This document shows, one piece after another, positions 1-64,000 of a DNA stretch of 64,000 nt (positions are counted from its first letter, which is position 1; the number at the start of each line of letters is the position of its first letter). Origin of the DNA: a virus; the IMG/VR virus record IMGVR_UViG_3300037882_001770, positions 186,001 to 250,000 of that record. One strand, 5' to 3'. Made by a program: the position numbers and the translations under genes. The notes under the pieces were generated by a model. The model was given only the letters and a program-made list of their open reading frames with translations, was not told the DNA's origin and ran no database searches.

Positions 1-77
1 GCATACAAACTTATAATGATAGCGATGCCACCCATGATGAACCCAATGAATGCATAGGTAACTTCCAATGTCATCAT
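1..77 (-). CDS. Partial small membrane protein (C-terminus outside window)
   Basis: Reading frame on the minus strand that starts at 77 with ATG-ATG and runs off the left edge. The start overlaps the stop of the upstream gene as ATGA. The 25 visible residues include a hydrophobic stretch (FIGFIMGGIAIIISLY) that looks like one membrane segment. No family recognised. Confidence 0.5.
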   Translation of the reverse strand, partial: MMTLEVTYAFIGFIMGGIAIIISLY

Positions 78-214
78 GCTAGTAATCCCACTACTACGCC
101 GGCTACAAATGCTATCAAGGCAGCCTTGGCCAAATCTATATCGGTCCAGATTGGATGATTATGTCCATATTCAGCAATGCTTTTAGGCAAATTCCCAGGC
201 TTAAATTTATTCAT
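74..214 (-). CDS. Small hypothetical protein with C-terminal membrane segment (46 aa)
   Basis: Begins MNKFKPGNLPKSIAEYGH and ends with a hydrophobic helix (ALIAFVAGVVVGLLA). A GGAAAG ribosome site lies about 6 nt before the ATG. It overlaps its upstream neighbour by 8 nt and its downstream neighbour by 4 nt, so translation is probably coupled. Function unknown. Confidence 0.55.
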   Translation of the reverse strand: MNKFKPGNLPKSIAEYGHNHPIWTDIDLAKAALIAFVAGVVVGLLA

Positions 215-395
215 TATTCTTTCCGTCTCTTAAAAATTTTTCTAGTGGATCTACTTTGACCAGCATAGCACGACCGTTGACATTTTTAACTTGGAAGTAG
301 TCGCCGCCCTTCCACCCTAACTTGTCTATATCAAGTTCAGAATCTAATAGAATTCTATTAGGTTCTAAATCCCAGGTATAATCGCAATATAACAT
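207..395 (-). CDS. Hypothetical protein (62 aa)
   Basis: Small acidic protein. The middle (KLGWKGGDYFQVKNVNGRA) resembles the beta-hairpin 'lgW..GD.v.....g' of AbrB/MazE-type swapped-hairpin proteins, but it is too short to assign. The ATG overlaps the stop of the upstream gene as TAATG. It belongs to a four- or five-gene minus-strand operon starting at 936. Confidence 0.6.
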   Translation of the reverse strand: MLYCDYTWDLEPNRILLDSELDIDKLGWKGGDYFQVKNVNGRAMLVKVDPLEKFLRDGKNNE

Positions 396-655
396 TACTT
401 GGCCTTGTTTATATCACTTAATTGATCAGCACAAGCACGAATGTCTTTGCTTAGTGCGCCTACTCCAATTTTTTGTTCAACTTCTCTAGCAATATCGTGT
501 AAATGTATTACCAAGTATTCGATATCAAAATTCATTATATTTGCTCCTTCTTTGAGAAACTTTTTGAGTTTTCTAGTTCTTATTTCTTCTTCACAGATGG
601 CCATATTTCTTATAATTTGCTCTCGGCGATTTGTTACGTTTTCCCAAGTGGACAT
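395..655 (-). CDS. Hypothetical protein (86 aa), helical
   Basis: Charged, mostly helical protein (NRREQIIRNMAICEEEIRTRKLKKFLKEG) with no recognised domain. Strong ribosome site AAGGAGAG, and a TAATG overlap with the upstream holin-like gene. Confidence 0.6.
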   Translation of the reverse strand: MSTWENVTNRREQIIRNMAICEEEIRTRKLKKFLKEGANIMNFDIEYLVIHLHDIAREVEQKIGVGALSKDIRACADQLSDINKAK

Positions 656-936
656 TAATCTCTCCTTGCATCGTTTTTGCCGTCGGCACGAGCAATACGG
701 TCAGTATCGGGCTTTAATCCTAGTGCGTTGCTTACAATTGTATCAATACGGATGACATCGTGATTCATTGTTTTAACACGATTGTCCAAGGCTGTGATAA
801 TTCCGGCCATGCCTTTGATGGCCGACAACACGCCAGCCAATAACAGTTTGATAGTTAGATATACAAAATAGCCACCAGCTAGTGCCGTAGCAATTGGAAA
901 ACCCAGATCCCCAATAATTTTGAAGATTTCATTCAT
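655..936 (-). CDS. Small single-TM protein, holin-like
   Basis: 93 aa. A hydrophobic stretch at about residues 12-45 (FPIATALAGGYFVYLTIKLL) is followed by a helical part and a very charged C-terminus (DGKNDARRD). This layout is typical of small phage holins and of BhlA-like proteins. There is no lysin beside it (the SleB lysin is 47 kb away), so a holin role is a guess from architecture only. RBS AAAGGAG; a late-promoter-like octamer AATAAATA lies 39 bp upstream. Confidence 0.55.
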   Translation of the reverse strand: MNEIFKIIGDLGFPIATALAGGYFVYLTIKLLLAGVLSAIKGMAGIITALDNRVKTMNHDVIRIDTIVSNALGLKPDTDRIARADGKNDARRD

Positions 937-974
937 ACTCAGCTCCTTTTGTTAGAGTCTTTTTGTTGTATGAA

Positions 975-982
975 TATTTATT
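975..982 (-). promoter_or_regulatory. T4-late-like promoter octamer AATAAATA
   Basis: Minus-strand AATAAATA upstream of the small-protein operon that starts at 936. It matches the T4-family late-promoter consensus TATAAATA at 7 of 8 positions. Assigned by similarity only. Confidence 0.4.
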
Positions 983-1024
983 GAAAAATTAGATTTACAT
1001 CAACTCCGGAATTAACAGGGTATA

Positions 1025-2335
1025 TTATAGATCAACACCGATGTGTTTATACAAGCGGGCTAATTCTTCTGGAGTTCTAACAGAAGTAACTATGGAATCC
1101 ATAGTGGTTTTAAATTCTGGATTTTGTTGTTTTTCTTTGGTGATTTGTTGCAGATATTTTGCAGTTTTGTTTTGATTCATAATTGACATGGCCTGCTGTA
1201 AATTTTGTCTATATTCGTTCACAATACTATTGTGCCAGCGGTCTGAAAAAAACAATTCTTTATTATATTCGGTAATAATTCTAGCCTGAGACATTTTGTT
1301 ATCACGTTGTTCTGGAGTCCAATTTGAAATGTATTTCATAAGCTCAGCAATCTGTAACAACCGTTCAGCTGGATCTTCTACTAGATCATAACTTTCGTCC
1401 CAGATATCACCAAATGTTTTAAATCCGTAGTTACGTAAGTATTCTAAACTACCGTGTGTGCCAGCCAGTATAAAAGGTTGAGCACACGCAATAGGCCTTA
1501 GTGTTTTTTCAGTCAAATGCAATCGACTGTCATCGAATAGTGTTTCAAGCACTACTTCAATGTCGGTAGATTCATAATCTTTAAGATCAAAATCTGCACT
1601 ATAATTGCTGGATGCAAGACTTGGCGGAAAGAAATTTTCTAAAACAGTTTGAGGTCTCCATTGAGTATTTTTAAAGATGTGCAAATCGTAGTGTAGGCCT
1701 AACTCGGGTTCAACGGGATTAACACTGGTTTTACAGTGTTCTTGTAAATTTAGATGTATTAATAATTCAGCAAAACGTAACCGGTATTCTCTTGTGCCAG
1801 ACCAAGCTCTATTGTAAATCAAAAAAGTTTTTTGGACCTGTTTTTTTTGGGCAACCTGTTTGGCATATCTAAACCAGTCCCTGGCAATAACCGCATGGCT
1901 CCACCAATACACACCCAAAAATCCGTTTTGCTCATAGTACTCAAGTTGTTTGCTGTTTTTTTCAGAATGACACAGCAACACCAAATCATAGCAGTGTAGT
2001 GGATAGCGTAGTATTGATCTAAGGTGCATTCCAGAAAACATTTTAGCAATAGAGTCGGACTTGTCGACCCAGGCCCCTAACCGTTGAGTTACATGATTTA
2101 ACGCCAAGCCTGAGATATTATAGGCTTCAAAATCCAGTGGCTCCTGATCGTGGCAAATCATGTTTGGCAAGATCATGTTGTCTATCCACGATTGTGATTG
2201 AGTTTTTAATGGCAATATGTCTTCTATTTTTTTTGAGCCATGGGGGTAAAAGCGATAAATTACTAAGTCTCCATCACAAATGTCAGTTGAAACGTTATCA
2301 ATATGATGATATAATCGATCTAAAGGAATGCTCAT
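1025..2335 (-). CDS. Glycosyltransferase-like protein (436 aa)
   Basis: The C-terminal half contains 'LTEKTLRPIACAQPFILAG', then a GSLEYLRNYGFKTF segment and a 'DESYD' acidic motif. This pattern resembles the nucleotide-sugar-binding region of exostosin/GT10-type transferases ('..EK...pl..g..PIv.G...yl...gf.sF'). The N-terminal half gives no clear match. The gene is head-to-head with the UDP-sugar dehydrogenase gene, with only 3 bp between the two start codons, so each promoter must lie inside the other gene. No clear ribosome site is seen. It could also be a non-enzymatic homologue. Confidence 0.5.
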   Translation of the reverse strand: MSIPLDRLYHHIDNVSTDICDGDLVIYRFYPHGSKKIEDILPLKTQSQSWIDNMILPNMICHDQEPLDFEAYNISGLALNHVTQRLGAWVDKSDSIAKMFSGMHLRSILRYPLHCYDLVLLCHSEKNSKQLEYYEQNGFLGVYWWSHAVIARDWFRYAKQVAQKKQVQKTFLIYNRAWSGTREYRLRFAELLIHLNLQEHCKTSVNPVEPELGLHYDLHIFKNTQWRPQTVLENFFPPSLASSNYSADFDLKDYESTDIEVVLETLFDDSRLHLTEKTLRPIACAQPFILAGTHGSLEYLRNYGFKTFGDIWDESYDLVEDPAERLLQIAELMKYISNWTPEQRDNKMSQARIITEYNKELFFSDRWHNSIVNEYRQNLQQAMSIMNQNKTAKYLQQITKEKQQNPEFKTTMDSIVTSVRTPEELARLYKHIGVDL

Positions 2336-2338
2336 AGT

Positions 2339-3586
2339 ATGAAAAAAATAGGATTTATTGGGTTGGGTAAACTTGGCCTAGACTGCGCCGAAGTGTTTGC
2401 CGAACATTATGAAGTGCGCGGCTTTGATATTTACCCAAGAACCAGTGACCTGGTAAAAGTTTGTAGCATAGAAGAAACTGTCAATGAAAGTGAATGGATT
2501 TTTTTAGCAGTACCAACTCCTCACTGTGAAGGATACGATGGATCAGTTCCTAGCAGCCATATGGAACCCAAAGACTTTGGACGCGAAGCAGTATTAGCCG
2601 CAATTGACAGTATAAACAAACATGCAACCTCAAGCAAAAAAGTAGTGCTAATCAGCACAGTGTTGCCAGGTACTACTAGACATTATTTTGCTGGACGTCT
2701 TGATTCTGTACACAATTTTTTGTACAATCCTTACTTGATTGCTATGGGCAGTGTAAAGTGGGACATGGTCAATCCAGAAATGATCATGATCGGCACCGAA
2801 GATGGCAATCCCAATGCGCTTGCACAAGAGTTAATCGATCTATATACACCAATGATGAAAAATAGTCCAAGGTATGAAGTTGGTACTTGGGACGAGTGTG
2901 AAGCAATTAAAATTTTCTATAACACATTTATCAGTGCCAAAGTTGGTCTGGCCAATATGATTCAAGATTTTGCTATGAAGATTGGTAATATCAATGTGGA
3001 TGTGGTCACGGATGCATTGGCTCGTAGCACAATGCGTATTATGGGTCCCAAGTATATGACAGCTGGCATGGGCGATGCAGGTGCTTGCCATCCTAGAGAT
3101 AATATTGCTCTACGTTGGCTGGCACAAGAATATGACTTAGGGTACGACATGTTTGATACAATCATGCATGCTCGAGAAATTCAAGCACGTAATCTAGCTG
3201 AGTTTTTAGTAATACAAGCACAAAAAAATAACTTGCCAATAGTAATTCATGGCAAGGCTTATAAACCAGACGTGCCGTATTGTATTGGTAGTTATAGCAC
3301 CCTAATTGGACATTATGTTGAACAGGCAGGACACCGGGTGTCCTATGTTGATCCATTGGCCGACGACCAAACAAATGTAGTATCAAGTCTTGACACCCCG
3401 GCGGTAGTGTTGTTGGCACATAACCGACATGTAACCTATGGATATACTGGACAACCTCAACAAGACATTTTTTATTACGATATTAAGTCTGGCAGCGTTA
3501 TTGTTGATCCGTGGCGCTCAATTTCACAAGACACGAAAGGCATGACTGTTATACACTATGGAAACACACGTAATAACCAAATATAA
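2339..3586 (+). CDS. Nucleotide-sugar dehydrogenase (UDP-glucose/GDP-mannose dehydrogenase family)
   Basis: 415 aa, close to the usual length. The N-terminal Rossmann motif is IGFIGLGKLG. The central region has the expected Lys/Asn (EAIKIFYNTF, K191 and N195) and the catalytic cysteine segment GACHPRDN (C250). The C-terminal UDP-binding domain begins with 'GKAYKPDVPY'. Such enzymes oxidise a nucleotide sugar at C6 to a uronate, using 2 NAD+. The substrate cannot be read from sequence. It overlaps the next gene by 29 nt and leads a run of metabolic genes, so it probably supplies a sugar for glycan modification. Confidence 0.88.
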   Translation: MKKIGFIGLGKLGLDCAEVFAEHYEVRGFDIYPRTSDLVKVCSIEETVNESEWIFLAVPTPHCEGYDGSVPSSHMEPKDFGREAVLAAIDSINKHATSSKKVVLISTVLPGTTRHYFAGRLDSVHNFLYNPYLIAMGSVKWDMVNPEMIMIGTEDGNPNALAQELIDLYTPMMKNSPRYEVGTWDECEAIKIFYNTFISAKVGLANMIQDFAMKIGNINVDVVTDALARSTMRIMGPKYMTAGMGDAGACHPRDNIALRWLAQEYDLGYDMFDTIMHAREIQARNLAEFLVIQAQKNNLPIVIHGKAYKPDVPYCIGSYSTLIGHYVEQAGHRVSYVDPLADDQTNVVSSLDTPAVVLLAHNRHVTYGYTGQPQQDIFYYDIKSGSVIVDPWRSISQDTKGMTVIHYGNTRNNQI

Positions 3587-4076
3587 TCTAGTAAAATTCT
3601 GGGACGATGAATACAAACACCTGGAGTACATCAATGAGCCGTTTAACGATCCGGTAAATCTAGCCTTGTGGACCGGCCAGGGATACACTACACAGTTCAC
3701 CGGCGACATGTGTGACATGCGTAGCCAACAGCCTAGATGGAATGAGCAATTTATATCTATTTTTTCAGCTCTTGGCTGGCAAAATATTGGAACCAGTTAC
3801 TATCGAATGGGCACTGGTACGGTGTTGCCTGTACACGGTGATCTATACACAAAGTACATTGAACTGTATAACCTTCAAGGTCAAGAGAACCGTATACGCA
3901 GAGCCGTGGTATTCTTAGAAGATTGGGCCAGCGGCCATTACTTCGAAGGCATGGGGCAAGCTATGACAAATTGGAAAGCTGGCACTGTGATCGAATGGAC
4001 TTACGATACTCCTCACATGGCAGCCAACATAGGACTTACTCCTAGATATACCTTACAAATTACAGGGCATGTATGA
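3558..4076 (+). CDS. Putative 2-oxoglutarate/Fe(II)-type oxygenase (cupin fold)
   Basis: 172 aa. It shows the H-x-D...H...R facial triad arrangement of double-stranded beta-helix oxygenases: H93-x-D95 (PVHGD), H153 (TPHMAANIG) and R163 about ten residues later for 2-oxoglutarate. The core 'RRAVVFLEDW..GHYFE' and 'W.AGTVIEW' fits the beta-helix. The start lies inside the preceding gene, and no later Met precedes the conserved part. Substrate unknown. Position between a sugar dehydrogenase and an amidinotransferase suggests hydroxylation of a small molecule, amino-acid side chain or glycan. Confidence 0.68.
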   Translation: METHVITKYNLVKFWDDEYKHLEYINEPFNDPVNLALWTGQGYTTQFTGDMCDMRSQQPRWNEQFISIFSALGWQNIGTSYYRMGTGTVLPVHGDLYTKYIELYNLQGQENRIRRAVVFLEDWASGHYFEGMGQAMTNWKAGTVIEWTYDTPHMAANIGLTPRYTLQITGHV

Positions 4077-4996
4077 TATATTCTGTCAATGAGTGGGACC
4101 CATTGGAAAAAATCATAGTAGGCACTGCTAGTCATGCCAACTGGCCCATGACTGACCCAGTTTTTGCCGAAGAAGCAAAGAATTCGTTGTGGAAAGAAAC
4201 ACCAGCACCCAGCGGTCCTGTGCCACAGTTTATCATTGATGAAGCCAATAGAGAACTAGATATTTTGTCAGAGACCCTGTTGCGGTATGGTGCAATAGTG
4301 TATAGGCCTCGCCCCATGGACTTTGTTGAGAACAAAGGCATGTACAATTATTGCCCTAGAGATCGATTATTGGTCGCCGGAGACACCTTGATTGATTGTA
4401 ATATGATGTATCCTTGCCGTAATCAAGAAATCAAAAACTATACTAAATTAATAAGCGAAGCGCGAAACGTATTGACCATGCCAAGAGATCAAGGCATGAT
4501 TTTAGATGCTGCTAATATTTGTCGATTGGGCGACACTTGGTTGTTTTTAGAAAGTGCCAGTGGCAATCGTGCTGCATATGAATGGTTGTGTCATAAGTTT
4601 CCCAACATCACAATTGAACTATGCAATTTTTATGCAGGCGTACATATTGATTCAACTATTACTCCGCTACGTGAAGGCTTGGTAATGCTTAATGCCAGTC
4701 GTGTAACTGAAGAAAACTGTCCCAAGGTATTGCAAGATTGGGAAAAGATCTGGGTAACCGAAGACATGATTGTGGCACAAAACTTTTATCAGTATCCGTA
4801 TGCAAGCAAGTGGATTGCTATGAATCTATTGGTGCTGGACCCAGAAACTGTTATAATTGATGCTGCCCAAACCAAGTTAATTGCTATATTAAAGTCTAAA
4901 GGGATTGATAGTATCCCGTTGACCTTGAGCCACAGCCGCACTTTGGGTGGTGGCTTTCATTGTGTTACTTTAGACACACGGAGAAAACATGCTTGA
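4073..4996 (+). CDS. Amidinotransferase (glycine/inosamine amidinotransferase family)
   Basis: 307 aa. The catalytic set of the family is present: CPRD at about 94-97 followed by the 'G.tlID.nMmyPcRnqe' segment, His191 in HIDST, and the nucleophile Cys297 in GGGFHCVTLDTRR. These enzymes move an amidino group from arginine to an amine through a covalent amidino-cysteine. Homologues make guanidinoacetate or guanidino sugars and toxins. It overlaps its neighbours by 4 and 8 nt, in one operon with the oxygenase and a fibre-like gene. The acceptor is unknown. Confidence 0.87.
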   Translation: MIYSVNEWDPLEKIIVGTASHANWPMTDPVFAEEAKNSLWKETPAPSGPVPQFIIDEANRELDILSETLLRYGAIVYRPRPMDFVENKGMYNYCPRDRLLVAGDTLIDCNMMYPCRNQEIKNYTKLISEARNVLTMPRDQGMILDAANICRLGDTWLFLESASGNRAAYEWLCHKFPNITIELCNFYAGVHIDSTITPLREGLVMLNASRVTEENCPKVLQDWEKIWVTEDMIVAQNFYQYPYASKWIAMNLLVLDPETVIIDAAQTKLIAILKSKGIDSIPLTLSHSRTLGGGFHCVTLDTRRKHA

Positions 4997-6266
4997 TACA
5001 AATGCTGTACAACAGCTAATTGAACAACAGATAAACAAAACAGTCAACGAGCAAATCAAGGAAGTGCTGGCAGCCAAAGACTGGATGGAGTCACTCGAAA
5101 ACAAAATTATTAATTATACCAAGGATCGTATTGTAAGCAAATTTGCAAACTCGTCGGCCTTGCCTGAAATTGTTGAAGCAGTTAAAAGCAGTGTGAGTGA
5201 GTTGTTTGCATCGGGCCAAATTCCGGGTATCGAACAATATGTAAATGACACTCAAATTCAATATTCAATTGACCAAGCAGTTGAGCAGTTGATACAAGGT
5301 GCAATTGAGCAGTTAGGACGTGATCCAATCTGGTTGGCAAGAATTGAACACCTGATTAACCAAGCAGTGGTTCAACGAACTGTTGCTGGGCTAGGAGCAA
5401 TTGATATTACCAGTGTTATTCATCAACGTATTGACGAAAATATAAAAAACGCCCGATATAATTTATTGACTAATTTTTCTAGTCTAGGTATTAATGATCA
5501 AGCCACCAGTTGTCAGTTTACTGTAATGGATGACACTACAGTGGTTGAAAATAAACTAACAGCTAGAGAATTAGATGTAGTAGGGTCTGCCCGGATTAAA
5601 GATCTAGCAATCACAGGCTCGATTAACACTGATAACCGAGCCTGGACAGATCTAGCCGATGTTATTTCAGTCAAAACATTGGATAAAATTAATACCGAGT
5701 GGCAAAACTCTCTAGTTGCACAAGTGGTTGAACAAATTGAAATTAATGGAGTCTCGTTTGACCAAGTCAGAGTTGGCGACACCTTATTAGTTGACGGCAA
5801 CATATTATCTTCGAAGATCACCGAATCAGCTATACAAGCACTTGGCACTTTACGCACCTTATCAGTCAAGGGCGAAACACACCTCAATGAAACTGTTAGT
5901 GTGTTGCGTGGACGATTGGGTATCAACACTCAAGAACCAGAATCTGCACTCAGTATCTGGGACGAAGAAGTTTCATTGGTCTTGGGCAAGCACAAGTTAA
6001 AACAGGCTTATATTGGTACTAATAGAGATCAAGGCCTAGTTCTTGGAGTTAATAGATTGGCACAATTAGAAATTAGCACTGATGGACTAACTACAATTAA
6101 AAAGTTGCGAGTAGGACTGCATAAGATAGGGCATGACACACAAGTTCCAGGGTATGTGGGCACACGCGGCGACATTGTGTTTAATTCCAATCCTGGCCCA
6201 GATCGAGTATTTGCTTGGATATGCTTGGGCTCATACAACTGGCAAGTATTAAAGAGCGCAGAATGA
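4989..6266 (+). CDS. Tail-fibre-like structural protein (425 aa)
   Basis: The N-terminal 150 residues are alpha-helical and rich in Gln, Ile and Val (coiled-coil-like). The middle is beta-rich with short repeats (LTARELDVVGSARIKDLAITGSI; ILSSKITESAIQALGTL). The C-terminus carries 'RGRLGINTQEPESAL', a motif common in phage fibre proteins, and ends in an aromatic-rich tip. Probably a trimeric fibre or baseplate appendage. Translated with the amidinotransferase (8-nt overlap). Confidence 0.6.
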   Translation: MLDTNAVQQLIEQQINKTVNEQIKEVLAAKDWMESLENKIINYTKDRIVSKFANSSALPEIVEAVKSSVSELFASGQIPGIEQYVNDTQIQYSIDQAVEQLIQGAIEQLGRDPIWLARIEHLINQAVVQRTVAGLGAIDITSVIHQRIDENIKNARYNLLTNFSSLGINDQATSCQFTVMDDTTVVENKLTARELDVVGSARIKDLAITGSINTDNRAWTDLADVISVKTLDKINTEWQNSLVAQVVEQIEINGVSFDQVRVGDTLLVDGNILSSKITESAIQALGTLRTLSVKGETHLNETVSVLRGRLGINTQEPESALSIWDEEVSLVLGKHKLKQAYIGTNRDQGLVLGVNRLAQLEISTDGLTTIKKLRVGLHKIGHDTQVPGYVGTRGDIVFNSNPGPDRVFAWICLGSYNWQVLKSAE

Positions 6267-6820
6267 ACATCAACTGGGTATTAGCAAATCAAGTAGTGGT
6301 TGACCCACTATACAATATTGATGAGATGAAAAGCATTGGTAGTTTTTGGGGCGGCTGGCAGACCTGGAGATCATGTCAAACCGACAATGTGATTTGCCAT
6401 GATTTACAAAAAGCACAAGACCTGGTCAAAAGAAATTTTCATACCCTGTGTAATCTCCACGTGCCTTCGTCGTCGTTTGTTGCATTGGATCGGCCTGACA
6501 GAGTACGTTTATATGAAGGTGAATTCAAACACGAAGTTTACAACAAAGAAGAATTAGTGGCCATGCATTTGGCTGCAACCACCAGCGATATAATTTTGCT
6601 ATTGGGATTCAATTGGGAAACTCCCAAAGATACCGGCGATCGACTACAAAATCATTATGACCACAACTATTTTGGGCTAACAAAAGAAGTCATAAAAAAT
6701 CACCCACTGGTACAGTGGGTGTTGGTTGATCACATCGCCGACGTAACTGTTGATTTTAAAACTTTGCCCAATTTAACTCGTGAAAGTTTAACTGGTGTTT
6801 TGAGTTTGTTAAAATCTTAA
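6263..6820 (+). CDS. Hypothetical protein (185 aa)
   Basis: The start is placed at the ATG overlapping the previous stop (ATGA) rather than at a Met 48 nt earlier. Begins MNINWVLANQVVVDPLYNID. It contains a Rossmann-like hydrophobic strand (SDIILLLGFNW), but no known family is recognised. Last gene of the 2.3-6.8 kb operon. Confidence 0.55.
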   Translation: MNINWVLANQVVVDPLYNIDEMKSIGSFWGGWQTWRSCQTDNVICHDLQKAQDLVKRNFHTLCNLHVPSSSFVALDRPDRVRLYEGEFKHEVYNKEELVAMHLAATTSDIILLLGFNWETPKDTGDRLQNHYDHNYFGLTKEVIKNHPLVQWVLVDHIADVTVDFKTLPNLTRESLTGVLSLLKS

Positions 6821-6821
6821 A

Positions 6822-7094
6822 TTATTCTGGCGCTGGTTCACCGGCCACTACATTTTCAATAAGCACAGCAGATGGTGGCGTAGCAAGTGCATAAATCCAG
6901 GCTTCCCAAGCTTCAGCATTGGGCACGCTGTCGTACCAGTTGCGATAAATTATCACGTCGTCGCCGACAAATTCGCGGTATGGAACACCGTCGGTTTTGC
7001 CTTCGGCTGTAAGTATATCGATTTGAGCCTTGCATTCGGCTTGCACTGCCTCATAAGCTGTAAGAGTCCAAGTAGTTTTGGTTCTAATAGTCAT
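6822..7094 (-). CDS. Hypothetical protein (90 aa)
   Basis: The start is set at MTIRTKTTWTLTAYEA because a good ribosome site (AGGAAGG) lies 7 nt before it. An upstream in-frame Met has none. Acidic C-terminus (VAGEPAPE). A perfect late-promoter octamer TATAAATA lies 28 bp upstream, so it is probably a late gene. Function unknown. Confidence 0.6.
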   Translation of the reverse strand: MTIRTKTTWTLTAYEAVQAECKAQIDILTAEGKTDGVPYREFVGDDVIIYRNWYDSVPNAEAWEAWIYALATPPSAVLIENVVAGEPAPE

Positions 7095-7121
7095 TGTAAA
7101 TCCTTCCTGATTTGATAACAT

Positions 7122-7129
7122 TATTTATA
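7122..7129 (-). promoter_or_regulatory. T4-late-like promoter octamer TATAAATA
   Basis: Exact match to the T4 late-promoter consensus on the minus strand. It is correctly placed for a start near 7116, ahead of the 90-aa gene that begins at 7094. Confidence 0.6.
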
Positions 7130-7144
7130 CCTAGTTTAGAATAG

Positions 7145-7173
7145 TTGACAATATAAGGACTTGGTTGTATAAT
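7145..7173 (+). promoter_or_regulatory. Sigma70-like promoter, leaderless configuration
   Basis: TTGACA, 17-bp spacer, TATAAT. The ATG of the UV endonuclease gene at 7180 is 7 nt after the -10 box, exactly where transcription should begin, so the mRNA is predicted to be leaderless. Confidence 0.7.
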
Positions 7174-7179
7174 ACTTGT

Positions 7180-8214
7180 ATGAATACACTCAAACGCATA
7201 GGTTTTTGTTGCAAATGGCTAAATGATCCGTCTGAATGTGGCGGCATGAAGGTCAATGCCAAAGACCGTGATCTAAACGGGCGTAGCACTACCATGCGTT
7301 GGTTGCGTGAGCACCCAGCTGAAGCCGAACAACGCCAATGGGACATCATGAATCATAATACTAGTGCAGCGGTCAAGCTGATTGAGCGGGTGGCTACCCT
7401 GCCAGCTAATCGCAGAATGGTACGCTTGGGTAGTGAGATGTTGCAGGGTTATACCGAAAAAGACTGGATTGTGTGGTGGCAACAGAAGGATGTACAGGCA
7501 CATTTGGAACGTATATTTGCACCCATAGGCGAAACAGCACGTAGACTAGATGTGCGACTCAGTTTTCATCCAGGGCAATTTTGTGTGCTGGCATCAGAGA
7601 ATCCCGGCATTGTTGAACGATCAATACAGGAGTTTGAATATCATGCGGATATGGCCAGATGGATGGGCTATGGCAAATCCTTTCAGGATTTTAAAATCAA
7701 CGTACACATCTCGGGTAAACAAGGTCCCGAAGGCCTCCGACGCACCTACGGTAAACTCTCACCCGAAGCCCGCAGTTGTATTACAATTGAAAACGAAGAA
7801 AATTCATGGGGATTAGATGATTGCCTTACCATTAGCGATATTGTTCCTATTGTGCTTGACGTACACCATTATTGGATACGCGAAGGGGCATACATTGATG
7901 CCGCTAGTGATCGCGTTAAACGAGTGGTGGATAGTTGGCGTGGTGTACGTCCTGCTATGCACTACAGCGTATCTCGCGAAGATATTCTAATAGGACATGA
8001 CAGTCAAGTAGCTCCTGAATATGCTACCTTGCTAGAGGCCGGTCACAAAAAACAAAAGTTACGGGCACACTCAGACTTTTATTGGAACCAAGCCACTACA
8101 GATTGGGCCTTGACGTTCTGGGAACAGTTTGACATACAGTGCGAATCAAAGGGCAAGAACTTAGCTAGCGAGCAAGTGTACAATCGTGCTGTAGAATTGG
8201 GATTAGTAACATAG
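7180..8214 (+). CDS. uvsE: UV DNA damage endonuclease (UvdE/UvsE family)
   Basis: 344 aa from the ATG at 7180. TIM-barrel signature motifs in order: N-terminal 'RIGFCCKWLND', central 'LSFHPGQFCVLAS', 'NVHISGKQG', 'ITIENEE', 'VLDVHHYW' and 'RAHSDFYWN'. These supply metal-binding His/Glu/Asp residues. The enzyme nicks DNA 5' of UV photoproducts and starts alternative excision repair. The gene has its own strong promoter and probably a leaderless mRNA. Useful for phage DNA in sunlit water. Confidence 0.92.
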   Translation: MNTLKRIGFCCKWLNDPSECGGMKVNAKDRDLNGRSTTMRWLREHPAEAEQRQWDIMNHNTSAAVKLIERVATLPANRRMVRLGSEMLQGYTEKDWIVWWQQKDVQAHLERIFAPIGETARRLDVRLSFHPGQFCVLASENPGIVERSIQEFEYHADMARWMGYGKSFQDFKINVHISGKQGPEGLRRTYGKLSPEARSCITIENEENSWGLDDCLTISDIVPIVLDVHHYWIREGAYIDAASDRVKRVVDSWRGVRPAMHYSVSREDILIGHDSQVAPEYATLLEAGHKKQKLRAHSDFYWNQATTDWALTFWEQFDIQCESKGKNLASEQVYNRAVELGLVT

Positions 8215-8255
8215 AAAAAGTAGATTATCAAGATCCGCACCCTGCATGGACGGAA

Positions 8256-8438
8256 GTGATTATACTGTGGGAAGATATATTAGATGGTCCCAAATATCCT
8301 ATCAGAGACATTTTAAATTGGATAGACTTTGCTCCCGGAAGCAGATATCATCTACATGGATATCAAAATGACCAAGGATTTGTTTTTAGATTCCAAGACC
8401 CTCAAGATGCAACATATTTTAGATTAAGGTGGATGTAA
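8256..8438 (+). CDS. Small protein of the 'F-x-LRW' tail family (60 aa or longer)
   Basis: Ends 'FVFRFQDPQDATYFRLRW', a C-terminal motif (aromatic-x-F...D-A...F-x-L-x-W) shared with small proteins at 31278, 32952 and 34503. The GTG at 8256 is the first standard start. The frame is open upstream (VDYQDPHPAWTE precedes), so a non-standard upstream start is possible. Function unknown. Confidence 0.5.
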   Translation: MIILWEDILDGPKYPIRDILNWIDFAPGSRYHLHGYQNDQGFVFRFQDPQDATYFRLRWM

Positions 8439-8740
8439 TGAATTTTATTTTTGTAGCAAAAGAAAATGTCTGGGCCTATGTGCAACACGACTGGACCAGC
8501 AATCGTGTGCGTTTCTGTGCCGAAGTCATGGCCTGGGCATGCAGTGTGGTAAGTGCCATTATGTTTGCAGCCACCGTGCCCAACATTCCGGTTGTGCCGC
8601 TGTACAGTATCTTTATCACAGGATGCGTGTGCAGTGCCTATGCTTGCTATAACCGCAGAAGTTTTGGCCTGCTGGCCAATTCGGTATTTCTGATTATAAT
8701 TGATGGTATTGGCTTGATCCGATACTTTGTTGTTACTTAG
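8438..8740 (+). CDS. Multi-pass membrane protein (100 aa)
   Basis: The start is the ATG overlapping the previous stop (TAATG). About three hydrophobic segments: near residues 25-48 (VMAWACSVVSAIMFAAT), 52-70 (VVPLYSIFITGCVCSAYA) and 80-98 (FGLLANSVFLIIIDGIGL). The size and shape resemble PnuC or SWEET-like half-transporters, but no motif settles this. Confidence 0.55.
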   Translation: MNFIFVAKENVWAYVQHDWTSNRVRFCAEVMAWACSVVSAIMFAATVPNIPVVPLYSIFITGCVCSAYACYNRRSFGLLANSVFLIIIDGIGLIRYFVVT

Positions 8741-8934
8741 GCCTTAGGAGCCGATGGCTTGCGTGGTTTGCGGGCACTGGGTTTCTTAGCAACTGGCTTT
8801 TTTTTGGATTCAGAGGTGTTGGCTGTAGGGAACGGAAATTCAGCAACTTTGGACTCCGGTTTTTCTACCTTGTAGGGCGCAGGTACAGGTTCGGTTGGGG
8901 TAGCATTAAAAATCTTCTTCAAAAATGATAGCAT
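8737..8934 (-). CDS. Small Lys/Pro/Ala-rich basic protein
   Basis: 65 aa. The N-terminus is amphipathic (MLSFLKKIFN). The C-terminal half is a low-complexity basic tail (KKKPVAKKPSARKPRKPSAPKA type) resembling histone-H1-like tails. It could bind nucleic acid. RBS AAGGAG; a late-like octamer ACTAAATA lies about 20 bp upstream. Convergent overlap of 4 nt with the membrane protein gene. Confidence 0.55.
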   Translation of the reverse strand: MLSFLKKIFNATPTEPVPAPYKVEKPESKVAEFPFPTANTSESKKKPVAKKPSARKPRKPSAPKA

Positions 8935-8976
8935 GTTAAATCTCCTTATTGAGTATTTAGTTTGAGTCGATTGAGG

Positions 8977-9005
8977 TTGCTATTTGTGCAGATGCAGTAT
9001 ATAAT
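8977..9005 (+). promoter_or_regulatory. Sigma70-like promoter (with adjacent late-like octamer)
   Basis: TTGCTA, 17-bp spacer, TATAAT. A GGTAAATA octamer follows directly at 9006-9013. The pair lies upstream of the 42-aa gene at 9072. Confidence 0.45.
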
Positions 9006-9071
9006 GGTAAATACTATTAGTAGAAACCATGAGTTTTTACTATCTTAAAATTTACTCAAAAGGAAAATATC

Positions 9072-9200
9072 ATGAAAATCGTAAAATCAATTTTATCCGC
9101 AGTTTGGACATTCTTATGTGCTTGTGGGCAGGCTAGGTATGCCGCAGAACTGGCACGCAATGGTAAATGGGCCGAAGCACAGGCTGTCTACAAAAACTAA
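9072..9200 (+). CDS. Small protein with hydrophobic N-terminus (42 aa)
   Basis: Reads MKIVKSILSAVWTFLC, then a Cys-Ala-Cys and a helical tail ending in AEAQAVYKN. RBS AAAAGGAAAAT. The stop overlaps the start of the acetyltransferase gene (TAATG), which supports real translation. Short membrane or secreted peptide of unknown role. Confidence 0.5.
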   Translation: MKIVKSILSAVWTFLCACGQARYAAELARNGKWAEAQAVYKN

Positions 9201-9745
9201 TGATCTCCACAATGTTTCTTCCCCGGGGAGAATACAGCATGTACGGGGATTGGCTGTCACGCCAAGACCCCGAAACCCTAAAAACCTATTTTGGAGTCAC
9301 AACAACACCAGGATTTATTAAATCCTTGGTGGATCGCATTGCTTTTAATCCCGGCAAACACGAATTTTTAATTGCACTAAATGATTGTCGTTGGGTGGGC
9401 ACCCTGCATATGGCTCTGCACTTGAACACAACCATTGAGTTTGGATTGATTGTTGATCAGAGACATCGCGGACAAGGTATTGCAGATCGTCTCATGGATG
9501 AAGCAGTGACCTGGGCACAAAATCGTAGGTACAAACGATTGTATCTACACTGTTTGAGTTGGAATCAGCCGATCAAACACCTGTGCAAAAAATATGGTCT
9601 AGAAATACGTAACCGAGACGGGTCAGGTGAAGTTGATGTAGAATTACCACCGCCTAGCATGATTAGTGTAGGCAAAGAGTTTGCCACCATGAATCGCAAC
9701 ATTTTTACCAAACTATTAGAAACAAGCTGGGATACTGCTAAGTAA
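9200..9745 (+). CDS. GNAT-family N-acetyltransferase
   Basis: 181 aa from the overlapping ATG (MISTMFLPRGEYSMYG). The acetyl-CoA-binding motif A is visible as 'GLIVDQRHRGQGIADRLM', followed by the helical and strand elements of the GNAT fold. It transfers an acetyl group from acetyl-CoA to an unknown amine. Confidence 0.75.
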   Translation: MISTMFLPRGEYSMYGDWLSRQDPETLKTYFGVTTTPGFIKSLVDRIAFNPGKHEFLIALNDCRWVGTLHMALHLNTTIEFGLIVDQRHRGQGIADRLMDEAVTWAQNRRYKRLYLHCLSWNQPIKHLCKKYGLEIRNRDGSGEVDVELPPPSMISVGKEFATMNRNIFTKLLETSWDTAK

Positions 9746-9748
9746 AGT

Positions 9749-10453
9749 ATGACTGAATTAATCTATACCTTGGTAATGGTTCAAATTACCATAGCATGTG
9801 TTACTTTGTATTTGCATCGTGGTCAAGCGCATCGTGGTGTGACTTTTCATCCTGTGATAGAACATGCTATGCGTTTTTGGCTATGGCTAACCACAGGCAT
9901 GGTTACACGTCAGTGGGTAGCTATACACAGAAAACATCATCAACGTAGCGATCAAGCAGGCGATCCTCACAGCCCGCAGGTCCACGGGATTTGGCGTGTG
10001 CTGTTTGGTGGTGCATTTTTGTATCATGCAGCCAGCAAAGACACAGAAATGGTTGCCCGGCTAAGTCACGGAACCCCGGATGACTGGGTTGAGCGGAACG
10101 TATATGCAGCGCACAGCAGACTGGGTATAATGATCATGCTGTCCATAGATCTTGTGGCGTTTGGCTGGTGGGGGTTCTTGGTTTGGGGCATACAAATGAT
10201 CTGGGTACCTGTTTGGGCAGCCGGAGTCATTAACGGCCTGGCACACTGGTGGGGCTACCGCAACACCAAAACCGCAGATACCAGCACAAATTTGTGGCCC
10301 ATTGCAATTTGGATTGGCGGCGAAGAATTGCACAATAACCACCACGCAGATGGTGCCAACGCAAAATTCAGTCAACGTTGGTGGGAATTTGATATTGGGT
10401 GGTTTTACATAACCGTACTTAAAACTTTTAATTTGGCAAAATTGAGAGTATAA
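9749..10453 (+). CDS. Fatty-acid (acyl) desaturase, membrane di-iron family
   Basis: 234 aa, shorter than typical bacterial desaturases (about 270-400 aa). All three histidine boxes are present: H23RGQAH28, H60RKHH64 and H195NNHH199, with hydrophobic segments between. Family members (DesC/stearoyl-CoA type) insert a double bond in acyl chains using O2 and an electron donor. It lies directly after the acetyltransferase gene. Probably alters host membrane fluidity, but the substrate is unproven. Confidence 0.83.
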   Translation: MTELIYTLVMVQITIACVTLYLHRGQAHRGVTFHPVIEHAMRFWLWLTTGMVTRQWVAIHRKHHQRSDQAGDPHSPQVHGIWRVLFGGAFLYHAASKDTEMVARLSHGTPDDWVERNVYAAHSRLGIMIMLSIDLVAFGWWGFLVWGIQMIWVPVWAAGVINGLAHWWGYRNTKTADTSTNLWPIAIWIGGEELHNNHHADGANAKFSQRWWEFDIGWFYITVLKTFNLAKLRV

Positions 10454-10457
10454 AATG

Positions 10458-10486
10458 TTGCAATGCAAGGTAAATTCTGTTATACT
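10458..10486 (+). promoter_or_regulatory. Sigma70-like promoter for the phasin-like gene
   Basis: TTGCAA, 17-bp spacer, TATACT. A CATAAATA late-like octamer sits immediately downstream at 10489-10496, so both early and late transcription are possible. Confidence 0.5.
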
Positions 10487-10511
10487 ATCATAAATAAGTT
10501 AGAGAAAAGAA

Positions 10512-10535
10512 GTTAGTGCCGATAGTCGGGCTAAC
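10512..10535 (+). promoter_or_regulatory. 5'-UTR hairpin ahead of the phasin-like gene
   Basis: GTTAG...CTAAC with an inner CCGA-tag-TCGG stem gives a stable stem-loop in the ~75-nt leader. The loop is followed by a pyrimidine-rich stretch and a strong AAGGAG site. May protect the mRNA or control its translation. Confidence 0.45.
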
Positions 10536-10567
10536 GCAACCCCCTCGCTTAATTAAGGAGATTTACC

Positions 10568-10810
10568 ATGTTTGATTTTAAATCAGTAGTAGACCAAGTA
10601 GCAACAGCAACCAAACAACCGTTGACATACGTTGAGGACAAAGCCATCCGTGCAAATCTAGAAACTCTAGTGGAAGCACAAGCAGAATTTGCAAAGACTG
10701 TTTACGATACAACTTTAGAACTGTCTAAGCAAATTGTAGAAAGCGTAAAATCAACAGATTTTACTAAGTCTTTTGAAAAGGCTACTAAAGGTTTCAAAGT
10801 GGCTGCTTAA
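10568..10810 (+). CDS. Phasin-like protein (80 aa)
   Basis: Small helical protein. 'ANLETLVEAQAEFAKTVYDT' and the Lys/Glu heptad pattern fit the phasin family, which coats polyhydroxyalkanoate granules. Cellular phasins are usually longer (about 110-190 aa), so this is a short version. RBS AAGGAG. It has its own promoter, a leader hairpin and a strong terminator, so it is a single-gene unit, probably well expressed. It could instead be another amphipathic scaffold protein. Confidence 0.6.
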   Translation: MFDFKSVVDQVATATKQPLTYVEDKAIRANLETLVEAQAEFAKTVYDTTLELSKQIVESVKSTDFTKSFEKATKGFKVAA

Positions 10811-10840
10811 TAGCTCAGTTGCGTAAAAACAACACCCTAA

Positions 10841-10868
10841 ACCCCCAGTCCGATGGGGGTTTTCTTTT
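10841..10868 (+). terminator. Intrinsic terminator
   Basis: ACCCCC/GGGGGT stem with a short loop and a T-rich tail. It is preceded by the motif TAAAAACAACAC seen at two other terminators in this window. Confidence 0.8.
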
Positions 10869-10881
10869 GGCTACAATTTGA

Positions 10882-10910
10882 TTGACCATTAATTGACATT
10901 TTGCTATACT
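10882..10910 (+). promoter_or_regulatory. Sigma70-like promoter for the lipoprotein gene
   Basis: TTGACC, 17-bp spacer, TATACT. The predicted start is near 10917. Confidence 0.6.
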
Positions 10911-10940
10911 TGCTTTATGAAAACTAAAAGAGGTATCATT

Positions 10941-11612
10941 ATGAACAAGCGTATTTTGGTAGCCGCAATGGCAGTGGCCGGTTTGCATCTGGTAGGTTGT
11001 AGTTCAACCGGTACTAAATTGTCCAGTGGCGAATCTATTCAACCAGGGGCCAATGCTGGAGTGGCAATTGCAGATCAACGACTGGCGTCAAGTGAATTTA
11101 AGAGCCAGGGCGTCAAGGTCATTTATAATTTGTTTGGCAATGTAGAGGCCATTGAAGTTACTGGCTATGCCGCAGTATGGGGCAATAGCACAAATGCTGC
11201 ACGTGAAAGTTATCGTGTGGCCGAACTTGAAGCTAAAAAATCACTAAGTGATTTTATCAACAAAGAGTCTATTACCAGCACCACTAGTGTTCGAATGATC
11301 AGTAACAATCTCGAGCAGGCACAAGACAACAATACCAACAAGTTTGCAAGCAATAAGTCGCCAAGTTTAGAGGCAGTTGACACTGAGGCCAATAATAGCA
11401 CTCAAGAAAACACAGCAGTTCGAAACAATGCTGTTAAGATTGCTAGCCAGCTCAACACAATCATTACCACCCAAAATCGTGGTATTATTGGCGGACTTTA
11501 TCTCAAAGAAGGCACTGTAATTGATGGTGGACGTGCTGTCAAGGTTGTGATGCGTTGGGATAAAAAACACAACGATGCTCGCAAGCAGATTCGTAACTTG
11601 ATGGCACAATAA
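10941..11612 (+). CDS. Predicted outer-membrane/periplasmic lipoprotein (LPP20/FlgT-N-like)
   Basis: The start is set at MNKRILVAAMAVAGLHLVGC: it follows an AGAGG site and gives a clear lipoprotein signal with lipobox LVGC. The 224-aa product has a conserved 'VIYN..G.VEAIEVTGYAAV' strand and 'ARESYRVAELEAKKSLSDFI' helix, which resemble the LPP20/FlgT N-terminal fold. Another ATG at 10917 sits at the promoter start and would add a charged leader. It is followed 2 nt later by a second exported protein, so they probably act as a pair in the host envelope. Confidence 0.7.
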   Translation: MNKRILVAAMAVAGLHLVGCSSTGTKLSSGESIQPGANAGVAIADQRLASSEFKSQGVKVIYNLFGNVEAIEVTGYAAVWGNSTNAARESYRVAELEAKKSLSDFINKESITSTTSVRMISNNLEQAQDNNTNKFASNKSPSLEAVDTEANNSTQENTAVRNNAVKIASQLNTIITTQNRGIIGGLYLKEGTVIDGGRAVKVVMRWDKKHNDARKQIRNLMAQ

Positions 11613-11614
11613 TT

Positions 11615-12703
11615 GTGCGCCGGCTGGTAGTAATTGGCGCATGCCTGTTAGGGCTGACAGCACCCTTGGCTCAAGCACAGATCACTCCTGTGCTTGCAGC
11701 ATCTTTTGCTCCTAGTCCACTGGGCCTAGCATTGACTGTGGGCAAATGGATCTACGATGCCGCAACCAAGCAACAGGTCTACTATGTCGAAGTGGCAGGC
11801 GAGGGCAATGATCCCGCCCAAGCTAGAGATAATGGATTTCGACTAGCAACCGAAATGGCGTTGGGTAGCTTAATCAGTAGTGAAACCGAAGTACAGGCCG
11901 GCCGGATTCAGCGAGATGAAATTATCAGCTATTCTTCAGGTTTTGTAGAAAGATTTGAAATAATTGAAACTCGCCCAGGCAAACAAGGAACCACTGTGGT
12001 TATGAAGGTCTGGATCAAACGCAGTGCATTGGCTGATCGATTATTGAATCGCAGCAAACAAGCAGGCGAAGTGGATGGTGCTAGAGCCAGTGTACAATTG
12101 CAGACTCTAAACAAAGAACGGGCCACCGGTGATCGCTTGTTGCAAACTGTACTAAACGATTTTCCAAAACGAGCCTTTGATATCGCGCTGAACCCAGCCG
12201 ATATTGTCCGCAACGATCGAAGTGCAGGCATTGAAATTTCTTTTGCTATAGCATGGAATCAAGACTATTTGAAAAGTCTATGGACGGCAGTCGAAGCAAC
12301 TGCACAAAAAAATTCAAACCAAGTTGCAATCATTGGTGTAAATTCAGGGGGATTATTTAGAGGCTACGGCGGGCAAGCACATTACGATGATACTAGAAAA
12401 TACGAATTACTGGTAAATCAGATGGTTATGTCGGGACCATCTGTACTAGTAACTATACGCAACGCCCACAGACTCGTTTTGTACTCGGCTTGTTTTAACT
12501 ACCAAGAGCTGGATCATCAGCCCAGTTATGTGGTTACAAATCGACGTTTTGTGGAATTAAGCCCATACCGCCCTACAGCATTTGTAGACGGCTCCTACAA
12601 AATGCGCAGTAAAATACAAATTCCAGTTAATTTGATCACGCTAGAGCAGGCCGGAATTGTAGAAATGGATGTAGTGGTTCGAAAACAGTGCCCAAATCAG
12701 TAG
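11615..12703 (+). CDS. Exported protein, FlgT-N/LPP20-like (362 aa)
   Basis: GTG start. A signal peptide (RRLVVIGACLLGLTAPLAQA) ends at an AQA cleavage site. The next part, 'YYVEVAGEGNDPAQARDNGFRLATEMALGSLI', matches the 'a.G.g.....A...A...A' pattern of FlgT/LPP20-type envelope domains. Two nucleotides separate it from the lipoprotein gene. Perhaps an envelope change during infection. Exact role unknown. Confidence 0.6.
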   Translation: MRRLVVIGACLLGLTAPLAQAQITPVLAASFAPSPLGLALTVGKWIYDAATKQQVYYVEVAGEGNDPAQARDNGFRLATEMALGSLISSETEVQAGRIQRDEIISYSSGFVERFEIIETRPGKQGTTVVMKVWIKRSALADRLLNRSKQAGEVDGARASVQLQTLNKERATGDRLLQTVLNDFPKRAFDIALNPADIVRNDRSAGIEISFAIAWNQDYLKSLWTAVEATAQKNSNQVAIIGVNSGGLFRGYGGQAHYDDTRKYELLVNQMVMSGPSVLVTIRNAHRLVLYSACFNYQELDHQPSYVVTNRRFVELSPYRPTAFVDGSYKMRSKIQIPVNLITLEQAGIVEMDVVVRKQCPNQ

Positions 12704-12795
12704 TAATTTTGTAACAAGATTGGAAATATTTGCCATAAGTAATATGAGCAGTTCCAGGGTAGTTATAATATACGCAGTTAATTACAGTTGAGATC

Positions 12796-13371
12796 ATGGC
12801 CTTACCAACCGATATAGATTCTGAGAAAGATCCGTCTCGCTTGCTTCAAGAAGCAGGCATGTACGTGTTTATGAGCGATGTTTCAGACGAAAGCATCAAG
12901 CCCATCATTGAATGGATTTTGGTGGAAAATCATGTGGTCAAGAAAAAGAAAAAAGAACTGTTGTTAATGATCTGCAGTGAAGGCGGTTCGGTAGAAGATG
13001 CCTTTGCCTTGATTGATGTAATGAAGTCTAGCAGTATTCCAATCAAGACAGTAGGACTCGGGTGTGTGGCCAGTTCAGGCCTGCTGATATTCTTGGCCGG
13101 TATGAAAGGTCGTAGAATGTTGACTCCTAACACTAGTATCCTGAGTCATCAATACTCAAACTATCACGAAGGCAAGCATCACGAGTTATTTGCCATTGCT
13201 AAAGAACACAGCCTGATTCAAGAACGCATGTTGCGTCATTATCAAGCAACCACCGGACTAAGTGAAGAAATTATTTTGAGCAAGTTGCTACCACCAACTG
13301 ATGTTTATCTATCATCTGACGAAGCACTGGCCTTGGGCCTGTGCGATTACGTTACAGACTTAAAAAAATAA
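12796..13371 (+). CDS. ClpP-family serine protease, divergent copy (ClpP-1)
   Basis: 191 aa. The ClpP fold is visible: 'LLLMICSEGGSVEDAFALIDVM', the nucleophile region GCVASSGLLI (S93), catalytic H118 (ILSHQY) and D169 (PPTDVYLSSDEAL). It differs from housekeeping ClpP in having a Lys-rich loop (VVKKKKKELL). It lacks an obvious Clp ATPase partner in this window. A second, more canonical ClpP starts at 15001. Possible roles are hijacking host Clp or phage-protein processing. A TATAAT lies upstream at 12764-12769, without a clear -35. Confidence 0.85.
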   Translation: MALPTDIDSEKDPSRLLQEAGMYVFMSDVSDESIKPIIEWILVENHVVKKKKKELLLMICSEGGSVEDAFALIDVMKSSSIPIKTVGLGCVASSGLLIFLAGMKGRRMLTPNTSILSHQYSNYHEGKHHELFAIAKEHSLIQERMLRHYQATTGLSEEIILSKLLPPTDVYLSSDEALALGLCDYVTDLKK

Positions 13372-14949
13372 TCAACGCTGTTTAGGCCTACCGTAGGCTT
13401 TTTCGTTGTATTTAGGCTCTTTTTTGTTTTTGTCAATTCCGCCGGTTCTGGCAGTGAGCCCTGAATCAGCTGGCATATAATCAACTAATTCGCCAGCTTG
13501 ACTTGCACCAGGTGCATCAGTAGTAGAACTTTGTTCAACGTTGGGTATTACCTTAGGTTCTTTGTTAATGTTGAACACTAACTTACCACTTGAACTTGAT
13601 GTTGAACTATAACTTTTTTGTGCTTCCAGCGTAACTTCCGTAAACAACTTACTTGGCCAAACAGTGGTAAAACCTTGGATAATAAACTCTCCTTTACTTT
13701 TTTTAGCTTCGGTATACATCTGAACAAATGCAGAGTTATTTAAAATATCAGCGGCAGCTTCTGAAAAGTTAGTTTTCATATTAATTTCATTGCATACTTT
13801 ATAAGCAATACTTGATACTAAATGATTGAGTGGGATAACTTTATTTTCATCATCGGCTACACGGTCTTTGTAAATTTGTTTTAAGTTTTTAGTCAAGTTG
13901 GTATTGTCAATATTAAAATTTTTGTCGCCGTCGTATGATTTTAAGGTCATGACTTGTTCTGATTCAGCTGGAGTTATTAGCTTAAGATCTACAGCCAACT
14001 CTAATGGAGCTGAATCGTGAGTTCCTTTGTCGATCACCTCAAGAATTCTAATAGGTTCTGGATACAGTTCACGGAACTGTGTTATGCCAGCCGCTTCTAG
14101 CTCACGCACACTCTTAATAAGATTGGTACTGGATGCCATGGCACCCTTGGCACCTTTACTTGATAGTTTGATTTGTTTACCTTGAGGATTAATCAATAAA
14201 CTATCGTAAAGTTCGCCACTGGTTTTTTCATTGAAACTTATGATACAATCACTATAGGTTCCGCCCATGAATACTTCTGCGGCTTTGCTGGCATTACCTT
14301 TTACTGGTTGACCATTGATCAATATGATAGGCTGTAACATTTCGCAAAAGTAGTCACGAAACCCAGCAAAATCCATGTTGCCCGATGGAACGCTTACTGG
14401 GAAACTAGCGGCACTGGTTATGATCACAGCGGCATTGTACTCATCTGAGTTTGCACCAAATTTAGTTTGAATTTGTGCAAGAATACTTTCAGGCGTTTGA
14501 CTTTTGAATTCTTTTAAAACCTGACTGGGTTTGTAGCCAACCTTTTCTTTTGATCCACGGGCATCGGCTTGACTGAATCCACCCGGAATATCGTCAGTTT
14601 GAAAAAATTTATTTGAATCGTGAACAGGTTTAATATTTTGTGCAAATTTGGCCAAATATCGTGTACCTACAGCAGTGTCAAACGTAGCAATACCAAATGC
14701 CCGATTGCTGTTACTAGGTTGATTGATCTGCTCAATCGGATGACCTAGTTTTTTTTGTACTTGATCAAATGCTGCTTGGGTTTCTTCTTTGCTAGCATAT
14801 TGCCCAACTTGGGGATAAAATGTTAAACTTTGGAAGACAATTTGATCGTCGGGGTTATCACCACGCTTATAAACAGCACCTGGCACACGACCGCTGAGTC
14901 CACGGCTTTCGTTTAGTATAGTATCGAGTAGATTTAGAATGTCACGCAT
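13372..14949 (-). CDS. Hypothetical phage protein (525 aa) between two clpP genes
   Basis: Long open frame, opposite strand to both protease genes, adjoining the first at 13371/13372. The N-terminus is MRDILNLLDTILNESRGLSG. The middle has mixed alpha/beta segments, 'KLSSKGAKGAMASS' (Gly/Ser/Lys-rich) and 'KSKGEFIIQGF'. The C-terminus is polar and disordered (SSTSSSSG, KNKKEPKYNEKAYGRPKQR). No family recognised. It could be an internal structural protein or a nuclease-like protein. Confidence 0.6.
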   Translation of the reverse strand: MRDILNLLDTILNESRGLSGRVPGAVYKRGDNPDDQIVFQSLTFYPQVGQYASKEETQAAFDQVQKKLGHPIEQINQPSNSNRAFGIATFDTAVGTRYLAKFAQNIKPVHDSNKFFQTDDIPGGFSQADARGSKEKVGYKPSQVLKEFKSQTPESILAQIQTKFGANSDEYNAAVIITSAASFPVSVPSGNMDFAGFRDYFCEMLQPIILINGQPVKGNASKAAEVFMGGTYSDCIISFNEKTSGELYDSLLINPQGKQIKLSSKGAKGAMASSTNLIKSVRELEAAGITQFRELYPEPIRILEVIDKGTHDSAPLELAVDLKLITPAESEQVMTLKSYDGDKNFNIDNTNLTKNLKQIYKDRVADDENKVIPLNHLVSSIAYKVCNEINMKTNFSEAAADILNNSAFVQMYTEAKKSKGEFIIQGFTTVWPSKLFTEVTLEAQKSYSSTSSSSGKLVFNINKEPKVIPNVEQSSTTDAPGASQAGELVDYMPADSGLTARTGGIDKNKKEPKYNEKAYGRPKQR

Positions 14950-14978
14950 TTGCTTTTTCTTTAAGTTAATGTTATACT
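14950..14978 (+). promoter_or_regulatory. Sigma70-like promoter for clpP-2
   Basis: TTGCTT, 17-bp spacer, TATACT, followed by AGGAG 5 nt before the ATG at 15001. Confidence 0.5.
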
Positions 14979-15000
14979 TATCTAATAAACAGGAGAACCC

Positions 15001-15597
15001 ATGCCAAATTTAGTACCCATTGTAGTAGAACAAACCAGCAAAGGCGAACGCAGTTACGATATATATAGTAGACTGCTGCGTGATCGTATTGTAATGCTAG
15101 ATACAGACGTAAACGAGCATACTGCCAGTTTGATAGTGGCTCAGTTGCTGTTTTTAGAAGCAGAAGATCCAGAGCGCGATATTATTTTTTACATCAACAG
15201 CCCAGGTGGCGTAGTCACGGCAGGTATGGCAATTTACGACACTATGAACTTTATTCGCCCGGATGTAAGCACAGTGGTCATGGGCCAGGCATGTAGCATG
15301 GGAAGTTGTTTAGCTCAGGCTGGCGCCGCAGGTAAACGATTTATTTTGCCAAATGCACGTCATATGATTCACCAACCTTCGGGCGGTGCCAGAGGACAAG
15401 CAACAGATATTCAGATTCAAGCACAAGAAATACTCAAAATGAAAAAATACTTAACAGAGATCTATGTCAAGCACAACACTGCTGGCAAAACCTTTGAGCA
15501 GTTGACCGCAGACATGGAACGCGACAACTTTATGAGTGCTGAAGAAGCAGTGGCCTATGGCTTGGCTGATCAGATTATAACTCGACGCGATGCCTAA
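15001..15597 (+). CDS. clpP: ATP-dependent Clp protease proteolytic subunit (ClpP-2)
   Basis: 198 aa, the usual length. N-terminus '[20 protein letters not shown]' and all hallmarks: 'YINSPGG', nucleophile S99 in GQACSMGS, H124 in [12 protein letters not shown], and D175 in [11 protein letters not shown]. It forms a tetradecameric chamber fed by host ClpX or ClpA. It overlaps the radical-SAM gene by 8 nt. Confidence 0.95.
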
Positions 15598-16897
15598 TCA
15601 GCAGGTATTTTGCAACACCCCGTGGTATGAATTACATATCTATTGGGACGGTGGCTTTGGTATTTGTTGTCAAGAAAGCCACCGATTGTATAAAGATTCC
15701 ACACAGTACAACATTGCCAACATGAGCATTATGGAATGGTTTAATAGCCAACCTGTGCGAAAATTCAGAACAGACATACTGGGTGACAGTAAAATATCTG
15801 AGTGCCAGCGTTGTTATATTGAAGAACGACACGGCGGCAACAGTCGTAGATTAAAAAGTAATTTAAAAAGCGTTATCTTTACACGTCAGGCCTTTGATGA
15901 AAGTTTTAAACAAAGTCCAGGATATCCGATATTTTCAACCAACGACCAAACTCAAGGCTACACCACGACCCATCCGATTGATCTGCATGTTGACCTAGGA
16001 AACTACTGTAACTTGGCCTGTAAAATGTGCCATGCACAGGCCAGTAGCACAATTGCAAGCCAAGAAGTAAAATGGGGCATTGCCGAAAGCAAACAGTATC
16101 TTGGTACCGACTGGACCAGAAATCCGCAGGTATGGCAATCGTTTAAACAGCAGTTGTTGGAAATACCAAATTTAAAGAATATACACTTCATGGGCGGCGA
16201 AACTCTACTGACCAATCAATTTGAAGATCTAGTGGACTGGTTGACCGAACATCGACGATTTGAAGTGTGTTTTAGTTTTGTGACCAATGGTACAGTGTTT
16301 AAACCAACACTAATCGACAAACTTAAAAAGTTTCAGCGAGTGGGCATAGAAATCAGTATAGAATCTGTAGATGAACACAATGCTTATCAACGTCAGGGCA
16401 CCGATACTGCTCTGGTACTAGCCAACATCAAACAATATCAAACACACTGCAACAACACCAGCATCACCGTGGCATTACGTCCAGCACCTAGCGCATTGAC
16501 CATTGGCTACTATGTGGGATTATTGCAGTTTGCACTAGACAATCAGTTGGTGGTCAAAAGCAATCTGTGTTACGAGCCAAGATTCTTAAATGCAGAAATA
16601 TTACCTGACAAAACAAAATTGCTTTACCAGTCATATTATCAAGAATTTTTAACACAATTTGCCGATGTACAGGCCAATATCGATTACAATGCCAGCGACT
16701 TGAATAACTATCGATTAATCATCAAAGAACATGCAGAAATGTGCCTGGCCATATTGCAAACCCCGGAGCCCAACGATTATCAACATCAAATTGAATGTCT
16801 GGTCAATCACTGTAGAAAATGGGATGATATTTACGGATACGATGCACGAGTATTATATCCTGAATTAACTGAAATATTGGATCTTTATGGCTATTGA
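15590..16897 (+). CDS. Radical SAM protein with SPASM/twitch-like N-terminal Cys motif (I)
   Basis: 435 aa. The [4Fe-4S]-SAM motif is C140-x3-C144-x2-C147 ([12 protein letters not shown]), followed by MGGET. The N-terminus carries '[21 protein letters not shown]' (C8, C26, C27) and C72-x2-C75, a pattern like the auxiliary-cluster region of SPASM/twitch enzymes, also present in the 49471 gene. It cleaves SAM to a radical for an unknown modification, perhaps of a peptide or fibre. It overlaps clpP by 8 nt and the next gene by 11 nt. Confidence 0.85.
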
Positions 16898-17339
16898 TTA
16901 TTCTGTAGTAATAGATATTCATTTACGATCAATATGGCATGATAATCCGCCCGAGATTAATATTGGTATTAATGATGACATCAATAGAATAATATTAACT
17001 GACAATCGAGTATTCCATTATGATTTTACTGCTTCTGAAACTTCAGTATTAACTGTGGAATTATTAAACAAAACCGACACCGATACTGTCGATGGATTAG
17101 ATAAGGCAGTTGTAATAGAATCGGTTGATTTTTTTGGAATATCCGATCCAAAATTTTCCTGGGCCGGAATATACAAGCCCGATTACCCCGAACCCTGGGC
17201 AAGTCAACAAACAGACTTAAAACCGTTGTTAAAAAGCCACACTTATTTGGGCTGGAATGGTAAGTGGACACTGACATTTGATGTGCCTGTGTTTACATGG
17301 GTACACAGGGTGCAAAATCTGGGTTGGATTTACGGTTGA
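16887..17339 (+). CDS. Hypothetical beta-sandwich protein (150 aa)
   Basis: Beta-rich sequence with many aromatic and acidic residues (HLRSIWHDNPPEINIGIND; 'VIESVDFFGISDPKF'; 'HTYLGWNGKWTLTFDVPV'). It looks like a carbohydrate-binding or structural domain. Translation is coupled to the radical-SAM gene by an 11-nt overlap, so it may be the substrate or partner. No family assigned. Confidence 0.55.
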   Translation: MAIDYSVVIDIHLRSIWHDNPPEINIGINDDINRIILTDNRVFHYDFTASETSVLTVELLNKTDTDTVDGLDKAVVIESVDFFGISDPKFSWAGIYKPDYPEPWASQQTDLKPLLKSHTYLGWNGKWTLTFDVPVFTWVHRVQNLGWIYG

Positions 17340-17364
17340 CCAGAAATGTCCGATTTGTTATACT
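17336..17364 (+). promoter_or_regulatory. Sigma70-like promoter, cassette type
   Basis: GGTTGACC, 17-bp spacer, TATACT, then 'TCTATAGT' and AAAAAGGAGCCGAAATG. One of a set of near-identical promoter cassettes (others at 18449, 43522, 43859 and 44121). Confidence 0.75.
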
Positions 17365-17393
17365 AGTTCTATAGTAAACAAAAAGGAGCCGAA

Positions 17394-17801
17394 ATGAAAG
17401 ACGCAATTATATACGCAGGTTACAGTCGTGACAAAGCAGGCAAGATGCGTTTCCGTACTGCCACAACCCAAAAGCGTGTTGAACAATTAGAAGCACTAGG
17501 TGAAGAAGTTCACATGCGTATCATCAACGATGTTTACAGCAAGTCAGCGGCTGCCAAGGAATTACTCCGTTTGGATCATGCCAATGGTGCCAAAGAGCTT
17601 GAAGCATTTTATGCCGCACAAGTTCGTGACGAGAATCCGTTTAAAAAGACCACTAGTTTAGTCAAAGTAAAGGTTCCTACTAAGTTTATGGCACAAATGA
17701 CAGGTGCCCGCGTTGAAGTAGAAAAAATGAGTGTAAAAGAAGCGGCCCGGATCCGTGCCGAGTTCAATGCAAAGGTCAAAGCGGCTTACGAGGCCAACTA
17801 A
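17394..17801 (+). CDS. Hypothetical protein (135 aa)
   Basis: Basic, helical protein (MKDAIIYAGYSRDKAGKM; C-terminus MSVKEAARIRAEFNAKVKAA). RBS AAAAAGGAG. First gene of a small operon ending at the terminator near 18430. No family recognised. Confidence 0.6.
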   Translation: MKDAIIYAGYSRDKAGKMRFRTATTQKRVEQLEALGEEVHMRIINDVYSKSAAAKELLRLDHANGAKELEAFYAAQVRDENPFKKTTSLVKVKVPTKFMAQMTGARVEVEKMSVKEAARIRAEFNAKVKAAYEAN

Positions 17802-17802
17802 T

Positions 17803-17946
17803 ATGTACGAACTAAGATCATACGGTAATCGTGAGACAGGTGAAGCACACTATCTAGTGGATGGTGTAGAAGTTACCAAGTCTGAATACGATCGTTGCAT
17901 GGCAGAGTATCAACTGGCCAAATCCAAGGAGGTAGTACAATCATGA
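17803..17946 (+). CDS. Hypothetical protein (47 aa)
   Basis: The start is set at MYELRSYGNRETGEAHYLV, directly after the previous stop. The frame extends farther upstream, but only inside the preceding gene. Small polar protein, unknown function. Confidence 0.55.
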   Translation: MYELRSYGNRETGEAHYLVDGVEVTKSEYDRCMAEYQLAKSKEVVQS

Positions 17947-18215
17947 ATCTAACGCAAATCAAAGCAGAAATTTTAACCGGCGGGTTTGACAATGCCGAAC
18001 TTCGAGAACTAATCGAAACTGTGCAGTATGCTCGAGCTCAACTTGGTAAAGACATCAAGCGACAATTGGCACCCGGTGCAAGTGTCAGTTTTGTTAGTAA
18101 TCGTTCAGGACAACGGGTGTTAGGCACTGTGGAACGGGTGGCCATCAAGAATATTGTGGTGCGCACTCACTTGGGCCTGTATCGTGTGCCGGCCAACATG
18201 ATTGAGGTGGTATAA
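17943..18215 (+). CDS. Hypothetical protein, SH3/KOW-like C-terminus (90 aa)
   Basis: The start ATG overlaps the previous stop (ATGA) after a strong AAGGAGG site. The C-terminal half 'PGASVSFVSNRSGQRVLGTVERVAIKNIVV' has the beta pattern of small SH3/KOW-like barrels that bind RNA or protein. Confidence 0.55.
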   Translation: MNLTQIKAEILTGGFDNAELRELIETVQYARAQLGKDIKRQLAPGASVSFVSNRSGQRVLGTVERVAIKNIVVRTHLGLYRVPANMIEVV

Positions 18216-18394
18216 TGACAAATCCGATCCCAACTAGCGGTCTTTGGATGACACCAGCAGACATGGATCACTTGACCAGACTCCTAAACGAGTCGGGCAC
18301 CAAAGAGGAACAGCGAATGGCCTGGTATGGTGCCATGTTGGCCCTAAATCTAGCCCATATGCTACACGAAAAAAGCCTAGCAGATGTGGCATAA
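18215..18394 (+). CDS. Hypothetical protein (59 aa)
   Basis: Frame MTNPIPTSGLWMTPADMDHL ... HEKSLADVA, starting by TAATG overlap with the previous gene and ending just before the terminator. Its stop codon is part of the TAAAAACAACAC motif. Helical, unknown role. Confidence 0.55.
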   Translation: MTNPIPTSGLWMTPADMDHLTRLLNESGTKEEQRMAWYGAMLALNLAHMLHEKSLADVA

Positions 18395-18407
18395 AAACAA
18401 CACTCTA

Positions 18408-18431
18408 AACCCCGTTTTAGCGGGGTTTTTT
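18408..18431 (+). terminator. Intrinsic terminator
   Basis: AACCCCG/CGGGGTT stem with a TTTTAG-type loop and T-run, preceded by TAAAAACAACAC at 18392-18403. Confidence 0.82.
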
Positions 18432-18448
18432 GTGGGTTGTCCAAACGG

Positions 18449-18477
18449 TTGACCCAAAATGATACCTGCGCTATAAT
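18449..18477 (+). promoter_or_regulatory. Sigma70-like promoter, cassette type
   Basis: AACGGTTGACC, 17-bp spacer, TATAAT, then 'GTATAGT' and an AAAGGAG site before the ATG at 18508. Confidence 0.75.
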
Positions 18478-18507
18478 GTATGTATAGTGAAAATAAAGGA
18501 GCAGAAA

Positions 18508-18789
18508 ATGGTTGGATTAACAGTAGTGGATGGTGACGTGATCCGTGCATACGACTTCAAGCCCATGGTAGGTCGTGACGACTGCTTTATTGAAGGTCGT
18601 GTGATTGATGCTCACAGCACCGAACAAGGGTATCAGGCCTACAAGATCCTGGTTACTAAAGATCATTTTGGTAACGATCGTGTTTCAACCCAAGCCGGTC
18701 CGGACAACCGTGTTGGTATCGAAATGTTTGTTCCGTGGAGAACCAGCTTTATGGAATTCCAAGGCCGCGTAATCAACTTGTCAAGATAA
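18508..18789 (+). CDS. Hypothetical protein (93 aa)
   Basis: The start is set at MVGLTVVDGDVIRAYDFKPM behind AAAGGAGCAG. A GTG 21 nt earlier lies before the ribosome site. Beta-rich with a conserved-looking core (CFIEGRVIDAHSTEQGYQAY). Resembles small phage proteins of unknown function. Confidence 0.6.
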   Translation: MVGLTVVDGDVIRAYDFKPMVGRDDCFIEGRVIDAHSTEQGYQAYKILVTKDHFGNDRVSTQAGPDNRVGIEMFVPWRTSFMEFQGRVINLSR

Positions 18790-18798
18790 GGAGCAGGT

Positions 18799-18975
18799 AT
18801 GAAGACCACAGTAGACTTGATTCGAATTGCCGACAGGATTGCTGACTTGACCGCAGACGAGCGAGTTAGGTTAGGTCGTATTCTAGTAGATCAATACAGC
18901 CAAGACGCTTGTGATTTAAAAGATGGCATCGAAGACGGATTTATTCAGTTAGAAAAAGAACTGGGGTTAGTATGA
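18799..18975 (+). CDS. Hypothetical protein (58 aa)
   Basis: Frame MKTTVDLIRIADRIADLTAD ... FIQLEKELGLV with a TAAGGAGCAGGT site before the ATG and an ATGA overlap with the next gene. Helical and acidic, unknown. Confidence 0.55.
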   Translation: MKTTVDLIRIADRIADLTADERVRLGRILVDQYSQDACDLKDGIEDGFIQLEKELGLV

Positions 18976-19304
18976 AATTTACAAATACCGCCAACGCCAA
19001 TATGACCAGTCTCAAAGGTGAGTTTCCGATTACCTACGCAGAACTTGTTGAGATCTTTGGTCGGCCTAAATATGGACCAAATGCTGACCTGGACAAGACC
19101 ACTTGTGAATGGGCACTCACTTTTGAAGATGGTATTATTGCTACCATTTACGATTATAAAACCGACCGAACACCAATGGGTTTATACGAGTGGCACATCG
19201 GTGGGCACGATGCACTAGCCTATACTCATGTAGTGGATACCATTGTCCTACACCGCGATCGCTTGGTTAGAATGATTCGTAACTACTTGCCGGATGCAGT
19301 ATGA
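18972..19304 (+). CDS. Hypothetical protein (110 aa)
   Basis: Contains 'ITYAELVEIFGRPKYG', 'TCEWALTFEDGIIATIYDY' and 'YEWHIGGHDALA', a compact alpha/beta protein seen in many phage small-gene clusters. No function known to me. 4-nt overlaps on both sides. Confidence 0.6.
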   Translation: MKFTNTANANMTSLKGEFPITYAELVEIFGRPKYGPNADLDKTTCEWALTFEDGIIATIYDYKTDRTPMGLYEWHIGGHDALAYTHVVDTIVLHRDRLVRMIRNYLPDAV

Positions 19305-19678
19305 AAGCATTTCAAGAGACAACCGAATGGGACACAGATTTTGTGATGCCTAACCATGTTTATTTTTTAAGCGACTCAAAAGATAAAATGTATGGCTATG
19401 TACAGGCTGGTACCGGTCTTGTACAGGCCATAAGCAAGCCGTATCGGTTCAAAGCTGGCGGCCGCAAGTTTAAAGAAGTAGAAAATCGTTGGAACTTTAG
19501 AATTGCTGAAGATGAAACTGAAGCGGAAGCTACAGGTAAACAGTATCAGGTTCCGGGTAGCAAGGGTGCAGTCTATATAGTGACCGATGATTTGGGTACT
19601 TGGTCATGTACCTGTCCGGCATCAAAGTGGCAAAAAGGCGAGTGTAAGCATATCAAGAGCTTAAACACCAAATCTTGA
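19301..19678 (+). CDS. SWIM-type zinc-finger protein (125 aa)
   Basis: The C-terminus has 'WSCTCPASKWQKGECKHI', which is the CxCx(n)CxH pattern of SWIM zinc fingers that bind DNA or protein. The N-terminal part is beta-rich (VYFLSDSKDKMYGYVQAG). Last gene of the operon; its 3' end overlaps the convergent LamG gene by 18 nt. Confidence 0.7.
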   Translation: MKAFQETTEWDTDFVMPNHVYFLSDSKDKMYGYVQAGTGLVQAISKPYRFKAGGRKFKEVENRWNFRIAEDETEAEATGKQYQVPGSKGAVYIVTDDLGTWSCTCPASKWQKGECKHIKSLNTKS

Positions 19679-20347
19679 TCTCAAAAAGTAATAATTTCTC
19701 TGTATCTGTTCTTGATTAAGCTGATCAGTATATAAAAGCATGTTGGCCACGTAGCCGAATGGTTGTCCTGGAATTTGACCTGTATAGTCGTGAGCATTAC
19801 CAGCCACTGTTCGAACTGTGGTTCCTACCTGTTCACCGTTGATGTAAAATGTTTGTCCTGAGCTGTTGCCGGTTACTGCCCACTGAACCCAGACGTTGGC
19901 TAGAGCACTTACATCGTTGTATCCTGAGGGATAAAATGCACTTGTACCATTGTCATACATGCCCAGGCGATTAGAACCAATTTCAATTATGATAGCGTGG
20001 TCATCTGGATTGGATCTAAACAAGGTTCTCCAACTGGTAGTACTAGCGATCATTCTTGCCCACACAATATAAGTAAATCCTGTTGTAGGAAGAGTAGGAG
20101 TGGCACTAGCGGCTCGAATGTTATAGGTGTTGGTACAATCCCAACACTTAACTCCCGACAATACTGTATAGGCAGCAGCATTGGATAAATTTTGTGTGCG
20201 ACCGTTCCCTGACAGATCTGTAATTGTAGTGCCTGATCCGGGATAACTGGCAACATTGTCGGCGTCAATCCATATGGCCATATTGTCGGCTGTAATACCA
20301 GCATCGAATATTTGTGTTCCGCGGAGTGTTACACCTGATATGATCAT
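19661..20347 (-). CDS. LamG/concanavalin-like fibre-associated protein
   Basis: 228 aa from the ATG that overlaps the stop of the big fibre gene (ATGA). The N-terminal linker is followed by a LamG-like jelly roll: 'MAIWIDADNVASYPGSG', 'ITDLSGNGRTQNLSN', 'FTYIVWARM', 'YINGEQVGTTV', 'AMMLLY'-type strands. Such domains bind glycans, so this is probably a receptor-binding tip or a capping protein for the fibre. Confidence 0.75.
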   Translation of the reverse strand: MIISGVTLRGTQIFDAGITADNMAIWIDADNVASYPGSGTTITDLSGNGRTQNLSNAAAYTVLSGVKCWDCTNTYNIRAASATPTLPTTGFTYIVWARMIASTTSWRTLFRSNPDDHAIIIEIGSNRLGMYDNGTSAFYPSGYNDVSALANVWVQWAVTGNSSGQTFYINGEQVGTTVRTVAGNAHDYTGQIPGQPFGYVANMLLYTDQLNQEQIQRNYYFLRSRFGV

Positions 20348-23300
20348 ACCAATCTTTCGATAGTGATCATATTGTTGTTGTAGTCGGTACCAACGATCAA
20401 CGATATTCTCCAAGAAATAGCATTGGCTGTGTCCATGATTACCCAGGTGTCTGTGGCTCCTGCTGTAGCAAAATTGATGTTAGCGTCTAGATACGTAGGA
20501 GTCGTAGTAATGCTCACCGGTGTTTGCCCGGTGATAGTTGTGCTACTGACACTGTTTTCAACCCGAGTGTCGCTGCCAAACACGCTGTATGTTCCTGTTA
20601 CAGTTGACAGTTGTAAGCTCACGTTACCGGTGGCTGGTATTCTGGCTTTTAGATTGTCCAAGGTGACATCAACTCCACGATTGACCAAACCGCTGGCTTT
20701 GAACTGTAGTTCACCGCCTACACCCGCAGGTGCTTTGGACAAATCGATGTACACGCCTCTAGTATTACCACCGCTTTCAAAAAATCTAAGTTTATCAACA
20801 TATTGATCAACAACAACAGTGTTACCCGACAATGTGCTGTTGGCTGCTTGAGTAAAAGAAATTTCTCCGCCTTCATTACCGCTACTGCCTGTTGGCAATG
20901 TTAGCATACCGGTGTTGTCAAACACATAAGAATAACTACCAGCAACCAATGTGACATTTGGTTGTGTGCCTATCACATTGCCAGTGATATTGATGTTGCC
21001 AACAAAGTTAGCGGCTGTAATGTTACCAGTGGCAGTGATAGAATTGCCCACTGCGATGTTTTCTACAGTGAGTCGATTCTGTGCAGGATTGTAGGTGATA
21101 TTGGCTGTGCCATCAGCAGCCTTGATGCCAAGATTGCCGGTGTTGGCCACCAGCAGGGCTGGCACATATTCTTGATTTAACAACACGCTCGACACTGTAA
21201 CAGTGTTGGCCAAGGTAGCTTCGGACACAGCACCTGTGACATTGGCACCGATGATGGAAGTCAATGTGGAACCATTACCGACGAAGTAGTTGCCGGTGAT
21301 GTTGCCAAGCACGCTGAAGGGAACGTTTTGTACCTTTACGAGCACGTTACTCACTAGAAGATTGTTGTTGCCACCGGCACCAATGTTTACAGTATTGCCA
21401 GGACTCGGTGCAAAGATATTTGTAACCGTTAGGTTTGTAGTGTCAACATTGAGTATATCTCCTGTTGTTCCTTGAATGTTACCGACAAAATTAGCGGCTG
21501 TGATGTTGCCAGAGAATGTAGCACCTGCTCCATTAATGTTGCCTGACGCTGTGATATTGCCTGTGGCGCCCACAGTCGAAATTGAGCTAAATCCTGACAG
21601 ACTCGGAGCAGGACTTGCACCTGATCCTACCAAACTACCAGTAAGAACAATATTGCCTGTGGCAATCAAGTTGCTAGCAGTGACATTGCCAATAGCACTG
21701 ATATCGCCGGGAGCAGAAAGATCTCCGCTGGTGTCAAACGTCCAGCTCTCTGTGTTGGCAGTTATGACCGCATTAGATTGTGTGAATATCAATCCAAAGT
21801 CCGGATTCAAAGAAATGTTTCCATAGTCAGCATTGATATTTCTAGCTGTTACAGCCAAGCCTTCAATGGACTGGGTTGTGGTAATGTTGCCCGGAGCAGT
21901 CAAGTTGCCAGTGGTGTCAAATGTCCAGCCTGTGTTTCCAGCATCAGTGTATACGGATACATTGGAGTTAGCATAGATCTCAGCATCACCAGTGTTGTTC
22001 AAAAACAAGCCAGTAGCATCACTGGCACCAGCACTGAATCTCACTCCAGTGTTGCCCGCGGGCAGTATTTGGCTATTGCCCGGCAATGTAAGGGTGCCAT
22101 TGTTATCAAACAACCATGACTGAGTGTTGGCAGTGATAGCAACGTTGCCGGCTGATGGTCCTACAATATCATTGGTATAGACATTGCCTGATACGTTGAG
22201 ATTGATAGGAACTGAAAGATCTCCAAACTGACTGAAAGTAAAAGTATACGTGGCAGTGCCAGTGTTGGAAGTATTGATAGTGAAGTCGTTGTCTAGGCCG
22301 CCGTATATGGATGCTTGACTTCTAGGGAAAATCAAGGTACCGGTGTTGTCAAACACCCATTCATAAGTAGGAGCACCGATGGATAATGACCCGGCACCGA
22401 TCTCCACGTTGCCGGCATCGTTGTGCAGGCGTGTGTCGGTAACGTTGGCTGTGTCATTGGTAGGCAGTTGCAAGAATGCCCAACCTTCTGGGTCAGGGCT
22501 GATGTTGATCAGTGTGTCTGTGGCCCCATTGGCTATACTTATTTCTGTACCATAGATTGCAAGGTTACCAATGTTGGCTTCGCCGGTGTTGCTGGTTACA
22601 ACAACATCATCACCGTTGACTGTGAGTATATTGCCAGCAGTTAAACTTATTGGTACATTGTTCATGTAAATGGTAGCGTTTGATATGTACAAATCGTTCC
22701 ATTGATTCGTACTATTACCCAAACTATATGTGTTTGAAGTAGCCGGAATAATGTTTCCGGCCCAACCCACTTGTCCATATGCTACTGCATTGGCATTGGC
22801 ATAGTTTGAAACCCCAGTAAGTTGACTACCATCACCAATGAAATATCCGCCTGGACTTGCTACAATATTGGCAAAACTAGTGATTTCACCAACAGCATTT
22901 ATTTCTCCACTTATTCCAATATTTCCGCCAGCAATATTTCCAGAATATGTTGGCAAATATACAGCAACATTGCTATTACCGTACATACCAGTGAGCTGAC
23001 TACCATTACCTATAAAGTATGCGGCTGTAATATTTCCCGACGCACCGACAGTTTCGGACAAGATATCACCGTGGACCTCTAGGCCATCTTCGATGTTTAC
23101 AAAAGTAGAATCATCTGAACTGATATTGTTAACTATGAGATTGTTGACTGCAATATCTGGAGTTTCTAGGCCAATGTTCATTGTCCATGTGTTTGAACTT
23201 GCACTGTACAGCATTATGGCTATGTTATCATTGGCGCCCACTGTGATACCTGACCCATTGGCCGCATTAGCGGTGCTGGCTGTGTTGGCCAGCTGTATAG

Positions 23301-23724
23301 TTTTGGCATCGGTGATCAAGTTACCAATTTGTATGGTATTACCGGTCACTGTTAGGTTGCCGCTGACACTCAGATCAGCTACACTAAATGTTCCTGCGAG
23401 ATCTAAGTTTCCAGAAATGTTAGCATATTGTATGTACAACGAACTCCAGCGTTGTGTGCCGGATCCCAAGTTACGAATATTTGATGTGTTCGGAACAATG
23501 CTGACATTTGATTGTACTACTCCAATACCGTTGGGAGCCAAGACCAAGTTTCCATTGGTGTTAGTGGTCAAGATGGTATTGTTGGCAATTTGCACGTTGC
23601 TCAATACTGGACCAGCAGCGAAAATCTGATTGAAATTCAGGTTAGTTTCGTTAAACGCGGTTCTTAAAGGGTCGCCAGTACCATCATTTGGTAGTGCGCC
23701 GATGTTGATTACATACTGTGTCAT
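20344..23724 (-). CDS. Long tail fibre protein with ATGNIT repeats (1126 aa)
   Basis: The N-terminus 'INIGALPNDGTGDPLRTAFNETN' is the baseplate-anchor type also found at 51546. The body is a beta-helix/solenoid of about 16-25-residue repeats (VTASGNITAANFVGN, TFDTTGNLTAPGNITT), rich in Asn, Gly and Thr. The C-terminus is a compact beta domain. A CATAAATA late-like octamer lies 23 bp upstream. Together with the LamG gene it forms a minus-strand host-recognition module. Confidence 0.85.
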   Translation of the reverse strand: MTQYVINIGALPNDGTGDPLRTAFNETNLNFNQIFAAGPVLSNVQIANNTILTTNTNGNLVLAPNGIGVVQSNVSIVPNTSNIRNLGSGTQRWSSLYIQYANISGNLDLAGTFSVADLSVSGNLTVTGNTIQIGNLITDAKTIQLANTASTANAANGSGITVGANDNIAIMLYSASSNTWTMNIGLETPDIAVNNLIVNNISSDDSTFVNIEDGLEVHGDILSETVGASGNITAAYFIGNGSQLTGMYGNSNVAVYLPTYSGNIAGGNIGISGEINAVGEITSFANIVASPGGYFIGDGSQLTGVSNYANANAVAYGQVGWAGNIIPATSNTYSLGNSTNQWNDLYISNATIYMNNVPISLTAGNILTVNGDDVVVTSNTGEANIGNLAIYGTEISIANGATDTLINISPDPEGWAFLQLPTNDTANVTDTRLHNDAGNVEIGAGSLSIGAPTYEWVFDNTGTLIFPRSQASIYGGLDNDFTINTSNTGTATYTFTFSQFGDLSVPINLNVSGNVYTNDIVGPSAGNVAITANTQSWLFDNNGTLTLPGNSQILPAGNTGVRFSAGASDATGLFLNNTGDAEIYANSNVSVYTDAGNTGWTFDTTGNLTAPGNITTTQSIEGLAVTARNINADYGNISLNPDFGLIFTQSNAVITANTESWTFDTSGDLSAPGDISAIGNVTASNLIATGNIVLTGSLVGSGASPAPSLSGFSSISTVGATGNITASGNINGAGATFSGNITAANFVGNIQGTTGDILNVDTTNLTVTNIFAPSPGNTVNIGAGGNNNLLVSNVLVKVQNVPFSVLGNITGNYFVGNGSTLTSIIGANVTGAVSEATLANTVTVSSVLLNQEYVPALLVANTGNLGIKAADGTANITYNPAQNRLTVENIAVGNSITATGNITAANFVGNINITGNVIGTQPNVTLVAGSYSYVFDNTGMLTLPTGSSGNEGGEISFTQAANSTLSGNTVVVDQYVDKLRFFESGGNTRGVYIDLSKAPAGVGGELQFKASGLVNRGVDVTLDNLKARIPATGNVSLQLSTVTGTYSVFGSDTRVENSVSSTTITGQTPVSITTTPTYLDANINFATAGATDTWVIMDTANAISWRISLIVGTDYNNNMITIERLV

Positions 23725-23746
23725 GGGTGGAGTTAGCCTTTTTTAT

Positions 23747-23754
23747 TATTTATG
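23747..23754 (-). promoter_or_regulatory. T4-late-like promoter octamer CATAAATA
   Basis: Minus-strand octamer, 7 of 8 match to TATAAATA, 23 bp ahead of the 1126-aa fibre gene. Confidence 0.5.
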
Positions 23755-23777
23755 GTTAAATGCTTAACCTAAAGGCG

Positions 23778-23806
23778 TTGCGCATCGTGCAACTTAGTGC
23801 TATACT
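23778..23806 (+). promoter_or_regulatory. Sigma70-like promoter for the HTH gene
   Basis: TTGCGC, 17-bp spacer, TATACT. Predicted transcription start near 23813. Confidence 0.55.
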
Positions 23807-23820
23807 AGTCCTATGCTGTT

Positions 23821-23837
23821 GTTAAACAGCGTTTAAC
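23821..23837 (+). promoter_or_regulatory. Perfect dyad, possible operator or leader hairpin
   Basis: GTTAAAC-AGC-GTTTAAC, a 7+3+7 perfect inverted repeat just downstream of the predicted start. An overlapping alternative stem GCTGTT-gtta-AACAGC can also form. Because the next gene is a small HTH protein, autoregulation is possible. Confidence 0.45.
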
Positions 23838-23858
23838 AAAGAAAGGTAATTTTTACAA

Positions 23859-24122
23859 ATGAAACATTTTAATCCAGAAACCAAGACGTTTAAAGTATTT
23901 ACTGCATTGCAGTCCGGCAAAGCATTGACAGCTAGCCAAGCATCCAAGATGGGTGTTAAGAACTTGTCAGCAGAAGTAAGCCGTATCCGTTCAAACGGTT
24001 TTGCAGTTTACACCAACAGCCGCAAAGCTGGCAACGGTGTTCAAGTAACCGAATACGTGTTGGGTAAACCAAGCCGTAAATTGGTAGCCGCTGGCTATCG
24101 CGCTCTTGCATTAGGTATCTAA
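23859..24122 (+). CDS. Small helix-turn-helix DNA-binding protein (87 aa)
   Basis: The central 'ALTASQASKMGVKNLSAEVSRIRSNGFAVYT' reads as a winged-helix/HTH: helix, turn, recognition helix, then wing. Basic overall. RBS AAAGGTAAT. Single-gene unit between its own promoter and a terminator. Likely a small transcription regulator. Confidence 0.68.
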   Translation: MKHFNPETKTFKVFTALQSGKALTASQASKMGVKNLSAEVSRIRSNGFAVYTNSRKAGNGVQVTEYVLGKPSRKLVAAGYRALALGI

Positions 24123-24162
24123 TACCTCAACGCTGTCCGATTCAGACCGGACACTGAGCCCA

Positions 24163-24187
24163 AACCCCGTGCAATGCGGGGTTTTTT
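24163..24187 (+). terminator. Intrinsic terminator
   Basis: AACCCCG/CGGGGTT stem with loop TGCAATG and a T-run. A second hairpin (TGTCCG/CGGACA, 24134-24153) lies just before it. Confidence 0.8.
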
Positions 24188-24204
24188 CTTGACTAAAATA
24201 CCGT

Positions 24205-24233
24205 TTGACCAATAAATCCATTTCAAGTATAAT
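24205..24233 (+). promoter_or_regulatory. Sigma70-like promoter
   Basis: TTGACC, 17-bp spacer, TATAAT, followed by TAAGGATG before the ATG at 24263. Confidence 0.72.
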
Positions 24234-24262
24234 AATAGTATATTAATAAGTAAGGATGTGCC

Positions 24263-24775
24263 ATGCCAAATTGGTGTTCAAATCGTGCTACTATCGCCGG
24301 TCCTGCTCCGATAATTGCCGAAATTACAGAAATCCTAAATCGAGACGACACTCCACTACTAAACTGGATGATGCCAGAACCCAAACACAACGAAGGTTGG
24401 TATGACTGGCGTGTAAACAATTGGGGTACCAAGTGGGATATCTGTGATGTTTACTTTGAAAACCAACCCGAAGAAGATTCAATAGAATTTTCGTTTTGTA
24501 GTGCATGGGCTCCGCCCACAGAAGCATTTCGAGTATGGGCAGAATCAGATGGACGAGTTGAGTTTAAACTGGAATATTGGGAACCTGGAATTGGATTTGT
24601 AGGATCGGCCGTCTATGATGGCGACTGCTACTTTGAAGATTATGTAGACTGCAATCAAGATGAAAAAGAGTACAAGCGTATTGCCAGTGATGTTTGGGGG
24701 TATGAAGAATACGAAGAACCCGAGCCACTTACCGAGTGGTACAAAGACGGCATCAAAGAAAAAGGACTAAAGTAA
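24263..24775 (+). CDS. DUF1281/Api92-like protein (170 aa)
   Basis: The N-terminus 'MPNWCSNRATIAGPAPIIAEI' and the 'SFCSAWAPPTEAFRVWAE' segment match the ferredoxin-fold DUF1281/Api92-like family, common in phages and plasmids with unknown function. Very acidic C-terminus (DVWGYEEYEEPEPL). Heads a three-gene set with TAATG coupling. Confidence 0.72.
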   Translation: MPNWCSNRATIAGPAPIIAEITEILNRDDTPLLNWMMPEPKHNEGWYDWRVNNWGTKWDICDVYFENQPEEDSIEFSFCSAWAPPTEAFRVWAESDGRVEFKLEYWEPGIGFVGSAVYDGDCYFEDYVDCNQDEKEYKRIASDVWGYEEYEEPEPLTEWYKDGIKEKGLK

Positions 24776-25152
24776 TGGAACTTTCAGATATTGTTGTAAA
24801 CATTTTAATTGGTATCGGCATTGGATTTGGTATGATTGTTGCGTATGCCTGGTATCTGTATCGAGGTCTAAAGGCCCGTGTGGATCAAATGATTGCAGAA
24901 GTCATTGCCGAAGCCGAAGCCAGCATGGTTGGCCTCGACATCGAAGTTGACAATGGTGTGTATTTTTGCTATAATAGCAAAGATAAACAGTTTGTTTGTC
25001 AAGGATCCACAGTAGAAGAAATTCGCGAAGGATTCCGTCGACAATTTCCGAACAAGACAGCATACTTGGCTGGAGGAGATCCGGCAGTGATGGAACAAAT
25101 TAAAATAGAATTATTAAAGATAGCACCCAATGAAAATAGCCCTAGCGTCTGA
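24775..25152 (+). CDS. Single-TM protein with cytoplasmic domain (125 aa)
   Basis: The start is the TAATG-overlap ATG (MELSDIVVNILIGIGIGFGM). A TM helix at about residues 7-30 is followed by a helical linker and an alpha/beta domain (VDNGVYFCYNSKDKQFVCQG). It overlaps the phosphoesterase gene by 23 nt. Unknown function. Confidence 0.6.
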   Translation: MELSDIVVNILIGIGIGFGMIVAYAWYLYRGLKARVDQMIAEVIAEAEASMVGLDIEVDNGVYFCYNSKDKQFVCQGSTVEEIREGFRRQFPNKTAYLAGGDPAVMEQIKIELLKIAPNENSPSV

Positions 25153-26053
25153 CATACATTTAGAATTTGGACCCATTGTCTTAGACAATACCCAATCGGC
25201 TGAAGTGTTGATCTTGGCTGGCGACATCTGTGTGGCACAGCATTTTGCTGATCGTAATCCCACCTATGTCAAACACCTGGCCGGTGAGTATCGAGATTTC
25301 TTTGATCATGTGACCCAGCAATTTCCGCATGTGATCTATATCTTGGGCAATCACGAACACTACTCGGGTGATGTGGCTCACAGCTACAATATTCTTAAAC
25401 ACCACTTAAATTATCCCAATCTGCACATTCTTGAAAAAGAAACCTGGGTACATCAAGGCTATACCTTCGTCGGCGGAACTCTTTGGACTGACATGGACAG
25501 TGAAAACGCTGTGGCCATGAGCTATGCACGCTCGGCCATGACCGACTTTCGCGAAATACTCAACAGCAACAGAATGGTGGTGCGTAATGTGCCCATTTAT
25601 GAACGCAACCCGCTCTGGACCGAAGACGGCAAAAATGGTGGGCAGTATGTTAAAAATGAAGACGGATCATTGATTCGTACCGGTTATAAAAGCCGTGAGG
25701 AGCCAGCTAGATGGACACCAGAAGATTCAGTTGCGGATCACAAACGGATGCTGGACTACATTGACTTGGTTACTCGTGCGCCCGGACAATATGTTGTGGT
25801 AGGTCACCACTGCCCGAGTGAGTCGAGTGTAGCTGAGTGTTATAAGGGTAATCTGCTGAATGCGGCATTTCGTAGTCGCCTGGATGACTTTATTGAGCAA
25901 CGCCCACAGATTCAACTTTGGTTGCATGGACACACCCATTTTAATTTCAATTATTGGATTGGTGAAACTCGGGTGGTGTGCAATCCCAGAGGCTATGTGG
26001 GTCATGAATCAATTGCCAACTTTTTCCAATTGCAGTATATAGATCTAGCTTGA
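25130..26053 (+). CDS. Calcineurin-like metallophosphoesterase (307 aa)
   Basis: All metal-binding blocks are present: 'ALASDIHLEFG' (D8, H10), 'LILAGDICV', 'ILGNHEHYSGD', 'VVGHHCPS' and 'LWLHGHTHFNF'. Works on phosphodiesters or phosphomonoesters. The substrate could be a nucleotide, nucleic acid or signalling molecule. Confidence 0.85.
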   Translation: MKIALASDIHLEFGPIVLDNTQSAEVLILAGDICVAQHFADRNPTYVKHLAGEYRDFFDHVTQQFPHVIYILGNHEHYSGDVAHSYNILKHHLNYPNLHILEKETWVHQGYTFVGGTLWTDMDSENAVAMSYARSAMTDFREILNSNRMVVRNVPIYERNPLWTEDGKNGGQYVKNEDGSLIRTGYKSREEPARWTPEDSVADHKRMLDYIDLVTRAPGQYVVVGHHCPSESSVAECYKGNLLNAAFRSRLDDFIEQRPQIQLWLHGHTHFNFNYWIGETRVVCNPRGYVGHESIANFFQLQYIDLA

Positions 26054-26078
26054 CCTGTAATGGGCAATCCTGTATAAT
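26050..26078 (+). promoter_or_regulatory. Sigma70-like promoter, leaderless configuration
   Basis: TTGACC, 17-bp spacer, TATAAT. The ATG at 26085 is 7 nt after the -10, so the transcript should start at the codon itself. Confidence 0.7.
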
Positions 26079-26084
26079 GTTACT

Positions 26085-26282
26085 ATGACTACAGAACAAG
26101 AATTCCGCGCCATTGCCGATCAACTGGTCACCAGCTTAGTTGGAAAGAACATGGTTGATGCCTGGTGGGCCAGCCCCAATCGGGCCTTTGATGACCGCAC
26201 ACCCGAAGCACAGTGGGCCCAAGGGTCGGATCAGGTAGTCAATTATCTAATGCATTATGCATTCGCCGGGGGAGGCAGTTAA
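26085..26282 (+). CDS. Small MbcA/ParS/Xre-like protein (65 aa)
   Basis: 'MVDAWWASPNRAFDDRTPEAQWAQG' then 'VVNYLMHY' resembles the C-terminal region of the MbcA/ParS/Xre antitoxin family (DUF2384), in which a 'np.l.g.tP...' motif is typical. No toxin partner is next to it. Leads a long chain of overlapping small genes (26.1-29.5 kb). Confidence 0.55.
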   Translation: MTTEQEFRAIADQLVTSLVGKNMVDAWWASPNRAFDDRTPEAQWAQGSDQVVNYLMHYAFAGGGS

Positions 26283-26506
26283 TGAACGAGCGGATTCGAC
26301 AACTTGCTGAACAGGCTACCACTTACATTGAGCTAGTACCGGGACATAGTGGTGAAGGGTGGATCTTTGACAAAGAAAAGTTCGCCCAGTTGATTGTGGA
26401 AGAATGTGCTCGTGCTTGCTTGGCTGCTACTGAACCAGGTTCCTCTGTGCATCTAGTATCAGTGGCCTATGCTGACGCAGTCCGAGGACATTTTGGAGTT
26501 GAATGA
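26282..26506 (+). CDS. 'MNERIRQLAEQ' family small protein, copy 1 (74 aa)
   Basis: Start by TAATG overlap. Begins MNERIRQLAEQA, contains 'FAQLIVEECARACL' and ends 'HFGVE'. Two paralogues lie at 27307 and 29269. Typical of T4-like phages; function unknown. Confidence 0.65.
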   Translation: MNERIRQLAEQATTYIELVPGHSGEGWIFDKEKFAQLIVEECARACLAATEPGSSVHLVSVAYADAVRGHFGVE

Positions 26507-26931
26507 TGAGAGCAAGTAATCCAATCGAAACCTTGTCCCATTGTATGGCGCATGCTGTATATGAAGGGTTTCCTGAATTTGAGTACCAAGACCGTGATTG
26601 GTCGCAAGGTTATCAACCAGGAGTTGAACCAACATATATCACGAAGAAACGCAAACACATTGCGTATGATGTGACTGTATATGCCATGTTTCCACAAACG
26701 TGGGGTTCTACCGCATTGGGCTTTGGTGGTCTTGGTGGACAAGCAATCACTGATGCATACACTGTGGTATTAGAATCTCACCAAGGTGGAGGATATTGCG
26801 TATACTTTGGTGGTCGTTTTGCATATAGAATTAAACGACCATATGGCAAATTTTGGGATGATATTCAGACACAAAGTTTGAATGGTGTTGCTGGTGCCAA
26901 GAAAATGTATGAAAGTGCAGTTGAAGAATGA
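26503..26931 (+). CDS. Hypothetical protein (142 aa)
   Basis: Contains 'DVTVYAMFPQTWGSTALGFGG' and 'YCVYFGGRFAYRIKRP', an aromatic-rich alpha/beta protein known from other phages as an uncharacterised conserved gene. 4-nt overlaps at both ends. Confidence 0.6.
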   Translation: MMRASNPIETLSHCMAHAVYEGFPEFEYQDRDWSQGYQPGVEPTYITKKRKHIAYDVTVYAMFPQTWGSTALGFGGLGGQAITDAYTVVLESHQGGGYCVYFGGRFAYRIKRPYGKFWDDIQTQSLNGVAGAKKMYESAVEE

Positions 26932-27134
26932 AAAAATCTTACACTCTTGTCTCTAACTCTAAGGCAAAGAAGCCTTATGTTATTGGGCATTATGCCACGA
27001 TGAAGGATGCTGAAAACGCACTTGAACTCTATGAGCGTAAACGTGCCAACTCACTGGAACTACAGCGTAAGTATCCAGGACAGGGTATAGAAGAGTTATA
27101 CTGTGATTTGAAAATTATCGGAGTTGAAGAATGA
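26928..27134 (+). CDS. Hypothetical protein (68 aa)
   Basis: Reads MKKSYTLVSNSKAKKPYVIG then a helical segment (KDAENALELYERKRANSLEL). Short alpha/beta protein coupled by ATGA overlaps. Unknown. Confidence 0.55.
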   Translation: MKKSYTLVSNSKAKKPYVIGHYATMKDAENALELYERKRANSLELQRKYPGQGIEELYCDLKIIGVEE

Positions 27135-27310
27135 ACTTTGGCTACATAATCGACCGGTTGCCCATCACCGTTGTGACTCTGATGTTGCTATCCGTTCCAT
27201 TTTTTGTTTACGATTTTTTACAAGCAGACAAAGCGTGTACTCAAGCAGGCGGGGTGTTGGTTAAATCCGCAGGCGGATGGATTTGTATTCGAGCGGAGGC
27301 AAAACAATGA
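27131..27310 (+). CDS. Small protein with one membrane segment (59 aa)
   Basis: Frame MNFGYIIDRLPITVVTLMLL ... AGGWICIRAEAKQ. One hydrophobic helix (ITVVTLMLLSVPFFVY) followed by a short Cys-containing tail. ATGA overlaps with both neighbours support it. Unknown function. Confidence 0.55.
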   Translation: MNFGYIIDRLPITVVTLMLLSVPFFVYDFLQADKACTQAGGVLVKSAGGWICIRAEAKQ

Positions 27311-27519
27311 ACGAGCGGATTCGACAACTTGCTGAACAATGTCGTTGGCAAGAAACTGTCACGGAAGATGGTGAAGAATGGATCCACGCACACTTTGATG
27401 AAGCCAAGTTCGCCCAGTTGATTGTTCAGGAATGTGCTGGCCTTGTAGATCATGTGCGTATGGAAGATGGAACAAACAGAGGCGATTTTATTCGCAAACA
27501 TTTTGGAGTTGAACAATGA
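27307..27519 (+). CDS. 'MNERIRQLAEQ' family small protein, copy 2 (70 aa)
   Basis: The start is set at MNERIRQLAEQCRW (ATGA overlap). Contains 'KFAQLIVQECAGL' and ends 'HFGVEQ'. Paralogue of the genes at 26282 and 29269. Confidence 0.65.
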   Translation: MNERIRQLAEQCRWQETVTEDGEEWIHAHFDEAKFAQLIVQECAGLVDHVRMEDGTNRGDFIRKHFGVEQ

Positions 27520-27887
27520 GTGAATACACACCAGACCGTTGGCTTGTTATACGAATTACCACACCCACGGAACAACTTTATAAAGTGTTTGCGGCCTGGT
27601 CCGGCGGCTACACAGGATCAGATTCATGGAAGATGAATTCGGGCATTGTGCGTGCTACCTGGGCGGATCCTTACTGGGAGTTTGATGGGTCATCTGGATC
27701 AGTATATCAGTGTCACTGGGATGGGTATGGCACCAATGGCTATGGTGGAGCGGTCTTGGACAACCTGATCAGTCAGGCTCAAGCTCAAGGCATTCAGATT
27801 GAAGTCATGGATGGAGAAACTGACTGGGCACAACTACAGTATGATCCCTTGGCACAGTGGGTAGAGTCAGGAGCAAACAATGCTTAA
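27516..27887 (+). CDS. Hypothetical protein (123 aa)
   Basis: Has 'WLVIRITTPTEQLYKVFAAW' and 'GSVYQCHWDGYGTNGYGGAV', an alpha/beta protein rich in Trp and Tyr. Overlaps neighbours. Conserved-looking phage accessory protein, unknown. Confidence 0.58.
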   Translation: MSEYTPDRWLVIRITTPTEQLYKVFAAWSGGYTGSDSWKMNSGIVRATWADPYWEFDGSSGSVYQCHWDGYGTNGYGGAVLDNLISQAQAQGIQIEVMDGETDWAQLQYDPLAQWVESGANNA

Positions 27888-28065
27888 ATGGTTGCGTTAT
27901 AGTGGTGCCAGTCTGGTAATAACAGTTAATCCACTACACTGGCGTTGGGTTCCACAAGCAGGACAGGTATTTACAACCGAGTGGGCCACGCCCAATGAAC
28001 AGACCTGGCAGGCAAGTTGGTTATTTTTGACTGTGAGAATTTGGATCGATGACGGGAGTTGGTAA
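27880..28065 (+). CDS. Hypothetical Trp-rich protein (61 aa)
   Basis: MLKWLRYSGASLVITVNPLHW then 'WLFLTVRIWIDDGSW'. Two hydrophobic beta or amphipathic segments, perhaps membrane-associated. 8-nt overlap upstream and a TAATG overlap downstream. Confidence 0.52.
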   Translation: MLKWLRYSGASLVITVNPLHWRWVPQAGQVFTTEWATPNEQTWQASWLFLTVRIWIDDGSW

Positions 28066-28268
28066 TGGCAGAAATAGCACTGAATCGCAGACAGTTGGAA
28101 AAACTGTTTGAAATAACCCGGCACTTTCACGAGGTGGAATGGTTTACTGTGGAGACTGATGACACCAGCGGCATTGGCACCGGAATTGTGGTCAAGTTCA
28201 ACGCATTTGGCGACACGGATAAAGACACCGACACTACTGTGAACATAACTGATGTGAGTACTTGGTAA
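28065..28268 (+). CDS. Hypothetical protein (67 aa)
   Basis: The start is the TAATG ATG (MAEIALNRRQLEKLFEI). A helix is followed by a short beta region with an acidic loop (FGDTDKDTDTTVNI). Unknown. Confidence 0.52.
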   Translation: MAEIALNRRQLEKLFEITRHFHEVEWFTVETDDTSGIGTGIVVKFNAFGDTDKDTDTTVNITDVSTW

Positions 28269-28492
28269 TGAAGATTGAATCTGCAGACGGACAAGAAGGC
28301 ATACTAATCTGGTGTGGCGGCGACCGCTATGTGTTTAGAGTCTACACTGCACCACCAGAAGAATTTGTGGATTATGACATCTGCCACACAGACATGCGTG
28401 TGGTAATTCGAGATTTTGATGCATATTTTTACACAGATGACAATGGAGCCCGTGTGGATCATAGTCCTGTTACCTTAGGGATTAATCTGTAA
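28268..28492 (+). CDS. Hypothetical protein (74 aa)
   Basis: MKIESADGQEGILIWCGGDR then 'YVFRVYTAPPEEFVDYD'. Beta-rich, acidic. TAATG at both ends. Unknown. Confidence 0.52.
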   Translation: MKIESADGQEGILIWCGGDRYVFRVYTAPPEEFVDYDICHTDMRVVIRDFDAYFYTDDNGARVDHSPVTLGINL

Positions 28493-28869
28493 TGGGCATG
28501 TTTGATCATGTTCTCTACCAAGGTCGTGAGTATCAGACCAAGGATACACCTGAGCAGATGTTGGACAATTATAAAATTGAACAGGATGCAGAATCGGGTG
28601 AGTGGCATCTGTGGCATGAAGAATACGACGCTGAATGGATTCAGGATGATGGCCAACTGTTTGGTGGCAGCATCAAGCAGAGCAATCATCGTTGGGTGCT
28701 CTGTACAGACTTTGATGGTGAAATACGTTTTTACTATTATCGTAGCCATGAGGATCAGGAAGAATACCGAGCCCTGTTTATGGACGGACGCATGTTAAAA
28801 ATACGTTTGACCAGTGAACCACTCACTGACTGGTTGGTCAAGGGCATGGAAGAACGAGGAATTAAATGA
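28492..28869 (+). CDS. Hypothetical protein (125 aa), conserved phage type
   Basis: Starts MGMFDHVLYQGREYQTKDTP, a beginning shared by an uncharacterised family in many phages. Aromatic, acidic middle (EWHLWHEEYDAEWI) and beta strands (GEIRFYYYR). Unknown function. Confidence 0.62.
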   Translation: MGMFDHVLYQGREYQTKDTPEQMLDNYKIEQDAESGEWHLWHEEYDAEWIQDDGQLFGGSIKQSNHRWVLCTDFDGEIRFYYYRSHEDQEEYRALFMDGRMLKIRLTSEPLTDWLVKGMEERGIK

Positions 28870-29063
28870 AACAGTGGATTGGTCGTGTGGTCAGCGAAGT
28901 GCTATTTTATCTAGGACATTGGATACATTTTCCAATGATTTGGTTTGATTGGGCTTGGATGCATCGCCCCTACAGTTATTTAATGACCTGGAGTCATGAC
29001 GTGCAAGTCTGGGCCGGAACCGACGGCCCCTGGGGTCCTGATACAACAAAGGATGTAGAATGA
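28866..29063 (+). CDS. Hypothetical Trp-rich protein (65 aa)
   Basis: MKQWIGRVVSEVLFYLGHWI then 'WFDWAWMHRPYSYLMTW'. An amphipathic/hydrophobic N-terminal half suggests membrane association. ATGA overlaps. Unknown. Confidence 0.52.
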   Translation: MKQWIGRVVSEVLFYLGHWIHFPMIWFDWAWMHRPYSYLMTWSHDVQVWAGTDGPWGPDTTKDVE

Positions 29064-29272
29064 AGTGGTTACACGTGCGACGCCAAGAAGGCGAATGGTT
29101 AAACTATGGATTAACCTTTTATCCGCTATCCGACAAGCATAGCATTGGGTTTATGTTTAGAACCGAAGAGCGATATTTTAGACTACGCTACAGCAAAAAG
29201 GTTAGGAAATGGTTTTGGCAATATGTGCGTCTAGAACCAAAAGCATGGCGTATATTGAAAGGTGAAGAATGA
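29060..29272 (+). CDS. Hypothetical protein (70 aa)
   Basis: Basic beta-rich protein with 'IGFMFRTEERYFRLRYSKK', a distant echo of the aromatic-F...D-A...F-x-L-x-W tail family. ATGA overlaps both sides. Unknown. Confidence 0.52.
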   Translation: MKWLHVRRQEGEWLNYGLTFYPLSDKHSIGFMFRTEERYFRLRYSKKVRKWFWQYVRLEPKAWRILKGEE

Positions 29273-29499
29273 ACACTCGAATACAAAAACTAATGGATCG
29301 AAGCTTTACCGACGAACAGGGTGAACGATTCGATCCCGAACGATTTGCCAAATTGATTGTGCAGGAATGTGCTATTTTTGGTATGGTCATAACCGATGAT
29401 CACTTTGATGTCGATGCTTTATACAAGCATTTTGGCATGGACAACAATCCGTTACCAGGTCGGTCTACCTATCCTGGCCCACAATGTTCGCCCCCATAA
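29269..29499 (+). CDS. 'MNERIRQLAEQ' family small protein, copy 3 (76 aa)
   Basis: MNTRIQKLMDRSFTDEQGE, then 'RFAKLIVQECAIFG' and 'YKHFGMD', matching the two other copies. Its tail is longer and Pro-rich. Unknown function. Confidence 0.62.
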   Translation: MNTRIQKLMDRSFTDEQGERFDPERFAKLIVQECAIFGMVITDDHFDVDALYKHFGMDNNPLPGRSTYPGPQCSPP

Positions 29500-29514
29500 T
29501 CCAAGGAAAATAAA

Positions 29515-29619
29515 ATGGAAATTACTCAACTCACTCTAGGCATTGTAACCTTCACTGTAGCTATTGTTACTCTGCTTGTTATTATTATTTTTAGCCGTTG
29601 GCCCAACCGAAAGGACTGA
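29515..29619 (+). CDS. Short single-TM peptide (34 aa)
   Basis: Frame MEITQLTLGIVTFTVAIVTL plus 'LVIIIFSRWPNRKD'. One membrane helix with a basic tail. RBS AAGGAAAAT. Lies 1 nt before the next membrane gene. Confidence 0.5.
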   Translation: MEITQLTLGIVTFTVAIVTLLVIIIFSRWPNRKD

Positions 29620-29620
29620 C

Positions 29621-30007
29621 ATGTTTACTATATTCAAATTCTTCTGGTCATTGTCCCAGTCATCATGGGATATCATGAATCCTAATCATAATCCTCTGCG
29701 TCTTGCTCCGCCACACATCAAATACTTTGCCTCAATCTTGTTAGGTTGTTTTTGGAGTCTGGCATTTGGTATCTATGCTGGTGAACTCTACTATATCGGC
29801 TACAACATGTTTGGACACATTGCTGTCATCAGCATGGTGTTTGTGACCTGGCTAGTGTTCGCTCAGTTTAAGAAAACATATGGATCTGGTTCATATCCAC
29901 TTATGCGTGCTCCAGATCGCTCCAGTCGCTGTGATGAACTCACTGACGAACAGCGACAACAAGCTGTTGCTCGTGCTGATCAACTGCTGTTGACAAATAA
30001 AAATTAA
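29621..30007 (+). CDS. Membrane protein (128 aa)
   Basis: The start is set at MFTIFKFFWSLSQSSWDIMN. Two TM segments (about residues 33-55 and 63-82: YFASILLGCFWSLAFGIY; FGHIAVISMVFVTWLVFA), then a polar tail. Unknown function. Confidence 0.58.
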   Translation: MFTIFKFFWSLSQSSWDIMNPNHNPLRLAPPHIKYFASILLGCFWSLAFGIYAGELYYIGYNMFGHIAVISMVFVTWLVFAQFKKTYGSGSYPLMRAPDRSSRCDELTDEQRQQAVARADQLLLTNKN

Positions 30008-30024
30008 TTCTTAAGGAAAACAAA

Positions 30025-30498
30025 ATGTTTAGAAAATTTAACAACATGCGTAATTATTGGAACAGCCTGCCAGATCTGGCTTTGGCTCACTTCTTACTGA
30101 GAATCCCCCTGGCCGTGGTGTTCATCACACAAGGCATCAGCAAGTTGCCGTTTGATCCAACAGGTGGTGAAGCATTTGGACTCATACCCCTGGTCTGGTG
30201 GGTGGTAGTCTACGGTGAAATTGCAGCCGGTATTGGTTTGTTAGTAGGCGGCCTGGCCACCCTGCCCAGAATACAGGACATACCCCTGGTGGCCGAACTG
30301 GGCGACATGCTTACTCGATTCTGCGGTATCACCATGTGCTGTGTGGTCACAGGTGTGATCTGGGTAGTGAGCAAGCCCGAAAGTCTTTGGGCATTTGTGC
30401 TGTATGATAACCTGCACTTGTTTTTATGGGTAGGTGGTCTTTATTTTGCTCTAAGAGGCAACTGGGCTGTGGCTGTGAAAAAGACACTGGGCAGTTGA
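30025..30498 (+). CDS. DoxX-family membrane protein (157 aa)
   Basis: Four TM segments. The first has the DoxX signature 'LLRIPLAVVFITQGISKL', then 'GEIAAGIGLLVGG'. DoxX proteins are quinone- or thiol-linked membrane proteins with roles in redox balance. RBS AAGGAAAAC. It adds to the redox genes in this genome. Confidence 0.72.
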   Translation: MFRKFNNMRNYWNSLPDLALAHFLLRIPLAVVFITQGISKLPFDPTGGEAFGLIPLVWWVVVYGEIAAGIGLLVGGLATLPRIQDIPLVAELGDMLTRFCGITMCCVVTGVIWVVSKPESLWAFVLYDNLHLFLWVGGLYFALRGNWAVAVKKTLGS

Positions 30499-30523
30499 CC
30501 ACTATATTGTAAAGTGTTATAAT
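30495..30523 (+). promoter_or_regulatory. Sigma70-like promoter
   Basis: TTGACC, 17-bp spacer, TATAAT, upstream of the 241-aa gene at 30551, overlapping the DoxX stop. Confidence 0.68.
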
Positions 30524-30550
30524 GTTGCATAATCAAAGGATCCGCCCTAC

Positions 30551-31276
30551 ATGAAAATCTATAAATCTTGCTACAGAAATCATTGGATTTCTCCCTACAC
30601 CATCATTGACTATGTGTTCTTTTGGACTGACTGGAGCCGGTGTAGTCGTAACAGCACTTTACAAACAGCTATCGACGAGGCCGAAGGCAAATACAAGTAC
30701 ATAGAACATCCTGAGTGGGTGGACCGCTGGGCTGATCGATTGAGTCCCATCAGCCGTGCCCTACAGTGGTTTTTAGATCTTGTTCACCCGCAGATCAAGT
30801 ATGTGAAAATTGATCCATGGGATACCTGGAGCATGGATCATACCTTAGCCGACATTATCCTGCCCATGCTGAAACAGTTGCAGGCAACCAAGCATGGTAG
30901 CCCCAACACCGATGACGAGGACGTGCCCGAATACCTACGCAGTCACATGGCACAGCCCAAAGAAAACGAGTGGGATACCGACAGCCTACACCATATGCGT
31001 TGGGACTGGATCTTGGCCGAAATGATCTTTGCCTTTGAGAAAAAAGCACAGGATGACTGGCAAGCTGAGTTCCACTCGGGCAAGATTGACTGGGTCCATG
31101 TGCCGGTAGATGCCAAAGGTAACGAAGTACCCAAAGGCGAACACCGTTTTTACCAAATGAAAGACGGTCCCAACCATACTCATGTGTATGATGCCGAAGG
31201 TGCCCAACGGGTGCAAGAACGCATCTCAAACGGCTTCCGCCTGTTTGGCAAATACTATGAAAATCTCTGGGACTAA
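30551..31276 (+). CDS. Conserved phage hypothetical protein (241 aa)
   Basis: N-terminus 'MKIYKSCYRNHWISPYTIID' and 'WADRLSPISRALQWFLD', then 'KIDPWDTWSMDHTLADIILPML'. I recognise this architecture as a widespread uncharacterised protein of T4-like and other phages. Acidic, His- and Trp-rich. Function unknown. Confidence 0.65.
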   Translation: MKIYKSCYRNHWISPYTIIDYVFFWTDWSRCSRNSTLQTAIDEAEGKYKYIEHPEWVDRWADRLSPISRALQWFLDLVHPQIKYVKIDPWDTWSMDHTLADIILPMLKQLQATKHGSPNTDDEDVPEYLRSHMAQPKENEWDTDSLHHMRWDWILAEMIFAFEKKAQDDWQAEFHSGKIDWVHVPVDAKGNEVPKGEHRFYQMKDGPNHTHVYDAEGAQRVQERISNGFRLFGKYYENLWD

Positions 31277-31277
31277 C

Positions 31278-31457
31278 ATGGATATCATAGTGGTTCCAGG
31301 CAACAACAAGAGTCATGATAGATTCAATGATCAATTTGCCTGGTGTGAAAAAACCTTTGGCCAGTTTAGAGATCAGTGGAACTACGATATTGTAAAAGAT
31401 GTCTACGGGTTTCGTTACGAATCAGATGCAGTTTTGTTCAAGTTAAAATGGGAGTAA
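31278..31457 (+). CDS. Small protein of the 'F-x-LKW' tail family (59 aa)
   Basis: The start is set at MDIIVVPGNNKSHDRF, just after the previous stop. Ends 'VYGFRYESDAVLFKLKWE', the C-terminal motif shared with genes at 8256, 32952 and 34503. Confidence 0.6.
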   Translation: MDIIVVPGNNKSHDRFNDQFAWCEKTFGQFRDQWNYDIVKDVYGFRYESDAVLFKLKWE

Positions 31458-31460
31458 AAT

Positions 31461-32213
31461 ATGTCTAGCACATTAATACCTACAAGAATTTATAACACCA
31501 ACACTGTTTTTGAGGTCGATGATGATTTTGATATATTACTAGAAGAAAAAACAGACCGAGCATTAAAAAAAGAAATACCTGACGCTGTTTTTAAAGATGA
31601 TCCGGTGGCTCTCAGCATTACCAGCTACCTGATCTGGATTAAAAATCCGCATCGTCGTTGGGTCACTATAGATGAAGTAGGCCAGGTTGTGCCCGAAGCT
31701 AGGGCAATGGCACACGAGTTACGCCAATATTTTCTACATCGCGGCACAATGAAAGTGCTACAAGGCCAGACTCCTACTGAATTTCAGTACAAGATGAATG
31801 CTTTCTTGAGTGATATTCGCCCACTCAAAACAGATGAACTGGGTTTGTTGTATCGCTTGCCTTACTTCTGGCAAGAGGACATGGCTCTGGATCGGGTATT
31901 TGAAGGAGCTACCGACATTACAGTTGATCACGAACCTCAGTTGCGTCACATCACAATGATAGCTCCGTTGACACCTATTCGTGAAGTGTTGAAGAGTCGT
32001 CGTAGTGGCGACATGGTTCAGTTTTGGTTTGCTAATACTGAAGGTCAACGATGTGTGTACACAGTTCGCAGTGACAACAGTCTAATCTCTGTGTTTAGAA
32101 GCCTGTACAAGCAGGAGAAACTACAGATAAAAGCTCAGGCATCGTGGCACCAATTGCCTGGCAGTCATATTAGAACTCGATTCTGGAAACTGTCAGCTTT
32201 AGAACTAGCATAA
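31461..32213 (+). CDS. Hypothetical protein (250 aa)
   Basis: Alpha/beta protein (MSSTLIPTRIYNTNTVFEVD; 'ITSYLIWIKNPHRRWVTIDEVGQ'; 'MVQFWFANTEGQRCVYTV'). The C-terminus is beta-rich. No family recognised. Coupled to the DUF2452 gene (TAATG). Confidence 0.58.
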   Translation: MSSTLIPTRIYNTNTVFEVDDDFDILLEEKTDRALKKEIPDAVFKDDPVALSITSYLIWIKNPHRRWVTIDEVGQVVPEARAMAHELRQYFLHRGTMKVLQGQTPTEFQYKMNAFLSDIRPLKTDELGLLYRLPYFWQEDMALDRVFEGATDITVDHEPQLRHITMIAPLTPIREVLKSRRSGDMVQFWFANTEGQRCVYTVRSDNSLISVFRSLYKQEKLQIKAQASWHQLPGSHIRTRFWKLSALELA

Positions 32214-32743
32214 TGGGACTAACCTTGCCACCAGACGATCCTCGCAACCCCAAGAAGAAAAAATCAAATCTTGCGGATGGTCGAACCAGTGCCGACATGG
32301 ATGTAGGCGGCAATCTAGTTGAATTTATCAACCGCAATGTCACACCATATCCCACCGAAGTTGGTGGTCCTGCGTTTGATCTGATTCCGGTTGAGAAGCA
32401 AAAAGACATCATGGTCAATGTTGCCCGTATGCACGGCCATCAAGAATATCGTCGTATCATGGAACTGGTTAGTGTACTGCAGCGACAAGCTGACGAAGTT
32501 CGTCAGCGTCTGGAAATTACCGATCTGGTACACGCAGCCAAGTACAGCTTTCAAATTTACCATGGTCAGTGCTATTGGTTAGCACGTGATCTAGCCCGTG
32601 GCGGAACCTTGTTGACCCAAACCGGTCCGACCGAATGGACCACCACTCCACCTGACTACTACGAATACATCTGCAGAGTAAAATGGCTGGGTGATTATAC
32701 CTGGATTGAAGTTGACCTAAATGGAGAAAGTGTGTTAAAATAG
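32213..32743 (+). CDS. DUF2452-family protein (176 aa)
   Basis: Signature sequence in order: 'NLVEFINRNVTPYPTEVGG', 'VEKQKDIMVNVARMH', 'EYRRIMELVSVLQRQAD' and 'FQIYHGQCYWLARD'. This family occurs in bacteria and phages with unknown function. An N-terminal basic stretch (NPKKKKSN) precedes it. Confidence 0.78.
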   Translation: MGLTLPPDDPRNPKKKKSNLADGRTSADMDVGGNLVEFINRNVTPYPTEVGGPAFDLIPVEKQKDIMVNVARMHGHQEYRRIMELVSVLQRQADEVRQRLEITDLVHAAKYSFQIYHGQCYWLARDLARGGTLLTQTGPTEWTTTPPDYYEYICRVKWLGDYTWIEVDLNGESVLK

Positions 32744-32746
32744 TAT

Positions 32747-32992
32747 ATGGATAAAGTATTTGAAGATATTGTAGCTTGGGCTGACAGAAGTGGACAGATT
32801 CGCACACCCATCGGTCTTGAAGAATTTGATCTATGGCGACACGATTATATCTGGGAAGCCTTGCATGGTCAACGCTATGGCCAGAGTTTTTGCAACAGGT
32901 TTGGCATAACCGACAACCTACTATATTATACAACCTGGCCTGCTGAACAGGTTGATGATTACATACGGAAACACTACATTGAGAGAACCTAA
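32747..32992 (+). CDS. Hypothetical protein (81 aa)
   Basis: MDKVFEDIVAWADRSGQIRT, helical and acidic with a Cys near the middle (GQSFCNRFG). The ATG follows the previous stop by a few nucleotides. Unknown. Confidence 0.52.
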   Translation: MDKVFEDIVAWADRSGQIRTPIGLEEFDLWRHDYIWEALHGQRYGQSFCNRFGITDNLLYYTTWPAEQVDDYIRKHYIERT

Positions 32993-33200
32993 GTTTCTAT
33001 ATCATTGCACAATACCCTGGATTGATCAAACCAATCCTATGTATTATTGGGACACATTGTGTGCCAATGCTATAGAATTATTTGGACTTCCGGGAGATAG
33101 GTACATAACCGATATAAGCGAGCACTCAATGACCTGGAGTTTTTGCAACCAACATGACGCATTACTTTTTAAATTAAAATTTGGGGAAACATGTCAGTAA
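32952..33200 (+). CDS. Small protein of the 'F-x-LKF' tail family (up to 82 aa)
   Basis: Ends 'WSFCNQHDALLFKLKFGETCQ', the shared tail motif. The start is uncertain: the frame could begin at TTG 32952, ATG 32955 or TTG 32979. The last gives the smaller overlap with the upstream gene. Confidence 0.55.
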   Translation: MMITYGNTTLREPKFLYHCTIPWIDQTNPMYYWDTLCANAIELFGLPGDRYITDISEHSMTWSFCNQHDALLFKLKFGETCQ

Positions 33201-33823
33201 ACGACGAAATCATTCGTGTAACTCCAATACCAGAATATTTCAACATCACATGGATGCTAGGATCTAGATGCAACTACGATTGTATGTATTGTCCGGCCGA
33301 ATTGCACGATGCTACAAGTCGGCCACACGATTTAGAAACCATGCAAAAGGCGTGGATAAACATACACTCTAAAACAACTAATAAAAACTTGCCTTACAAA
33401 ATTAGTTTCACTGGCGGTGAAGTAACTGCCAATAAAAACTTTTTATCATTGGTTGGGTGGTTAAAATCCAACTACTCTGAAATTGGAATGATATTAACGA
33501 CCACTAACGGCAGCGCCAGTAAACGTTATTACGAACAGTTGAGTCAATCAATTGATTCGATCAGCTTTAGCACTCACAGTGAGTTTATGAACGAAGCAGA
33601 ATTTTTTGACAAGGTGTTGGCAACAGATCGGTTGATGCTACGTCCAGAAAAAAGTGTTCATGTTAACATCATGGACGAATATTGGAATCAGTCACGCATA
33701 CAAATATACAAAGAATTCTTAGAAAAACACAGTATCAGTTATAGCATAAACACAATCGATTACACTAGTAAAATTAGAGAAAACATTTTGAATAACGGAG
33801 TACAAAATCTTGTCGTCACTTGA
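33191..33823 (+). CDS. Radical SAM enzyme, N-terminal part (II, frameshifted)
   Basis: 210 aa. The SAM/[4Fe-4S] motif is C27-x3-C31-x2-C34 (SRCNYDCMYCPAEL), then 'ISFTGGEVTANKNF'. This frame stops at 33823 in the middle of the fold. The missing C-terminal SPASM-like part lies in the +1 frame directly after (33810-34115). Both frames are open together only between 33792 and 33820, and an AAAA run sits there. Most likely one gene of about 310 aa broken by an indel, or a programmed shift. Confidence 0.78.
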   Translation: MSVNDEIIRVTPIPEYFNITWMLGSRCNYDCMYCPAELHDATSRPHDLETMQKAWINIHSKTTNKNLPYKISFTGGEVTANKNFLSLVGWLKSNYSEIGMILTTTNGSASKRYYEQLSQSIDSISFSTHSEFMNEAEFFDKVLATDRLMLRPEKSVHVNIMDEYWNQSRIQIYKEFLEKHSISYSINTIDYTSKIRENILNNGVQNLVVT

Positions 33824-34115
33824 AAATCATATCAACTACAACTGCGAGGTCGAAACCGTTCAGGGAAAAACATATCAAATATATGCCAACTGGCTACACA
33901 ACCATGGCCTTGACCACTGGCAGGGCTGGCACTGTTCGGCCGGCAACACACGCTTATATATTGATAAAGATCTAGTGGTGCACAGTGGAATGTGTCTGAA
34001 CGATACCCTTGGCTCTGCGCTAGACGGGTTTGATCTATTAGAACACGCTATATGTCGGCAATCTACTTGTACTGGATGTACCGATGATCTGGTCATTTCT
34101 AAACATAAATTATGA
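33810..34115 (+). CDS. SPASM-like C-terminal part of radical SAM enzyme (II)
   Basis: 101 aa in a different frame. 'WQGWHCSAGNTRLYIDKDLVVHSG' with further Cys (C-x5-C-x2-C: CRQSTCTGC) is the auxiliary-cluster pattern of SPASM domains. As an independent gene it would begin at a TTG with no ribosome site, so it is more likely the second half of the 33191 gene. Confidence 0.7.
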   Translation: MSSLENHINYNCEVETVQGKTYQIYANWLHNHGLDHWQGWHCSAGNTRLYIDKDLVVHSGMCLNDTLGSALDGFDLLEHAICRQSTCTGCTDDLVISKHKL

Positions 34116-34519
34116 ATACTAATTTTTATTTTGCTTACGGTGCCAATATGCATCCAGGACATATGCAATTTCGTTGCCCAGCGGCTCAAGCGGTAGGCGC
34201 ATTCACATTGAGAAAGTGGGAACTTAAATTTTATAGTCATGCTACAATTGAACCTAATCCTCAAGCTACGGTTGCTGGGGTTTTATGGAAAATCACCAAC
34301 GACTGCGAGTCAAGCCTTGATATGTTTGAGGGATACCCCAGTTATTATACCAAACGTACTTGGATACAAGACGAAACTCAGTTTTTCTTTTATGAGATGA
34401 CCGCACCTAAGTCGGGTAGGCCCAGTGAAGGTTATGTGCTAGACATTGCAGAAAGTTATAAGTTCTGGCAATTACCTCAAAATTTATTAATTGAATCTTT
34501 GCATGACACTATTGCGTAG
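34112..34519 (+). CDS. Gamma-glutamylcyclotransferase-like (AIG2/GGCT fold) protein
   Basis: 135 aa. The N-terminal 'FYFAYGANMHPGHM' is the family YGxN substrate loop. 'LDMFEGYPSYYTKR' supplies the expected acidic segment. These enzymes cyclise gamma-glutamyl groups to 5-oxoproline (glutathione or gamma-glutamyl-amine turnover). ATGA overlap with the preceding radical-SAM part. Confidence 0.8.
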   Translation: MNTNFYFAYGANMHPGHMQFRCPAAQAVGAFTLRKWELKFYSHATIEPNPQATVAGVLWKITNDCESSLDMFEGYPSYYTKRTWIQDETQFFFYEMTAPKSGRPSEGYVLDIAESYKFWQLPQNLLIESLHDTIA

Positions 34520-34766
34520 AGAAACAGGACCATTATTAAAAAGTCCCATGGACTACATGCGTGATAAGGACAGTTTTCGTCATGCACAAGAAATTGCCAA
34601 ACCGTTTGGTGTGCTAGAACAGGTATTAGATTGGTGCAAAGAAGAACTAGTTGGCGAATGGCGCTGGCAGTTAATTGAAGTTAGTAGCGATCGTAAACCA
34701 GGCCGTTATTGTTTTTTCTTTGATTCGGAACGCGATTGCCTGGCATTTACAATGAAATGGTCTTAG
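34503..34766 (+). CDS. Small protein of the 'F-x-xKW' tail family (87 aa)
   Basis: The start is set at the ATG at 34503 (MTLLRRETGPLLKSPMDYM). A TTG 12 nt earlier is also possible. Ends 'YCFFFDSERDCLAFTMKWS', matching the shared tail motif. The helical middle 'FRHAQEIAKPFGVLEQVLDW' is present only in this copy. Confidence 0.58.
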   Translation: MTLLRRETGPLLKSPMDYMRDKDSFRHAQEIAKPFGVLEQVLDWCKEELVGEWRWQLIEVSSDRKPGRYCFFFDSERDCLAFTMKWS

Positions 34767-34767
34767 G

Positions 34768-34796
34768 TTGACCAACAATATTCTTTTTAGTATAAT
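34768..34796 (+). promoter_or_regulatory. Sigma70-like promoter
   Basis: GGTTGACC, 17-bp spacer, TATAAT, then AGCAGTATAGTAATTAA before the ATG at 34827. Confidence 0.72.
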
Positions 34797-34826
34797 AGCA
34801 GTATAGTAATTAATTGTGAGATTCTG

Positions 34827-35180
34827 ATGAAAAACTATCGTTTTTTTGGTGACGAAGCAGAGGTGCTTGGTAATCGTTTAGATCAAGCCCGTGAGCGTTT
34901 AGCCAACTCAAAAACTGCTTGGTCAAAAAATTATTGGTTACAGACTCTAGAACGATTGCTGTTACAATGGCGGCACCTTCCTATACTACATGATAGTGAC
35001 GCCCTGGTAACTATTATTCCGCGGTGGACCGTGAGTTATGATTTTTATGAAAAAGGCAACGACGTTGGATACAATGGCATTACTGATCGAGCTTACAACA
35101 AGGTATTCAGAGACAATGTGGATCTAGATGCCAGTTGGGAAAATCATCGAGCACAACGACTGGCCCGGGCACAATTCTAA
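34827..35180 (+). CDS. Hypothetical protein (117 aa)
   Basis: Begins MKNYRFFGDEAEVLGNRLDQ, helical with two beta strands (VTIIPRWTVSYDFYE). First of four coupled small genes (34.8-35.9 kb). Unknown. Confidence 0.56.
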   Translation: MKNYRFFGDEAEVLGNRLDQARERLANSKTAWSKNYWLQTLERLLLQWRHLPILHDSDALVTIIPRWTVSYDFYEKGNDVGYNGITDRAYNKVFRDNVDLDASWENHRAQRLARAQF

Positions 35181-35347
35181 TGGCAATAGTTTATACAGAC
35201 GGCCGTTCCAGATTCTTTTATGTAGTAGAACGCTATAAGATTGATCAAACAGACTGGATACGTTATACTAATTCTGTTGGTGAAGAATTTGCTTGCCTAG
35301 AAGAAGCATTTAATTTTAGATTTCAACCAGTGGAGAATGAATCATGA
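35180..35347 (+). CDS. Hypothetical protein (55 aa)
   Basis: The start is set at the TAATG ATG (MAIVYTDGRSRFFYVVERYK). Ends 'LEEAFNFRFQPVENES', faintly like the tail family but without the KW end. Unknown. Confidence 0.52.
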   Translation: MAIVYTDGRSRFFYVVERYKIDQTDWIRYTNSVGEEFACLEEAFNFRFQPVENES

Positions 35348-35538
35348 TGAGCGAAGATCGTTTGATGGTAGCAGAAGCAGTGTTGGCAGGCCAGATTCCG
35401 GAGTATCATTTGACCCAAGATGAAATTGACGAACTGTTTGAAATTGCATGCGATGCTGCAACTGACAAATTGATGTACGAAGCCGAACAGCGTGGTTGTT
35501 CAGTATTCGACGGAGTTGAAGGCGATACAGTGCAATGA
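35344..35538 (+). CDS. Hypothetical acidic protein (64 aa)
   Basis: MMSEDRLMVAEAVLAGQIPE then 'LTQDEIDELFEIACDAATDK'. Two helices; could be a mimic or binding adaptor. ATGA overlaps. Start may be the second Met. Confidence 0.52.
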   Translation: MMSEDRLMVAEAVLAGQIPEYHLTQDEIDELFEIACDAATDKLMYEAEQRGCSVFDGVEGDTVQ

Positions 35539-35864
35539 CACATCAGTTTGTGGTCATGTGGGATTGCAATGGTCTTGAGTATGTGGGCGATATCACCGAG
35601 GAACAGGGCCGAAAAACCTGGGCCACACTCAAAGGTGAGGAATATCGCGGCATGCCCAATCTGTTACATCTACGACTCAGAGCACAAGCAAACTATCAAA
35701 GAAATTATGAGATTTATTTTGTGGATGCAGTCGAAGGAATTACCACGGAAGATATCTGTAGCATGTTTGAGGCTGATCCTCAAACCGCCGCCGAAACTGT
35801 TAGACGTTTGGGACAGGTGTTTTACAGTAACCGGATCGACATATCAGATCGGGTTATAGTATAA
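35535..35864 (+). CDS. Hypothetical protein (109 aa)
   Basis: MTHQFVVMWDCNGLEYVGDI then 'LLHLRLRAQANYQRNYEIYFVDA'. Alpha/beta, acidic. Last gene before the long non-coding region. Unknown. Confidence 0.55.
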   Translation: MTHQFVVMWDCNGLEYVGDITEEQGRKTWATLKGEEYRGMPNLLHLRLRAQANYQRNYEIYFVDAVEGITTEDICSMFEADPQTAAETVRRLGQVFYSNRIDISDRVIV

Positions 35865-35865
35865 G

Positions 35866-36112
35866 TTTTTCGAAGCTGAGTGATATCGGCTAGTGTGACC
35901 CGCACGATAAGTGAAATAATCAATCACGGGTGGTCCCAGTCTAACCTAACTGGCGCTGGCAATGCGTAACGGGCCCTGTAGTGAGCGGGTGAGGACTAGC
36001 TTGTTTCTCTGCTGAATCCGATGGGATAACCAGAGGCAACATAAACCGAATGTTGCAAAGTATAGGGTATAATTGACCGCCTGGGGCTGCAGAGCATTGT
36101 GGTATGTAGAGG
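35866..36112 (+). ncRNA. Candidate structured non-coding RNA (strand inferred)
   Basis: A 247-nt stretch without a gene. Several stems fold from it: GCTAGT (35889-35894) with ACTAGC (35995-36000) closes a domain that contains ACCCG...CGGGT and GTGA...TCAC; CTCTG-ctga-ATCC-gatg-GGAT-aac-CAGAG (36007-36035); and a perfect 7-bp hairpin GCAACAT/ATGTTGC (36036-36056). No tRNA, tmRNA, RNase P or known riboswitch signature recognised. A TATAGT -10-like box lies at 35855-35860. No terminator is obvious. Confidence 0.4.
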
Positions 36113-36141
36113 TTGACATTTCTTAAAGATTCCAGTATAAT
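36113..36141 (+). promoter_or_regulatory. Sigma70-like promoter of the DGQHR/methyltransferase operon
   Basis: GGTTGACA, 17-bp spacer, TATAAT. Predicted start near 36148. Confidence 0.75.
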
Positions 36142-36150
36142 TGTCAAATG

Positions 36151-36209
36151 CTAGCCGATTTAAACTAAAGAAGTCGGCGGCTAGTTATTAACTGACAGTC
36201 TCAGGACTG
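36151..36209 (+). promoter_or_regulatory. Structured 5' leader (two hairpins) of the operon
   Basis: The transcript begins with a CTAGCC...GGCTAG stem (36151-36184, inner CGA/TCG) and then CAGTC-TCAG-GACTG (36196-36209) close to the AAAGGATG ribosome site of the 36228 gene. The placement suggests translational or stability control. Confidence 0.5.
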
Positions 36210-36227
36210 CTATGAAAGGATGTAAAC

Positions 36228-37292
36228 ATGGTACAGCGTCTTACACGTAAACTTACCGATGTGGCCTCGGAAGTTGAAAAGCAAATCAAGGCCCACTACA
36301 ATATCACGCAAAAAATACTAGATAGTTTTCGTGAGCAAGCTCAAGCAAAACACACTCTAGGATATAACTTTCCTGAATCAAAAATGGTTGCCATTGATGA
36401 TCTCTGGATTGATTACGAAGTTCAACGAGATGTGCTACACAAACATATTATCAGTATTATGAAAAATTGGGATCCAAGAATTTGTAGCCCAGTTTCAGCT
36501 TGCAAACTAACAGACCGCGAGCGGTGCGATACATACGACGGCCAGCATCGAACCATCTCTGCGGCAATCCTAGGCTATACAGAAATCCCAGGTGCAGTAG
36601 TTCATACCAACGACCCAAACTTTGCCAGTCTAGCATTTGAACAACTCAACGACACAGGTGTCAAACGTTTGGGTCCAGGCGACTTGCATCGCAATGCCTT
36701 GGTGCGTTATAAAAATGGTAGTCACGAACTTCGCAATGTTCGTGCTCGCATCTTGCAAGATCAGTTTGATAACTTGCAAATTGACCTGCAAGACAAAGGT
36801 GCTAGGTCCAGCGATAACCTACGCGGCGATCACGACTACTTTTTTAGTCATTTTAAATATGCCTACAAGGCTATTGATATTGACGAATCCGGCAAGGTGT
36901 TGTGTGCTGTGTTGGATGCTATAAAAACAGTATTTCCTTTGCAGGAAGAAGTTGATCAAGGTGTGTTTATTGGCCTAGTTGAATTGCAACGATTAACCAA
37001 TACTAATCCACGTAATCAACTACCCACGGATTGGATGAAAACCTTGTTGGAATCTGTTAAATCTACTTTTAAAAGCAGTCATTTGATTCATGCCAAAGCA
37101 AAGATTCAATGGGAACACAGCCATCCAGGTGCAGGTTGGGTCGCTCCTACTGCTATGAGTAACTTCATGCGTGAGATTCATCTACGCAATGGTGGCAAAT
37201 TGAATCTTCCTTATCACGGTGAGGGTGCCAAGGTTGGTATTGTGGATGGTAATGTCGCTCCGGGACTATTTCCACAGGGAGCCGAACAATGA
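36228..37292 (+). CDS. DGQHR/ParB-Srx-like domain protein (354 aa)
   Basis: The motif 'CDTYDGQHRTISAAILGYTEIPGAVV' (about residues 103-128) is the DGQHR signature shared by ParB/sulfiredoxin-like nucleotide- and DNA-binding domains and by DndB-type proteins. The preceding 'IDDLWIDYEVQRDVLHKHI' is the usual beta-helix lead-in. The C-terminal 200 residues are helical and unassigned. First gene of a five-gene overlapping operon ending in a DNA methyltransferase, so a DNA-related role (nucleotide hydrolysis or modification control) is likely. Confidence 0.75.
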   Translation: MVQRLTRKLTDVASEVEKQIKAHYNITQKILDSFREQAQAKHTLGYNFPESKMVAIDDLWIDYEVQRDVLHKHIISIMKNWDPRICSPVSACKLTDRERCDTYDGQHRTISAAILGYTEIPGAVVHTNDPNFASLAFEQLNDTGVKRLGPGDLHRNALVRYKNGSHELRNVRARILQDQFDNLQIDLQDKGARSSDNLRGDHDYFFSHFKYAYKAIDIDESGKVLCAVLDAIKTVFPLQEEVDQGVFIGLVELQRLTNTNPRNQLPTDWMKTLLESVKSTFKSSHLIHAKAKIQWEHSHPGAGWVAPTAMSNFMREIHLRNGGKLNLPYHGEGAKVGIVDGNVAPGLFPQGAEQ

Positions 37293-37771
37293 ATCCTACC
37301 ATCACAATCAACCTGGCAGATATTTGGGACTATACAGAAATTCCACACATCATGCGAAATCACATGATTGCTGAGTATGGCTATGCTTTTAGACGTGGTA
37401 ACATGATTCTCAAGTACGGATTAAGTGCCGACAACTCTAGAATTTACGGCGAACGTATCTATCGTCAATCCGGCAATTTACCAGGATGGAGAAAACTGCT
37501 GGGCGGCCCCAGTGGTAGCGACATGGCAGATATTGCTCGTGAGTTTGAACAAATATACGGTCTGGAGTTGAATAGAAAAGATGTGTCTATTGATGTTTAC
37601 CAGATGCCCAATGCCTCTGCTTGTGCTGAGTTCGAACGCAAACTGATCACCGATTATATATGGACTCACGAAGGATCAGCACCACTGGGTAACAAAGATT
37701 TTGAGACCTTGCTGGAAGAGCGCAAGTATCGTAATACCCGTATGTTGTCTACTATCATAGAGTTTATCTAA
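37289..37771 (+). CDS. Possible GIY-YIG-like nuclease domain (160 aa)
   Basis: 'YGYAFRRGNMILKYGLSAD' could be a degenerate version of the 'GYVY.....iyKiG.s' start of the GIY-YIG fold. Later elements 'CAEFERKLITDYIW' (Glu) and 'APLGNKDF' (Asn) fit the metal-binding Glu and conserved Asn. The classical GIY/YIG tyrosines are not clear, so the assignment is weak. ATGA overlap with the DGQHR gene. Confidence 0.45.
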   Translation: MNPTITINLADIWDYTEIPHIMRNHMIAEYGYAFRRGNMILKYGLSADNSRIYGERIYRQSGNLPGWRKLLGGPSGSDMADIAREFEQIYGLELNRKDVSIDVYQMPNASACAEFERKLITDYIWTHEGSAPLGNKDFETLLEERKYRNTRMLSTIIEFI

Positions 37772-37773
37772 CC

Positions 37774-38331
37774 ATGCTTAAAGAATCTCTAGATACGTTT
37801 GTTGCACCCAACTACGGTAAGACTCAGCGCAGTCCCGAAACTTATCAAGCGGTAGCTCAACATTGTCGCCAGCACTTGATTCACTTGGTTACCGAATATC
37901 ATCTTGTAAATAATAATCAACAATTATTACGAGAAATTCGTAACGATATGGATTATTACCTACGACGATATCACGAATACTGTATCCAACAACGTGATGG
38001 TATGAAAGCGCACTACTATGAAATTGGCGCCGACGATGACTGTGACTTTGAACACTTGATACCAGCAGCTCGAATTCGTGATCTGCTGTTATTTGGGATC
38101 ATCACTGTAGAGCAAGCTCTTAATGCTCCTACTGTAAGATTGAGTCGCGCTAAACACATGGCGCTCAAAGATGCTGGTTGGGCCAGTAAAACTCCCGACA
38201 TGTGGTTACCGTTCCGTCGATACACTCAGGTATTTGCCGCAAACTTTCAAACGCATGACGGGGTAGCAATAGATACAGAAACATGGACATTAGAAAAACA
38301 TTTTGATTATTTTAAACATTTGGTGTTATAA
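37774..38331 (+). CDS. Hypothetical protein of the methyltransferase operon (185 aa)
   Basis: All-helical protein: N-terminal 'ETYQAVAQHCRQHLIHLVTE', acidic patch 'GADDDCDFEHLIPAARIRDLLLFG', C-terminal Trp-rich region. No family recognised. Between 37289 and 38331, coupled to both. Confidence 0.55.
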   Translation: MLKESLDTFVAPNYGKTQRSPETYQAVAQHCRQHLIHLVTEYHLVNNNQQLLREIRNDMDYYLRRYHEYCIQQRDGMKAHYYEIGADDDCDFEHLIPAARIRDLLLFGIITVEQALNAPTVRLSRAKHMALKDAGWASKTPDMWLPFRRYTQVFAANFQTHDGVAIDTETWTLEKHFDYFKHLVL

Positions 38332-38777
38332 TGAGTGAAATTACTTTTAAACGATTTCCTGAAAGCAAGCAAGAACAGATCAGACAGTTTGTGGCCTATG
38401 CACAGATGTGTGGCTTGTCGGGCAAGGACATTCGCAGCATCGGTGACAAGCTGGATCGGCAACGCAAGGTCAGCGAGCGGCAGGCCAACATGGAAATCGT
38501 TAAAGGCTTTGAGTGTTTAAGCATTGGGGATGATGCCAAGAAATACGATAAAAAATATCAACTCAACCAACGTTTCAAACTCAAAACTGCTAACGGCGCT
38601 TACAACTTTGTTTACAACTGGGGTGGTTATACGGTCACCAGTTTAAAAACTAAAAAAACTGTAAGCCACAAGACTGACATCCATGCTTATGAACTTCCGG
38701 TTAGAAACTATGATGAAGTCGCTCGTTATGCAACCTTGTTGGATATTGCATTTGGTAAATTGAAACTGAATTTTTAA
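38331..38777 (+). CDS. Hypothetical protein of the methyltransferase operon (148 aa)
   Basis: Basic protein. A helical N-terminus (EQIRQFVAYAQMCGLSGKDI; 'GDKLDRQRKVSERQAN') resembles a small DNA-binding helical domain. The C-terminus is beta-rich (AYNFVYNWGGYTVTSLKTKK). Exact 1-nt overlaps (TAATG) both sides. Unknown. Confidence 0.55.
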   Translation: MSEITFKRFPESKQEQIRQFVAYAQMCGLSGKDIRSIGDKLDRQRKVSERQANMEIVKGFECLSIGDDAKKYDKKYQLNQRFKLKTANGAYNFVYNWGGYTVTSLKTKKTVSHKTDIHAYELPVRNYDEVARYATLLDIAFGKLKLNF

Positions 38778-39925
38778 TGATTGAACAATACTATCAACAG
38801 CTATGTCAGGAGTGGGGATATACGCCCACCGCCGATGTATGCACAGGTTACGAATCGGTTATGCCTAGATTGCGAGCACTTGGCAAAGAAGCATGGAACC
38901 GAGCCGACGAAGCGGGGAAGCAATCGATTCAGGATGAAGTATTTAATATCTATCGCAGTGTGGGCGTAGTTCCTATTACCTACTACAATCTGGACGGGTG
39001 TCGTGCTCAAGTCAATGAACTAGTAACCAAGACAAAGTCAGTTAAGAATCATCAGTTAGGAGTGGGCAACAACGAAGGCTTGGCATTTGGTCGGTTTTGG
39101 TTTCCTAACATGCAAGATGCCAAATGGAACGACAACGCCACAGTGAGTATTCGGGCTAGATTTAATCACGACAGCAAACTCAAACGAGCAATCAAGTTGG
39201 CCTATGTACATCGCGACGAAGGTGAGGACACAGTAATACCCAAAAATATTCGCCGTGCATTGGAGCTGGTCAATGGTGGGACCATACAAAACTTCAAACC
39301 TATGAATGCTCGTGCTGTTTGGGAACATATCTGCCCAGTATTTCGTGGCAACGTATTAGACTTTAGTTCGGGATATGGTGGTCGTATGTTTGGAGCAATG
39401 ACTAGTAATCTACGATATCATTACACAGGATTAGATCCAAATACCAGGACATTTCAAGGACTCAATGCACTGGGTGAATTACTTACAGATCAAAATTTAG
39501 GGGCAGGTTATTCTATGCACTGTATTCCCAGTGAGGAATTTGATCCAGACCCTGGCTTCTACGATGCGGCATTCTCTAGTCCACCTTATTTTAATTTAGA
39601 AACCTACACCGATGAACCAACACAATGTATGAATCGTTATACTACATTAGACGAATGGTTTGATGGATATGTAGTTGAAACTATACACATGACTCACAAG
39701 GCATTATGTCAGGGCGGTATGTATGCTGTAAACATTGCTGACTACAAGAACGGAAAGCAAGATTTTAAGATTGTAAACCACTGGATTGAACTAGCCGAAG
39801 CGACTGGATTCAGGCACGTCGAAACAATAGATATGATACTAAATGTTCGCCCAGGAGTTGGCAACAACAAGTTGGAAAAAGCCTACAAAAGCGAAGGCAT
39901 CTATATTTTCCAAAAAAAATCATAA
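38777..39925 (+). CDS. DNA methyltransferase (SPPY-type, 382 aa)
   Basis: SAM-binding motif I is 'NVLDFSSGYGGRMFGAM', and the catalytic motif IV is 'AAFSSPPYFNLETY' (SPPY, the usual (D/N/S)PP(Y/F) of amino-methylating DNA methyltransferases). A 'GLDPNT' acidic motif lies between them. The N-terminal 150 residues may recognise the target. Likely N6-adenine or N4-cytosine methylation of DNA. Last gene of the operon. Confidence 0.8.
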   Translation: MIEQYYQQLCQEWGYTPTADVCTGYESVMPRLRALGKEAWNRADEAGKQSIQDEVFNIYRSVGVVPITYYNLDGCRAQVNELVTKTKSVKNHQLGVGNNEGLAFGRFWFPNMQDAKWNDNATVSIRARFNHDSKLKRAIKLAYVHRDEGEDTVIPKNIRRALELVNGGTIQNFKPMNARAVWEHICPVFRGNVLDFSSGYGGRMFGAMTSNLRYHYTGLDPNTRTFQGLNALGELLTDQNLGAGYSMHCIPSEEFDPDPGFYDAAFSSPPYFNLETYTDEPTQCMNRYTTLDEWFDGYVVETIHMTHKALCQGGMYAVNIADYKNGKQDFKIVNHWIELAEATGFRHVETIDMILNVRPGVGNNKLEKAYKSEGIYIFQKKS

Positions 39926-39967
39926 AAATATATTCGCAAGCCCATAGGCACAATCTATTAAAAACTG

Positions 39968-39996
39968 TTGACAATAGTATTAAATAAACATATACT
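39968..39996 (+). promoter_or_regulatory. Sigma70-like promoter for rubredoxin gene
   Basis: TTGACA, 17-bp spacer, TATACT. A late-like ATTAAATA occurs inside the spacer at 39979-39986. Confidence 0.6.
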
Positions 39997-40036
39997 ATTA
40001 ATCAGTAGTTGTAACAATATTCAAAAGGAAATCTAA

Positions 40037-40180
40037 ATGGAACAATATGTATGTGGAGTATGTGGCCACGTTCACAATGAGGCCGTCGAAGGTGTGTTTG
40101 CAGAACTTAGCGACAACTTTCTTTGCCCTGAGTGCGGGTGCTACAAAGATGAGTACGCAGTACAAGAACTAGCAGTATAA
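40037..40180 (+). CDS. Rubredoxin-like protein (47 aa)
   Basis: Short iron-only electron carrier: 'YVCGVCGHVHNEAVEGVFAEL' then 'FLCPECGCYKDEY', giving C6-x2-C9 and C30-x2-C33, as in rubredoxin, although the loop between them is shorter than the usual ~52-54-aa proteins. RBS AAAAGGAAAT. Next to a rubrerythrin that lacks its own rubredoxin domain, so the two probably form an electron-transfer pair. Confidence 0.82.
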   Translation: MEQYVCGVCGHVHNEAVEGVFAELSDNFLCPECGCYKDEYAVQELAV

Positions 40181-40182
40181 GG

Positions 40183-40211
40183 TCGACACAGTGAGTAAAT
40201 CACTGTATAAT
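40183..40211 (+). promoter_or_regulatory. Sigma70-like promoter of rubrerythrin gene with operator-like dyad
   Basis: TCGACA, 17-bp spacer, TATAAT. The spacer is filled by a perfect palindrome ACAGTGA-GTAAA-TCACTGT (40188-40206), ideally placed for a repressor to block RNA polymerase. Confidence 0.6.
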
Positions 40212-40237
40212 TGTTTTTTTATAAAGGAGAAGTAAAG

Positions 40238-40678
40238 ATGGCAAAATCAGTAAAAGGTACCAAAACAGAACACGCATTGAAAGATGCGTTTGCAGGTGAA
40301 AGCAAAGCCAACCGCCGTTATTTGTATTTCGCAAACATGGCTGACGTAGCAGGCGCACCAGATGTTGCGGCAGTATTCCGTTCCACCGCTGAAGGCGAAA
40401 CAGGTCATGCACACGGCCATATGGAGTACTTGATCACAGGTGGTGCAGGCGATCCTGAAACAGGTCTTCCAGCTGGTTCAGTCAAAGAAGCTTTAGAAAG
40501 TGCTATCGCAGGCGAGACACACGAGTACACCGACATGTACCCAGGCATGGCTAAGACAGCCCGCGACGAAGGCTTTGACGAAATCGCTGACTGGTTTGAG
40601 ACTTTGGCTAAGGCTGAGCGTAGCCACGCAAACAAGTTCACCAAGACTTTGGCGGCTCACTTAGAAGACATCAAGTAA
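40238..40678 (+). CDS. Rubrerythrin (di-iron peroxidase), without C-terminal rubredoxin domain
   Basis: 146 aa. The start is set at [20 protein letters not shown] behind AAAGGAGAAG. The four-helix bundle has both di-iron motif pairs: '[15 protein letters not shown]' and '[14 protein letters not shown]', then '[13 protein letters not shown]' and '[14 protein letters not shown]'. Rubrerythrins reduce H2O2 with electrons from rubredoxin. The usual C-terminal rubredoxin domain is missing and is supplied as a separate gene 57 bp upstream. Confidence 0.92.
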
Positions 40679-40879
40679 TTGGAAACCAGAACAAGAACTC
40701 TTGTCAAGACAATGATCTACAGGTGCTGGGTCTTGCTCAGCACCTATGTGATGCTGTTGGTCACTGGTCAAAGTTTTGCTGAGGCTATTGTTCCTACTAT
40801 CATTATCAACTGTGTCTGGATGACGTCCTACTACCTGTATGACCGACTCTGGGCACACATTGCCTGGGGACGTGAATGA
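40679..40879 (+). CDS. DUF2061-like small membrane protein (66 aa)
   Basis: TTG start right after the rubrerythrin stop. 'METRTRTLVKTMIYRCWVLL', a Gly in the second helix, and the ending 'YYLYDRLWAHIAWGRE' match the DUF2061 pattern (R.rs..K...yR...; Y..yeR.W..i.WG). Two TM helices. Function unknown. Confidence 0.7.
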   Translation: METRTRTLVKTMIYRCWVLLSTYVMLLVTGQSFAEAIVPTIIINCVWMTSYYLYDRLWAHIAWGRE

Positions 40880-41185
40880 ATGCAAGTTGTCACCTGGTCT
40901 GATTGGCTTGAACGCCATATTCCCTACTACCAACAGCAGCAACAGCAAGACCAGTATGGCAATTATCCACCGGAAGCTGTGTTGATAATTGACCCCACAG
41001 ATCGCTATCAACGCTCAGTTCGTCATGGTTATATTGGCAGCACCTGGGAAGCTATGGACAATCTGATTGCGGCGTTAAACTATCGGTCCAAACCAATATT
41101 CTTGGATACTGACACACACCAACGCTGGTATTGGGGTTTTTGGTCACAAAACGATGCCCTGGCAGCTGTAATACGATTGTCATAA
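40880..41185 (+). CDS. Hypothetical protein, distant tail-family relative (101 aa)
   Basis: 'MQVVTWSDWLERHIPYYQQQ' with a Gln-rich loop (QQQQQQDQYG). Ends 'WYWGFWSQNDALAAVIRLS', similar to the aromatic-F...D-A tail but lacking the final KW. Unknown. Confidence 0.52.
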   Translation: MQVVTWSDWLERHIPYYQQQQQQDQYGNYPPEAVLIIDPTDRYQRSVRHGYIGSTWEAMDNLIAALNYRSKPIFLDTDTHQRWYWGFWSQNDALAAVIRLS

Positions 41186-41192
41186 AATAACC

Positions 41193-41200
41193 AGTAAATA
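41193..41200 (+). promoter_or_regulatory. T4-late-like octamer AGTAAATA before a short RNA
   Basis: Sits 6-8 nt ahead of the hairpin-rich segment 41208-41273, so it could drive a short late transcript. Confidence 0.35.
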
Positions 41201-41206
41201 ACTTAA

Positions 41207-41273
41207 CCGGACACAAGATAAGGTGATCGCTGGAGTCCGTAACCAGCACTAAAGAGCCCAGGCTCTTTTTTTA
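41207..41273 (+). ncRNA. Candidate small RNA with pseudoknot and terminator
   Basis: Between genes. CGGAC (41208-41212) can pair with GTCCG (41235-41239), and GCTGG (41229-41233) with CCAGC (41243-41247), which cross to form an H-type pseudoknot. A terminator AGAGC-CCAG-GCTCT + T7 follows. It might instead be a 3' UTR of the 40880 gene. Confidence 0.4.
41253..41273 (+). terminator. Intrinsic terminator
   Basis: AGAGC/GCTCT stem, loop CCAG, then a run of seven T. Confidence 0.72.
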
Positions 41274-41345
41274 TTGTCACAATTTTCTCCTTGATTTTTC
41301 ATATATACTTGTGTTACAGTTTTATTACTGAAGGAGGACAAGACT

Positions 41346-41504
41346 ATGAAACAAAGTAAATTGGTTCGTAAAGTGTATCAGGCCTGTATCGACCATGACG
41401 CTGAGAAACAGCAGGAACTTCGCAAGAAGGAATTTGCCAAGATCTTTAAGCACAAGTCCGCAGGCAAATCATTTGACACCAAGTGGACACTAGTAACGGT
41501 GTAA
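41346..41504 (+). CDS. Small basic hypothetical protein (52 aa)
   Basis: Frame MKQSKLVRKVYQACIDHDAE ... SFDTKWTLVTV behind a strong GAAGGAGGAC site. Lys-rich helix (KQQELRKKEFAKIFKHKSAG). A TATACT -10-like box at 41304-41309 lacks a clear -35. Unknown function; phage-conserved in style. Confidence 0.58.
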   Translation: MKQSKLVRKVYQACIDHDAEKQQELRKKEFAKIFKHKSAGKSFDTKWTLVTV

Positions 41505-41536
41505 CAAAAGTGTAATACTTTTTTCTCTGGCATTGC

Positions 41537-41544
41537 AGTAAATA
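41537..41544 (+). promoter_or_regulatory. T4-late-like octamer AGTAAATA
   Basis: Ends 5 nt before the ATG of the 41550 gene, which would give a nearly leaderless late mRNA. Similar spacing is seen at 50603-50610. Confidence 0.4.
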
Positions 41545-41549
41545 AGCAC

Positions 41550-42374
41550 ATGCCAGAAAAAACCTACAGATCAATTTTTATTTCGGATGTACATCTCGGT
41601 ACCCGTGACTGCAAGGCCGAAGCTCTCAACAACTTTCTCAAACACAACACCTGCGAAACCCTGTATCTTGTAGGAGACATAATTGACGCATGGAAAATAC
41701 AACAGAACAAGTGGCGATGGAAACAAAGCCACACCAATGTGATACGCAGAGTAATGGGTCATGCCAAACGTGGCACTCGAGTAATTTATGTGGCCGGCAA
41801 CCACGATGAATTTCTAAGACCCTTGATACCTTTGGGCATTGGCTTTGGCCTGATCGAAGTGGTAAATCAAGCAGAACACATAGGCGTGGATGGCCGACAC
41901 TATCTGGTCACACATGGTGATCTGTTCGACGGTATTACTAGACTGGCACCGTGGCTAGCATTTCTGGGTGACAAACTTTATGATTTTGTATTAAACTTAA
42001 ATTCACAGTTCAATGCTGTTCGTCGTAGGTTGCGCTTGGGTTATTGGAGTCTAAGCCGGTATCTCAAATACAAAGTCAAAAAAGCCGCCGATTTTTTGTT
42101 TCAGTTTGAACGTAATCTTGCTACCTACTGCAAGAAGCGTGGCTACGATGGTGTTATTTGTGGGCACATACATCATGCAGAAATCAAAGAGATAGATGGA
42201 ATCATGTACATGAATGACGGAGACTGGGTTGAGAGTATGACCGCCTTGGTTGAACATCATTCAGGAACATGGGAAATCATAACCTGGACCAAGGAGCACG
42301 ACGATGTGGATACTGATACTGTTGGCCGTGAACATAAACAATCCAAACGACGTACCCGGAAGAGTAAGCATTGA
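41550..42374 (+). CDS. LpxH-like UDP-2,3-diacylglucosamine diphosphatase-family phosphoesterase
   Basis: 274 aa. 'SIFISDVHLGTRDCKAEALN', 'LYLVGDIIDAW', 'VIYVAGNHDEF', 'YLVTHGDLFDG' and 'VICGHIHHAEI' give the full metallophosphoesterase set of the LpxH/YbbF subfamily, which cleaves UDP-diacylglucosamine in lipid A synthesis. A basic tail (KQSKRRTRKSKH) follows. It is paired with a glycosyltransferase as in bacterial LPS loci, which suggests envelope or glycan modification. The substrate may differ from lipid A precursor. Confidence 0.8.
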   Translation: MPEKTYRSIFISDVHLGTRDCKAEALNNFLKHNTCETLYLVGDIIDAWKIQQNKWRWKQSHTNVIRRVMGHAKRGTRVIYVAGNHDEFLRPLIPLGIGFGLIEVVNQAEHIGVDGRHYLVTHGDLFDGITRLAPWLAFLGDKLYDFVLNLNSQFNAVRRRLRLGYWSLSRYLKYKVKKAADFLFQFERNLATYCKKRGYDGVICGHIHHAEIKEIDGIMYMNDGDWVESMTALVEHHSGTWEIITWTKEHDDVDTDTVGREHKQSKRRTRKSKH

Positions 42375-42477
42375 GTTTGCCACCGAATCTGAATGTGTGC
42401 GGGCTCAGTCCACTGTGCAGTCGTGGTTGAAATTTGATTCTTTTCGAGTGATTACCAAATGTCAAAAACAATCTTAG
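42304..42477 (+). CDS. Small exported-looking protein, overlapping two genes (57 aa)
   Basis: Frame starting MWILILLAVNINNPNDVPGR in a different frame from its neighbours. It overlaps the 3' end of the phosphoesterase gene by 71 nt and the 5' end of the glycosyltransferase gene by 19 nt. N-terminal hydrophobic segment, then 'FATESECVRAQSTVQSWLKF' and 'ITKCQKQS', a Cys pattern typical of small secreted phage proteins. Moderately likely to be real. Confidence 0.5.
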   Translation: MWILILLAVNINNPNDVPGRVSIEFATESECVRAQSTVQSWLKFDSFRVITKCQKQS

Positions 42478-43466
42478 TAATAACCGACAATGTTCCAGAT
42501 CAAATCAACGGTGTGGTCACAACTTTCAAAAACCTGGAAAGTCACGCTGTTGACGCTGGGCATTGTGTTGTTTATCTTGATCCCTCTCAGTTTCCTCATT
42601 GTGCTTGCCCTGGGTATCCTGAAGTTCAACTCTGCTGGCCACACGGCATTAGCACGAAGATTAAGGCGATACAGCCGTCGTATATTCACATTGCCACCGA
42701 AGGCCCAGTAGGCCTATTTGCTCGCTGGTGGTGTGAGCGAAATCACATTCCCTACAATACCAGTTATCACACCGACTTTGCCAAGTTTCTAAAGAAAATG
42801 TATCGTGTGCCTGAGTCCGTGACCTGGTGGTATCTGCGTTGGTTTCACAAGAACAGTCACAGGGTGCTGGTTACAACAGAAAGCATACGGCAAGACTTGT
42901 TGACTCGTGGATTCGCCAATCTGCGTGTGTGGACTCGAGGAGTAGACCGAACCATATTTAACAGCACTCATCGTGGTGAAACTGTGGCAGGCGGTCCGGT
43001 ACTGTTAAGTGTTGGTCGGGTAAGTGTTGAAAAAGGCCTAGATGATTTTTGCCGATTAGACATTCCAGGCGCCACCAAAATTGTAGTTGGGGACGGTCCA
43101 TATAGACAAGAATTACAACGCCGGTATCCTGATATCGTTTTTGTGGGAAGTAAACAAGGAACCGACTTGGCTCGGTATTATGCTCAAGCCGATGTGTTTG
43201 TTTTTGCCAGTCGTGCTGACACTTTTGGTGTGGTCAACATTGAAGCATTGGCCTGCGGAACCCCGGTTGCGGCCTATCCTGTTGCAGGACCCAAGGATAT
43301 TGTTGAGCCTGGACTTACCGGATTCTTAAACAACAATTTACAATTAGCAGTGCAACAGTGCTTGACTCTGGATCGTGCGGCGGTAGAAACAGCCAGCCTA
43401 CAATGGACCTGGGCAGAATGTTGGCGTATATTTGAGGACAATCTAGTAGACTGTTCTGTTGCCTAA
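42459..43466 (+). CDS. Glycosyltransferase family 4 (alpha-mannosyltransferase-like)
   Basis: 335 aa, GT-B fold. N-terminal 'ILVITDNVPDQINGVVTTF'; donor side with 'LLSVGRVSVEKGLDDF', 'KIVVGDGPY', 'DVFVFASRADTFGVVNIEALACGTPVAAY' (the EX7E-type motif) and 'GPKDIV'. Transfers a sugar to an unknown acceptor, like the MgtA/PimB group. Companion of the LpxH-like gene. Followed by a terminator. Confidence 0.88.
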   Translation: MSKTILVITDNVPDQINGVVTTFKNLESHAVDAGHCVVYLDPSQFPHCACPGYPEVQLCWPHGISTKIKAIQPSYIHIATEGPVGLFARWWCERNHIPYNTSYHTDFAKFLKKMYRVPESVTWWYLRWFHKNSHRVLVTTESIRQDLLTRGFANLRVWTRGVDRTIFNSTHRGETVAGGPVLLSVGRVSVEKGLDDFCRLDIPGATKIVVGDGPYRQELQRRYPDIVFVGSKQGTDLARYYAQADVFVFASRADTFGVVNIEALACGTPVAAYPVAGPKDIVEPGLTGFLNNNLQLAVQQCLTLDRAAVETASLQWTWAECWRIFEDNLVDCSVA

Positions 43467-43480
43467 AAACAACACATTTA

Positions 43481-43505
43481 AAGCCCGATAAAACGGGCTT
43501 TTTTC
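43481..43505 (+). terminator. Intrinsic terminator
   Basis: AAGCCCG/CGGGCTT stem, loop ATAAAA, T-run, preceded by TAAAAACAACAC (43464-43475), which includes the stop codon of the glycosyltransferase. Confidence 0.82.
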
Positions 43506-43521
43506 TGGGTTTACCAAAAGG

Positions 43522-43550
43522 TTGACCAAAAATACCAGATCGGCTATAAT
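43522..43550 (+). promoter_or_regulatory. Sigma70-like promoter, cassette type
   Basis: GGTTGACC, 17-bp spacer, TATAAT, then GTTGTATAGTTAATAAAAAGGAG. The downstream half is identical to the cassette at 43859. Confidence 0.8.
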
Positions 43551-43580
43551 AGTTGTATAGTTAATAAAAAGGAGCCGAAG

Positions 43581-43853
43581 ATGAGCAAACTTACAGCATA
43601 TACTTTAGAGATTTACAAAAAAGACCGCAGAATCAAAGCAGGCCAACGCCTGGTTGAAAAGAAGGACTTCTGCCCAGTTACCCTGGATTACATTCAAACC
43701 GTGGTATCGGACAAGATTGCACAGGGATTTCTAGTGCAGGTTCACGAAACCTTTGTTACCAAGACTAACCTAATGGGTGGTAAGGAGTTTACCGAGCGTT
43801 ATGATACTCCACATTTTTGCTCGCCTGCTAGCGAATCATATTGGAGCATGTAA
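43581..43853 (+). CDS. Hypothetical protein (90 aa)
   Basis: MSKLTAYTLEIYKKDRRIKA then 'VEKKDFCPVTLDYIQTVVSD' and 'FVTKTNLMGGKEFTERYDTP'. Basic alpha/beta protein in a single-gene cassette with RBS AAAAAGGAG. Unknown. Confidence 0.58.
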   Translation: MSKLTAYTLEIYKKDRRIKAGQRLVEKKDFCPVTLDYIQTVVSDKIAQGFLVQVHETFVTKTNLMGGKEFTERYDTPHFCSPASESYWSM

Positions 43854-43858
43854 AACGG

Positions 43859-43887
43859 TTGACCAAAATTTACCGATTTGCTATAAT
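43859..43887 (+). promoter_or_regulatory. Sigma70-like promoter, cassette type
   Basis: ACGGTTGACC, 17-bp spacer, TATAAT, then GTTGTATAGTTAATAAAAAGGAG. Near copy of the cassettes at 43522 and 44121. Confidence 0.8.
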
Positions 43888-43917
43888 AGTTGTATAGTTA
43901 ATAAAAAGGAGTAGATA

Positions 43918-44115
43918 ATGACCACATTACAAGATAAATTAGGCCGTACCTTGACAGTAGGCGATCGTGTAGCATACGCTTCTTTTAAAAACCTGGGCAT
44001 GACATTTGGTACAGTTACCAAACTGGGTCGTGTGCGAGCCACGATAACTCCAGAAGCCCCTGCATTTAACCCCGATTCAGAGTCGTTTCGAACTACTGAA
44101 TTGGTAAAGATCTGA
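43918..44115 (+). CDS. Small SH3/KOW-like protein (65 aa)
   Basis: 'GRTLTVGDRVAYASFKNLG' and 'FGTVTKLGRVRATI' give the strand-turn pattern of a small beta-barrel (KOW/SH3-like). Single-gene cassette. Could bind RNA or a polymerase; no direct evidence. Confidence 0.55.
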   Translation: MTTLQDKLGRTLTVGDRVAYASFKNLGMTFGTVTKLGRVRATITPEAPAFNPDSESFRTTELVKI

Positions 44116-44120
44116 AACGG

Positions 44121-44149
44121 TTGACCAAAAAAGGCATTTAGGGTATAAT
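44121..44149 (+). promoter_or_regulatory. Sigma70-like promoter, cassette type
   Basis: AACGGTTGACC, 17-bp spacer, TATAAT, then 'AGTATATACAG' and an ACGGAGCAGG site. Confidence 0.75.
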
Positions 44150-44179
44150 AGTATATACAGTCAAAAAACGGAGCAGGAA

Positions 44180-44335
44180 ATGACAAAAAAACATTTTATC
44201 GCAATGGCAAAAGAAATCGCCCAAATGCCTAACATGGCAGATCGTTTAAAGGTTGCAATCGCTTTCTGTAAGGTAGCGGCAACGACCAATCCAAGATTTG
44301 ACCAAGCAAAATTTTTAGACGCATGTGGAGTTTAA
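44180..44335 (+). CDS. Small hypothetical protein (51 aa)
   Basis: Frame MTKKHFIAMAKEIAQMPNMA ... RFDQAKFLDACGV. The 'MTKKHF...' start and 'FD...FL.aCGV' end are common in small phage and plasmid proteins of unknown function. First gene of the 44.2-45.6 kb operon. Confidence 0.6.
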   Translation: MTKKHFIAMAKEIAQMPNMADRLKVAIAFCKVAATTNPRFDQAKFLDACGV

Positions 44336-44336
44336 T

Positions 44337-44684
44337 ATGACTGACATCAACAATATCATTCAAGTTAATACAATCGTGAACGAGGCCAAACAAGCCGCAC
44401 GTGAAGCCGCAGAAAAGTACTTCCAAGAAAAGCTGGGCGGTGTGGATCGATACTCGTGCGGATTTGCATGGGTTGACATCTACGGTATCAAGGGCAATAC
44501 CCGATTGGGCAAGGCATTCAAGGCCGCGGGCGTTCGCAAGAGTTACACTGGATCGTATCAGATTTGGAATCCAGCTGAAATGGGTGTACAGAACATTGAT
44601 ACTCTCGAAGCAGGTGCAGAAGCGGCCGCAAAGGTCTTTGAGAAGTATGGTTTCCGGGCCTATGCAGGATCGAGGTTAGACTAA
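44337..44684 (+). CDS. Hypothetical protein (115 aa)
   Basis: The start is set at the ATG 1 nt after the previous stop (MTDINNIIQVNTIVNEAKQA). 'GFAWVDIYGIKGNTRLGKAF' and 'YSCGFAW' are typical of an uncharacterised phage family. Helical, with an aromatic patch. Confidence 0.6.
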   Translation: MTDINNIIQVNTIVNEAKQAAREAAEKYFQEKLGGVDRYSCGFAWVDIYGIKGNTRLGKAFKAAGVRKSYTGSYQIWNPAEMGVQNIDTLEAGAEAAAKVFEKYGFRAYAGSRLD

Positions 44685-44848
44685 TGACCCTAGACCAAGC
44701 CCTGGAGGCAATTGAGAAGTACAGTATTAACCAAGGGGTAGACAGTCTTACAGCCATTGAACAGATGGTTCGATGCGTAAAAACTCTAACTCCAGAACAG
44801 TTGGAGGCATTGGATGTATTCATGGCCGAAGTAAAGGAACCAGTGTGA
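44684..44848 (+). CDS. Hypothetical protein (54 aa)
   Basis: Frame MTLDQALEAIEKYSINQGVD ... FMAEVKEPV, starting by TAATG overlap and ending in a GTGTGA junction with the next gene. Helical, unknown. Confidence 0.52.
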   Translation: MTLDQALEAIEKYSINQGVDSLTAIEQMVRCVKTLTPEQLEALDVFMAEVKEPV

Positions 44849-45513
44849 GAGTAACCAAGCAGAAACATGATGCCATTGACCTAATACCAGCTGACCTAGC
44901 TTGGTCTGCGGCTCAAGCGGCCTATCGTATCAATGGTGGTTATCTTAAACAACCGCTGGTCAAAGGCGATAAAATTGTCAAGCCTACCAACCGTGAGATT
45001 GTCAAGATTGCTCTGCACGATTTGTCATTAATCACTGATGCAGACCGTGAACTGGCTCAACAGATGCGTAAATTTATGGCCTCGACTGTGACCATGCAGG
45101 CACTCAAAACCGAACTCGGTGAGTGGGAACGGATTACTGCTCAGATATGTGGCCTAGATGTGGTTGATAGTTTATACGCTTTATCAGTGATCACAGCCAT
45201 GCCGCACAGTTATGCCAAGACCTTAAAGAAAGAATCTGTGGATGCCAGACTGGCTCGCACTCAAGAAGGCGGACTTCAAGCCAAAGTAGGCGACAAGGTT
45301 GATTTGACTGTGGAAATTGTTCGCAACAACTACAGTGCCAAGTTCAACACCTGGTTCATATCTGCCATTACCAATGACAACTATGCGGTGTTCTTTGCAT
45401 ACCGCGAAGCCATGCAACCAGACACTTGTATAAAAATCCGTGGCACGGTCAAACGACACACTGACCGTAGCACTCAACTCAATCGTGTCAAACTTGTAGG
45501 AGATAAAGAATGA
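44845..45513 (+). CDS. Hypothetical protein with C-terminal OB-like region (222 aa)
   Basis: GTG start overlapping the previous stop (GTGTGA). Helical N-terminal domain; the C-terminus 'VGDKVDLTVEIVRNNYSAKF..WFISAITNDNYAVFFAYREA..PDTCIKIRGTVKRH' reads like an OB-fold nucleic-acid-binding barrel. Could be a replication or repair accessory protein. An in-frame ATG 72 nt upstream lies within the preceding gene and has no ribosome site. Confidence 0.55.
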   Translation: MRVTKQKHDAIDLIPADLAWSAAQAAYRINGGYLKQPLVKGDKIVKPTNREIVKIALHDLSLITDADRELAQQMRKFMASTVTMQALKTELGEWERITAQICGLDVVDSLYALSVITAMPHSYAKTLKKESVDARLARTQEGGLQAKVGDKVDLTVEIVRNNYSAKFNTWFISAITNDNYAVFFAYREAMQPDTCIKIRGTVKRHTDRSTQLNRVKLVGDKE

Positions 45514-45638
45514 AAGCATTCGTGCTAGGAACCGTTTTTGGTATTTTGATCTGCACCGTTGGTTTATCTGGAATCGCTAAGATTTTGGACAACGGTGTAG
45601 CCAAAGTGCAAGAAGTATCCAAAGAAGCGGCCAAATAA
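45510..45638 (+). CDS. Small single-TM protein (42 aa)
   Basis: Frame MKAFVLGTVFGILICTVGLS then 'GIAKILDNGVAKVQEVSKEAAK'. One membrane helix with a helical tail. ATGA overlap with the previous gene. Unknown. Confidence 0.52.
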   Translation: MKAFVLGTVFGILICTVGLSGIAKILDNGVAKVQEVSKEAAK

Positions 45639-45671
45639 GGCATTTTGGATAACCAAAGATACACATTATGG

Positions 45672-45700
45672 TTGACAACAAATACTCAATCAGCTATAAT
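45672..45700 (+). promoter_or_regulatory. Sigma70-like promoter
   Basis: GGTTGACA, 17-bp spacer, TATAAT. The leader begins with a short TATGC...GCATA hairpin (45706-45724). Confidence 0.72.
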
Positions 45701-45775
45701 ATGTATATGCTAAGAAATTGGCATAGTAGTTCAGTAGTTTAAATCAACTTAATAGGCAACTTAGAAAGGCAACAC

Positions 45776-46105
45776 ATGTCACAAGAAAAATTATTTACAG
45801 TAGCAGGTACAGCAACTAATCCTAACGGCACAGTGAAAGCTCGTTTCGCTAACGATTTGGTAGCTCGTATCAAGATTTTAAACAAAGCAGGTTGCACTGC
45901 AATCAATTTAATTGAGCTCCCAAGCCCAATGACCAAATTGCAAGCTCTCCAGCATTTGCAGAGCGTTGGTATCACTGAAGGTGATGCTGGTTACGCAGTA
46001 GCAAACAAGTTGGCAGAAAAGACCAAGCTCGCCAAGAAAGGCGAAGTAAAGGTCAAGGCAACCGCAGTTAAGGCACCTGCTAAGGCAGAGAAAGTAACAG
46101 CCTAA
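45776..46105 (+). CDS. Hypothetical T4-like phage protein with basic tail (109 aa)
   Basis: 'MSQEKLFTVAGTATNPNGTV' then 'LVARIKILNKAGCTAINLIE' and 'LGDAGYAVANKLAEKT'-type segments. The C-terminal 30 residues are Lys/Ala/Pro-rich (KVKATAVKAPAKAEKVTA), like a nucleic-acid-binding tail. A long structured RNA tail follows. Unknown function, likely abundant. Confidence 0.62.
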   Translation: MSQEKLFTVAGTATNPNGTVKARFANDLVARIKILNKAGCTAINLIELPSPMTKLQALQHLQSVGITEGDAGYAVANKLAEKTKLAKKGEVKVKATAVKAPAKAEKVTA

Positions 46106-46290
46106 TCTTCAGGGGCCAGGCAACTGTAAGTCCCCTGATATTAGTTTTGTTGTTTGTAAGCTCAGAAGCACGATCAAGCCTTATGTAACCAAAACAATAA
46201 ACAGTAAACTCGAGTAAAGCTGTTGAGTTAGGCATATAGTGCAAACAACAAAACTAATATTACGAGCTCACTTCGGTGAGCTTTTTTACG
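46106..46290 (+). ncRNA. Candidate structured RNA or 3' UTR with long stem and terminator
   Basis: Starts right after the 45776 gene. First hairpin TCAGGGG...CCCCTGA (46109-46138). Then a 19-bp perfect inverted repeat (46138-46156 with 46242-46260) encloses an 85-nt loop that itself holds AACAG...CTGTT and the palindrome ACTCGAGT (46208-46215). A UUCG-tetraloop terminator (AGCTCAC-TTCG-GTGAGCT + T-run, 46267-46288) closes the unit. No known RNA family recognised. Confidence 0.5.
46267..46288 (+). terminator. Intrinsic terminator with UUCG loop
   Basis: AGCTCAC-TTCG-GTGAGCT stem followed by six T. Confidence 0.85.
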
Positions 46291-46302
46291 GCCAACATTT
46301 CT

Positions 46303-46554
46303 ATGCTAAGTATCTTTATGCTGGACGATATCAAACTCGAAGAAAGTATTCGCTTAACTATCCTTAATCTTATGGTGGTGTTGCATGATTGCGGAATTAA
46401 AGAAATACACCTAGGCGGGCTCATGCGAATACTTGGAATTGCCAATGACAAAGCAAGTATGCATGACAATGAGCTGGTTCAAATAGATGATAATTTTGTT
46501 AAATATGTAGAGGAAATAAATGCTCCAAGACCCGCAAATCAATCTTTACATTAA
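46303..46554 (+). CDS. Hypothetical protein (83 aa; start uncertain)
   Basis: The frame from the ATG at 46303 (MLSIFMLDDIKLEESIRLTI) is past the terminator. A later ATG at 46318 is equally possible, and no ribosome site is clear. The core 'ILNLMVVLHDCGIKEIHLGGLMRILG' resembles a conserved phage helical protein. TAATG overlap with the next gene. Unknown. Confidence 0.55.
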   Translation: MLSIFMLDDIKLEESIRLTILNLMVVLHDCGIKEIHLGGLMRILGIANDKASMHDNELVQIDDNFVKYVEEINAPRPANQSLH

Positions 46555-46796
46555 TGACTTTACCTACGTTTAAAAATGGGGATGCCCTTTATACAGTAAT
46601 CATACGAGACCCAGACGCCAAAAATCATTTAACCAAATGGTCCACATCGAGTCGTAGCATTCAGGCCCGGGTTGAGGACAATCGTATGCATATCTATGAC
46701 CATAATACTCTAAGTCTTTTTATAGTAACTTGGACACACAGTTGGGACAACATGGTCATTTGGGATCCTTGGACCAAACGGCATATTACTTTTTAA
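46554..46796 (+). CDS. Hypothetical protein (80 aa)
   Basis: 'MTLPTFKNGDALYTVIIRDP' then 'LFIVTWTHSWDNMVIWDPWTK'. Trp-rich beta protein. Unknown. Confidence 0.52.
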   Translation: MTLPTFKNGDALYTVIIRDPDAKNHLTKWSTSSRSIQARVEDNRMHIYDHNTLSLFIVTWTHSWDNMVIWDPWTKRHITF

Positions 46797-46801
46797 AATA
46801 C

Positions 46802-46829
46802 TTGACATACCGCCTTTATAGTGTATAAT
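46802..46829 (+). promoter_or_regulatory. Sigma70-like promoter
   Basis: TTGACA, 16-bp spacer, TATAAT, for the basic protein gene at 46869. Confidence 0.65.
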
Positions 46830-46868
46830 TAACTAGTGCATCAAGCACTTTATATAAAGGAAATAACA

Positions 46869-47054
46869 ATGTCACAACATGACGCAATCGTAACAGCATT
46901 TAACAACTATATCTCTGAAAACGAGAAATTTACAACCAAAGGTGTAAAAGCATCAGCTGCTCGTGCTCGCAAAGCTCTCCAAGAAATGAGTAAAGGCATC
47001 AAAGAGCGTCGCAAAGAAATTACTGCTGAAAAAGAAGCCTTGGCCGCCAAGTAA
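46869..47054 (+). CDS. Small basic protein, Hc1/histone-H1-like (61 aa)
   Basis: The start is set at MSQHDAIVTAFNNYISENEK behind AAGGAAATAAC. The middle 'TKGVKASAARARKALQEMSK' and C-terminal 'GIKERRKEITAEKEAL' resemble Hc1/HctA-type bacterial histone-like proteins ('..raRkaL.e..k..k..Rkei'). Could compact or coat phage DNA, or bind RNA. Confidence 0.62.
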   Translation: MSQHDAIVTAFNNYISENEKFTTKGVKASAARARKALQEMSKGIKERRKEITAEKEALAAK

Positions 47055-47055
47055 C

Positions 47056-47505
47056 ATGTCAAGTCCGCTTTGGAAATCTGGACAAACACTAACTGATACA
47101 TTAACAGCATCAGTTAGTGCAACTACAGCCAGTCAAAATTATACCATTGGAAATCTTGGAAGTGGGTTGACTTATTCCAACACAGCTATTACCGGTCTGG
47201 CATATCCTAATGTGACTATCAGTGCCGGGACCAATGCTCAACCGTGGTTTAATACTAATGCAAGCCCTAAGATCAAACTGGACGGTGAAGGTGCTGACAT
47301 AGTGGTCAATGGACACAGTCTAGTTGATGCTATCAATGACATCCGAGATCGTCTCAATTGCCTGCAGATCAATCCGGCGTTGGAAAAGGAATGGGACGAA
47401 CTTAGAGCGTTAGGCGATCAGTACCGCGAACTGGAAAAACAGATCCTAGCCAAACAGGCCACGTGGGATCGGTTAAAGGCCATGCTGCCGCCTGAGATTG
47501 ACTAA
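47056..47505 (+). CDS. Hypothetical structural-type protein (149 aa)
   Basis: The N-terminal beta region 'TASVSATTASQNYTIGNLGSG' resembles fibre-type strands. The C-terminus is a coiled-coil-like helix (INPALEKEWDELRALGDQYR). Also ends in 'WDRLKAMLPPEID'. Might be a minor virion protein. Only 1 nt after the previous stop. Confidence 0.55.
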   Translation: MSSPLWKSGQTLTDTLTASVSATTASQNYTIGNLGSGLTYSNTAITGLAYPNVTISAGTNAQPWFNTNASPKIKLDGEGADIVVNGHSLVDAINDIRDRLNCLQINPALEKEWDELRALGDQYRELEKQILAKQATWDRLKAMLPPEID

Positions 47506-47526
47506 ATTAGTAAACTTTGCTATAAT
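47498..47526 (+). promoter_or_regulatory. Sigma70-like promoter
   Basis: TTGACT, 17-bp spacer, TATAAT. Predicted start at about 47533, 5 nt before the ATG at 47538. Confidence 0.62.
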
Positions 47527-47537
47527 GTATGTATATT

Positions 47538-47870
47538 ATGGTAAAAACGCATCAAAATTTGCAGTTATTGGCCCGTGTTGTTGTGCATGAGCTAAGTATT
47601 CTAGAGAGTAGAAAACACAACCAGGCTGTCGTTTGTTCGATCAGCGGAGGATTACAGTCTAAATCTACTCCACAACGGATCGACCAGTGCCGCAAAGCTG
47701 GTCTTTTTACAAGAGGACTTCGGAAATCCTCTTCATTGACAAATGGTATAGGCCCGGGGAGAAACAAAACCGCGCTTAAAGAGTATGGCACTGAGGCCCG
47801 AGGTCTTTATCTGTCCTGCGACTTTGTCTATGCGTCCATCCTGGGCACTCCGGTGAACGGTTCACTATAA
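47538..47870 (+). CDS. Hypothetical protein (110 aa), doubtful
   Basis: Open frame MVKTHQNLQLLARVVVHELS ... TPVNGSL with a short or absent leader. It contains two strong hairpins in the mRNA: GACCAG...CTGGTC + TTTTT (47681-47708), which resembles a terminator, and AAGAGGA...TCCTCTT. So a non-coding RNA is a possible alternative. Basic, Ser/Arg-rich, unknown. Confidence 0.45.
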   Translation: MVKTHQNLQLLARVVVHELSILESRKHNQAVVCSISGGLQSKSTPQRIDQCRKAGLFTRGLRKSSSLTNGIGPGRNKTALKEYGTEARGLYLSCDFVYASILGTPVNGSL

Positions 47871-47886
47871 CCGAAAGGAGAAGACA

Positions 47887-48447
47887 TTGAAACTTATCTC
47901 AATATCGAACTTAGGTAGTTTTGCATTCAAGTTGGTGGGCTTTACCGCAGTGATGTTTGCTGTGGTCTCAGCGGTCAATTATAAATTGGATGCGTTGGCA
48001 GCAGAAAATCAAGTGGCACGTCAGGGATTTATCAGCGTGGCAGAACGTAGTAAGCAGTTGGATTGCCTGACCCGCAACATCTACTGGGAAGCCGGATCTG
48101 AGCCGTTTGAAGGCAAGGTGGCTGTGGCCCAGGTCACTTTAAACCGCGTGGAGTCGGGACGATTTGCTCGAGACATTTGCGGTGTAGTTTATCAAAAAAA
48201 TGTAGTGTACGATCGAGTAATCTGCCAGTTCAGCTGGTACTGTGACGGATCCAGTGTACGCAAGACCATTTACCCAGCACACTGGAAAGAGTCGGAAGAA
48301 GTGGCCAAAAAGGTCTTACTGGAAGGCTTTAGGCTGCCCAGCGTAAAAAACGCCATGTATTTTCATGCGGACTATGTAAATCCGCGGTGGGGTAAACCAC
48401 AAGTAGCAAAATTTGGAAGGCACATCTTTTATGCGGAAAAAATATGA
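47887..48447 (+). CDS. Cell-wall hydrolase, SleB family, with N-terminal membrane anchor (endolysin candidate)
   Basis: 186 aa from a TTG start with AAAGGAGAAG. An N-terminal TM helix (residues 14-32: FKLVGFTAVMFAVVSAV) suggests a signal-anchor-release type enzyme. The catalytic domain begins 'LTRNIYWEAGSEPFEGKVAVAQVTLNR' (E68), then 'CQFSWYCDGSS' and 'AMYFHADYVNPRW', all SleB motifs. It cleaves peptidoglycan. Overlaps a three-TM protein gene by 4 nt, a possible holin. Confidence 0.85.
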   Translation: MKLISISNLGSFAFKLVGFTAVMFAVVSAVNYKLDALAAENQVARQGFISVAERSKQLDCLTRNIYWEAGSEPFEGKVAVAQVTLNRVESGRFARDICGVVYQKNVVYDRVICQFSWYCDGSSVRKTIYPAHWKESEEVAKKVLLEGFRLPSVKNAMYFHADYVNPRWGKPQVAKFGRHIFYAEKI

Positions 48448-48758
48448 TCAAAAACTTAGACACTTTTGTAACGTCATCAAGAACCTGGTTAGAACAACAC
48501 TTGCCCAAAGTAAGTGCTGACACGCTGGGTTGGTTGGCCATAATATTAATTCATTGTGCAACCATTCCTACCCTGTTGGCCTTGCTGACCGGACTCAGCG
48601 ACAATGTGCCCAACCTGGATATTGTGTTGTTCATGTGGTCCGGCCTGGCACTCTTGTTCTTTAGGGCAGTGGTCATGCGTGATCTACTGAACATTATCAC
48701 AATTGGCCTGGGTTTTATTACCCAAGCTGTGATTATGGCCATGATCCTATTCAAATAG
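48444..48758 (+). CDS. Three-TM membrane protein next to the lysin, holin candidate
   Basis: 104 aa. N-terminal amphipathic helix, then TM at about residues 28-50 (LGWLAIILIHCATIPTLLALL), 58-76 and 84-104 (ITIGLGFITQAVIMAMILF). ATGA-type overlap with the SleB gene. This layout is typical of a lysis cassette, but no holin family signature is clear. I have seen similar proteins in other phages as unknowns. Confidence 0.58.
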   Translation: MIKNLDTFVTSSRTWLEQHLPKVSADTLGWLAIILIHCATIPTLLALLTGLSDNVPNLDIVLFMWSGLALLFFRAVVMRDLLNIITIGLGFITQAVIMAMILFK

Positions 48759-48759
48759 G

Positions 48760-48788
48760 TTGACCAAAAACTCGTAATTTGTTACAAT
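48760..48788 (+). promoter_or_regulatory. Sigma70-like promoter
   Basis: GGTTGACC, 17-bp spacer, TACAAT. The start is predicted at about 48795, the A of a 9-codon mini-ORF. Confidence 0.7.
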
Positions 48789-48794
48789 AGTAGT

Positions 48795-48824
48795 ATGAAT
48801 AACAAATGCGAGTTTCTCCTATGA
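48795..48824 (+). CDS. Nine-codon upstream mini-ORF (MNNKCEFLL)
   Basis: Begins at the predicted transcription start (leaderless) and ends with a TGA that overlaps the ATG of the next gene (ATGA at 48821). That gene has no ribosome site, so the mini-ORF probably delivers ribosomes to it. Confidence 0.4.
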   Translation: MNNKCEFLL

Positions 48825-49216
48825 CAATGCATCTTGAAGGCCCGTGGCTTAGTACCACAGGCAAGAAACGTGGTCCACGTAAATGGGCAAGTTCGGAACA
48901 AAAACGCCAATCCGAAAAGCGCCAGGCTGAATGGGATCGCAAGTTGGTAGAATTTGAACGAATGGCTCCCAAGTTCAGTACAGGTCCTTACAATGCACCC
49001 AAGAAGACTCTGTCAGACTACATGCCCAAGACTCCTCCTGGACGTGAAACGGCTCGTATTGAATCTCGTGACACCGGCTGGGTGCCGTGTGTCAAGGTGC
49101 ATGATCAACAGTACACAGGCACCAAAATTAAAGGTATTGGCACCATGCACAAGAGCAATGCAGTTCCGGTATTTTCCGATGAAGAGGCCAAAGATATTAG
49201 TAAAATGCGCCGTTAA
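48821..49216 (+). CDS. Conserved phage hypothetical protein (131 aa)
   Basis: The start is set at the coupled ATG (MTMHLEGPWLSTTGKKRGPR). A Met 15 nt earlier is possible. The basic N-terminus is followed by 'TLSDYMPKTPPGRETARI', 'TGTKIKGIGTMHKSNAVPVF' and 'DEEAKDISKMRR', a conserved signature of an uncharacterised protein found in many tailed phages. Confidence 0.72.
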   Translation: MTMHLEGPWLSTTGKKRGPRKWASSEQKRQSEKRQAEWDRKLVEFERMAPKFSTGPYNAPKKTLSDYMPKTPPGRETARIESRDTGWVPCVKVHDQQYTGTKIKGIGTMHKSNAVPVFSDEEAKDISKMRR

Positions 49217-49251
49217 TGCATAAGTACTTGTCAAGGAGATAATAAACACAA

Positions 49252-49470
49252 TTGAGTAAAGAAGACGTCATTAAGATGGAAGGTATTATATCAGAAGTTC
49301 TGCGCAATACCACATACCGAGTTCAAATCGAAAACTTTGAAAAAACTGTACTTGCTACGTTAAATGGCCGTATGCGACAGAACAATATCAAAGTACTAGC
49401 CGGAGACGTAGTCGAGCTAGAATTTAGCCCGTACGATTTAACTCGCGGCAGAATTACAAGAAGGCGCTAA
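49252..49470 (+). CDS. infA: Translation initiation factor IF-1-like protein
   Basis: 72 aa from a TTG start behind AAGGAGAT. It aligns by eye along its length with bacterial IF-1: 'SKEDVIKMEGIISEVLRNTTYRVQIE', 'TLNGRMRQNNIKVLAGDVVELE' and 'PYDLTRGRITRR'. IF-1 binds the 30S A site and controls initiation. A phage copy could replace or bias host IF-1. The surrounding genes show phage-style packing, so host contamination is unlikely. Confidence 0.9.
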   Translation: MSKEDVIKMEGIISEVLRNTTYRVQIENFEKTVLATLNGRMRQNNIKVLAGDVVELEFSPYDLTRGRITRRR

Positions 49471-50604
49471 ATGAGTTCTTGGTATTGTGCTTTACCTTTT
49501 AAACATGTGTTTGTGGACAGTACAGGACTTAGTCCTTGTTGCAATACCGTCGGACAATTTGGGCTTGACGTCAGTATAGACGAATACAAATCACATCCTA
49601 AGTTACTAGAATTACAAAAACAATTTCTTGATGGGCGCACTCCTGCTGCATGCTCTGTTTGCTTGCACCAAGAAAAAATTCAAAACAAAAGTATGAGAAT
49701 AGACAGTAATATTGACTACAATCATCGGGTGTTTGATTCTACCGAGTTTGATTTTATACACCTTAGTCAAAGTAACTTGTGTAATTTCAAATGCCGCAGT
49801 TGTAGTCCAAGATACAGCCACGGAATAGTTCAAGAACACAAAAAATATCCCGAATTGTTTGCGGACGCACCTCAACAAAAATTCGTCGAAGTCAATCCTG
49901 ACAATTATAAATGGATTATTAAAAATTTATCAAGTATTAAAAGACTTTTAATAACCGGCGGAGAGCCCACAGTAATGCCAGAAATAAGACATTTGTTTGA
50001 ATTTTTGTTGCAAACACCGCGGCCGCAACCACAACCGTATATTATGATGACAACCAATTGTAGCTGGACTGATAATTTTTGGTATCAAGCAATTGACGGT
50101 ATGTCTAATTTGCATATCACAGCTAGTGTAGATGCAGTAGGAGATGCTGCGCAACTAATAAGACACGGTACTGTTTGGAATCAGGTAGAGCGCAACGTGA
50201 AGTGGTTAGCCCAGCATGCCTCGAGTTTTGATATCAATACGGTAATTAGCAATTTAAATATAAACCATCTTTATGATTTACTTCAATTCTGCAGACAAGA
50301 ACAAATAGCCTCCAAAGTAGAAAATGGAGGGAAACAGGGAGATTTGGGACTACGGCATCAATTTACTATAGCTAACGGTGTCAATGAGATTACCTGTTTT
50401 CCGGATGATCTAAAAACAAAAACACTAAAACATTTGGATCAGTGCCTTGCATTGGATCTAGATCCAGACCAACTGAAATTGATCAAGGGGTTAATTGTAA
50501 CTGTTCAAAATAGTACATACAATCATCAAAAATGGCAAAGTATTGTAGAATATCAAACCAAACTTGATCAAATTCGTGGTGAAAACCATTTGAAACTACT
50601 CTAA
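49471..50604 (+). CDS. Radical SAM protein with SPASM/twitch-like N-terminal Cys motif (III)
   Basis: 377 aa. The SAM motif is C104-x3-C108-x2-C111 (NLCNFKCRSCSP), then 'LLITGGEPTVMPE'. The N-terminus has 'YCALPFKHVFVDSTGLSPCC' (C6, C23, C24) and C61-x2-C64, the same layout as the 15590 protein, so they are paralogues. The gene abuts IF-1 and precedes Fe-SOD and an Fe-S carrier. Substrate unknown. Confidence 0.86.
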   Translation: MSSWYCALPFKHVFVDSTGLSPCCNTVGQFGLDVSIDEYKSHPKLLELQKQFLDGRTPAACSVCLHQEKIQNKSMRIDSNIDYNHRVFDSTEFDFIHLSQSNLCNFKCRSCSPRYSHGIVQEHKKYPELFADAPQQKFVEVNPDNYKWIIKNLSSIKRLLITGGEPTVMPEIRHLFEFLLQTPRPQPQPYIMMTTNCSWTDNFWYQAIDGMSNLHITASVDAVGDAAQLIRHGTVWNQVERNVKWLAQHASSFDINTVISNLNINHLYDLLQFCRQEQIASKVENGGKQGDLGLRHQFTIANGVNEITCFPDDLKTKTLKHLDQCLALDLDPDQLKLIKGLIVTVQNSTYNHQKWQSIVEYQTKLDQIRGENHLKLL

Positions 50605-50610
50605 TAAATA
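50603..50610 (+). promoter_or_regulatory. T4-late-like octamer AATAAATA
   Basis: Ends 5 nt before the ATG of the Fe-SOD gene at 50616. No other ribosome site is seen, so a leaderless late transcript is possible. Confidence 0.42.
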
Positions 50611-50615
50611 TTATC

Positions 50616-51158
50616 ATGCGCAAACATATCGATCTTGTAGAAGCAACTACCCGCCCGGCTAAGTTGGAAACTACTCCGTTGCCGTATGGTGAACAGGACC
50701 TAGAACCAGTGATGAGCCAAGCAACCATTGGCTATCACTACGAGCACCTGGCTAAGGGCTATGCCAAACGCTACAATGCCGGTGAAGGCAATGCTGATTT
50801 TAACCGTGCTGGATCATTTTTACATAATAAATTTTTTCCGCAACTAAAAGAACCCAAAGGTGCAAACCGCCCAAAAGGTGCTGTATTAGAACTTATAGAA
50901 ACAAACTTCAAAACGTACGAAGACTTTAAAGCAGAATTTAAAAAGGTGGCCATGTCTGTGCAAGGGTCCGGATGGGTATATCTCTCTACATCGGGCACTA
51001 TCAAAACCATCCCAAATCATCAGGTTAGAACGGATATCTGTGTTCTTGTTGACTGGTGGGAACACGCTTGGGCACTAGATTATCAATGGGACAAAGAGAA
51101 ATATCTAGATAATATTTGGAAAATAATCAACTGGGACGTGTGTAACGAAAGAATATGA
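50616..51158 (+). CDS. sodB: Iron/manganese superoxide dismutase (SodB-like)
   Basis: 180 aa. Metal ligands are visible: H41 in '[13 protein letters not shown]', H70 in 'GSFLHNKFF', and D146/H150 in '[13 protein letters not shown]'. 'GSGWVYLS' is the family middle motif. Disproportionates superoxide. Overlaps the IscA/ErpA gene by 4 nt, which ties it to Fe-S protection. Confidence 0.9.
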
Positions 51159-51481
51159 TAACTATAAGCGAAACTGCAATAGCAAAACTGCAAGATATTT
51201 TAATCGAGGAAAACAATCCCGATCTTAAATTACGTGTATTTGTTCAAGGTGGTGGCTGTAGCGGAATGAGCTATGGTTTTACCCTGGACGAAGTTCAAAA
51301 TGAAGACGATTGGGATCTGGAAATTTCCGGTGTAAAAGTCCTAGTAGATTCAATGAGTGGTGGCTATTTACAGGGTGCCGAAGTGGATTACAAAGAGGAC
51401 AATTACGGCAGTAGCTTTACCATCAAAAATCCAAACGCACAAACAACCTGCGGTTGCGGCAGCAGTTTTAGTCCCACCTAG
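51155..51481 (+). CDS. IscA/ErpA-like Fe-S cluster carrier
   Basis: 108 aa. Three conserved cysteines: C35 in '[11 protein letters not shown]' and C99-x-C101 in 'TTCGCGSSF', with the '[14 protein letters not shown]' segment. Family members receive and deliver [2Fe-2S] or [4Fe-4S] clusters. Likely helps build clusters for the four radical-SAM proteins. Confidence 0.92.
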
Positions 51482-51517
51482 CAGTAAATCTCTCAAATTG
51501 CCAAGCTAAAGAAATCT

Positions 51518-51525
51518 GGTAAATA
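51518..51525 (+). promoter_or_regulatory. T4-late-like octamer GGTAAATA
   Basis: 21 bp before the ATG of the 916-aa fibre gene, followed by an AGAGGACTTA ribosome region. Fits late expression of a virion gene. Confidence 0.5.
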
Positions 51526-51545
51526 CTACCAGAGGACTTAAATCT

Positions 51546-54296
51546 ATGGCTCAACAATTTATTAATGTAGGCGCATCACCCAATGATGGGCAAGGCGATC
51601 CTATACGAACAAGTTTTATCAAATGTAACAACAACTTTGACCAACTGTATAGTCGAGCTCAAACAGCACCTCCTGCTACCCTAGTAGGAACTCCGGGCGA
51701 TGAAGCCGGAATGTACGCATACGACGTAGACTTTTTCTACTATTGTTTTCAAAATTACGACGGTAGTTCAGTTATTTGGAATCAAGTGCAACAGGCCGGT
51801 AATGTCAATGCTTCAACATTGACAAACGGCGACAGTAATGTAAGAATTGCCCTGCCAGATGGTCCTGTCACTGTTTCTGTAAATGCTGTCAGCAACATAG
51901 CAGTGTTTACCACTACAGATTTAACCTTAACTGTTGATGTGAGTGCCACGGGCAATATTACCGGTGGAAATCTATTAGGCGATACTGATATTGTTGCAGT
52001 GGGTAATGTATATGGTGGCAACTTGCTGGCAAATGCCAACATTGTTGCCACTGCAAATGTTTCGGCCAACAATTTGATAGCATTGGCCAATGTATCGGCT
52101 GTGGGCATCAGTGCCTCTGGTAATGTAACAGGTGGCAACATTCTTACTGTTGGACGCATAAGCGCTACCGGCAACGTCAACGGAAATTATATTTTAGGCA
52201 ATGGTGCCTTGTTGACTGGCATTGTGACCACTGTTGACAATGTTACAAACGGAACCAGTAATGTTCGAATCAGTTCAGCCAATGCCAATGTCACAGTTGG
52301 AGTAAATGGCACAGCTAACGTAGCAGTATTTTCTACTTCAGGATTAACAGTTACGGGCATTTCATCATCCACCGGAAATGTAATCGGTGGCAACATTACC
52401 ACAGCAGGTCAAGTTGTTGCCACAGGCAACATCACTGGCGGAAACATATCAACTGCTGGCGGAATAAGTTCGACTGGAAATATTTTAACAGCCGGCAACA
52501 TTTCTGCTACTGGCAATATTACCACAAGCGGAGTGTTTGTTGGAACATTCTTTGGCAACGTAACCGGTAACTTTGTGGTACCCGGTGCCAATACTCAAAT
52601 TATTTTCAACACCAATGGTAATGCTGATGCAGTTGCAGGCCTGACATACAATGCAATATCAAATGTGTTGACTGTGCTAGGAGTAGTAAGCGCCACTGGC
52701 AACGTGTTGGGTGGCAATTTACTAACCACAGGATTAATCAGTGCCACTGGTAACATACAAGCCGGCAATTTAAGAACCACTGGCGTGATGACTGCCACAG
52801 GAAACATTGTGGGTGGAAATCTTTTAACCACCTTGGTTGAAGCCACTACAGTCAGTGCCACTGGTAACATACAAGCCGCCAATTTAAGAACAACCGGATC
52901 AGTCAGTGCCACCGGCAACGTAGCTGGCGGAAATTTAATTGCTGCAGGCATTACTACAGCAGTAGGCAACATCAATTCAGGCGCCAATATTATAGCGGCA
53001 GCCAATGTAATTGGTGGTAATATCTCCACAGCCGGACAATTATCGGCCGCAGGAAATATTACTGGCGCAAACGTTACTACCGGTGGTAGAGTACTAGCAA
53101 CCGGTAACGTAACAGGTGGCAACATTACTACCGGCGGAGATGTTGACGCATTGGGTGATGTTAGCGGACTAACAGTTACAGCTTCGGCAAATATTACTGG
53201 TGGTAATTTACGAACAGCAGGTGTTGCCAATATAGCCACCTTATTAGTAACAGGAAATACCACATTCACAGGCAATGTGGCCAACATCAATGTCACTGGC
53301 AACGTAACAGGTGGCAATTTTGTTACTCCGGGATTAGGATCATTTGGCACTGTGGTAACTGCAACTGGCAACGTGATCGGCGGCAACGTTACCACAGCTG
53401 GCCAGGTCGTTGCCACAGCCAATATAACAGGTGGTAACATCACCACTGCTGGTAGAGTACTAGCCACAGGCAACGTAACAGGTGGTAACATCACCACTGG
53501 TGGCCTAGTTGTAGCCCTTGGCGACATTACCGGCGGTAACTTAAGAACCACCGGATTAGTTAGCGCCACCGGCAATATCACCGGTAACAACGCAACCATT
53601 ACCAACACACTTACAACAGCTGCCCTCAGTGTAACTGGCAACGTTGCCAATAATCTAGCAGTAACTGGTAACGTGTCCGGAGGCAATCTTAGAACAGCTG
53701 GTCAAGTAAGTGCCACTGGCAATATTACTACAAATGGATTGTTTGTTGGAAACTTTACAGGAAATATTACTACTACTAGTATTATAATTCCAGGAACTCT
53801 TACACTCAACAGTGGAAATTCAGCCACGGCAATTATCAATGGTGGCGGCAATGCTGTGGGCAATATTGGTTCAAGTTCAAACTATTTCAACACTGTATTT
53901 GCCAAAGCAACTTCGGCACAGTACGCCGACTTGGCAGAACTTTACCTAGCCGACACAGAGTATGCGCCTGGAACAGTGGTGTCGTTCGGCGGCGCCCAAG
54001 AAATTACGCTCAGCACAGCAGATCACGACGTGACAGTAGCTGGTATTGTGAGTACCAATCCTAGCTACCTAATGAATTCTGGACTGTCGGGAGAACACGT
54101 GGTTGCAGTAGCATTAACTGGTCGCGTTCCCTGTCAGGTACAGGGGCCAGTACGCCCGGGTGCAATGATGGTCAGTGCCGGAAACGGCCGTGCCAGGGCC
54201 GAAGTTAACCCCGCAATGGGCACTGTAATAGGTAAGGCCTTGCAATCATTCGATGGCGAGGTTGGAATAATTGAAATTGTAGTTGGAAGACTTTAA
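51546..54296 (+). CDS. Tail fibre protein with ATGN(I/V)xGGN repeats (916 aa)
   Basis: The N-terminal anchor 'FINVGASPNDGQGDPIRTSF' is shared with the 20344 fibre. The middle is a long array of 'SATGNVxGGNLxTxGxV' repeats, about 16-20 aa each. The C-terminus 'AQYADLAELYLADTEYAPGT' and 'VGIVSTNPSYLMNSGLSG'-type segments form the compact domain often seen at fibre ends (some of these self-cleave). First of three structural genes. Confidence 0.86.
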   Translation: MAQQFINVGASPNDGQGDPIRTSFIKCNNNFDQLYSRAQTAPPATLVGTPGDEAGMYAYDVDFFYYCFQNYDGSSVIWNQVQQAGNVNASTLTNGDSNVRIALPDGPVTVSVNAVSNIAVFTTTDLTLTVDVSATGNITGGNLLGDTDIVAVGNVYGGNLLANANIVATANVSANNLIALANVSAVGISASGNVTGGNILTVGRISATGNVNGNYILGNGALLTGIVTTVDNVTNGTSNVRISSANANVTVGVNGTANVAVFSTSGLTVTGISSSTGNVIGGNITTAGQVVATGNITGGNISTAGGISSTGNILTAGNISATGNITTSGVFVGTFFGNVTGNFVVPGANTQIIFNTNGNADAVAGLTYNAISNVLTVLGVVSATGNVLGGNLLTTGLISATGNIQAGNLRTTGVMTATGNIVGGNLLTTLVEATTVSATGNIQAANLRTTGSVSATGNVAGGNLIAAGITTAVGNINSGANIIAAANVIGGNISTAGQLSAAGNITGANVTTGGRVLATGNVTGGNITTGGDVDALGDVSGLTVTASANITGGNLRTAGVANIATLLVTGNTTFTGNVANINVTGNVTGGNFVTPGLGSFGTVVTATGNVIGGNVTTAGQVVATANITGGNITTAGRVLATGNVTGGNITTGGLVVALGDITGGNLRTTGLVSATGNITGNNATITNTLTTAALSVTGNVANNLAVTGNVSGGNLRTAGQVSATGNITTNGLFVGNFTGNITTTSIIIPGTLTLNSGNSATAIINGGGNAVGNIGSSSNYFNTVFAKATSAQYADLAELYLADTEYAPGTVVSFGGAQEITLSTADHDVTVAGIVSTNPSYLMNSGLSGEHVVAVALTGRVPCQVQGPVRPGAMMVSAGNGRARAEVNPAMGTVIGKALQSFDGEVGIIEIVVGRL
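52370..53720 (+). repeat. Tandem imperfect coding repeats in the fibre gene
   Basis: DNA-level repeat of forms of GCCACTGGCAACGTAACAGG, several dozen bases per unit, many units. Good substrate for recombination and copy-number change of the fibre, with a similar array in the minus-strand fibre gene (20.3-23.7 kb). Confidence 0.7.
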
Positions 54297-54299
54297 AAT

Positions 54300-57089
54300 A
54301 TGGCACAACCTGTTTGGGTAACTCCGGCTGGTAGCTTAGGCACTATTCCCGAAGGGGTCTTTTATCAAATACCCTTAGAGGCCTATGAACCAGAATTAAT
54401 TCTAACAGTTACCTCTCTGGTGGCCACTGGATCTAGTGTTACTTTAAACTTTGCAACACAAGCAACAATTCCGTTTTTGGTAGGCACAACTATAACAGTA
54501 GCCGGATTTATACCCAACACTTACAACTCGATCTACACAGTAACAGGCGCAACTACCAGCTCGGTTACCTTTGCAAGTACTGTAACTGATTCAGTTACCA
54601 ATTATGGCACAGTGCGTGTGGGAGTACAATTTCAAATTATTGCTGGGTCCTTGCCGCCCGGAATACAAGTTGAAGCCACCGGAGTGATTGAAGGCATTCC
54701 GTCGGCGACAATTGAGATACAAGGTGTTCCGGCCAACGTAAGCAGAGATGTCACTAGCAAATTTGCCATACGAGCCTACACAGAAACCATAGTTAACGGC
54801 ATACGAGTTATTAACCGGCTAGCGGATCGAACATTTACACTAACAGTCACTGGTCAAGACGCTCCTGAATTTATTACACCCCCCGGAAACATTGGAATCT
54901 TTTATGATGGCGCCCAAATTGAGCCAATACAGATAGAATATACTGACACAGATCCAACGGACATAGTTGTTATTAGACTGTCAGCTGGACAATTGCCACC
55001 TGGATTAACGCTAAGTGCGTCTGGACTTATCTCGGGCTACACCATTCCTAATTCGCCTATTGATGCCACGGCCGGATACAGTAGAGACGGGCAAGGATTT
55101 GATGAATACCCGTTTGATTTTTCAACTCAAAGTATCGACACAACATATGAGTTTGTGTTAGAAGTAACCGACGGAAAAAACAGTGACCTGCGGGCCTTTA
55201 CAATCCAGGTGTATTCTCGAGATTCGTTAGACGCTTCAACCACAGATATAACTGCTGACAATACCTTTATCACAGCCGATGCTAGCCCAACTCGTGTGCC
55301 GTTTATTACTACTCCACAGGGCAGTATTGGCACTGTAAGAAATGACAACTTCTTTGCTTTCCAATTCCAAGGACTAGACTTTGACGGCGATCGATTCGAC
55401 TTTGCTGCATTGACTACCTTGCCACCTGGGCTAACCTTAGACCCTGTATCGGGTTGGTTATACGGATACATACCCGACTTGGGCCAGACCGAAAATGTAT
55501 ATAATTTTTCACTACGTGTATTCAAGGTAGACAATCCATTGGTGTTCAGTGAAAACTACAACTATTCATTATCTATAATTGGCACAGTTGATACCACAGT
55601 TACTTGGTTGGTCCCAGGTGACCTGGGATCAATCAACAACGGTGATACTAGTACCTTGTATGTCGCAGCTGAAAATGCCGCTGGCATACCATTATTGTAT
55701 CGACTACAATCAGGTAGCGACAGTAGCTTGCCACAAGGACTGACCTTATTGCCCAGTGGCGATATTGCTGGACGAGTAAGTTTTAACACTTTTGCGTTGG
55801 ACAAAGGAGCGACCACATTTGATGTGGCGTCGCGCACCGGCGCAACAACATTTGACCTTACCTACATCTTTGTGGTCAATGCCTACAGTACCAATGGATT
55901 GGTCAGTGTATTTAAAACCTTTACTATACATCTGGTTCGTGAATATAACGAGCCCTATGAAAATCTGTATATCCAAGCCATGCCACCGCTCAATGATCGA
56001 GCAATAATTAACTCGTTGTTGTCAAACTCTAACATATTCCCAGAAGACCTGTTGTATAGACCAACTGATCCAAATTTTGGATTGGCTGACAGTGTGATTT
56101 ATCAACATGCTTTTGGTCTAACCAGTGCAACTATTGCCGACTATGTGTCAAGTTTGTATCTCAACCACTATTGGAAAAATTTAATACTGGGAAATATTCA
56201 AACAGCGCAGGCGTTAGATGATGATGGAAATGTTTTATATGAAGTGGTGTACAGCAAAATCATCGATAATTTAGTTAATGCGCAAGATCAAAGTGTCAGC
56301 AAAGAAGTCACCTTACCTTACCCTATAGCGTTTCCGGACTCGGCTGAATTGTCTACAGTGTATCCAAACAGTCTAGACAACATGCGAGACCAAGTGATTG
56401 ATACTGTAGGACAAATTAGCAATATTTTACCACGTTGGATGTTGAGCAAACAAGCCAACGGACAAGTGTTGGGATTTACGCCTGCTTGGGTAATTGCCTA
56501 CACCAATCCTGGAAAGAGCGGGCAGATTGCCTACAATATAGAAACACAGTTTACACAACCGTTAAATTTGATAGATTTTAAAGTGGATCGTTACGAGTTA
56601 GATCGTGCTCTAAGTATCAATTGGGATCCGTTGGCTGACAGCAGCCAAGGAGCATGGGAGCCATATCCAACCCTGACTACATTTGACATTAATCCGCATT
56701 ATCAATTGATGTCACAACCAACTGTTGGTGGAACTGGATATGCTGTTGGAGACATAATTGCAATATCCGGCGGTGACCTGTTAGGCGTTCCTGGAGCAAA
56801 TGATGCGTTTTTTACTGTGTCGCAGGTTAGTGATGTTGGTGCAATTGAAATAGTGTTTTGTTCGGGCACAGCCGAGCTGTTCACTGAAGGTGCAGTGTTT
56901 ATTGATTATTTTGGAACAAATATCATTGGATCTGGCAGTGGCGCAACATTCAGCATTGAAACAGTAGCCGGAGTACAAACCGAGTTTGATGGTGGCAGCC
57001 TACGATTTATTAGTCCTGTAGATATGTACACTACCGGTAACGAATACGATAAATATCTCGTATTCCCCAAACGGAACATTTTAGAATAA
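54300..57089 (+). CDS. Baseplate/fibre protein with repeated putative Ig (He-PIG) domains (929 aa)
   Basis: Repeated 'LPPG(I/L)xxxxxGxIxG' motifs at about residues 117, 232, 373 and 480 (PPGIQVEATGVIEG; PPGLTLSASGLISG; PPGLTLDPVSGWLYG; PQGLTLLPSGDIAG). These mark He-PIG/Ig-like beta sandwiches used in virion appendages. The N-terminus has another beta domain. The C-terminus (LMSQPTVGGTGYAVGD) is separate. Begins 3 nt after the 51546 gene. Confidence 0.78.
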   Translation: MAQPVWVTPAGSLGTIPEGVFYQIPLEAYEPELILTVTSLVATGSSVTLNFATQATIPFLVGTTITVAGFIPNTYNSIYTVTGATTSSVTFASTVTDSVTNYGTVRVGVQFQIIAGSLPPGIQVEATGVIEGIPSATIEIQGVPANVSRDVTSKFAIRAYTETIVNGIRVINRLADRTFTLTVTGQDAPEFITPPGNIGIFYDGAQIEPIQIEYTDTDPTDIVVIRLSAGQLPPGLTLSASGLISGYTIPNSPIDATAGYSRDGQGFDEYPFDFSTQSIDTTYEFVLEVTDGKNSDLRAFTIQVYSRDSLDASTTDITADNTFITADASPTRVPFITTPQGSIGTVRNDNFFAFQFQGLDFDGDRFDFAALTTLPPGLTLDPVSGWLYGYIPDLGQTENVYNFSLRVFKVDNPLVFSENYNYSLSIIGTVDTTVTWLVPGDLGSINNGDTSTLYVAAENAAGIPLLYRLQSGSDSSLPQGLTLLPSGDIAGRVSFNTFALDKGATTFDVASRTGATTFDLTYIFVVNAYSTNGLVSVFKTFTIHLVREYNEPYENLYIQAMPPLNDRAIINSLLSNSNIFPEDLLYRPTDPNFGLADSVIYQHAFGLTSATIADYVSSLYLNHYWKNLILGNIQTAQALDDDGNVLYEVVYSKIIDNLVNAQDQSVSKEVTLPYPIAFPDSAELSTVYPNSLDNMRDQVIDTVGQISNILPRWMLSKQANGQVLGFTPAWVIAYTNPGKSGQIAYNIETQFTQPLNLIDFKVDRYELDRALSINWDPLADSSQGAWEPYPTLTTFDINPHYQLMSQPTVGGTGYAVGDIIAISGGDLLGVPGANDAFFTVSQVSDVGAIEIVFCSGTAELFTEGAVFIDYFGTNIIGSGSGATFSIETVAGVQTEFDGGSLRFISPVDMYTTGNEYDKYLVFPKRNILE

Positions 57090-57102
57090 ATTAGGATAAA
57101 CT

Positions 57103-57987
57103 ATGACTAGCTTGATTAACCCAAACAACATTGACGGCGCTTACCCAGTTGCCGGCCAAGACAATAATTCACAAGGATTTCGTGATAATTTTACCAACAC
57201 AAAAACCAACTTTCAGTATGCGTCTAACGAAATCACAGACCTGCAAAATAAAGCAGTTCTCAAAAGCGCATTAACCGGAACCACGCTAAACAACGATATG
57301 TTGGGCAGTTTATTAAGCAATGCAACCATACAGGATTTTGGGTTGACCGCAGTTGCATTAGGCACATTGAGCTCAACTGTAACTATTAACTATGCCGCTG
57401 GACACTACCAAACAGTCACAACTGGAGGCAGTATCAGTTTGAGCTTTACCAATGTTCCGGCGGCTGGTACCGCAGGTGTTTTTGCTGTTCAAATTACAGT
57501 GGCTAGCACTGCGCATACTGTCACATTGCCAGCAGCAGTTAGCGTGAACAGTCGTGGTGTCTGTGGATTGAATACTTCAACTAACGTTATTACTTTTTCC
57601 AGCACCGGCGTGTTTACATTCCAATTTATCACATCAGACGGCGGTTCTTCATATACTGTTAATGAAGTTAACAAGCAACTCCAACCATTCAATAACAGCA
57701 GTGAAGATTTAGCAGCCAGTGGTGCCGCTAATTTGGCACTTGCTACCAGTTACTTTTCGACATCTGCAGCCGAAACAGCAACATTGGCAGCCGGGGTAAA
57801 TGGGCAGATTAAAACTTTTGCTATGTTTGCCGATTCTGGCGATATGGTTATTACTGTAACTAATGCTGGTTGGAAAACTTCAGGCACAGGTACAATTACA
57901 TTTGATACCATTGGTGATGCATGTACACTACAATATATCAATGCCAAATGGTTCTGTATTGGCAACAACGGTTGCGTATTTGCCTAA
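57103..57987 (+). CDS. Virion adhesin-like structural protein (294 aa)
   Basis: 'INPNNIDGAYPVAGQDNNSQGFRDNF' at the N-terminus is a variant of the phage anchor motif seen at 20344 and 51546. The rest is beta-rich (VTTGGSISLSFTNVPAAGTA; 'VITVTNAGWKTSGTGTITF'). Likely the third appendage protein of the set. Confidence 0.75.
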   Translation: MTSLINPNNIDGAYPVAGQDNNSQGFRDNFTNTKTNFQYASNEITDLQNKAVLKSALTGTTLNNDMLGSLLSNATIQDFGLTAVALGTLSSTVTINYAAGHYQTVTTGGSISLSFTNVPAAGTAGVFAVQITVASTAHTVTLPAAVSVNSRGVCGLNTSTNVITFSSTGVFTFQFITSDGGSSYTVNEVNKQLQPFNNSSEDLAASGAANLALATSYFSTSAAETATLAAGVNGQIKTFAMFADSGDMVITVTNAGWKTSGTGTITFDTIGDACTLQYINAKWFCIGNNGCVFA

Positions 57988-57996
57988 CCAAACTTA

Positions 57997-58025
57997 TTGA
58001 CAATTGACAATTATTCATATACAAT
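57997..58025 (+). promoter_or_regulatory. Sigma70-like promoter, leaderless configuration
   Basis: TTGACA, 17-bp spacer, TACAAT. The ATG at 58032 is 7 nt downstream, so the mRNA is predicted to be leaderless. Confidence 0.62.
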
Positions 58026-58031
58026 TAGTAT

Positions 58032-58253
58032 ATGGAACATCCGTTAATCACAGGTCTGGACTTGCTAACTCCAGACCAACTGTTAGAAAAAATATCCGAA
58101 CTTAATCGAAAGTTAGCATTTGCCTATCGATCTGGCAATGTAAATTTATGCAATCAGATTCGTATGGCCATCGATAGCCACCAATCCATCTACCAAGAAA
58201 AAACTCGTCGCAATCCCGGAACAGCATTTGACGATGTTATTGACATATCATGA
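58032..58253 (+). CDS. Hypothetical phage protein (73 aa)
   Basis: MEHPLITGLDLLTPDQLLEK then a helix 'ISELNRKLAFAYRSGNVNLC'. Helical protein of a type common near structural and replication genes of T4-like phages. 4-nt overlap with the next gene. Confidence 0.58.
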   Translation: MEHPLITGLDLLTPDQLLEKISELNRKLAFAYRSGNVNLCNQIRMAIDSHQSIYQEKTRRNPGTAFDDVIDIS

Positions 58254-58858
58254 ACGTTAGAATACACCACACTTTGCCATTTACAGCCGGAGTTTACTAC
58301 AATGGCCGGATGCAGATGAACACCTATAGTTTAAAACTATGGATGCTGACCAACAGCATGGATGCCAATGATCATAATATAAGTTTTGAGCGCATCAAAC
58401 ATTTTATCTACTCTGAAATCGAAAGCACAATTTTTATCAATAGTGAACACCGCGAACAGTGCCAACTGTATGCCAATGCAGGTCTTAATATTACAACTAT
58501 TCCAGGAGAACCAGTCGACCAATTGATTGGAATCATGCTATACTGTAAACTAAATGCTATTACTGAAACTCGCATGATAATCGTGGAAACAGAACTCAGC
58601 AGTCACCTTGGCGATGGCATGGTGTATATACATAGCGACGATGAAAATATACAAGGCGTTGAGGTACCAGACTGGTGGCTCACCCCCGATCTTGTTCATT
58701 GTGACAGTGCGTTGATTGACGTTGATAATGTGGTTCCTATGCACTTGACCAGTGCCTGGCGAGATTTTGATTTAAACTGGGTTGAAACCTCTGACAAGAA
58801 AACAAAAAACGATAACACTGTAGTATTTGCAGACTTTGGTAGAGATGATACAAAATAA
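58250..58858 (+). CDS. Hypothetical phage protein (202 aa)
   Basis: 'HTLPFTAGVYYNGRMQMNTY' and 'LIGIMLYCKLNAITETRMIIVETELSSHLGD', an alpha/beta protein known from other T4-like phages without a function. Followed by an overlapping gene (14 nt). Confidence 0.6.
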   Translation: MNVRIHHTLPFTAGVYYNGRMQMNTYSLKLWMLTNSMDANDHNISFERIKHFIYSEIESTIFINSEHREQCQLYANAGLNITTIPGEPVDQLIGIMLYCKLNAITETRMIIVETELSSHLGDGMVYIHSDDENIQGVEVPDWWLTPDLVHCDSALIDVDNVVPMHLTSAWRDFDLNWVETSDKKTKNDNTVVFADFGRDDTK

Positions 58859-59366
58859 ATTTGGTGAACTAGTATTTTCAGAAAACGACATATGCGATTT
58901 GCTCATGCAAGGACGCACGGTTAATTCATTAAAAAATGTTGTTGTTGATGAAACTGTAAATATCGAGGCACTGGCCAAGTTGGTTGACCGTCCAGAAAGT
59001 CTACTGACTTGGTCGTTTCCGTACGATGCAGAAACTTCTGTTCCGGAGTTTCATTTGACACAGCAGATGTCCTGGCACATGCCCGATGAATATAAGCAAA
59101 TAGACATAGCAGCTTACATATTAGGGCTGTGCAATAACGAAGCAGAATTGCAAAGGTGCGGCGCAGAGTTATTGTTGTTTCAAGAAAAAGATCTATTCAA
59201 CCTGTTGCGTTACTTGAAATATCTAGTGGATGTCATGACCACCAACCATATTATATGGGGTGTAGGACGTGGGTCAAGTGTAGCCAGCTATGTATTGTAC
59301 AAATTGGGTGTGCACCAAATTGACAGCATGTTCTACGAATTAGACCCCACTGAATTTCTGCGTTAA
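58845..59366 (+). CDS. DNA polymerase III alpha-like fragment (173 aa)
   Basis: The start is set at MIQNKFGELVFSENDICDLL, inside the end of the preceding gene. The C-terminal 'NHIIWGVGRGSSVASYVLYKLGVHQIDSMFYELDPTEFL' matches the 'vGrGRGSAa.SlV.Y.lgIt.iDP..y.L.feRFl' motif of bacterial Pol III alpha (C-family), but the catalytic palm is absent. A recurrent standalone phage protein; role unknown. Confidence 0.62.
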   Translation: MIQNKFGELVFSENDICDLLMQGRTVNSLKNVVVDETVNIEALAKLVDRPESLLTWSFPYDAETSVPEFHLTQQMSWHMPDEYKQIDIAAYILGLCNNEAELQRCGAELLLFQEKDLFNLLRYLKYLVDVMTTNHIIWGVGRGSSVASYVLYKLGVHQIDSMFYELDPTEFLR

Positions 59367-59369
59367 ATA
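59362..59369 (+). promoter_or_regulatory. T4-late-like octamer GTTAAATA
   Basis: 25 bp ahead of the ATG at 59394, overlapping the previous stop. Confidence 0.42.
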
Positions 59370-59393
59370 CACCCATATTATTAAGGAAATATT

Positions 59394-59867
59394 ATGACCA
59401 AAAAGATATACAAAACAGCAATGGGCAAAACTGTTGATCTTGGCTCACTGCTACTGCAAAACGAAACAGTGCGAGCCGTGGGCAACATGAATGTCAATGC
59501 CCGAGGCGATCTATTGGATAGCAACAATCGTGTGATTGATCAAAAAAGTCGTCAAGTTCAACGACAATATCGACGCCAAACCAACGTTTCTAATATTCCT
59601 GTGGCTACCAGCACTCGGACTGCCAAGGAAAAACAATTTATTAATACTGTAAACTCAGATGTTTTGGAGCCTGCGCTCGGTAATGAGTTTACAGAGTCTC
59701 CTGAGAATATTGTAGTTGCTCCTGGTGTAGTGAATTCTGAAATTGATGCCACAGTGGAGCCACAAGGCGGTCTTGCAGCTGCTATTGCTCGTGCCAAAAC
59801 TGTCAAGCAAGAACTAGAAAAAACTGCAAAACAACAAGCTCAGTCACAACCACTAAAACGTATCTAA
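59394..59867 (+). CDS. Hypothetical T4-like phage protein (157 aa)
   Basis: 'KKIYKTAMGKTVDLGSLLLQNE' and 'VRAVGNMNVNARGDLLDSNN' are conserved in T4-like phages. The rest is Gln/Ala-rich and likely disordered. RBS TAAGGAAAT. Could be a minor virion or scaffold-related protein. Confidence 0.6.
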   Translation: MTKKIYKTAMGKTVDLGSLLLQNETVRAVGNMNVNARGDLLDSNNRVIDQKSRQVQRQYRRQTNVSNIPVATSTRTAKEKQFINTVNSDVLEPALGNEFTESPENIVVAPGVVNSEIDATVEPQGGLAAAIARAKTVKQELEKTAKQQAQSQPLKRI

Positions 59868-59875
59868 GAGGAATT

Positions 59876-60277
59876 ATGATTAAACCAGCATTTGCTCCAC
59901 ATAAAATTCAGCAGAAACAATTACAAGCTATTAAAAAAGATATCATTGTTACCGATATGGAATTTGCTGAACGATTTACCGCCAACGGATTGATACTGCC
60001 ATCTGACAATGGCACTAGCCTGGGCATTAGACCGCGCTGGGGTAAAGTGTATGCAGTCGGTTCAGACCAGCAAGATGTATCAGTAGGACAATGGGTATGT
60101 GTGGCACACGGCCGCTGGACTCGCGGCCTGGACATTGAGGATGAAACTGGCAAGCGTACTATTCGCAAAATTGACCCAAACGATCTACTGTTGGTGTCTG
60201 ACGAAAAGCCCATGGATATGACCATGAGCAGTGCTATACACGTAGGAAAGAAACCCGCTGATCAACTGCATGATTAA
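59876..60277 (+). CDS. GroES-like co-chaperonin (gp31-type)
   Basis: 133 aa. 'IKKDIIVTDMEFAERFTANGLILPSDNG' (mobile loop and first strand), 'RPRWGKVYAVGSDQQDVSVGQWVCVAHGRWT' give the GroES beta-barrel. Phage versions replace GroES to fold capsid protein with host GroEL. RBS AAGAGGAA. Confidence 0.78.
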   Translation: MIKPAFAPHKIQQKQLQAIKKDIIVTDMEFAERFTANGLILPSDNGTSLGIRPRWGKVYAVGSDQQDVSVGQWVCVAHGRWTRGLDIEDETGKRTIRKIDPNDLLLVSDEKPMDMTMSSAIHVGKKPADQLHD

Positions 60278-60280
60278 ACC

Positions 60281-60502
60281 ATGGGTTTCAAAAAACCAAA
60301 TCTAAATGAAGCCAACTGGGCTATACGTACAGCACTGACCGAAATTCACAGTCCGTTAAATGATGGATTTATTCAAAGTAGTTGCAAACACGAGTTATAC
60401 ATGTTAAAATGTTGGCTAAACGACGAATATGACAAACTTCCAATATTTGTTGGGGAAGAACTATGGGAACAAGAACGAATAGTACAGATACTGAAAAAGT
60501 AA
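60281..60502 (+). CDS. Hypothetical phage protein (73 aa)
   Basis: MGFKKPNLNEANWAIRTALT then 'SPLNDGFIQSSCKHELYMLKCWLNDEYDKLP', a small helical protein of T4-like replication clusters. Its 3' end overlaps the next gene by 40 nt. Confidence 0.58.
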   Translation: MGFKKPNLNEANWAIRTALTEIHSPLNDGFIQSSCKHELYMLKCWLNDEYDKLPIFVGEELWEQERIVQILKK

Positions 60503-60663
60503 AACCTTCAAAATGTAGTTTGTGTAATCAAGAGTATACCCCTGTGTGTGATTATCGGCAAGGACGATGTCCACATCATTCCAGCTGGTTAGATAATATT
60601 TTATCTGATCCATACAAGTCAAGATTTTACAATTTACTTAAATTTTTAAAAGGCAACAAATGA
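60463..60663 (+). CDS. Small Cys-rich (zinc-ribbon-like) protein (66 aa)
   Basis: 'SKCSLCNQEYTPVCDYRQGRCPHH' gives a C-x2-C ... C-x6-C-x-H-H metal-site pattern. Begins inside the previous gene and ends by ATGA overlap with the clamp-loader gene. Might regulate replication or transcription; unknown. Confidence 0.55.
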   Translation: MGTRTNSTDTEKVKPSKCSLCNQEYTPVCDYRQGRCPHHSSWLDNILSDPYKSRFYNLLKFLKGNK

Positions 60664-61580
60664 AAGAACTTTGGGTAGAAAAATATAGACCTAATACTAT
60701 AGACGGTTACGTATTTCGCGACACCGCTCAGCGGGAACAAATTGAAAGCTGGATCAAGGATCGAGCAATTCCACATTTGATATTCAGTGGCAATGCTGGC
60801 ATTGGAAAAACAACACTGGCTAAGATTTTGATCAATCAGCTCGAAATAAACGAATATGATCTATTGGAAATCAATGCCAGTCGAACCAACAGTGTTGACG
60901 ATGTTAGAGTAAAGATTCAGACCTTTGTAGAAACAATGCCCTTTGGCGACTTCAAAATTGTGTTGTTAGACGAAGCAGATTATCTAAGCCCTAATGCTCA
61001 AGCCGCACTTCGAGGAGTTATGGAAACCTATGCGCATACAGCCAGATTTATTTTAACCTGTAACTACCCAACCAAGATTATTCCGGCACTACACAGTCGC
61101 TGTCAGGGCTTTCACATTGAACGTGTTGACATGACTGAATTTACTGCTCGAGCAGCTACAGTGCTGGTTGAAGAATCAATTGAATTTGACCTAGATACCC
61201 TAGATACCTATGTCAAGGCTGCTTATCCAGACCTGCGCAAATGTTTAAATACCTTGCAAATGAATAGTTCGTCGGGTAAACTGTTGGTCCCCAGTGGCGA
61301 TGCCGGCAGTACAGGCGACTGGAAACTGTCGGCAGTTGAATTGTTTAAAGAAGGGCGGATCAATGACGCTCGCAAACTGATGTGTAGTCAAGCTCGGCCC
61401 GAGGAAATGGAAGATGTATTCCGTTGGATGTACGACAACTTGTCGTTATGGAGCAAGGACACCGAAAAGCAAGATCAAGCAATTATTATCATTCGTAACG
61501 GCTTGGTGAATGTGCCAATGGTGGCGGATCAGGAGATCAATCTATCAGCAACTATCACGGAACTTTGCCAGTTGCAATGA
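60660..61580 (+). CDS. 44: Sliding-clamp loader ATPase subunit (T4 gp44-like)
   Basis: 306 aa AAA+ RFC-type ATPase. 'LWVEKYRPNTIDGYVF' N-terminus, Walker A GNAGIGKTT (44-52), Walker B 'IVLLDEAD' (D104-D107), sensor 'ILTCNYP', and arginine-finger motif 'HSRCQ' (S146-R147-C148). With gp62 it loads the clamp on primed DNA. A gp62 gene was not recognised in this window. Ends by ATGA overlap with a radical-SAM gene. Confidence 0.94.
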   Translation: MKELWVEKYRPNTIDGYVFRDTAQREQIESWIKDRAIPHLIFSGNAGIGKTTLAKILINQLEINEYDLLEINASRTNSVDDVRVKIQTFVETMPFGDFKIVLLDEADYLSPNAQAALRGVMETYAHTARFILTCNYPTKIIPALHSRCQGFHIERVDMTEFTARAATVLVEESIEFDLDTLDTYVKAAYPDLRKCLNTLQMNSSSGKLLVPSGDAGSTGDWKLSAVELFKEGRINDARKLMCSQARPEEMEDVFRWMYDNLSLWSKDTEKQDQAIIIIRNGLVNVPMVADQEINLSATITELCQLQ

Positions 61581-62773
61581 AAAAGGTAATACCGATACAG
61601 ACAGATCGTGATTATTATTGTTCAAATAAATTTACTTTTTTAAAAATTGATTTTGAAAAACAAACCACGTATAATTGTCATGCAGCCACACCCCATCCAA
61701 TTGATTTTGTCTGGTTAGAAAATAATCCTGGGCAATTGTTTAATACGCCAATCAACATGTCTGAACGTGAGTTGATGTTGGATAATCAACGTAACCCTAG
61801 TTGTGAACAAAACTGCTATCCAGCCGAAGATCGTGGCCAGGTCAGTACTCGAATGTTACAGTCTACTCCGGATCGTCAATACACTGATGTTCTAACTCAC
61901 CCCAAGCTGGTGGACTTTACACTGTTTAGTGAATGCAACCTTACCTGTAGTTATTGTTGCAAAGAATACAGCAGTGCCTGGCGCAATGACTTGTTAAAAA
62001 ACGGATCGTATGATCTGCCAAATTACGCCAATCAAAATCGCATGAAATTGTTGCCTATAGATATTGTGTCTGGTAAGGTAAGTCAAAAAGAAAAAGCAAA
62101 TTTGCCTAAGATAAAATTGCTATTGGAGCAAGTTTACAACAGTCGAGAACATCTTGAAATTTTAACCATCACCGGCGGGGAGCCATTTCTAAACAATCTG
62201 CTACCAGAGATATTAGAAAAATTTAAAACAGTTCCTAGAATTGATTTGTTTACTGGTCTTGGAGTTAACACCGAACGATTTAAAAAAATATTATCTGTGG
62301 TATCACAATACAAAAATATCAACTTGTGCATCAGTGCCGAATCTACAGAAAAAAATTACGAGTTTAACCGCTACGGCATGACTTGGCAAAATTTTCAAGA
62401 ACGATTAAAAATTATTCAAGATCTTGGAATCAAATTTGAATTCCACTGCACTATCTCTAATCTTACAGTGTTAGGGTTCAAGGACTTTTATAAACTCTAC
62501 AAAGATGTCAAACTACATATAGACTTTGTGCATCACCCCGATTTTATGTCAGCCAGCAACTTAGATCCTGCATCCAAACAACAAGTCATAGATGATTTAT
62601 TGCCATATCAAGACGATGTAAAAATCCAACAGATATTACAAACCGTAATCAGCGATCATGTAAATAACGATCATAGGGTAACTATGGCCACGTGGCTAGA
62701 GCAGTTTGCTAGTCGTCGACAACTTGATTTAAATTTATACCCAAAAACTTTTTTAGATTGGCTAAAACAATGA
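61577..62773 (+). CDS. Radical SAM protein (IV)
   Basis: 398 aa from the ATGA-overlap ATG (MKKVIPIQTDRDYYCSNKFT). The SAM motif is C120-x3-C124-x2-C127 (ECNLTCSYCCKE), then 'LTITGGEPFLNN'. The N-terminal C15, C34, C76 and C80 could be an auxiliary cluster site. A distinct subfamily from the 15590/49471 pair. Placed within the replication cluster; substrate unknown. Confidence 0.83.
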   Translation: MKKVIPIQTDRDYYCSNKFTFLKIDFEKQTTYNCHAATPHPIDFVWLENNPGQLFNTPINMSERELMLDNQRNPSCEQNCYPAEDRGQVSTRMLQSTPDRQYTDVLTHPKLVDFTLFSECNLTCSYCCKEYSSAWRNDLLKNGSYDLPNYANQNRMKLLPIDIVSGKVSQKEKANLPKIKLLLEQVYNSREHLEILTITGGEPFLNNLLPEILEKFKTVPRIDLFTGLGVNTERFKKILSVVSQYKNINLCISAESTEKNYEFNRYGMTWQNFQERLKIIQDLGIKFEFHCTISNLTVLGFKDFYKLYKDVKLHIDFVHHPDFMSASNLDPASKQQVIDDLLPYQDDVKIQQILQTVISDHVNNDHRVTMATWLEQFASRRQLDLNLYPKTFLDWLKQ

Positions 62774-63069
62774 GATATCTATTACTAACTTATTATACCA
62801 AACCCAATGGTCAAATCGATGAGGTTATGACAGTTGCTAACAAATTAAAAACCAGAGACTGGCAGACCTGTAACATTATTCTGGACTTCAAGGATCAAAA
62901 AGTATTGTTGTCCAGTGTCAAAGGTATGACCTCCACTAAAGACTGGGACACTGTTGTTGCTTATTATTACAAGCATTATACTCGCACAATCGAACGCATG
63001 TTTGAAGAAAACGGGCACCCTTTAAGTATTTTAGTGGACCAACGCAAAACAACAGAGGTTGACCAATAA
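62770..63069 (+). CDS. Conserved T4-like phage protein (99 aa)
   Basis: The start is set at the ATGA-overlap ATG (MRYLLLTYYTKPNGQIDEVM). 'TRDWQTCNIILDFKDQKVLL' and 'YYYKHYTRTIERMFEENGHPL' are typical of a conserved small protein of T4-like phages. No biochemical role known to me. Confidence 0.68.
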   Translation: MRYLLLTYYTKPNGQIDEVMTVANKLKTRDWQTCNIILDFKDQKVLLSSVKGMTSTKDWDTVVAYYYKHYTRTIERMFEENGHPLSILVDQRKTTEVDQ

Positions 63070-63087
63070 TCCGATTTCATGTATAAT
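63059..63087 (+). promoter_or_regulatory. Sigma70-like promoter, leaderless configuration
   Basis: GGTTGACC, 17-bp spacer, TATAAT. ATG at 63094, 7 nt after the -10. Confidence 0.72.
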
Positions 63088-63093
63088 AATACT

Positions 63094-63705
63094 ATGAAAT
63101 CGAAATTTAAGAACTTAGATCGTTTAATCCTAACTGATTGTGACGGTGTATGCCTTGACTGGGAGTGGGCCTTTAATGTTTGGATGCAGGAGCATGGATT
63201 TACCGAAGTTGATGGTAGCAAGTTCAGCTACGACATGAGTATCAGGTATAACATACCTAGGGAACAAGTAACCAAGCTGATACGCATTTTTAATGAAAGT
63301 GCCGCAATTGGTTTTCTACCAGCTATGCGTGATTCGGTGTATTACATCAAACGATTGCATGAAGAACACGGATTCCGTTTCCATGCTATCACTAGTCTGA
63401 GTTTAGATCCTAATGCTCAAAAACTACGTGAAATGAATATTCACAAGTTATTCGGTCCGACTGCATTTGAAAGAATTGTATGTTTGGATACCGGTGCACA
63501 CAAAGACGAAGCACTTGAGGAATATGAAGGCACTGGATGCTTCTGGGTAGAAGACAAAATTGAAAATGCCGAAGTTGGATACCGAGCAGGATTAAAAAGT
63601 TTGTTGCTCGAACATGGGCACAACATGAACCATGAGTGCCCATACCCGATTGTGAAGAACTGGAAACAGATCTATCACATTGTTACTGACTACTCCGAAG
63701 CGTAA
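63094..63705 (+). CDS. HAD-superfamily phosphatase (203 aa)
   Basis: The start is set at MKSKFKNLDRLILTDCDGVC, where the mRNA should begin. Motif I is 'LILTDCDGVCLDW' (DxDG). Motif II Ser/Thr is in 'HAITSLSLD', and the acidic motif III/IV is 'FWVEDKIENAEVG'. Probably dephosphorylates a small molecule or nucleotide. Convergent overlap with phoH. Confidence 0.82.
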   Translation: MKSKFKNLDRLILTDCDGVCLDWEWAFNVWMQEHGFTEVDGSKFSYDMSIRYNIPREQVTKLIRIFNESAAIGFLPAMRDSVYYIKRLHEEHGFRFHAITSLSLDPNAQKLREMNIHKLFGPTAFERIVCLDTGAHKDEALEEYEGTGCFWVEDKIENAEVGYRAGLKSLLLEHGHNMNHECPYPIVKNWKQIYHIVTDYSEA

Positions 63706-64000
63706 AGTTTTAGCACAGAATCAATAATTCTGTGTCGCTGTATGTCCTTGTTGTCCAAATGACAAACTGCGATTCCTTTTACACCCCCTTCCTCTAATCG
63801 TGAACAAAGGTCCATTAAACCATTGTTGCCGCGATTACGATCGGCCTGTTCTACGTCGCCCGTGATTACAATTTTTGAGCCTTCGCCGATACGGGTCATC
63901 AGCATTTTTACCTGATTAGGTGTTGCATTTTGCATTTCATCTGCAATAATAAAACTATTTTTGAATGTGCGGCCACGCATAAAAGCCAATGGTGCAATTT
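63690..64000 (-). CDS. phoH: PhoH-family ATPase (partial, N-terminus outside window)
   Basis: The visible C-terminal part reads 'IAPLAFMRGRTFKNSFIIAD', 'EMQNATPNQVKMLMTRIGEG', 'KIVITGDVEQADR' and 'GLMDLCSRL', the Walker B and downstream motifs of PhoH. Widely carried by phages. The gene continues past 64000. Confidence 0.9.
   Translation of the reverse strand, partial: IAPLAFMRGRTFKNSFIIADEMQNATPNQVKMLMTRIGEGSKIVITGDVEQADRNRGNNGLMDLCSRLEEGGVKGIAVCHLDNKDIQRHRIIDSVLKLYASE

What the first reader, a model, noticed from the sequence alone, without database searches (positions are those of the whole stretch)
35866..39925. Unassigned five-gene operon with structured leader: DGQHR/ParB-like, GIY-YIG-like, two unknowns and a DNA methyltransferase
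A tight operon (gaps from -4 to +2 nt) under one strong promoter begins with a DGQHR-domain protein, includes a possible degenerate GIY-YIG nuclease and two unknown helical or basic proteins, and ends in an SPPY methyltransferase. The combination suggests a phage-encoded DNA-modification, self-protection or anti-restriction system I cannot place in a known class. The structured RNA and hairpin leader just upstream add possible control.
Basis: partly seen in the sequence, partly recalled or inferred. Interest (0 to 1): 0.66.

Follow-up and report, generated by a model that had tools for sequence, protein, structure and literature searches.

The report
Phage cassette with swappable DNA-cutting gene
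A very large virus of bacteria carries a two-gene core next to one small DNA-cutting gene, which relatives exchange for unrelated cutters, and sometimes next to a DNA-marking gene; this looks like an interchangeable weapon-and-shield kit against other DNA in the cell, but no activity has been tested.

Summary
The five-gene operon is real: 36228-39925, junctions -4, +2, -1 and -1 nt, behind a perfect sigma70 promoter. It is not a fixed five-gene set. The gene between them is a nuclease slot: 66 loci carry 68 intact, tightly coupled ORFs of nine unrelated families (HNH, GIY-YIG, PD-(D/E)XK-like, one MvaI/BcnI-type); 22 are empty, but six of those have a nuclease abutting p1 or p3 on the outside. 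Window p2 belongs to the GIY-YIG slot family and keeps its catalytic residues. Other architectures pair ParB-like genes with a nuclease and the same SPPY methyltransferase, or with an HNH plus swapped nucleases. Best reading: a phage-borne, modular restriction-modification-like nuclease cassette, with a GmrSD-like core by analogy only (profile tests of membership failed). Homing endonucleases drifting into a hotspot is the main rival; the varied position of the nuclease and its near-absence elsewhere argue against it. The 'structured RNA' upstream is not supported. Activity and target are untested.

The parts
36113..36141 (+). sigma70-type promoter TTGACA-17-TATAAT, 12/12 consensus
36150..36209 (+). 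5' leader with two small hairpins (36150-36181 and about 36196-36209); weak support
   Evidence: z -1.8; one compensatory pair in 3 sequences; absent in L095
36228..37292 (+). p1: ParB/Srx-fold protein with QR pair (Q66 R67), D-x-Q-H-R (104-108) and F137xxxN141; constant core gene
   Evidence: motif definitions in PMC4619093
37289..37771 (+). p2: GIY-YIG-like nuclease, the window's occupant of the variable nuclease slot (family F2)
   Evidence: invariant Y30, Y32, K42, G44, R56, E116, N135; linked to a p1-like gene in 13/13 IMG/VR loci
37774..38331 (+). p3: HNH-like (beta-beta-alpha metal) protein, constant core gene; E93, H94, P97, N117 invariant, H128 replaced by D in distant members
   Evidence: follows p1 in 88 loci
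38331..38777 (+). p4: unknown accessory protein, found directly after p3 in 3 of 88 loci
38777..39925 (+). p5: SPPY-type DNA methyltransferase (phrog_12517), optional partner

Best explanation
A modular, phage-borne nuclease cassette that works like a restriction-modification or modification-sensing system. p1, a ParB/Srx-type nucleotide switch, and p3, an HNH-like nuclease, form a constant core comparable in logic to GmrS and GmrD. One exchangeable nuclease (here the GIY-YIG p2) supplies a second cutter or a target specificity, and phages swap it for unrelated nucleases at the start, middle or end of the operon. Where the phage's own genome would be at risk, a modifying enzyme (here the SPPY methyltransferase p5, elsewhere an ABC-GNAT protein or another methyltransferase) marks its own DNA. 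The likely target is DNA of competing phages or of the host. Shown here: operon structure, the conserved core, the nuclease slot and its swaps, retained catalytic residues, and independent recurrence of ParB-like + nuclease + methyltransferase. Inferred: enzymatic activity, cooperation of the proteins, protection by p5, and the target.
For: Core: p3 follows p1 in 88 distinct loci, single copy each in 20/20 records, and p1 and p3 distances are correlated. Slot: 66 of 88 loci hold 68 intact same-strand ORFs in nine families that fill 98-102% of the gap and overlap or abut both neighbours; shuffled gaps give such ORFs in 3/3300. 65 of 71 hits to the six main nuclease families fall in the slot, which is 4% of the bases. 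Nucleases also abut the operon's ends: F3 before p1 (L131), F4 before p1 (L080), F2 after p3 (L116), F5 after p3 (L047); two further nuclease-like genes follow p3 in L035 and L049. F2 is linked to a p1-like gene in 13/13 IMG/VR loci, including very distant p1. A second p1 lineage repeats the plan: p1' + canonical HNH (PF01844, 1.7e-10) + swapped F2, F1 or F3-like nuclease within otherwise identical surroundings. ParB-like + nuclease + SPPY methyltransferase recurs in L319/L322, L338, L354 and L325; L325's ParB-like protein touches TIGR03187 DGQHR (E 0.0038, below its cut-off).
Against: No enzyme activity is known for any part. Most loci lack an adjacent modification gene, so self-protection is unexplained there. 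16 of 88 loci have no recognised nuclease directly next to the core. GIY-YIG and PD-(D/E)XK assignments of F2, F3, F4 and F8 rest on motifs; library hits are weak or absent. p3 has no significant fold match. Profile comparison with GmrSD-family proteins failed.
Confidence: 0.52

Rival explanations
1. Homing hotspot: p1-p3 is an ordinary conserved pair with its own function, and the junction is repeatedly invaded by free-standing homing endonucleases of different folds.
For: HNH and GIY-YIG types are common phage homing enzymes (general knowledge); presence/absence and rapid turnover of the insert (42 changes on the p1 tree, nearly as many as with shuffled labels, 45-55); F0-like hits elsewhere in the same genomes, one of them strong in a phage without p1-p3; L103 and L028 carry an HNH with NUMOD-like repeats, a homing-type domain plan.
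Against: Nucleases also sit immediately before p1 or after p3, so there is no single target junction; F2 and F3 were found nowhere else in 18 genome records; F2 follows p1-like genes across very distant lineages; all 66 occupied gaps hold intact, translationally coupled ORFs, with no decayed copies; one occupant is an MvaI/BcnI-type restriction enzyme; the same families fill the variable slot of a second p1' lineage.
Confidence: 0.17
2. Host takeover: the nucleases degrade the host chromosome for nucleotides, as T4 endonuclease II (a GIY-YIG enzyme, from general knowledge) does; the methyltransferase protects phage DNA.
For: The phage carries a clamp-loader subunit of the T4-like phrog_168 family; GIY-YIG and HNH nucleases; strong consensus promoter; modification genes in some loci.
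Against: Does not explain fast swapping among nine nuclease families, which fits changing opponents better; relatives at similar genome size lack p3 altogether.
Confidence: 0.16
3. DNA hypermodification or regulatory operon in which the ParB-like protein and the methyltransferase are the point, and the nuclease-like genes are non-cutting binders.
For: ParB-like proteins occur in phage base-modification pathways (general knowledge), and DndB is a regulator of phosphorothioation (PMC4507180).
Against: p5 is absent from most p1-p3 loci; nuclease catalytic residues are kept.
Confidence: 0.08

Closest known systems
GmrSD / BrxU / SspE-type enzymes (DUF262 ParB/Srx domain + DUF1524 HNH domain)
   Same: ParB/Srx-fold protein with QR pair, DGQ(Q/H)R and FxxxN motifs, paired with an HNH-type protein with (E/D)H-x-x-P...N (PMC4619093)
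   Different: No match to PF07510 or PF14072, none listed for PF03235 at E<=1, and no profile similarity to the BrxU family; separate genes; exchangeable third nuclease and optional modification gene
DGQHR / DndB family (TIGR03187, PF14072)
   Same: D-x-Q-H-R, QR pair and FxxxN motifs
   Different: No library match for p1; no dnd genes seen in the neighbourhood
Weaponised phage homing endonucleases (gp210 of PhiPA3, PMC11620839)
   Same: Phage nuclease that may harm a co-infecting phage
   Different: gp210 is intron-encoded and site-specific in one gene; here the nuclease is an interchangeable operon gene with a ParB/HNH core
Type II restriction-modification systems
   Same: Nuclease next to a DNA methyltransferase; one occupant is MvaI/BcnI-type; L049 and L269 have a nuclease-like gene + SPPY methyltransferase
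   Different: Constant ParB-like and HNH genes; many loci without a methyltransferase; same methyltransferase beside unrelated nucleases

Membership tests
GmrSD (Type IV restriction) | Profile match to DUF262/PF03235 in the S subunit | tested here: not met
   p1: no Pfam family at E<=1; hhalign with BrxU-family N-terminal profile negative (low diversity of p1 limits power)
GmrSD (Type IV restriction) | Profile match to DUF1524/PF07510 in the D subunit | tested here: not met
   p3: no hit
GmrSD (Type IV restriction) | QR pair, DGQ(Q/H)R, FxxxN motifs and ParB/Srx fold | tested here: met
   Q66 R67, D104xQHR108, F137xxxN141 invariant in 64 sequences; fold search; motifs
GmrSD (Type IV restriction) | HNH motif (E/D)H-x-x-P ... 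N in the partner | tested here: met
   E93 H94 P97 N117 invariant, also in 39-42% identical members
GmrSD (Type IV restriction) | NTP-dependent cleavage of modified DNA | not testable with these tools
   needs biochemistry
DndB / DGQHR family | Profile match to PF14072 or TIGR03187 | tested here: not met
   only the distant ParB-like protein of L325 reaches E 0.0038, below cut-off
GIY-YIG nucleases (p2) | Y, (Y/K)-x-G, R, E, N in order | tested here: met
   invariant in 12/12
GIY-YIG nucleases (p2) | Profile or structural match | tested here: inconclusive
   no significant Pfam hit for p2; weak whole-length profile alignment with F4; neighbouring slot families match MUG113/T5orf172; p2 not modelled
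HNH / beta-beta-alpha-metal nucleases (p3) | strand with (D/E)H, Asn, strand, helix topology | tested here: inconclusive
   order of elements in the model fits, but no significant PDB or viral fold match
Free-standing homing endonucleases (slot genes) | insertion at one homologous site | tested here: not met
   nuclease found before, between and after p1-p3
Free-standing homing endonucleases (slot genes) | site-specific cleavage of the insert-free allele | not testable with these tools
   needs biochemistry
DNA methyltransferase (p5) | motif I (DFSSGYG) and catalytic SPPY | tested here: met
   D195, S197, G199, G201, G202 and S268-P-P-Y271 invariant in 8 aligned members; phrog_12517 2.7e-12 and phrog_498 DNA methyltransferase 0.0028

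The most novel reading that the evidence does not exclude
A new class of phage weapon system: a constant ParB/Srx-HNH core that accepts interchangeable nuclease cartridges from all three major small-nuclease folds (with optional modification shields), which phages swap to attack changing competitors or hosts.
Probability: 0.35. Interest if true: 0.88.

Novelty: new variant of a known kind. Interest (0 to 1): 0.72.

Why it matters
If true, large phages carry their own plug-in restriction-like systems, and the identity of the plugged-in nuclease can be read directly from sequence. Dozens of natural swaps in one genomic frame make specificity, self-protection and inter-phage warfare testable by exchanging single genes, and the p1/p3 core would be a phage counterpart to the ParB/HNH logic known from bacterial Type IV restriction.

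Tried and rejected
Fixed five-gene system: rejected, p2, p4 and p5 are replaceable. Structured RNA upstream: not above chance; a three-sequence consensus fold gave 19 two-sided changes but also many broken pairs and is not trusted. Formal GmrSD or DndB membership: failed profile tests. Bacterial relatives of p1 or p3: none found in GTDB genomes by pattern scan. PDB sequence search of p1, p3 and p2: only hits judged to be chance. PADLOC and NCBIfam: nothing convincing for p1-p4; a p4 hit to a Cas5 model (3e-4) over a short helical part was judged spurious.

Full report
What is there. The window is part of a 317,493-base IMG/VR virus record. The five ORFs are as described, with junctions of -4, +2, -1 and -1 nt behind a perfect sigma70 promoter. 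Curated libraries recognise none of the first four genes convincingly. The upstream 'structured RNA' is not supported; a small leader hairpin is shared only with the two nearest relatives.

The set of five is not conserved; a pair is. Searching with p1 and then with p1 and p3 profiles gave 88 distinct viral loci in which p3 follows p1. Each is single copy in 20 of 20 longer records. Two relatives of similar genome size and with a related clamp loader (G021, G022) lack p3, so the pair is accessory. p5 accompanies the pair in at least 11 of the 88, an ABC-ATPase+GNAT protein in 8, and p4 in 3. One locus without p1 (L036) has HNH + p3 + a methyltransferase with a TDPPY motif, which fits the single Pfam N6_N4 match in that set.

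The nuclease slot. Between p1 and p3, 66 of 88 loci carry 68 ORFs, all on the same strand, in nine families by single linkage: F0 zinc-type HNH (19), F1 endonuclease-VII-like HNH (16), F2 GIY-YIG-like including the window's p2 (12), F3 PD-(D/E)XK-like (10), F4 and F5 GIY-YIG-like (4 each), F6 MvaI/BcnI type (1), F7 HNH with NUMOD-like repeats (1), F8 PD-(D/E)XK-like (1). Support from libraries: HNH and endonuclease VII matches and MvaI_BcnI at 2e-8; T5orf172 above cut-off for a relative of F5. F3, F4 and F8 are assigned from motifs only. The ORFs fill 98-102% of the gap and overlap or abut both neighbours; shuffled gaps do this in 3 of 3300 trials. 65 of 71 hits of the six main families lie in the slot, which makes up 4% of the bases.

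Why this looks functional rather than a homing hotspot. In loci with an empty slot the nuclease can abut the outside of the pair: F3 before p1 in L131, F4 before p1 in L080, F2 after p3 in L116, F5 after p3 in L047; nuclease-like genes also follow p3 in L035 and L049. F2 and F3 occur nowhere else in 18 records. In all of IMG/VR the 13 loci found with F2 all have a p1-like gene nearby, including ones with barely detectable p1 similarity. F3-like genes are less strictly linked: some of the 17 found lie without p1 or p3. One distant p1 lineage repeats the design: p1' (DGQQH), a canonical HNH, and then F2, F1 or an F3-like gene, within otherwise identical flanks. The type of insert changes 42 times on the p1 tree against 45-55 with shuffled labels, so turnover is very fast, while p1 and p3 distances stay correlated (r 0.46, best permutation 0.19).

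The methyltransferase. p5 belongs to a widespread phage family. Apart from p1-p3 loci it sits directly behind ParB-like + nuclease pairs in at least four architectures: L319/L322 (ParB-like, 120-aa GIY-YIG-like gene), L338 (ParB-like, HNH-like gene), L354 (ParB-like, T5orf172-like gene) and L325 (GIY-YIG-like gene, then DGQHT ParB-like). The nuclease assignments there are from motifs; Pfam support is weak or absent. So the window's trio p1, p2, p5 recurs in principle, without p3 or p4.

The core proteins. p1 is modelled with pLDDT 90 and matches KorB/Noc/ParB and, more weakly, sulfiredoxins. Its QR pair, D-x-Q-H-R and FxxxN are invariant, the three motifs that PMC4619093 gives for DGQHR and GmrS domains. 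p3 is modelled with pLDDT 93; its strand-E-H, Asn, strand, helix order fits an HNH fold, with E93, H94, P97 and N117 invariant even in members 39-42% identical, matching the (E/D)H-x-x-P...N motif of GmrD. But p3 has no significant structural match, and p1 and p3 fail profile tests for GmrSD and DndB. The claim is therefore 'works like', not 'is a'. Full GmrSD proteins do occur in a few phage records, so a phage-borne enzyme of that type is not new in itself.

Mechanism, with steps marked. Shown: architecture, conservation, swapping, retained catalytic residues, recurrence with modification genes. Inferred: p1 acts as a nucleotide switch on DNA, p3 and the slot nuclease cut, and p5 or other modifiers protect the phage's own DNA; the target is DNA of rival phages or the host. 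A homing endonuclease of a jumbo phage has been shown to suppress a co-infecting phage (PMC11620839), which makes the competition reading plausible. The alternatives are a homing hotspot, host DNA breakdown, or a modification/regulatory operon.

Noticed in passing
33191-33823, 15590-16897, 49471-50604, 61565-62773: Several radical-SAM genes in one phage genome segment.
   Followed up: no
40037-40678: Rubrerythrin (PF02915, 2.8e-25) preceded by a small zinc-type protein, downstream of the operon; both conserved in L003, rubrerythrin in L002.
   Followed up: no
41550-43466: Putative LpxH-like phosphoesterase and a glycosyltransferase gene, judged from sequence only.
   Followed up: no
L002:8081-9142, L003, L013, L067, L084, L132, L233, L257: Fusion of an ABC-type ATPase with a GNAT domain next to p3 or next to slot nucleases; possible DNA-modifying partner.
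   Followed up: partly
L264:3477-4259, L035, L053, L103: A 250-260 aa nuclease-like family (D-V-K / D-I-K motif) directly after p3 or after an F3-like gene.
   Followed up: partly
L246:5273-6301, L299:7012-8889: UvsW-like helicase with an intein-like insertion.
   Followed up: no
L328-L330, L332, L340, L343, L344, L361-L364: The SPPY methyltransferase is preceded by a second, N6-type-looking methyltransferase in many phages without p1-p3.
   Followed up: no
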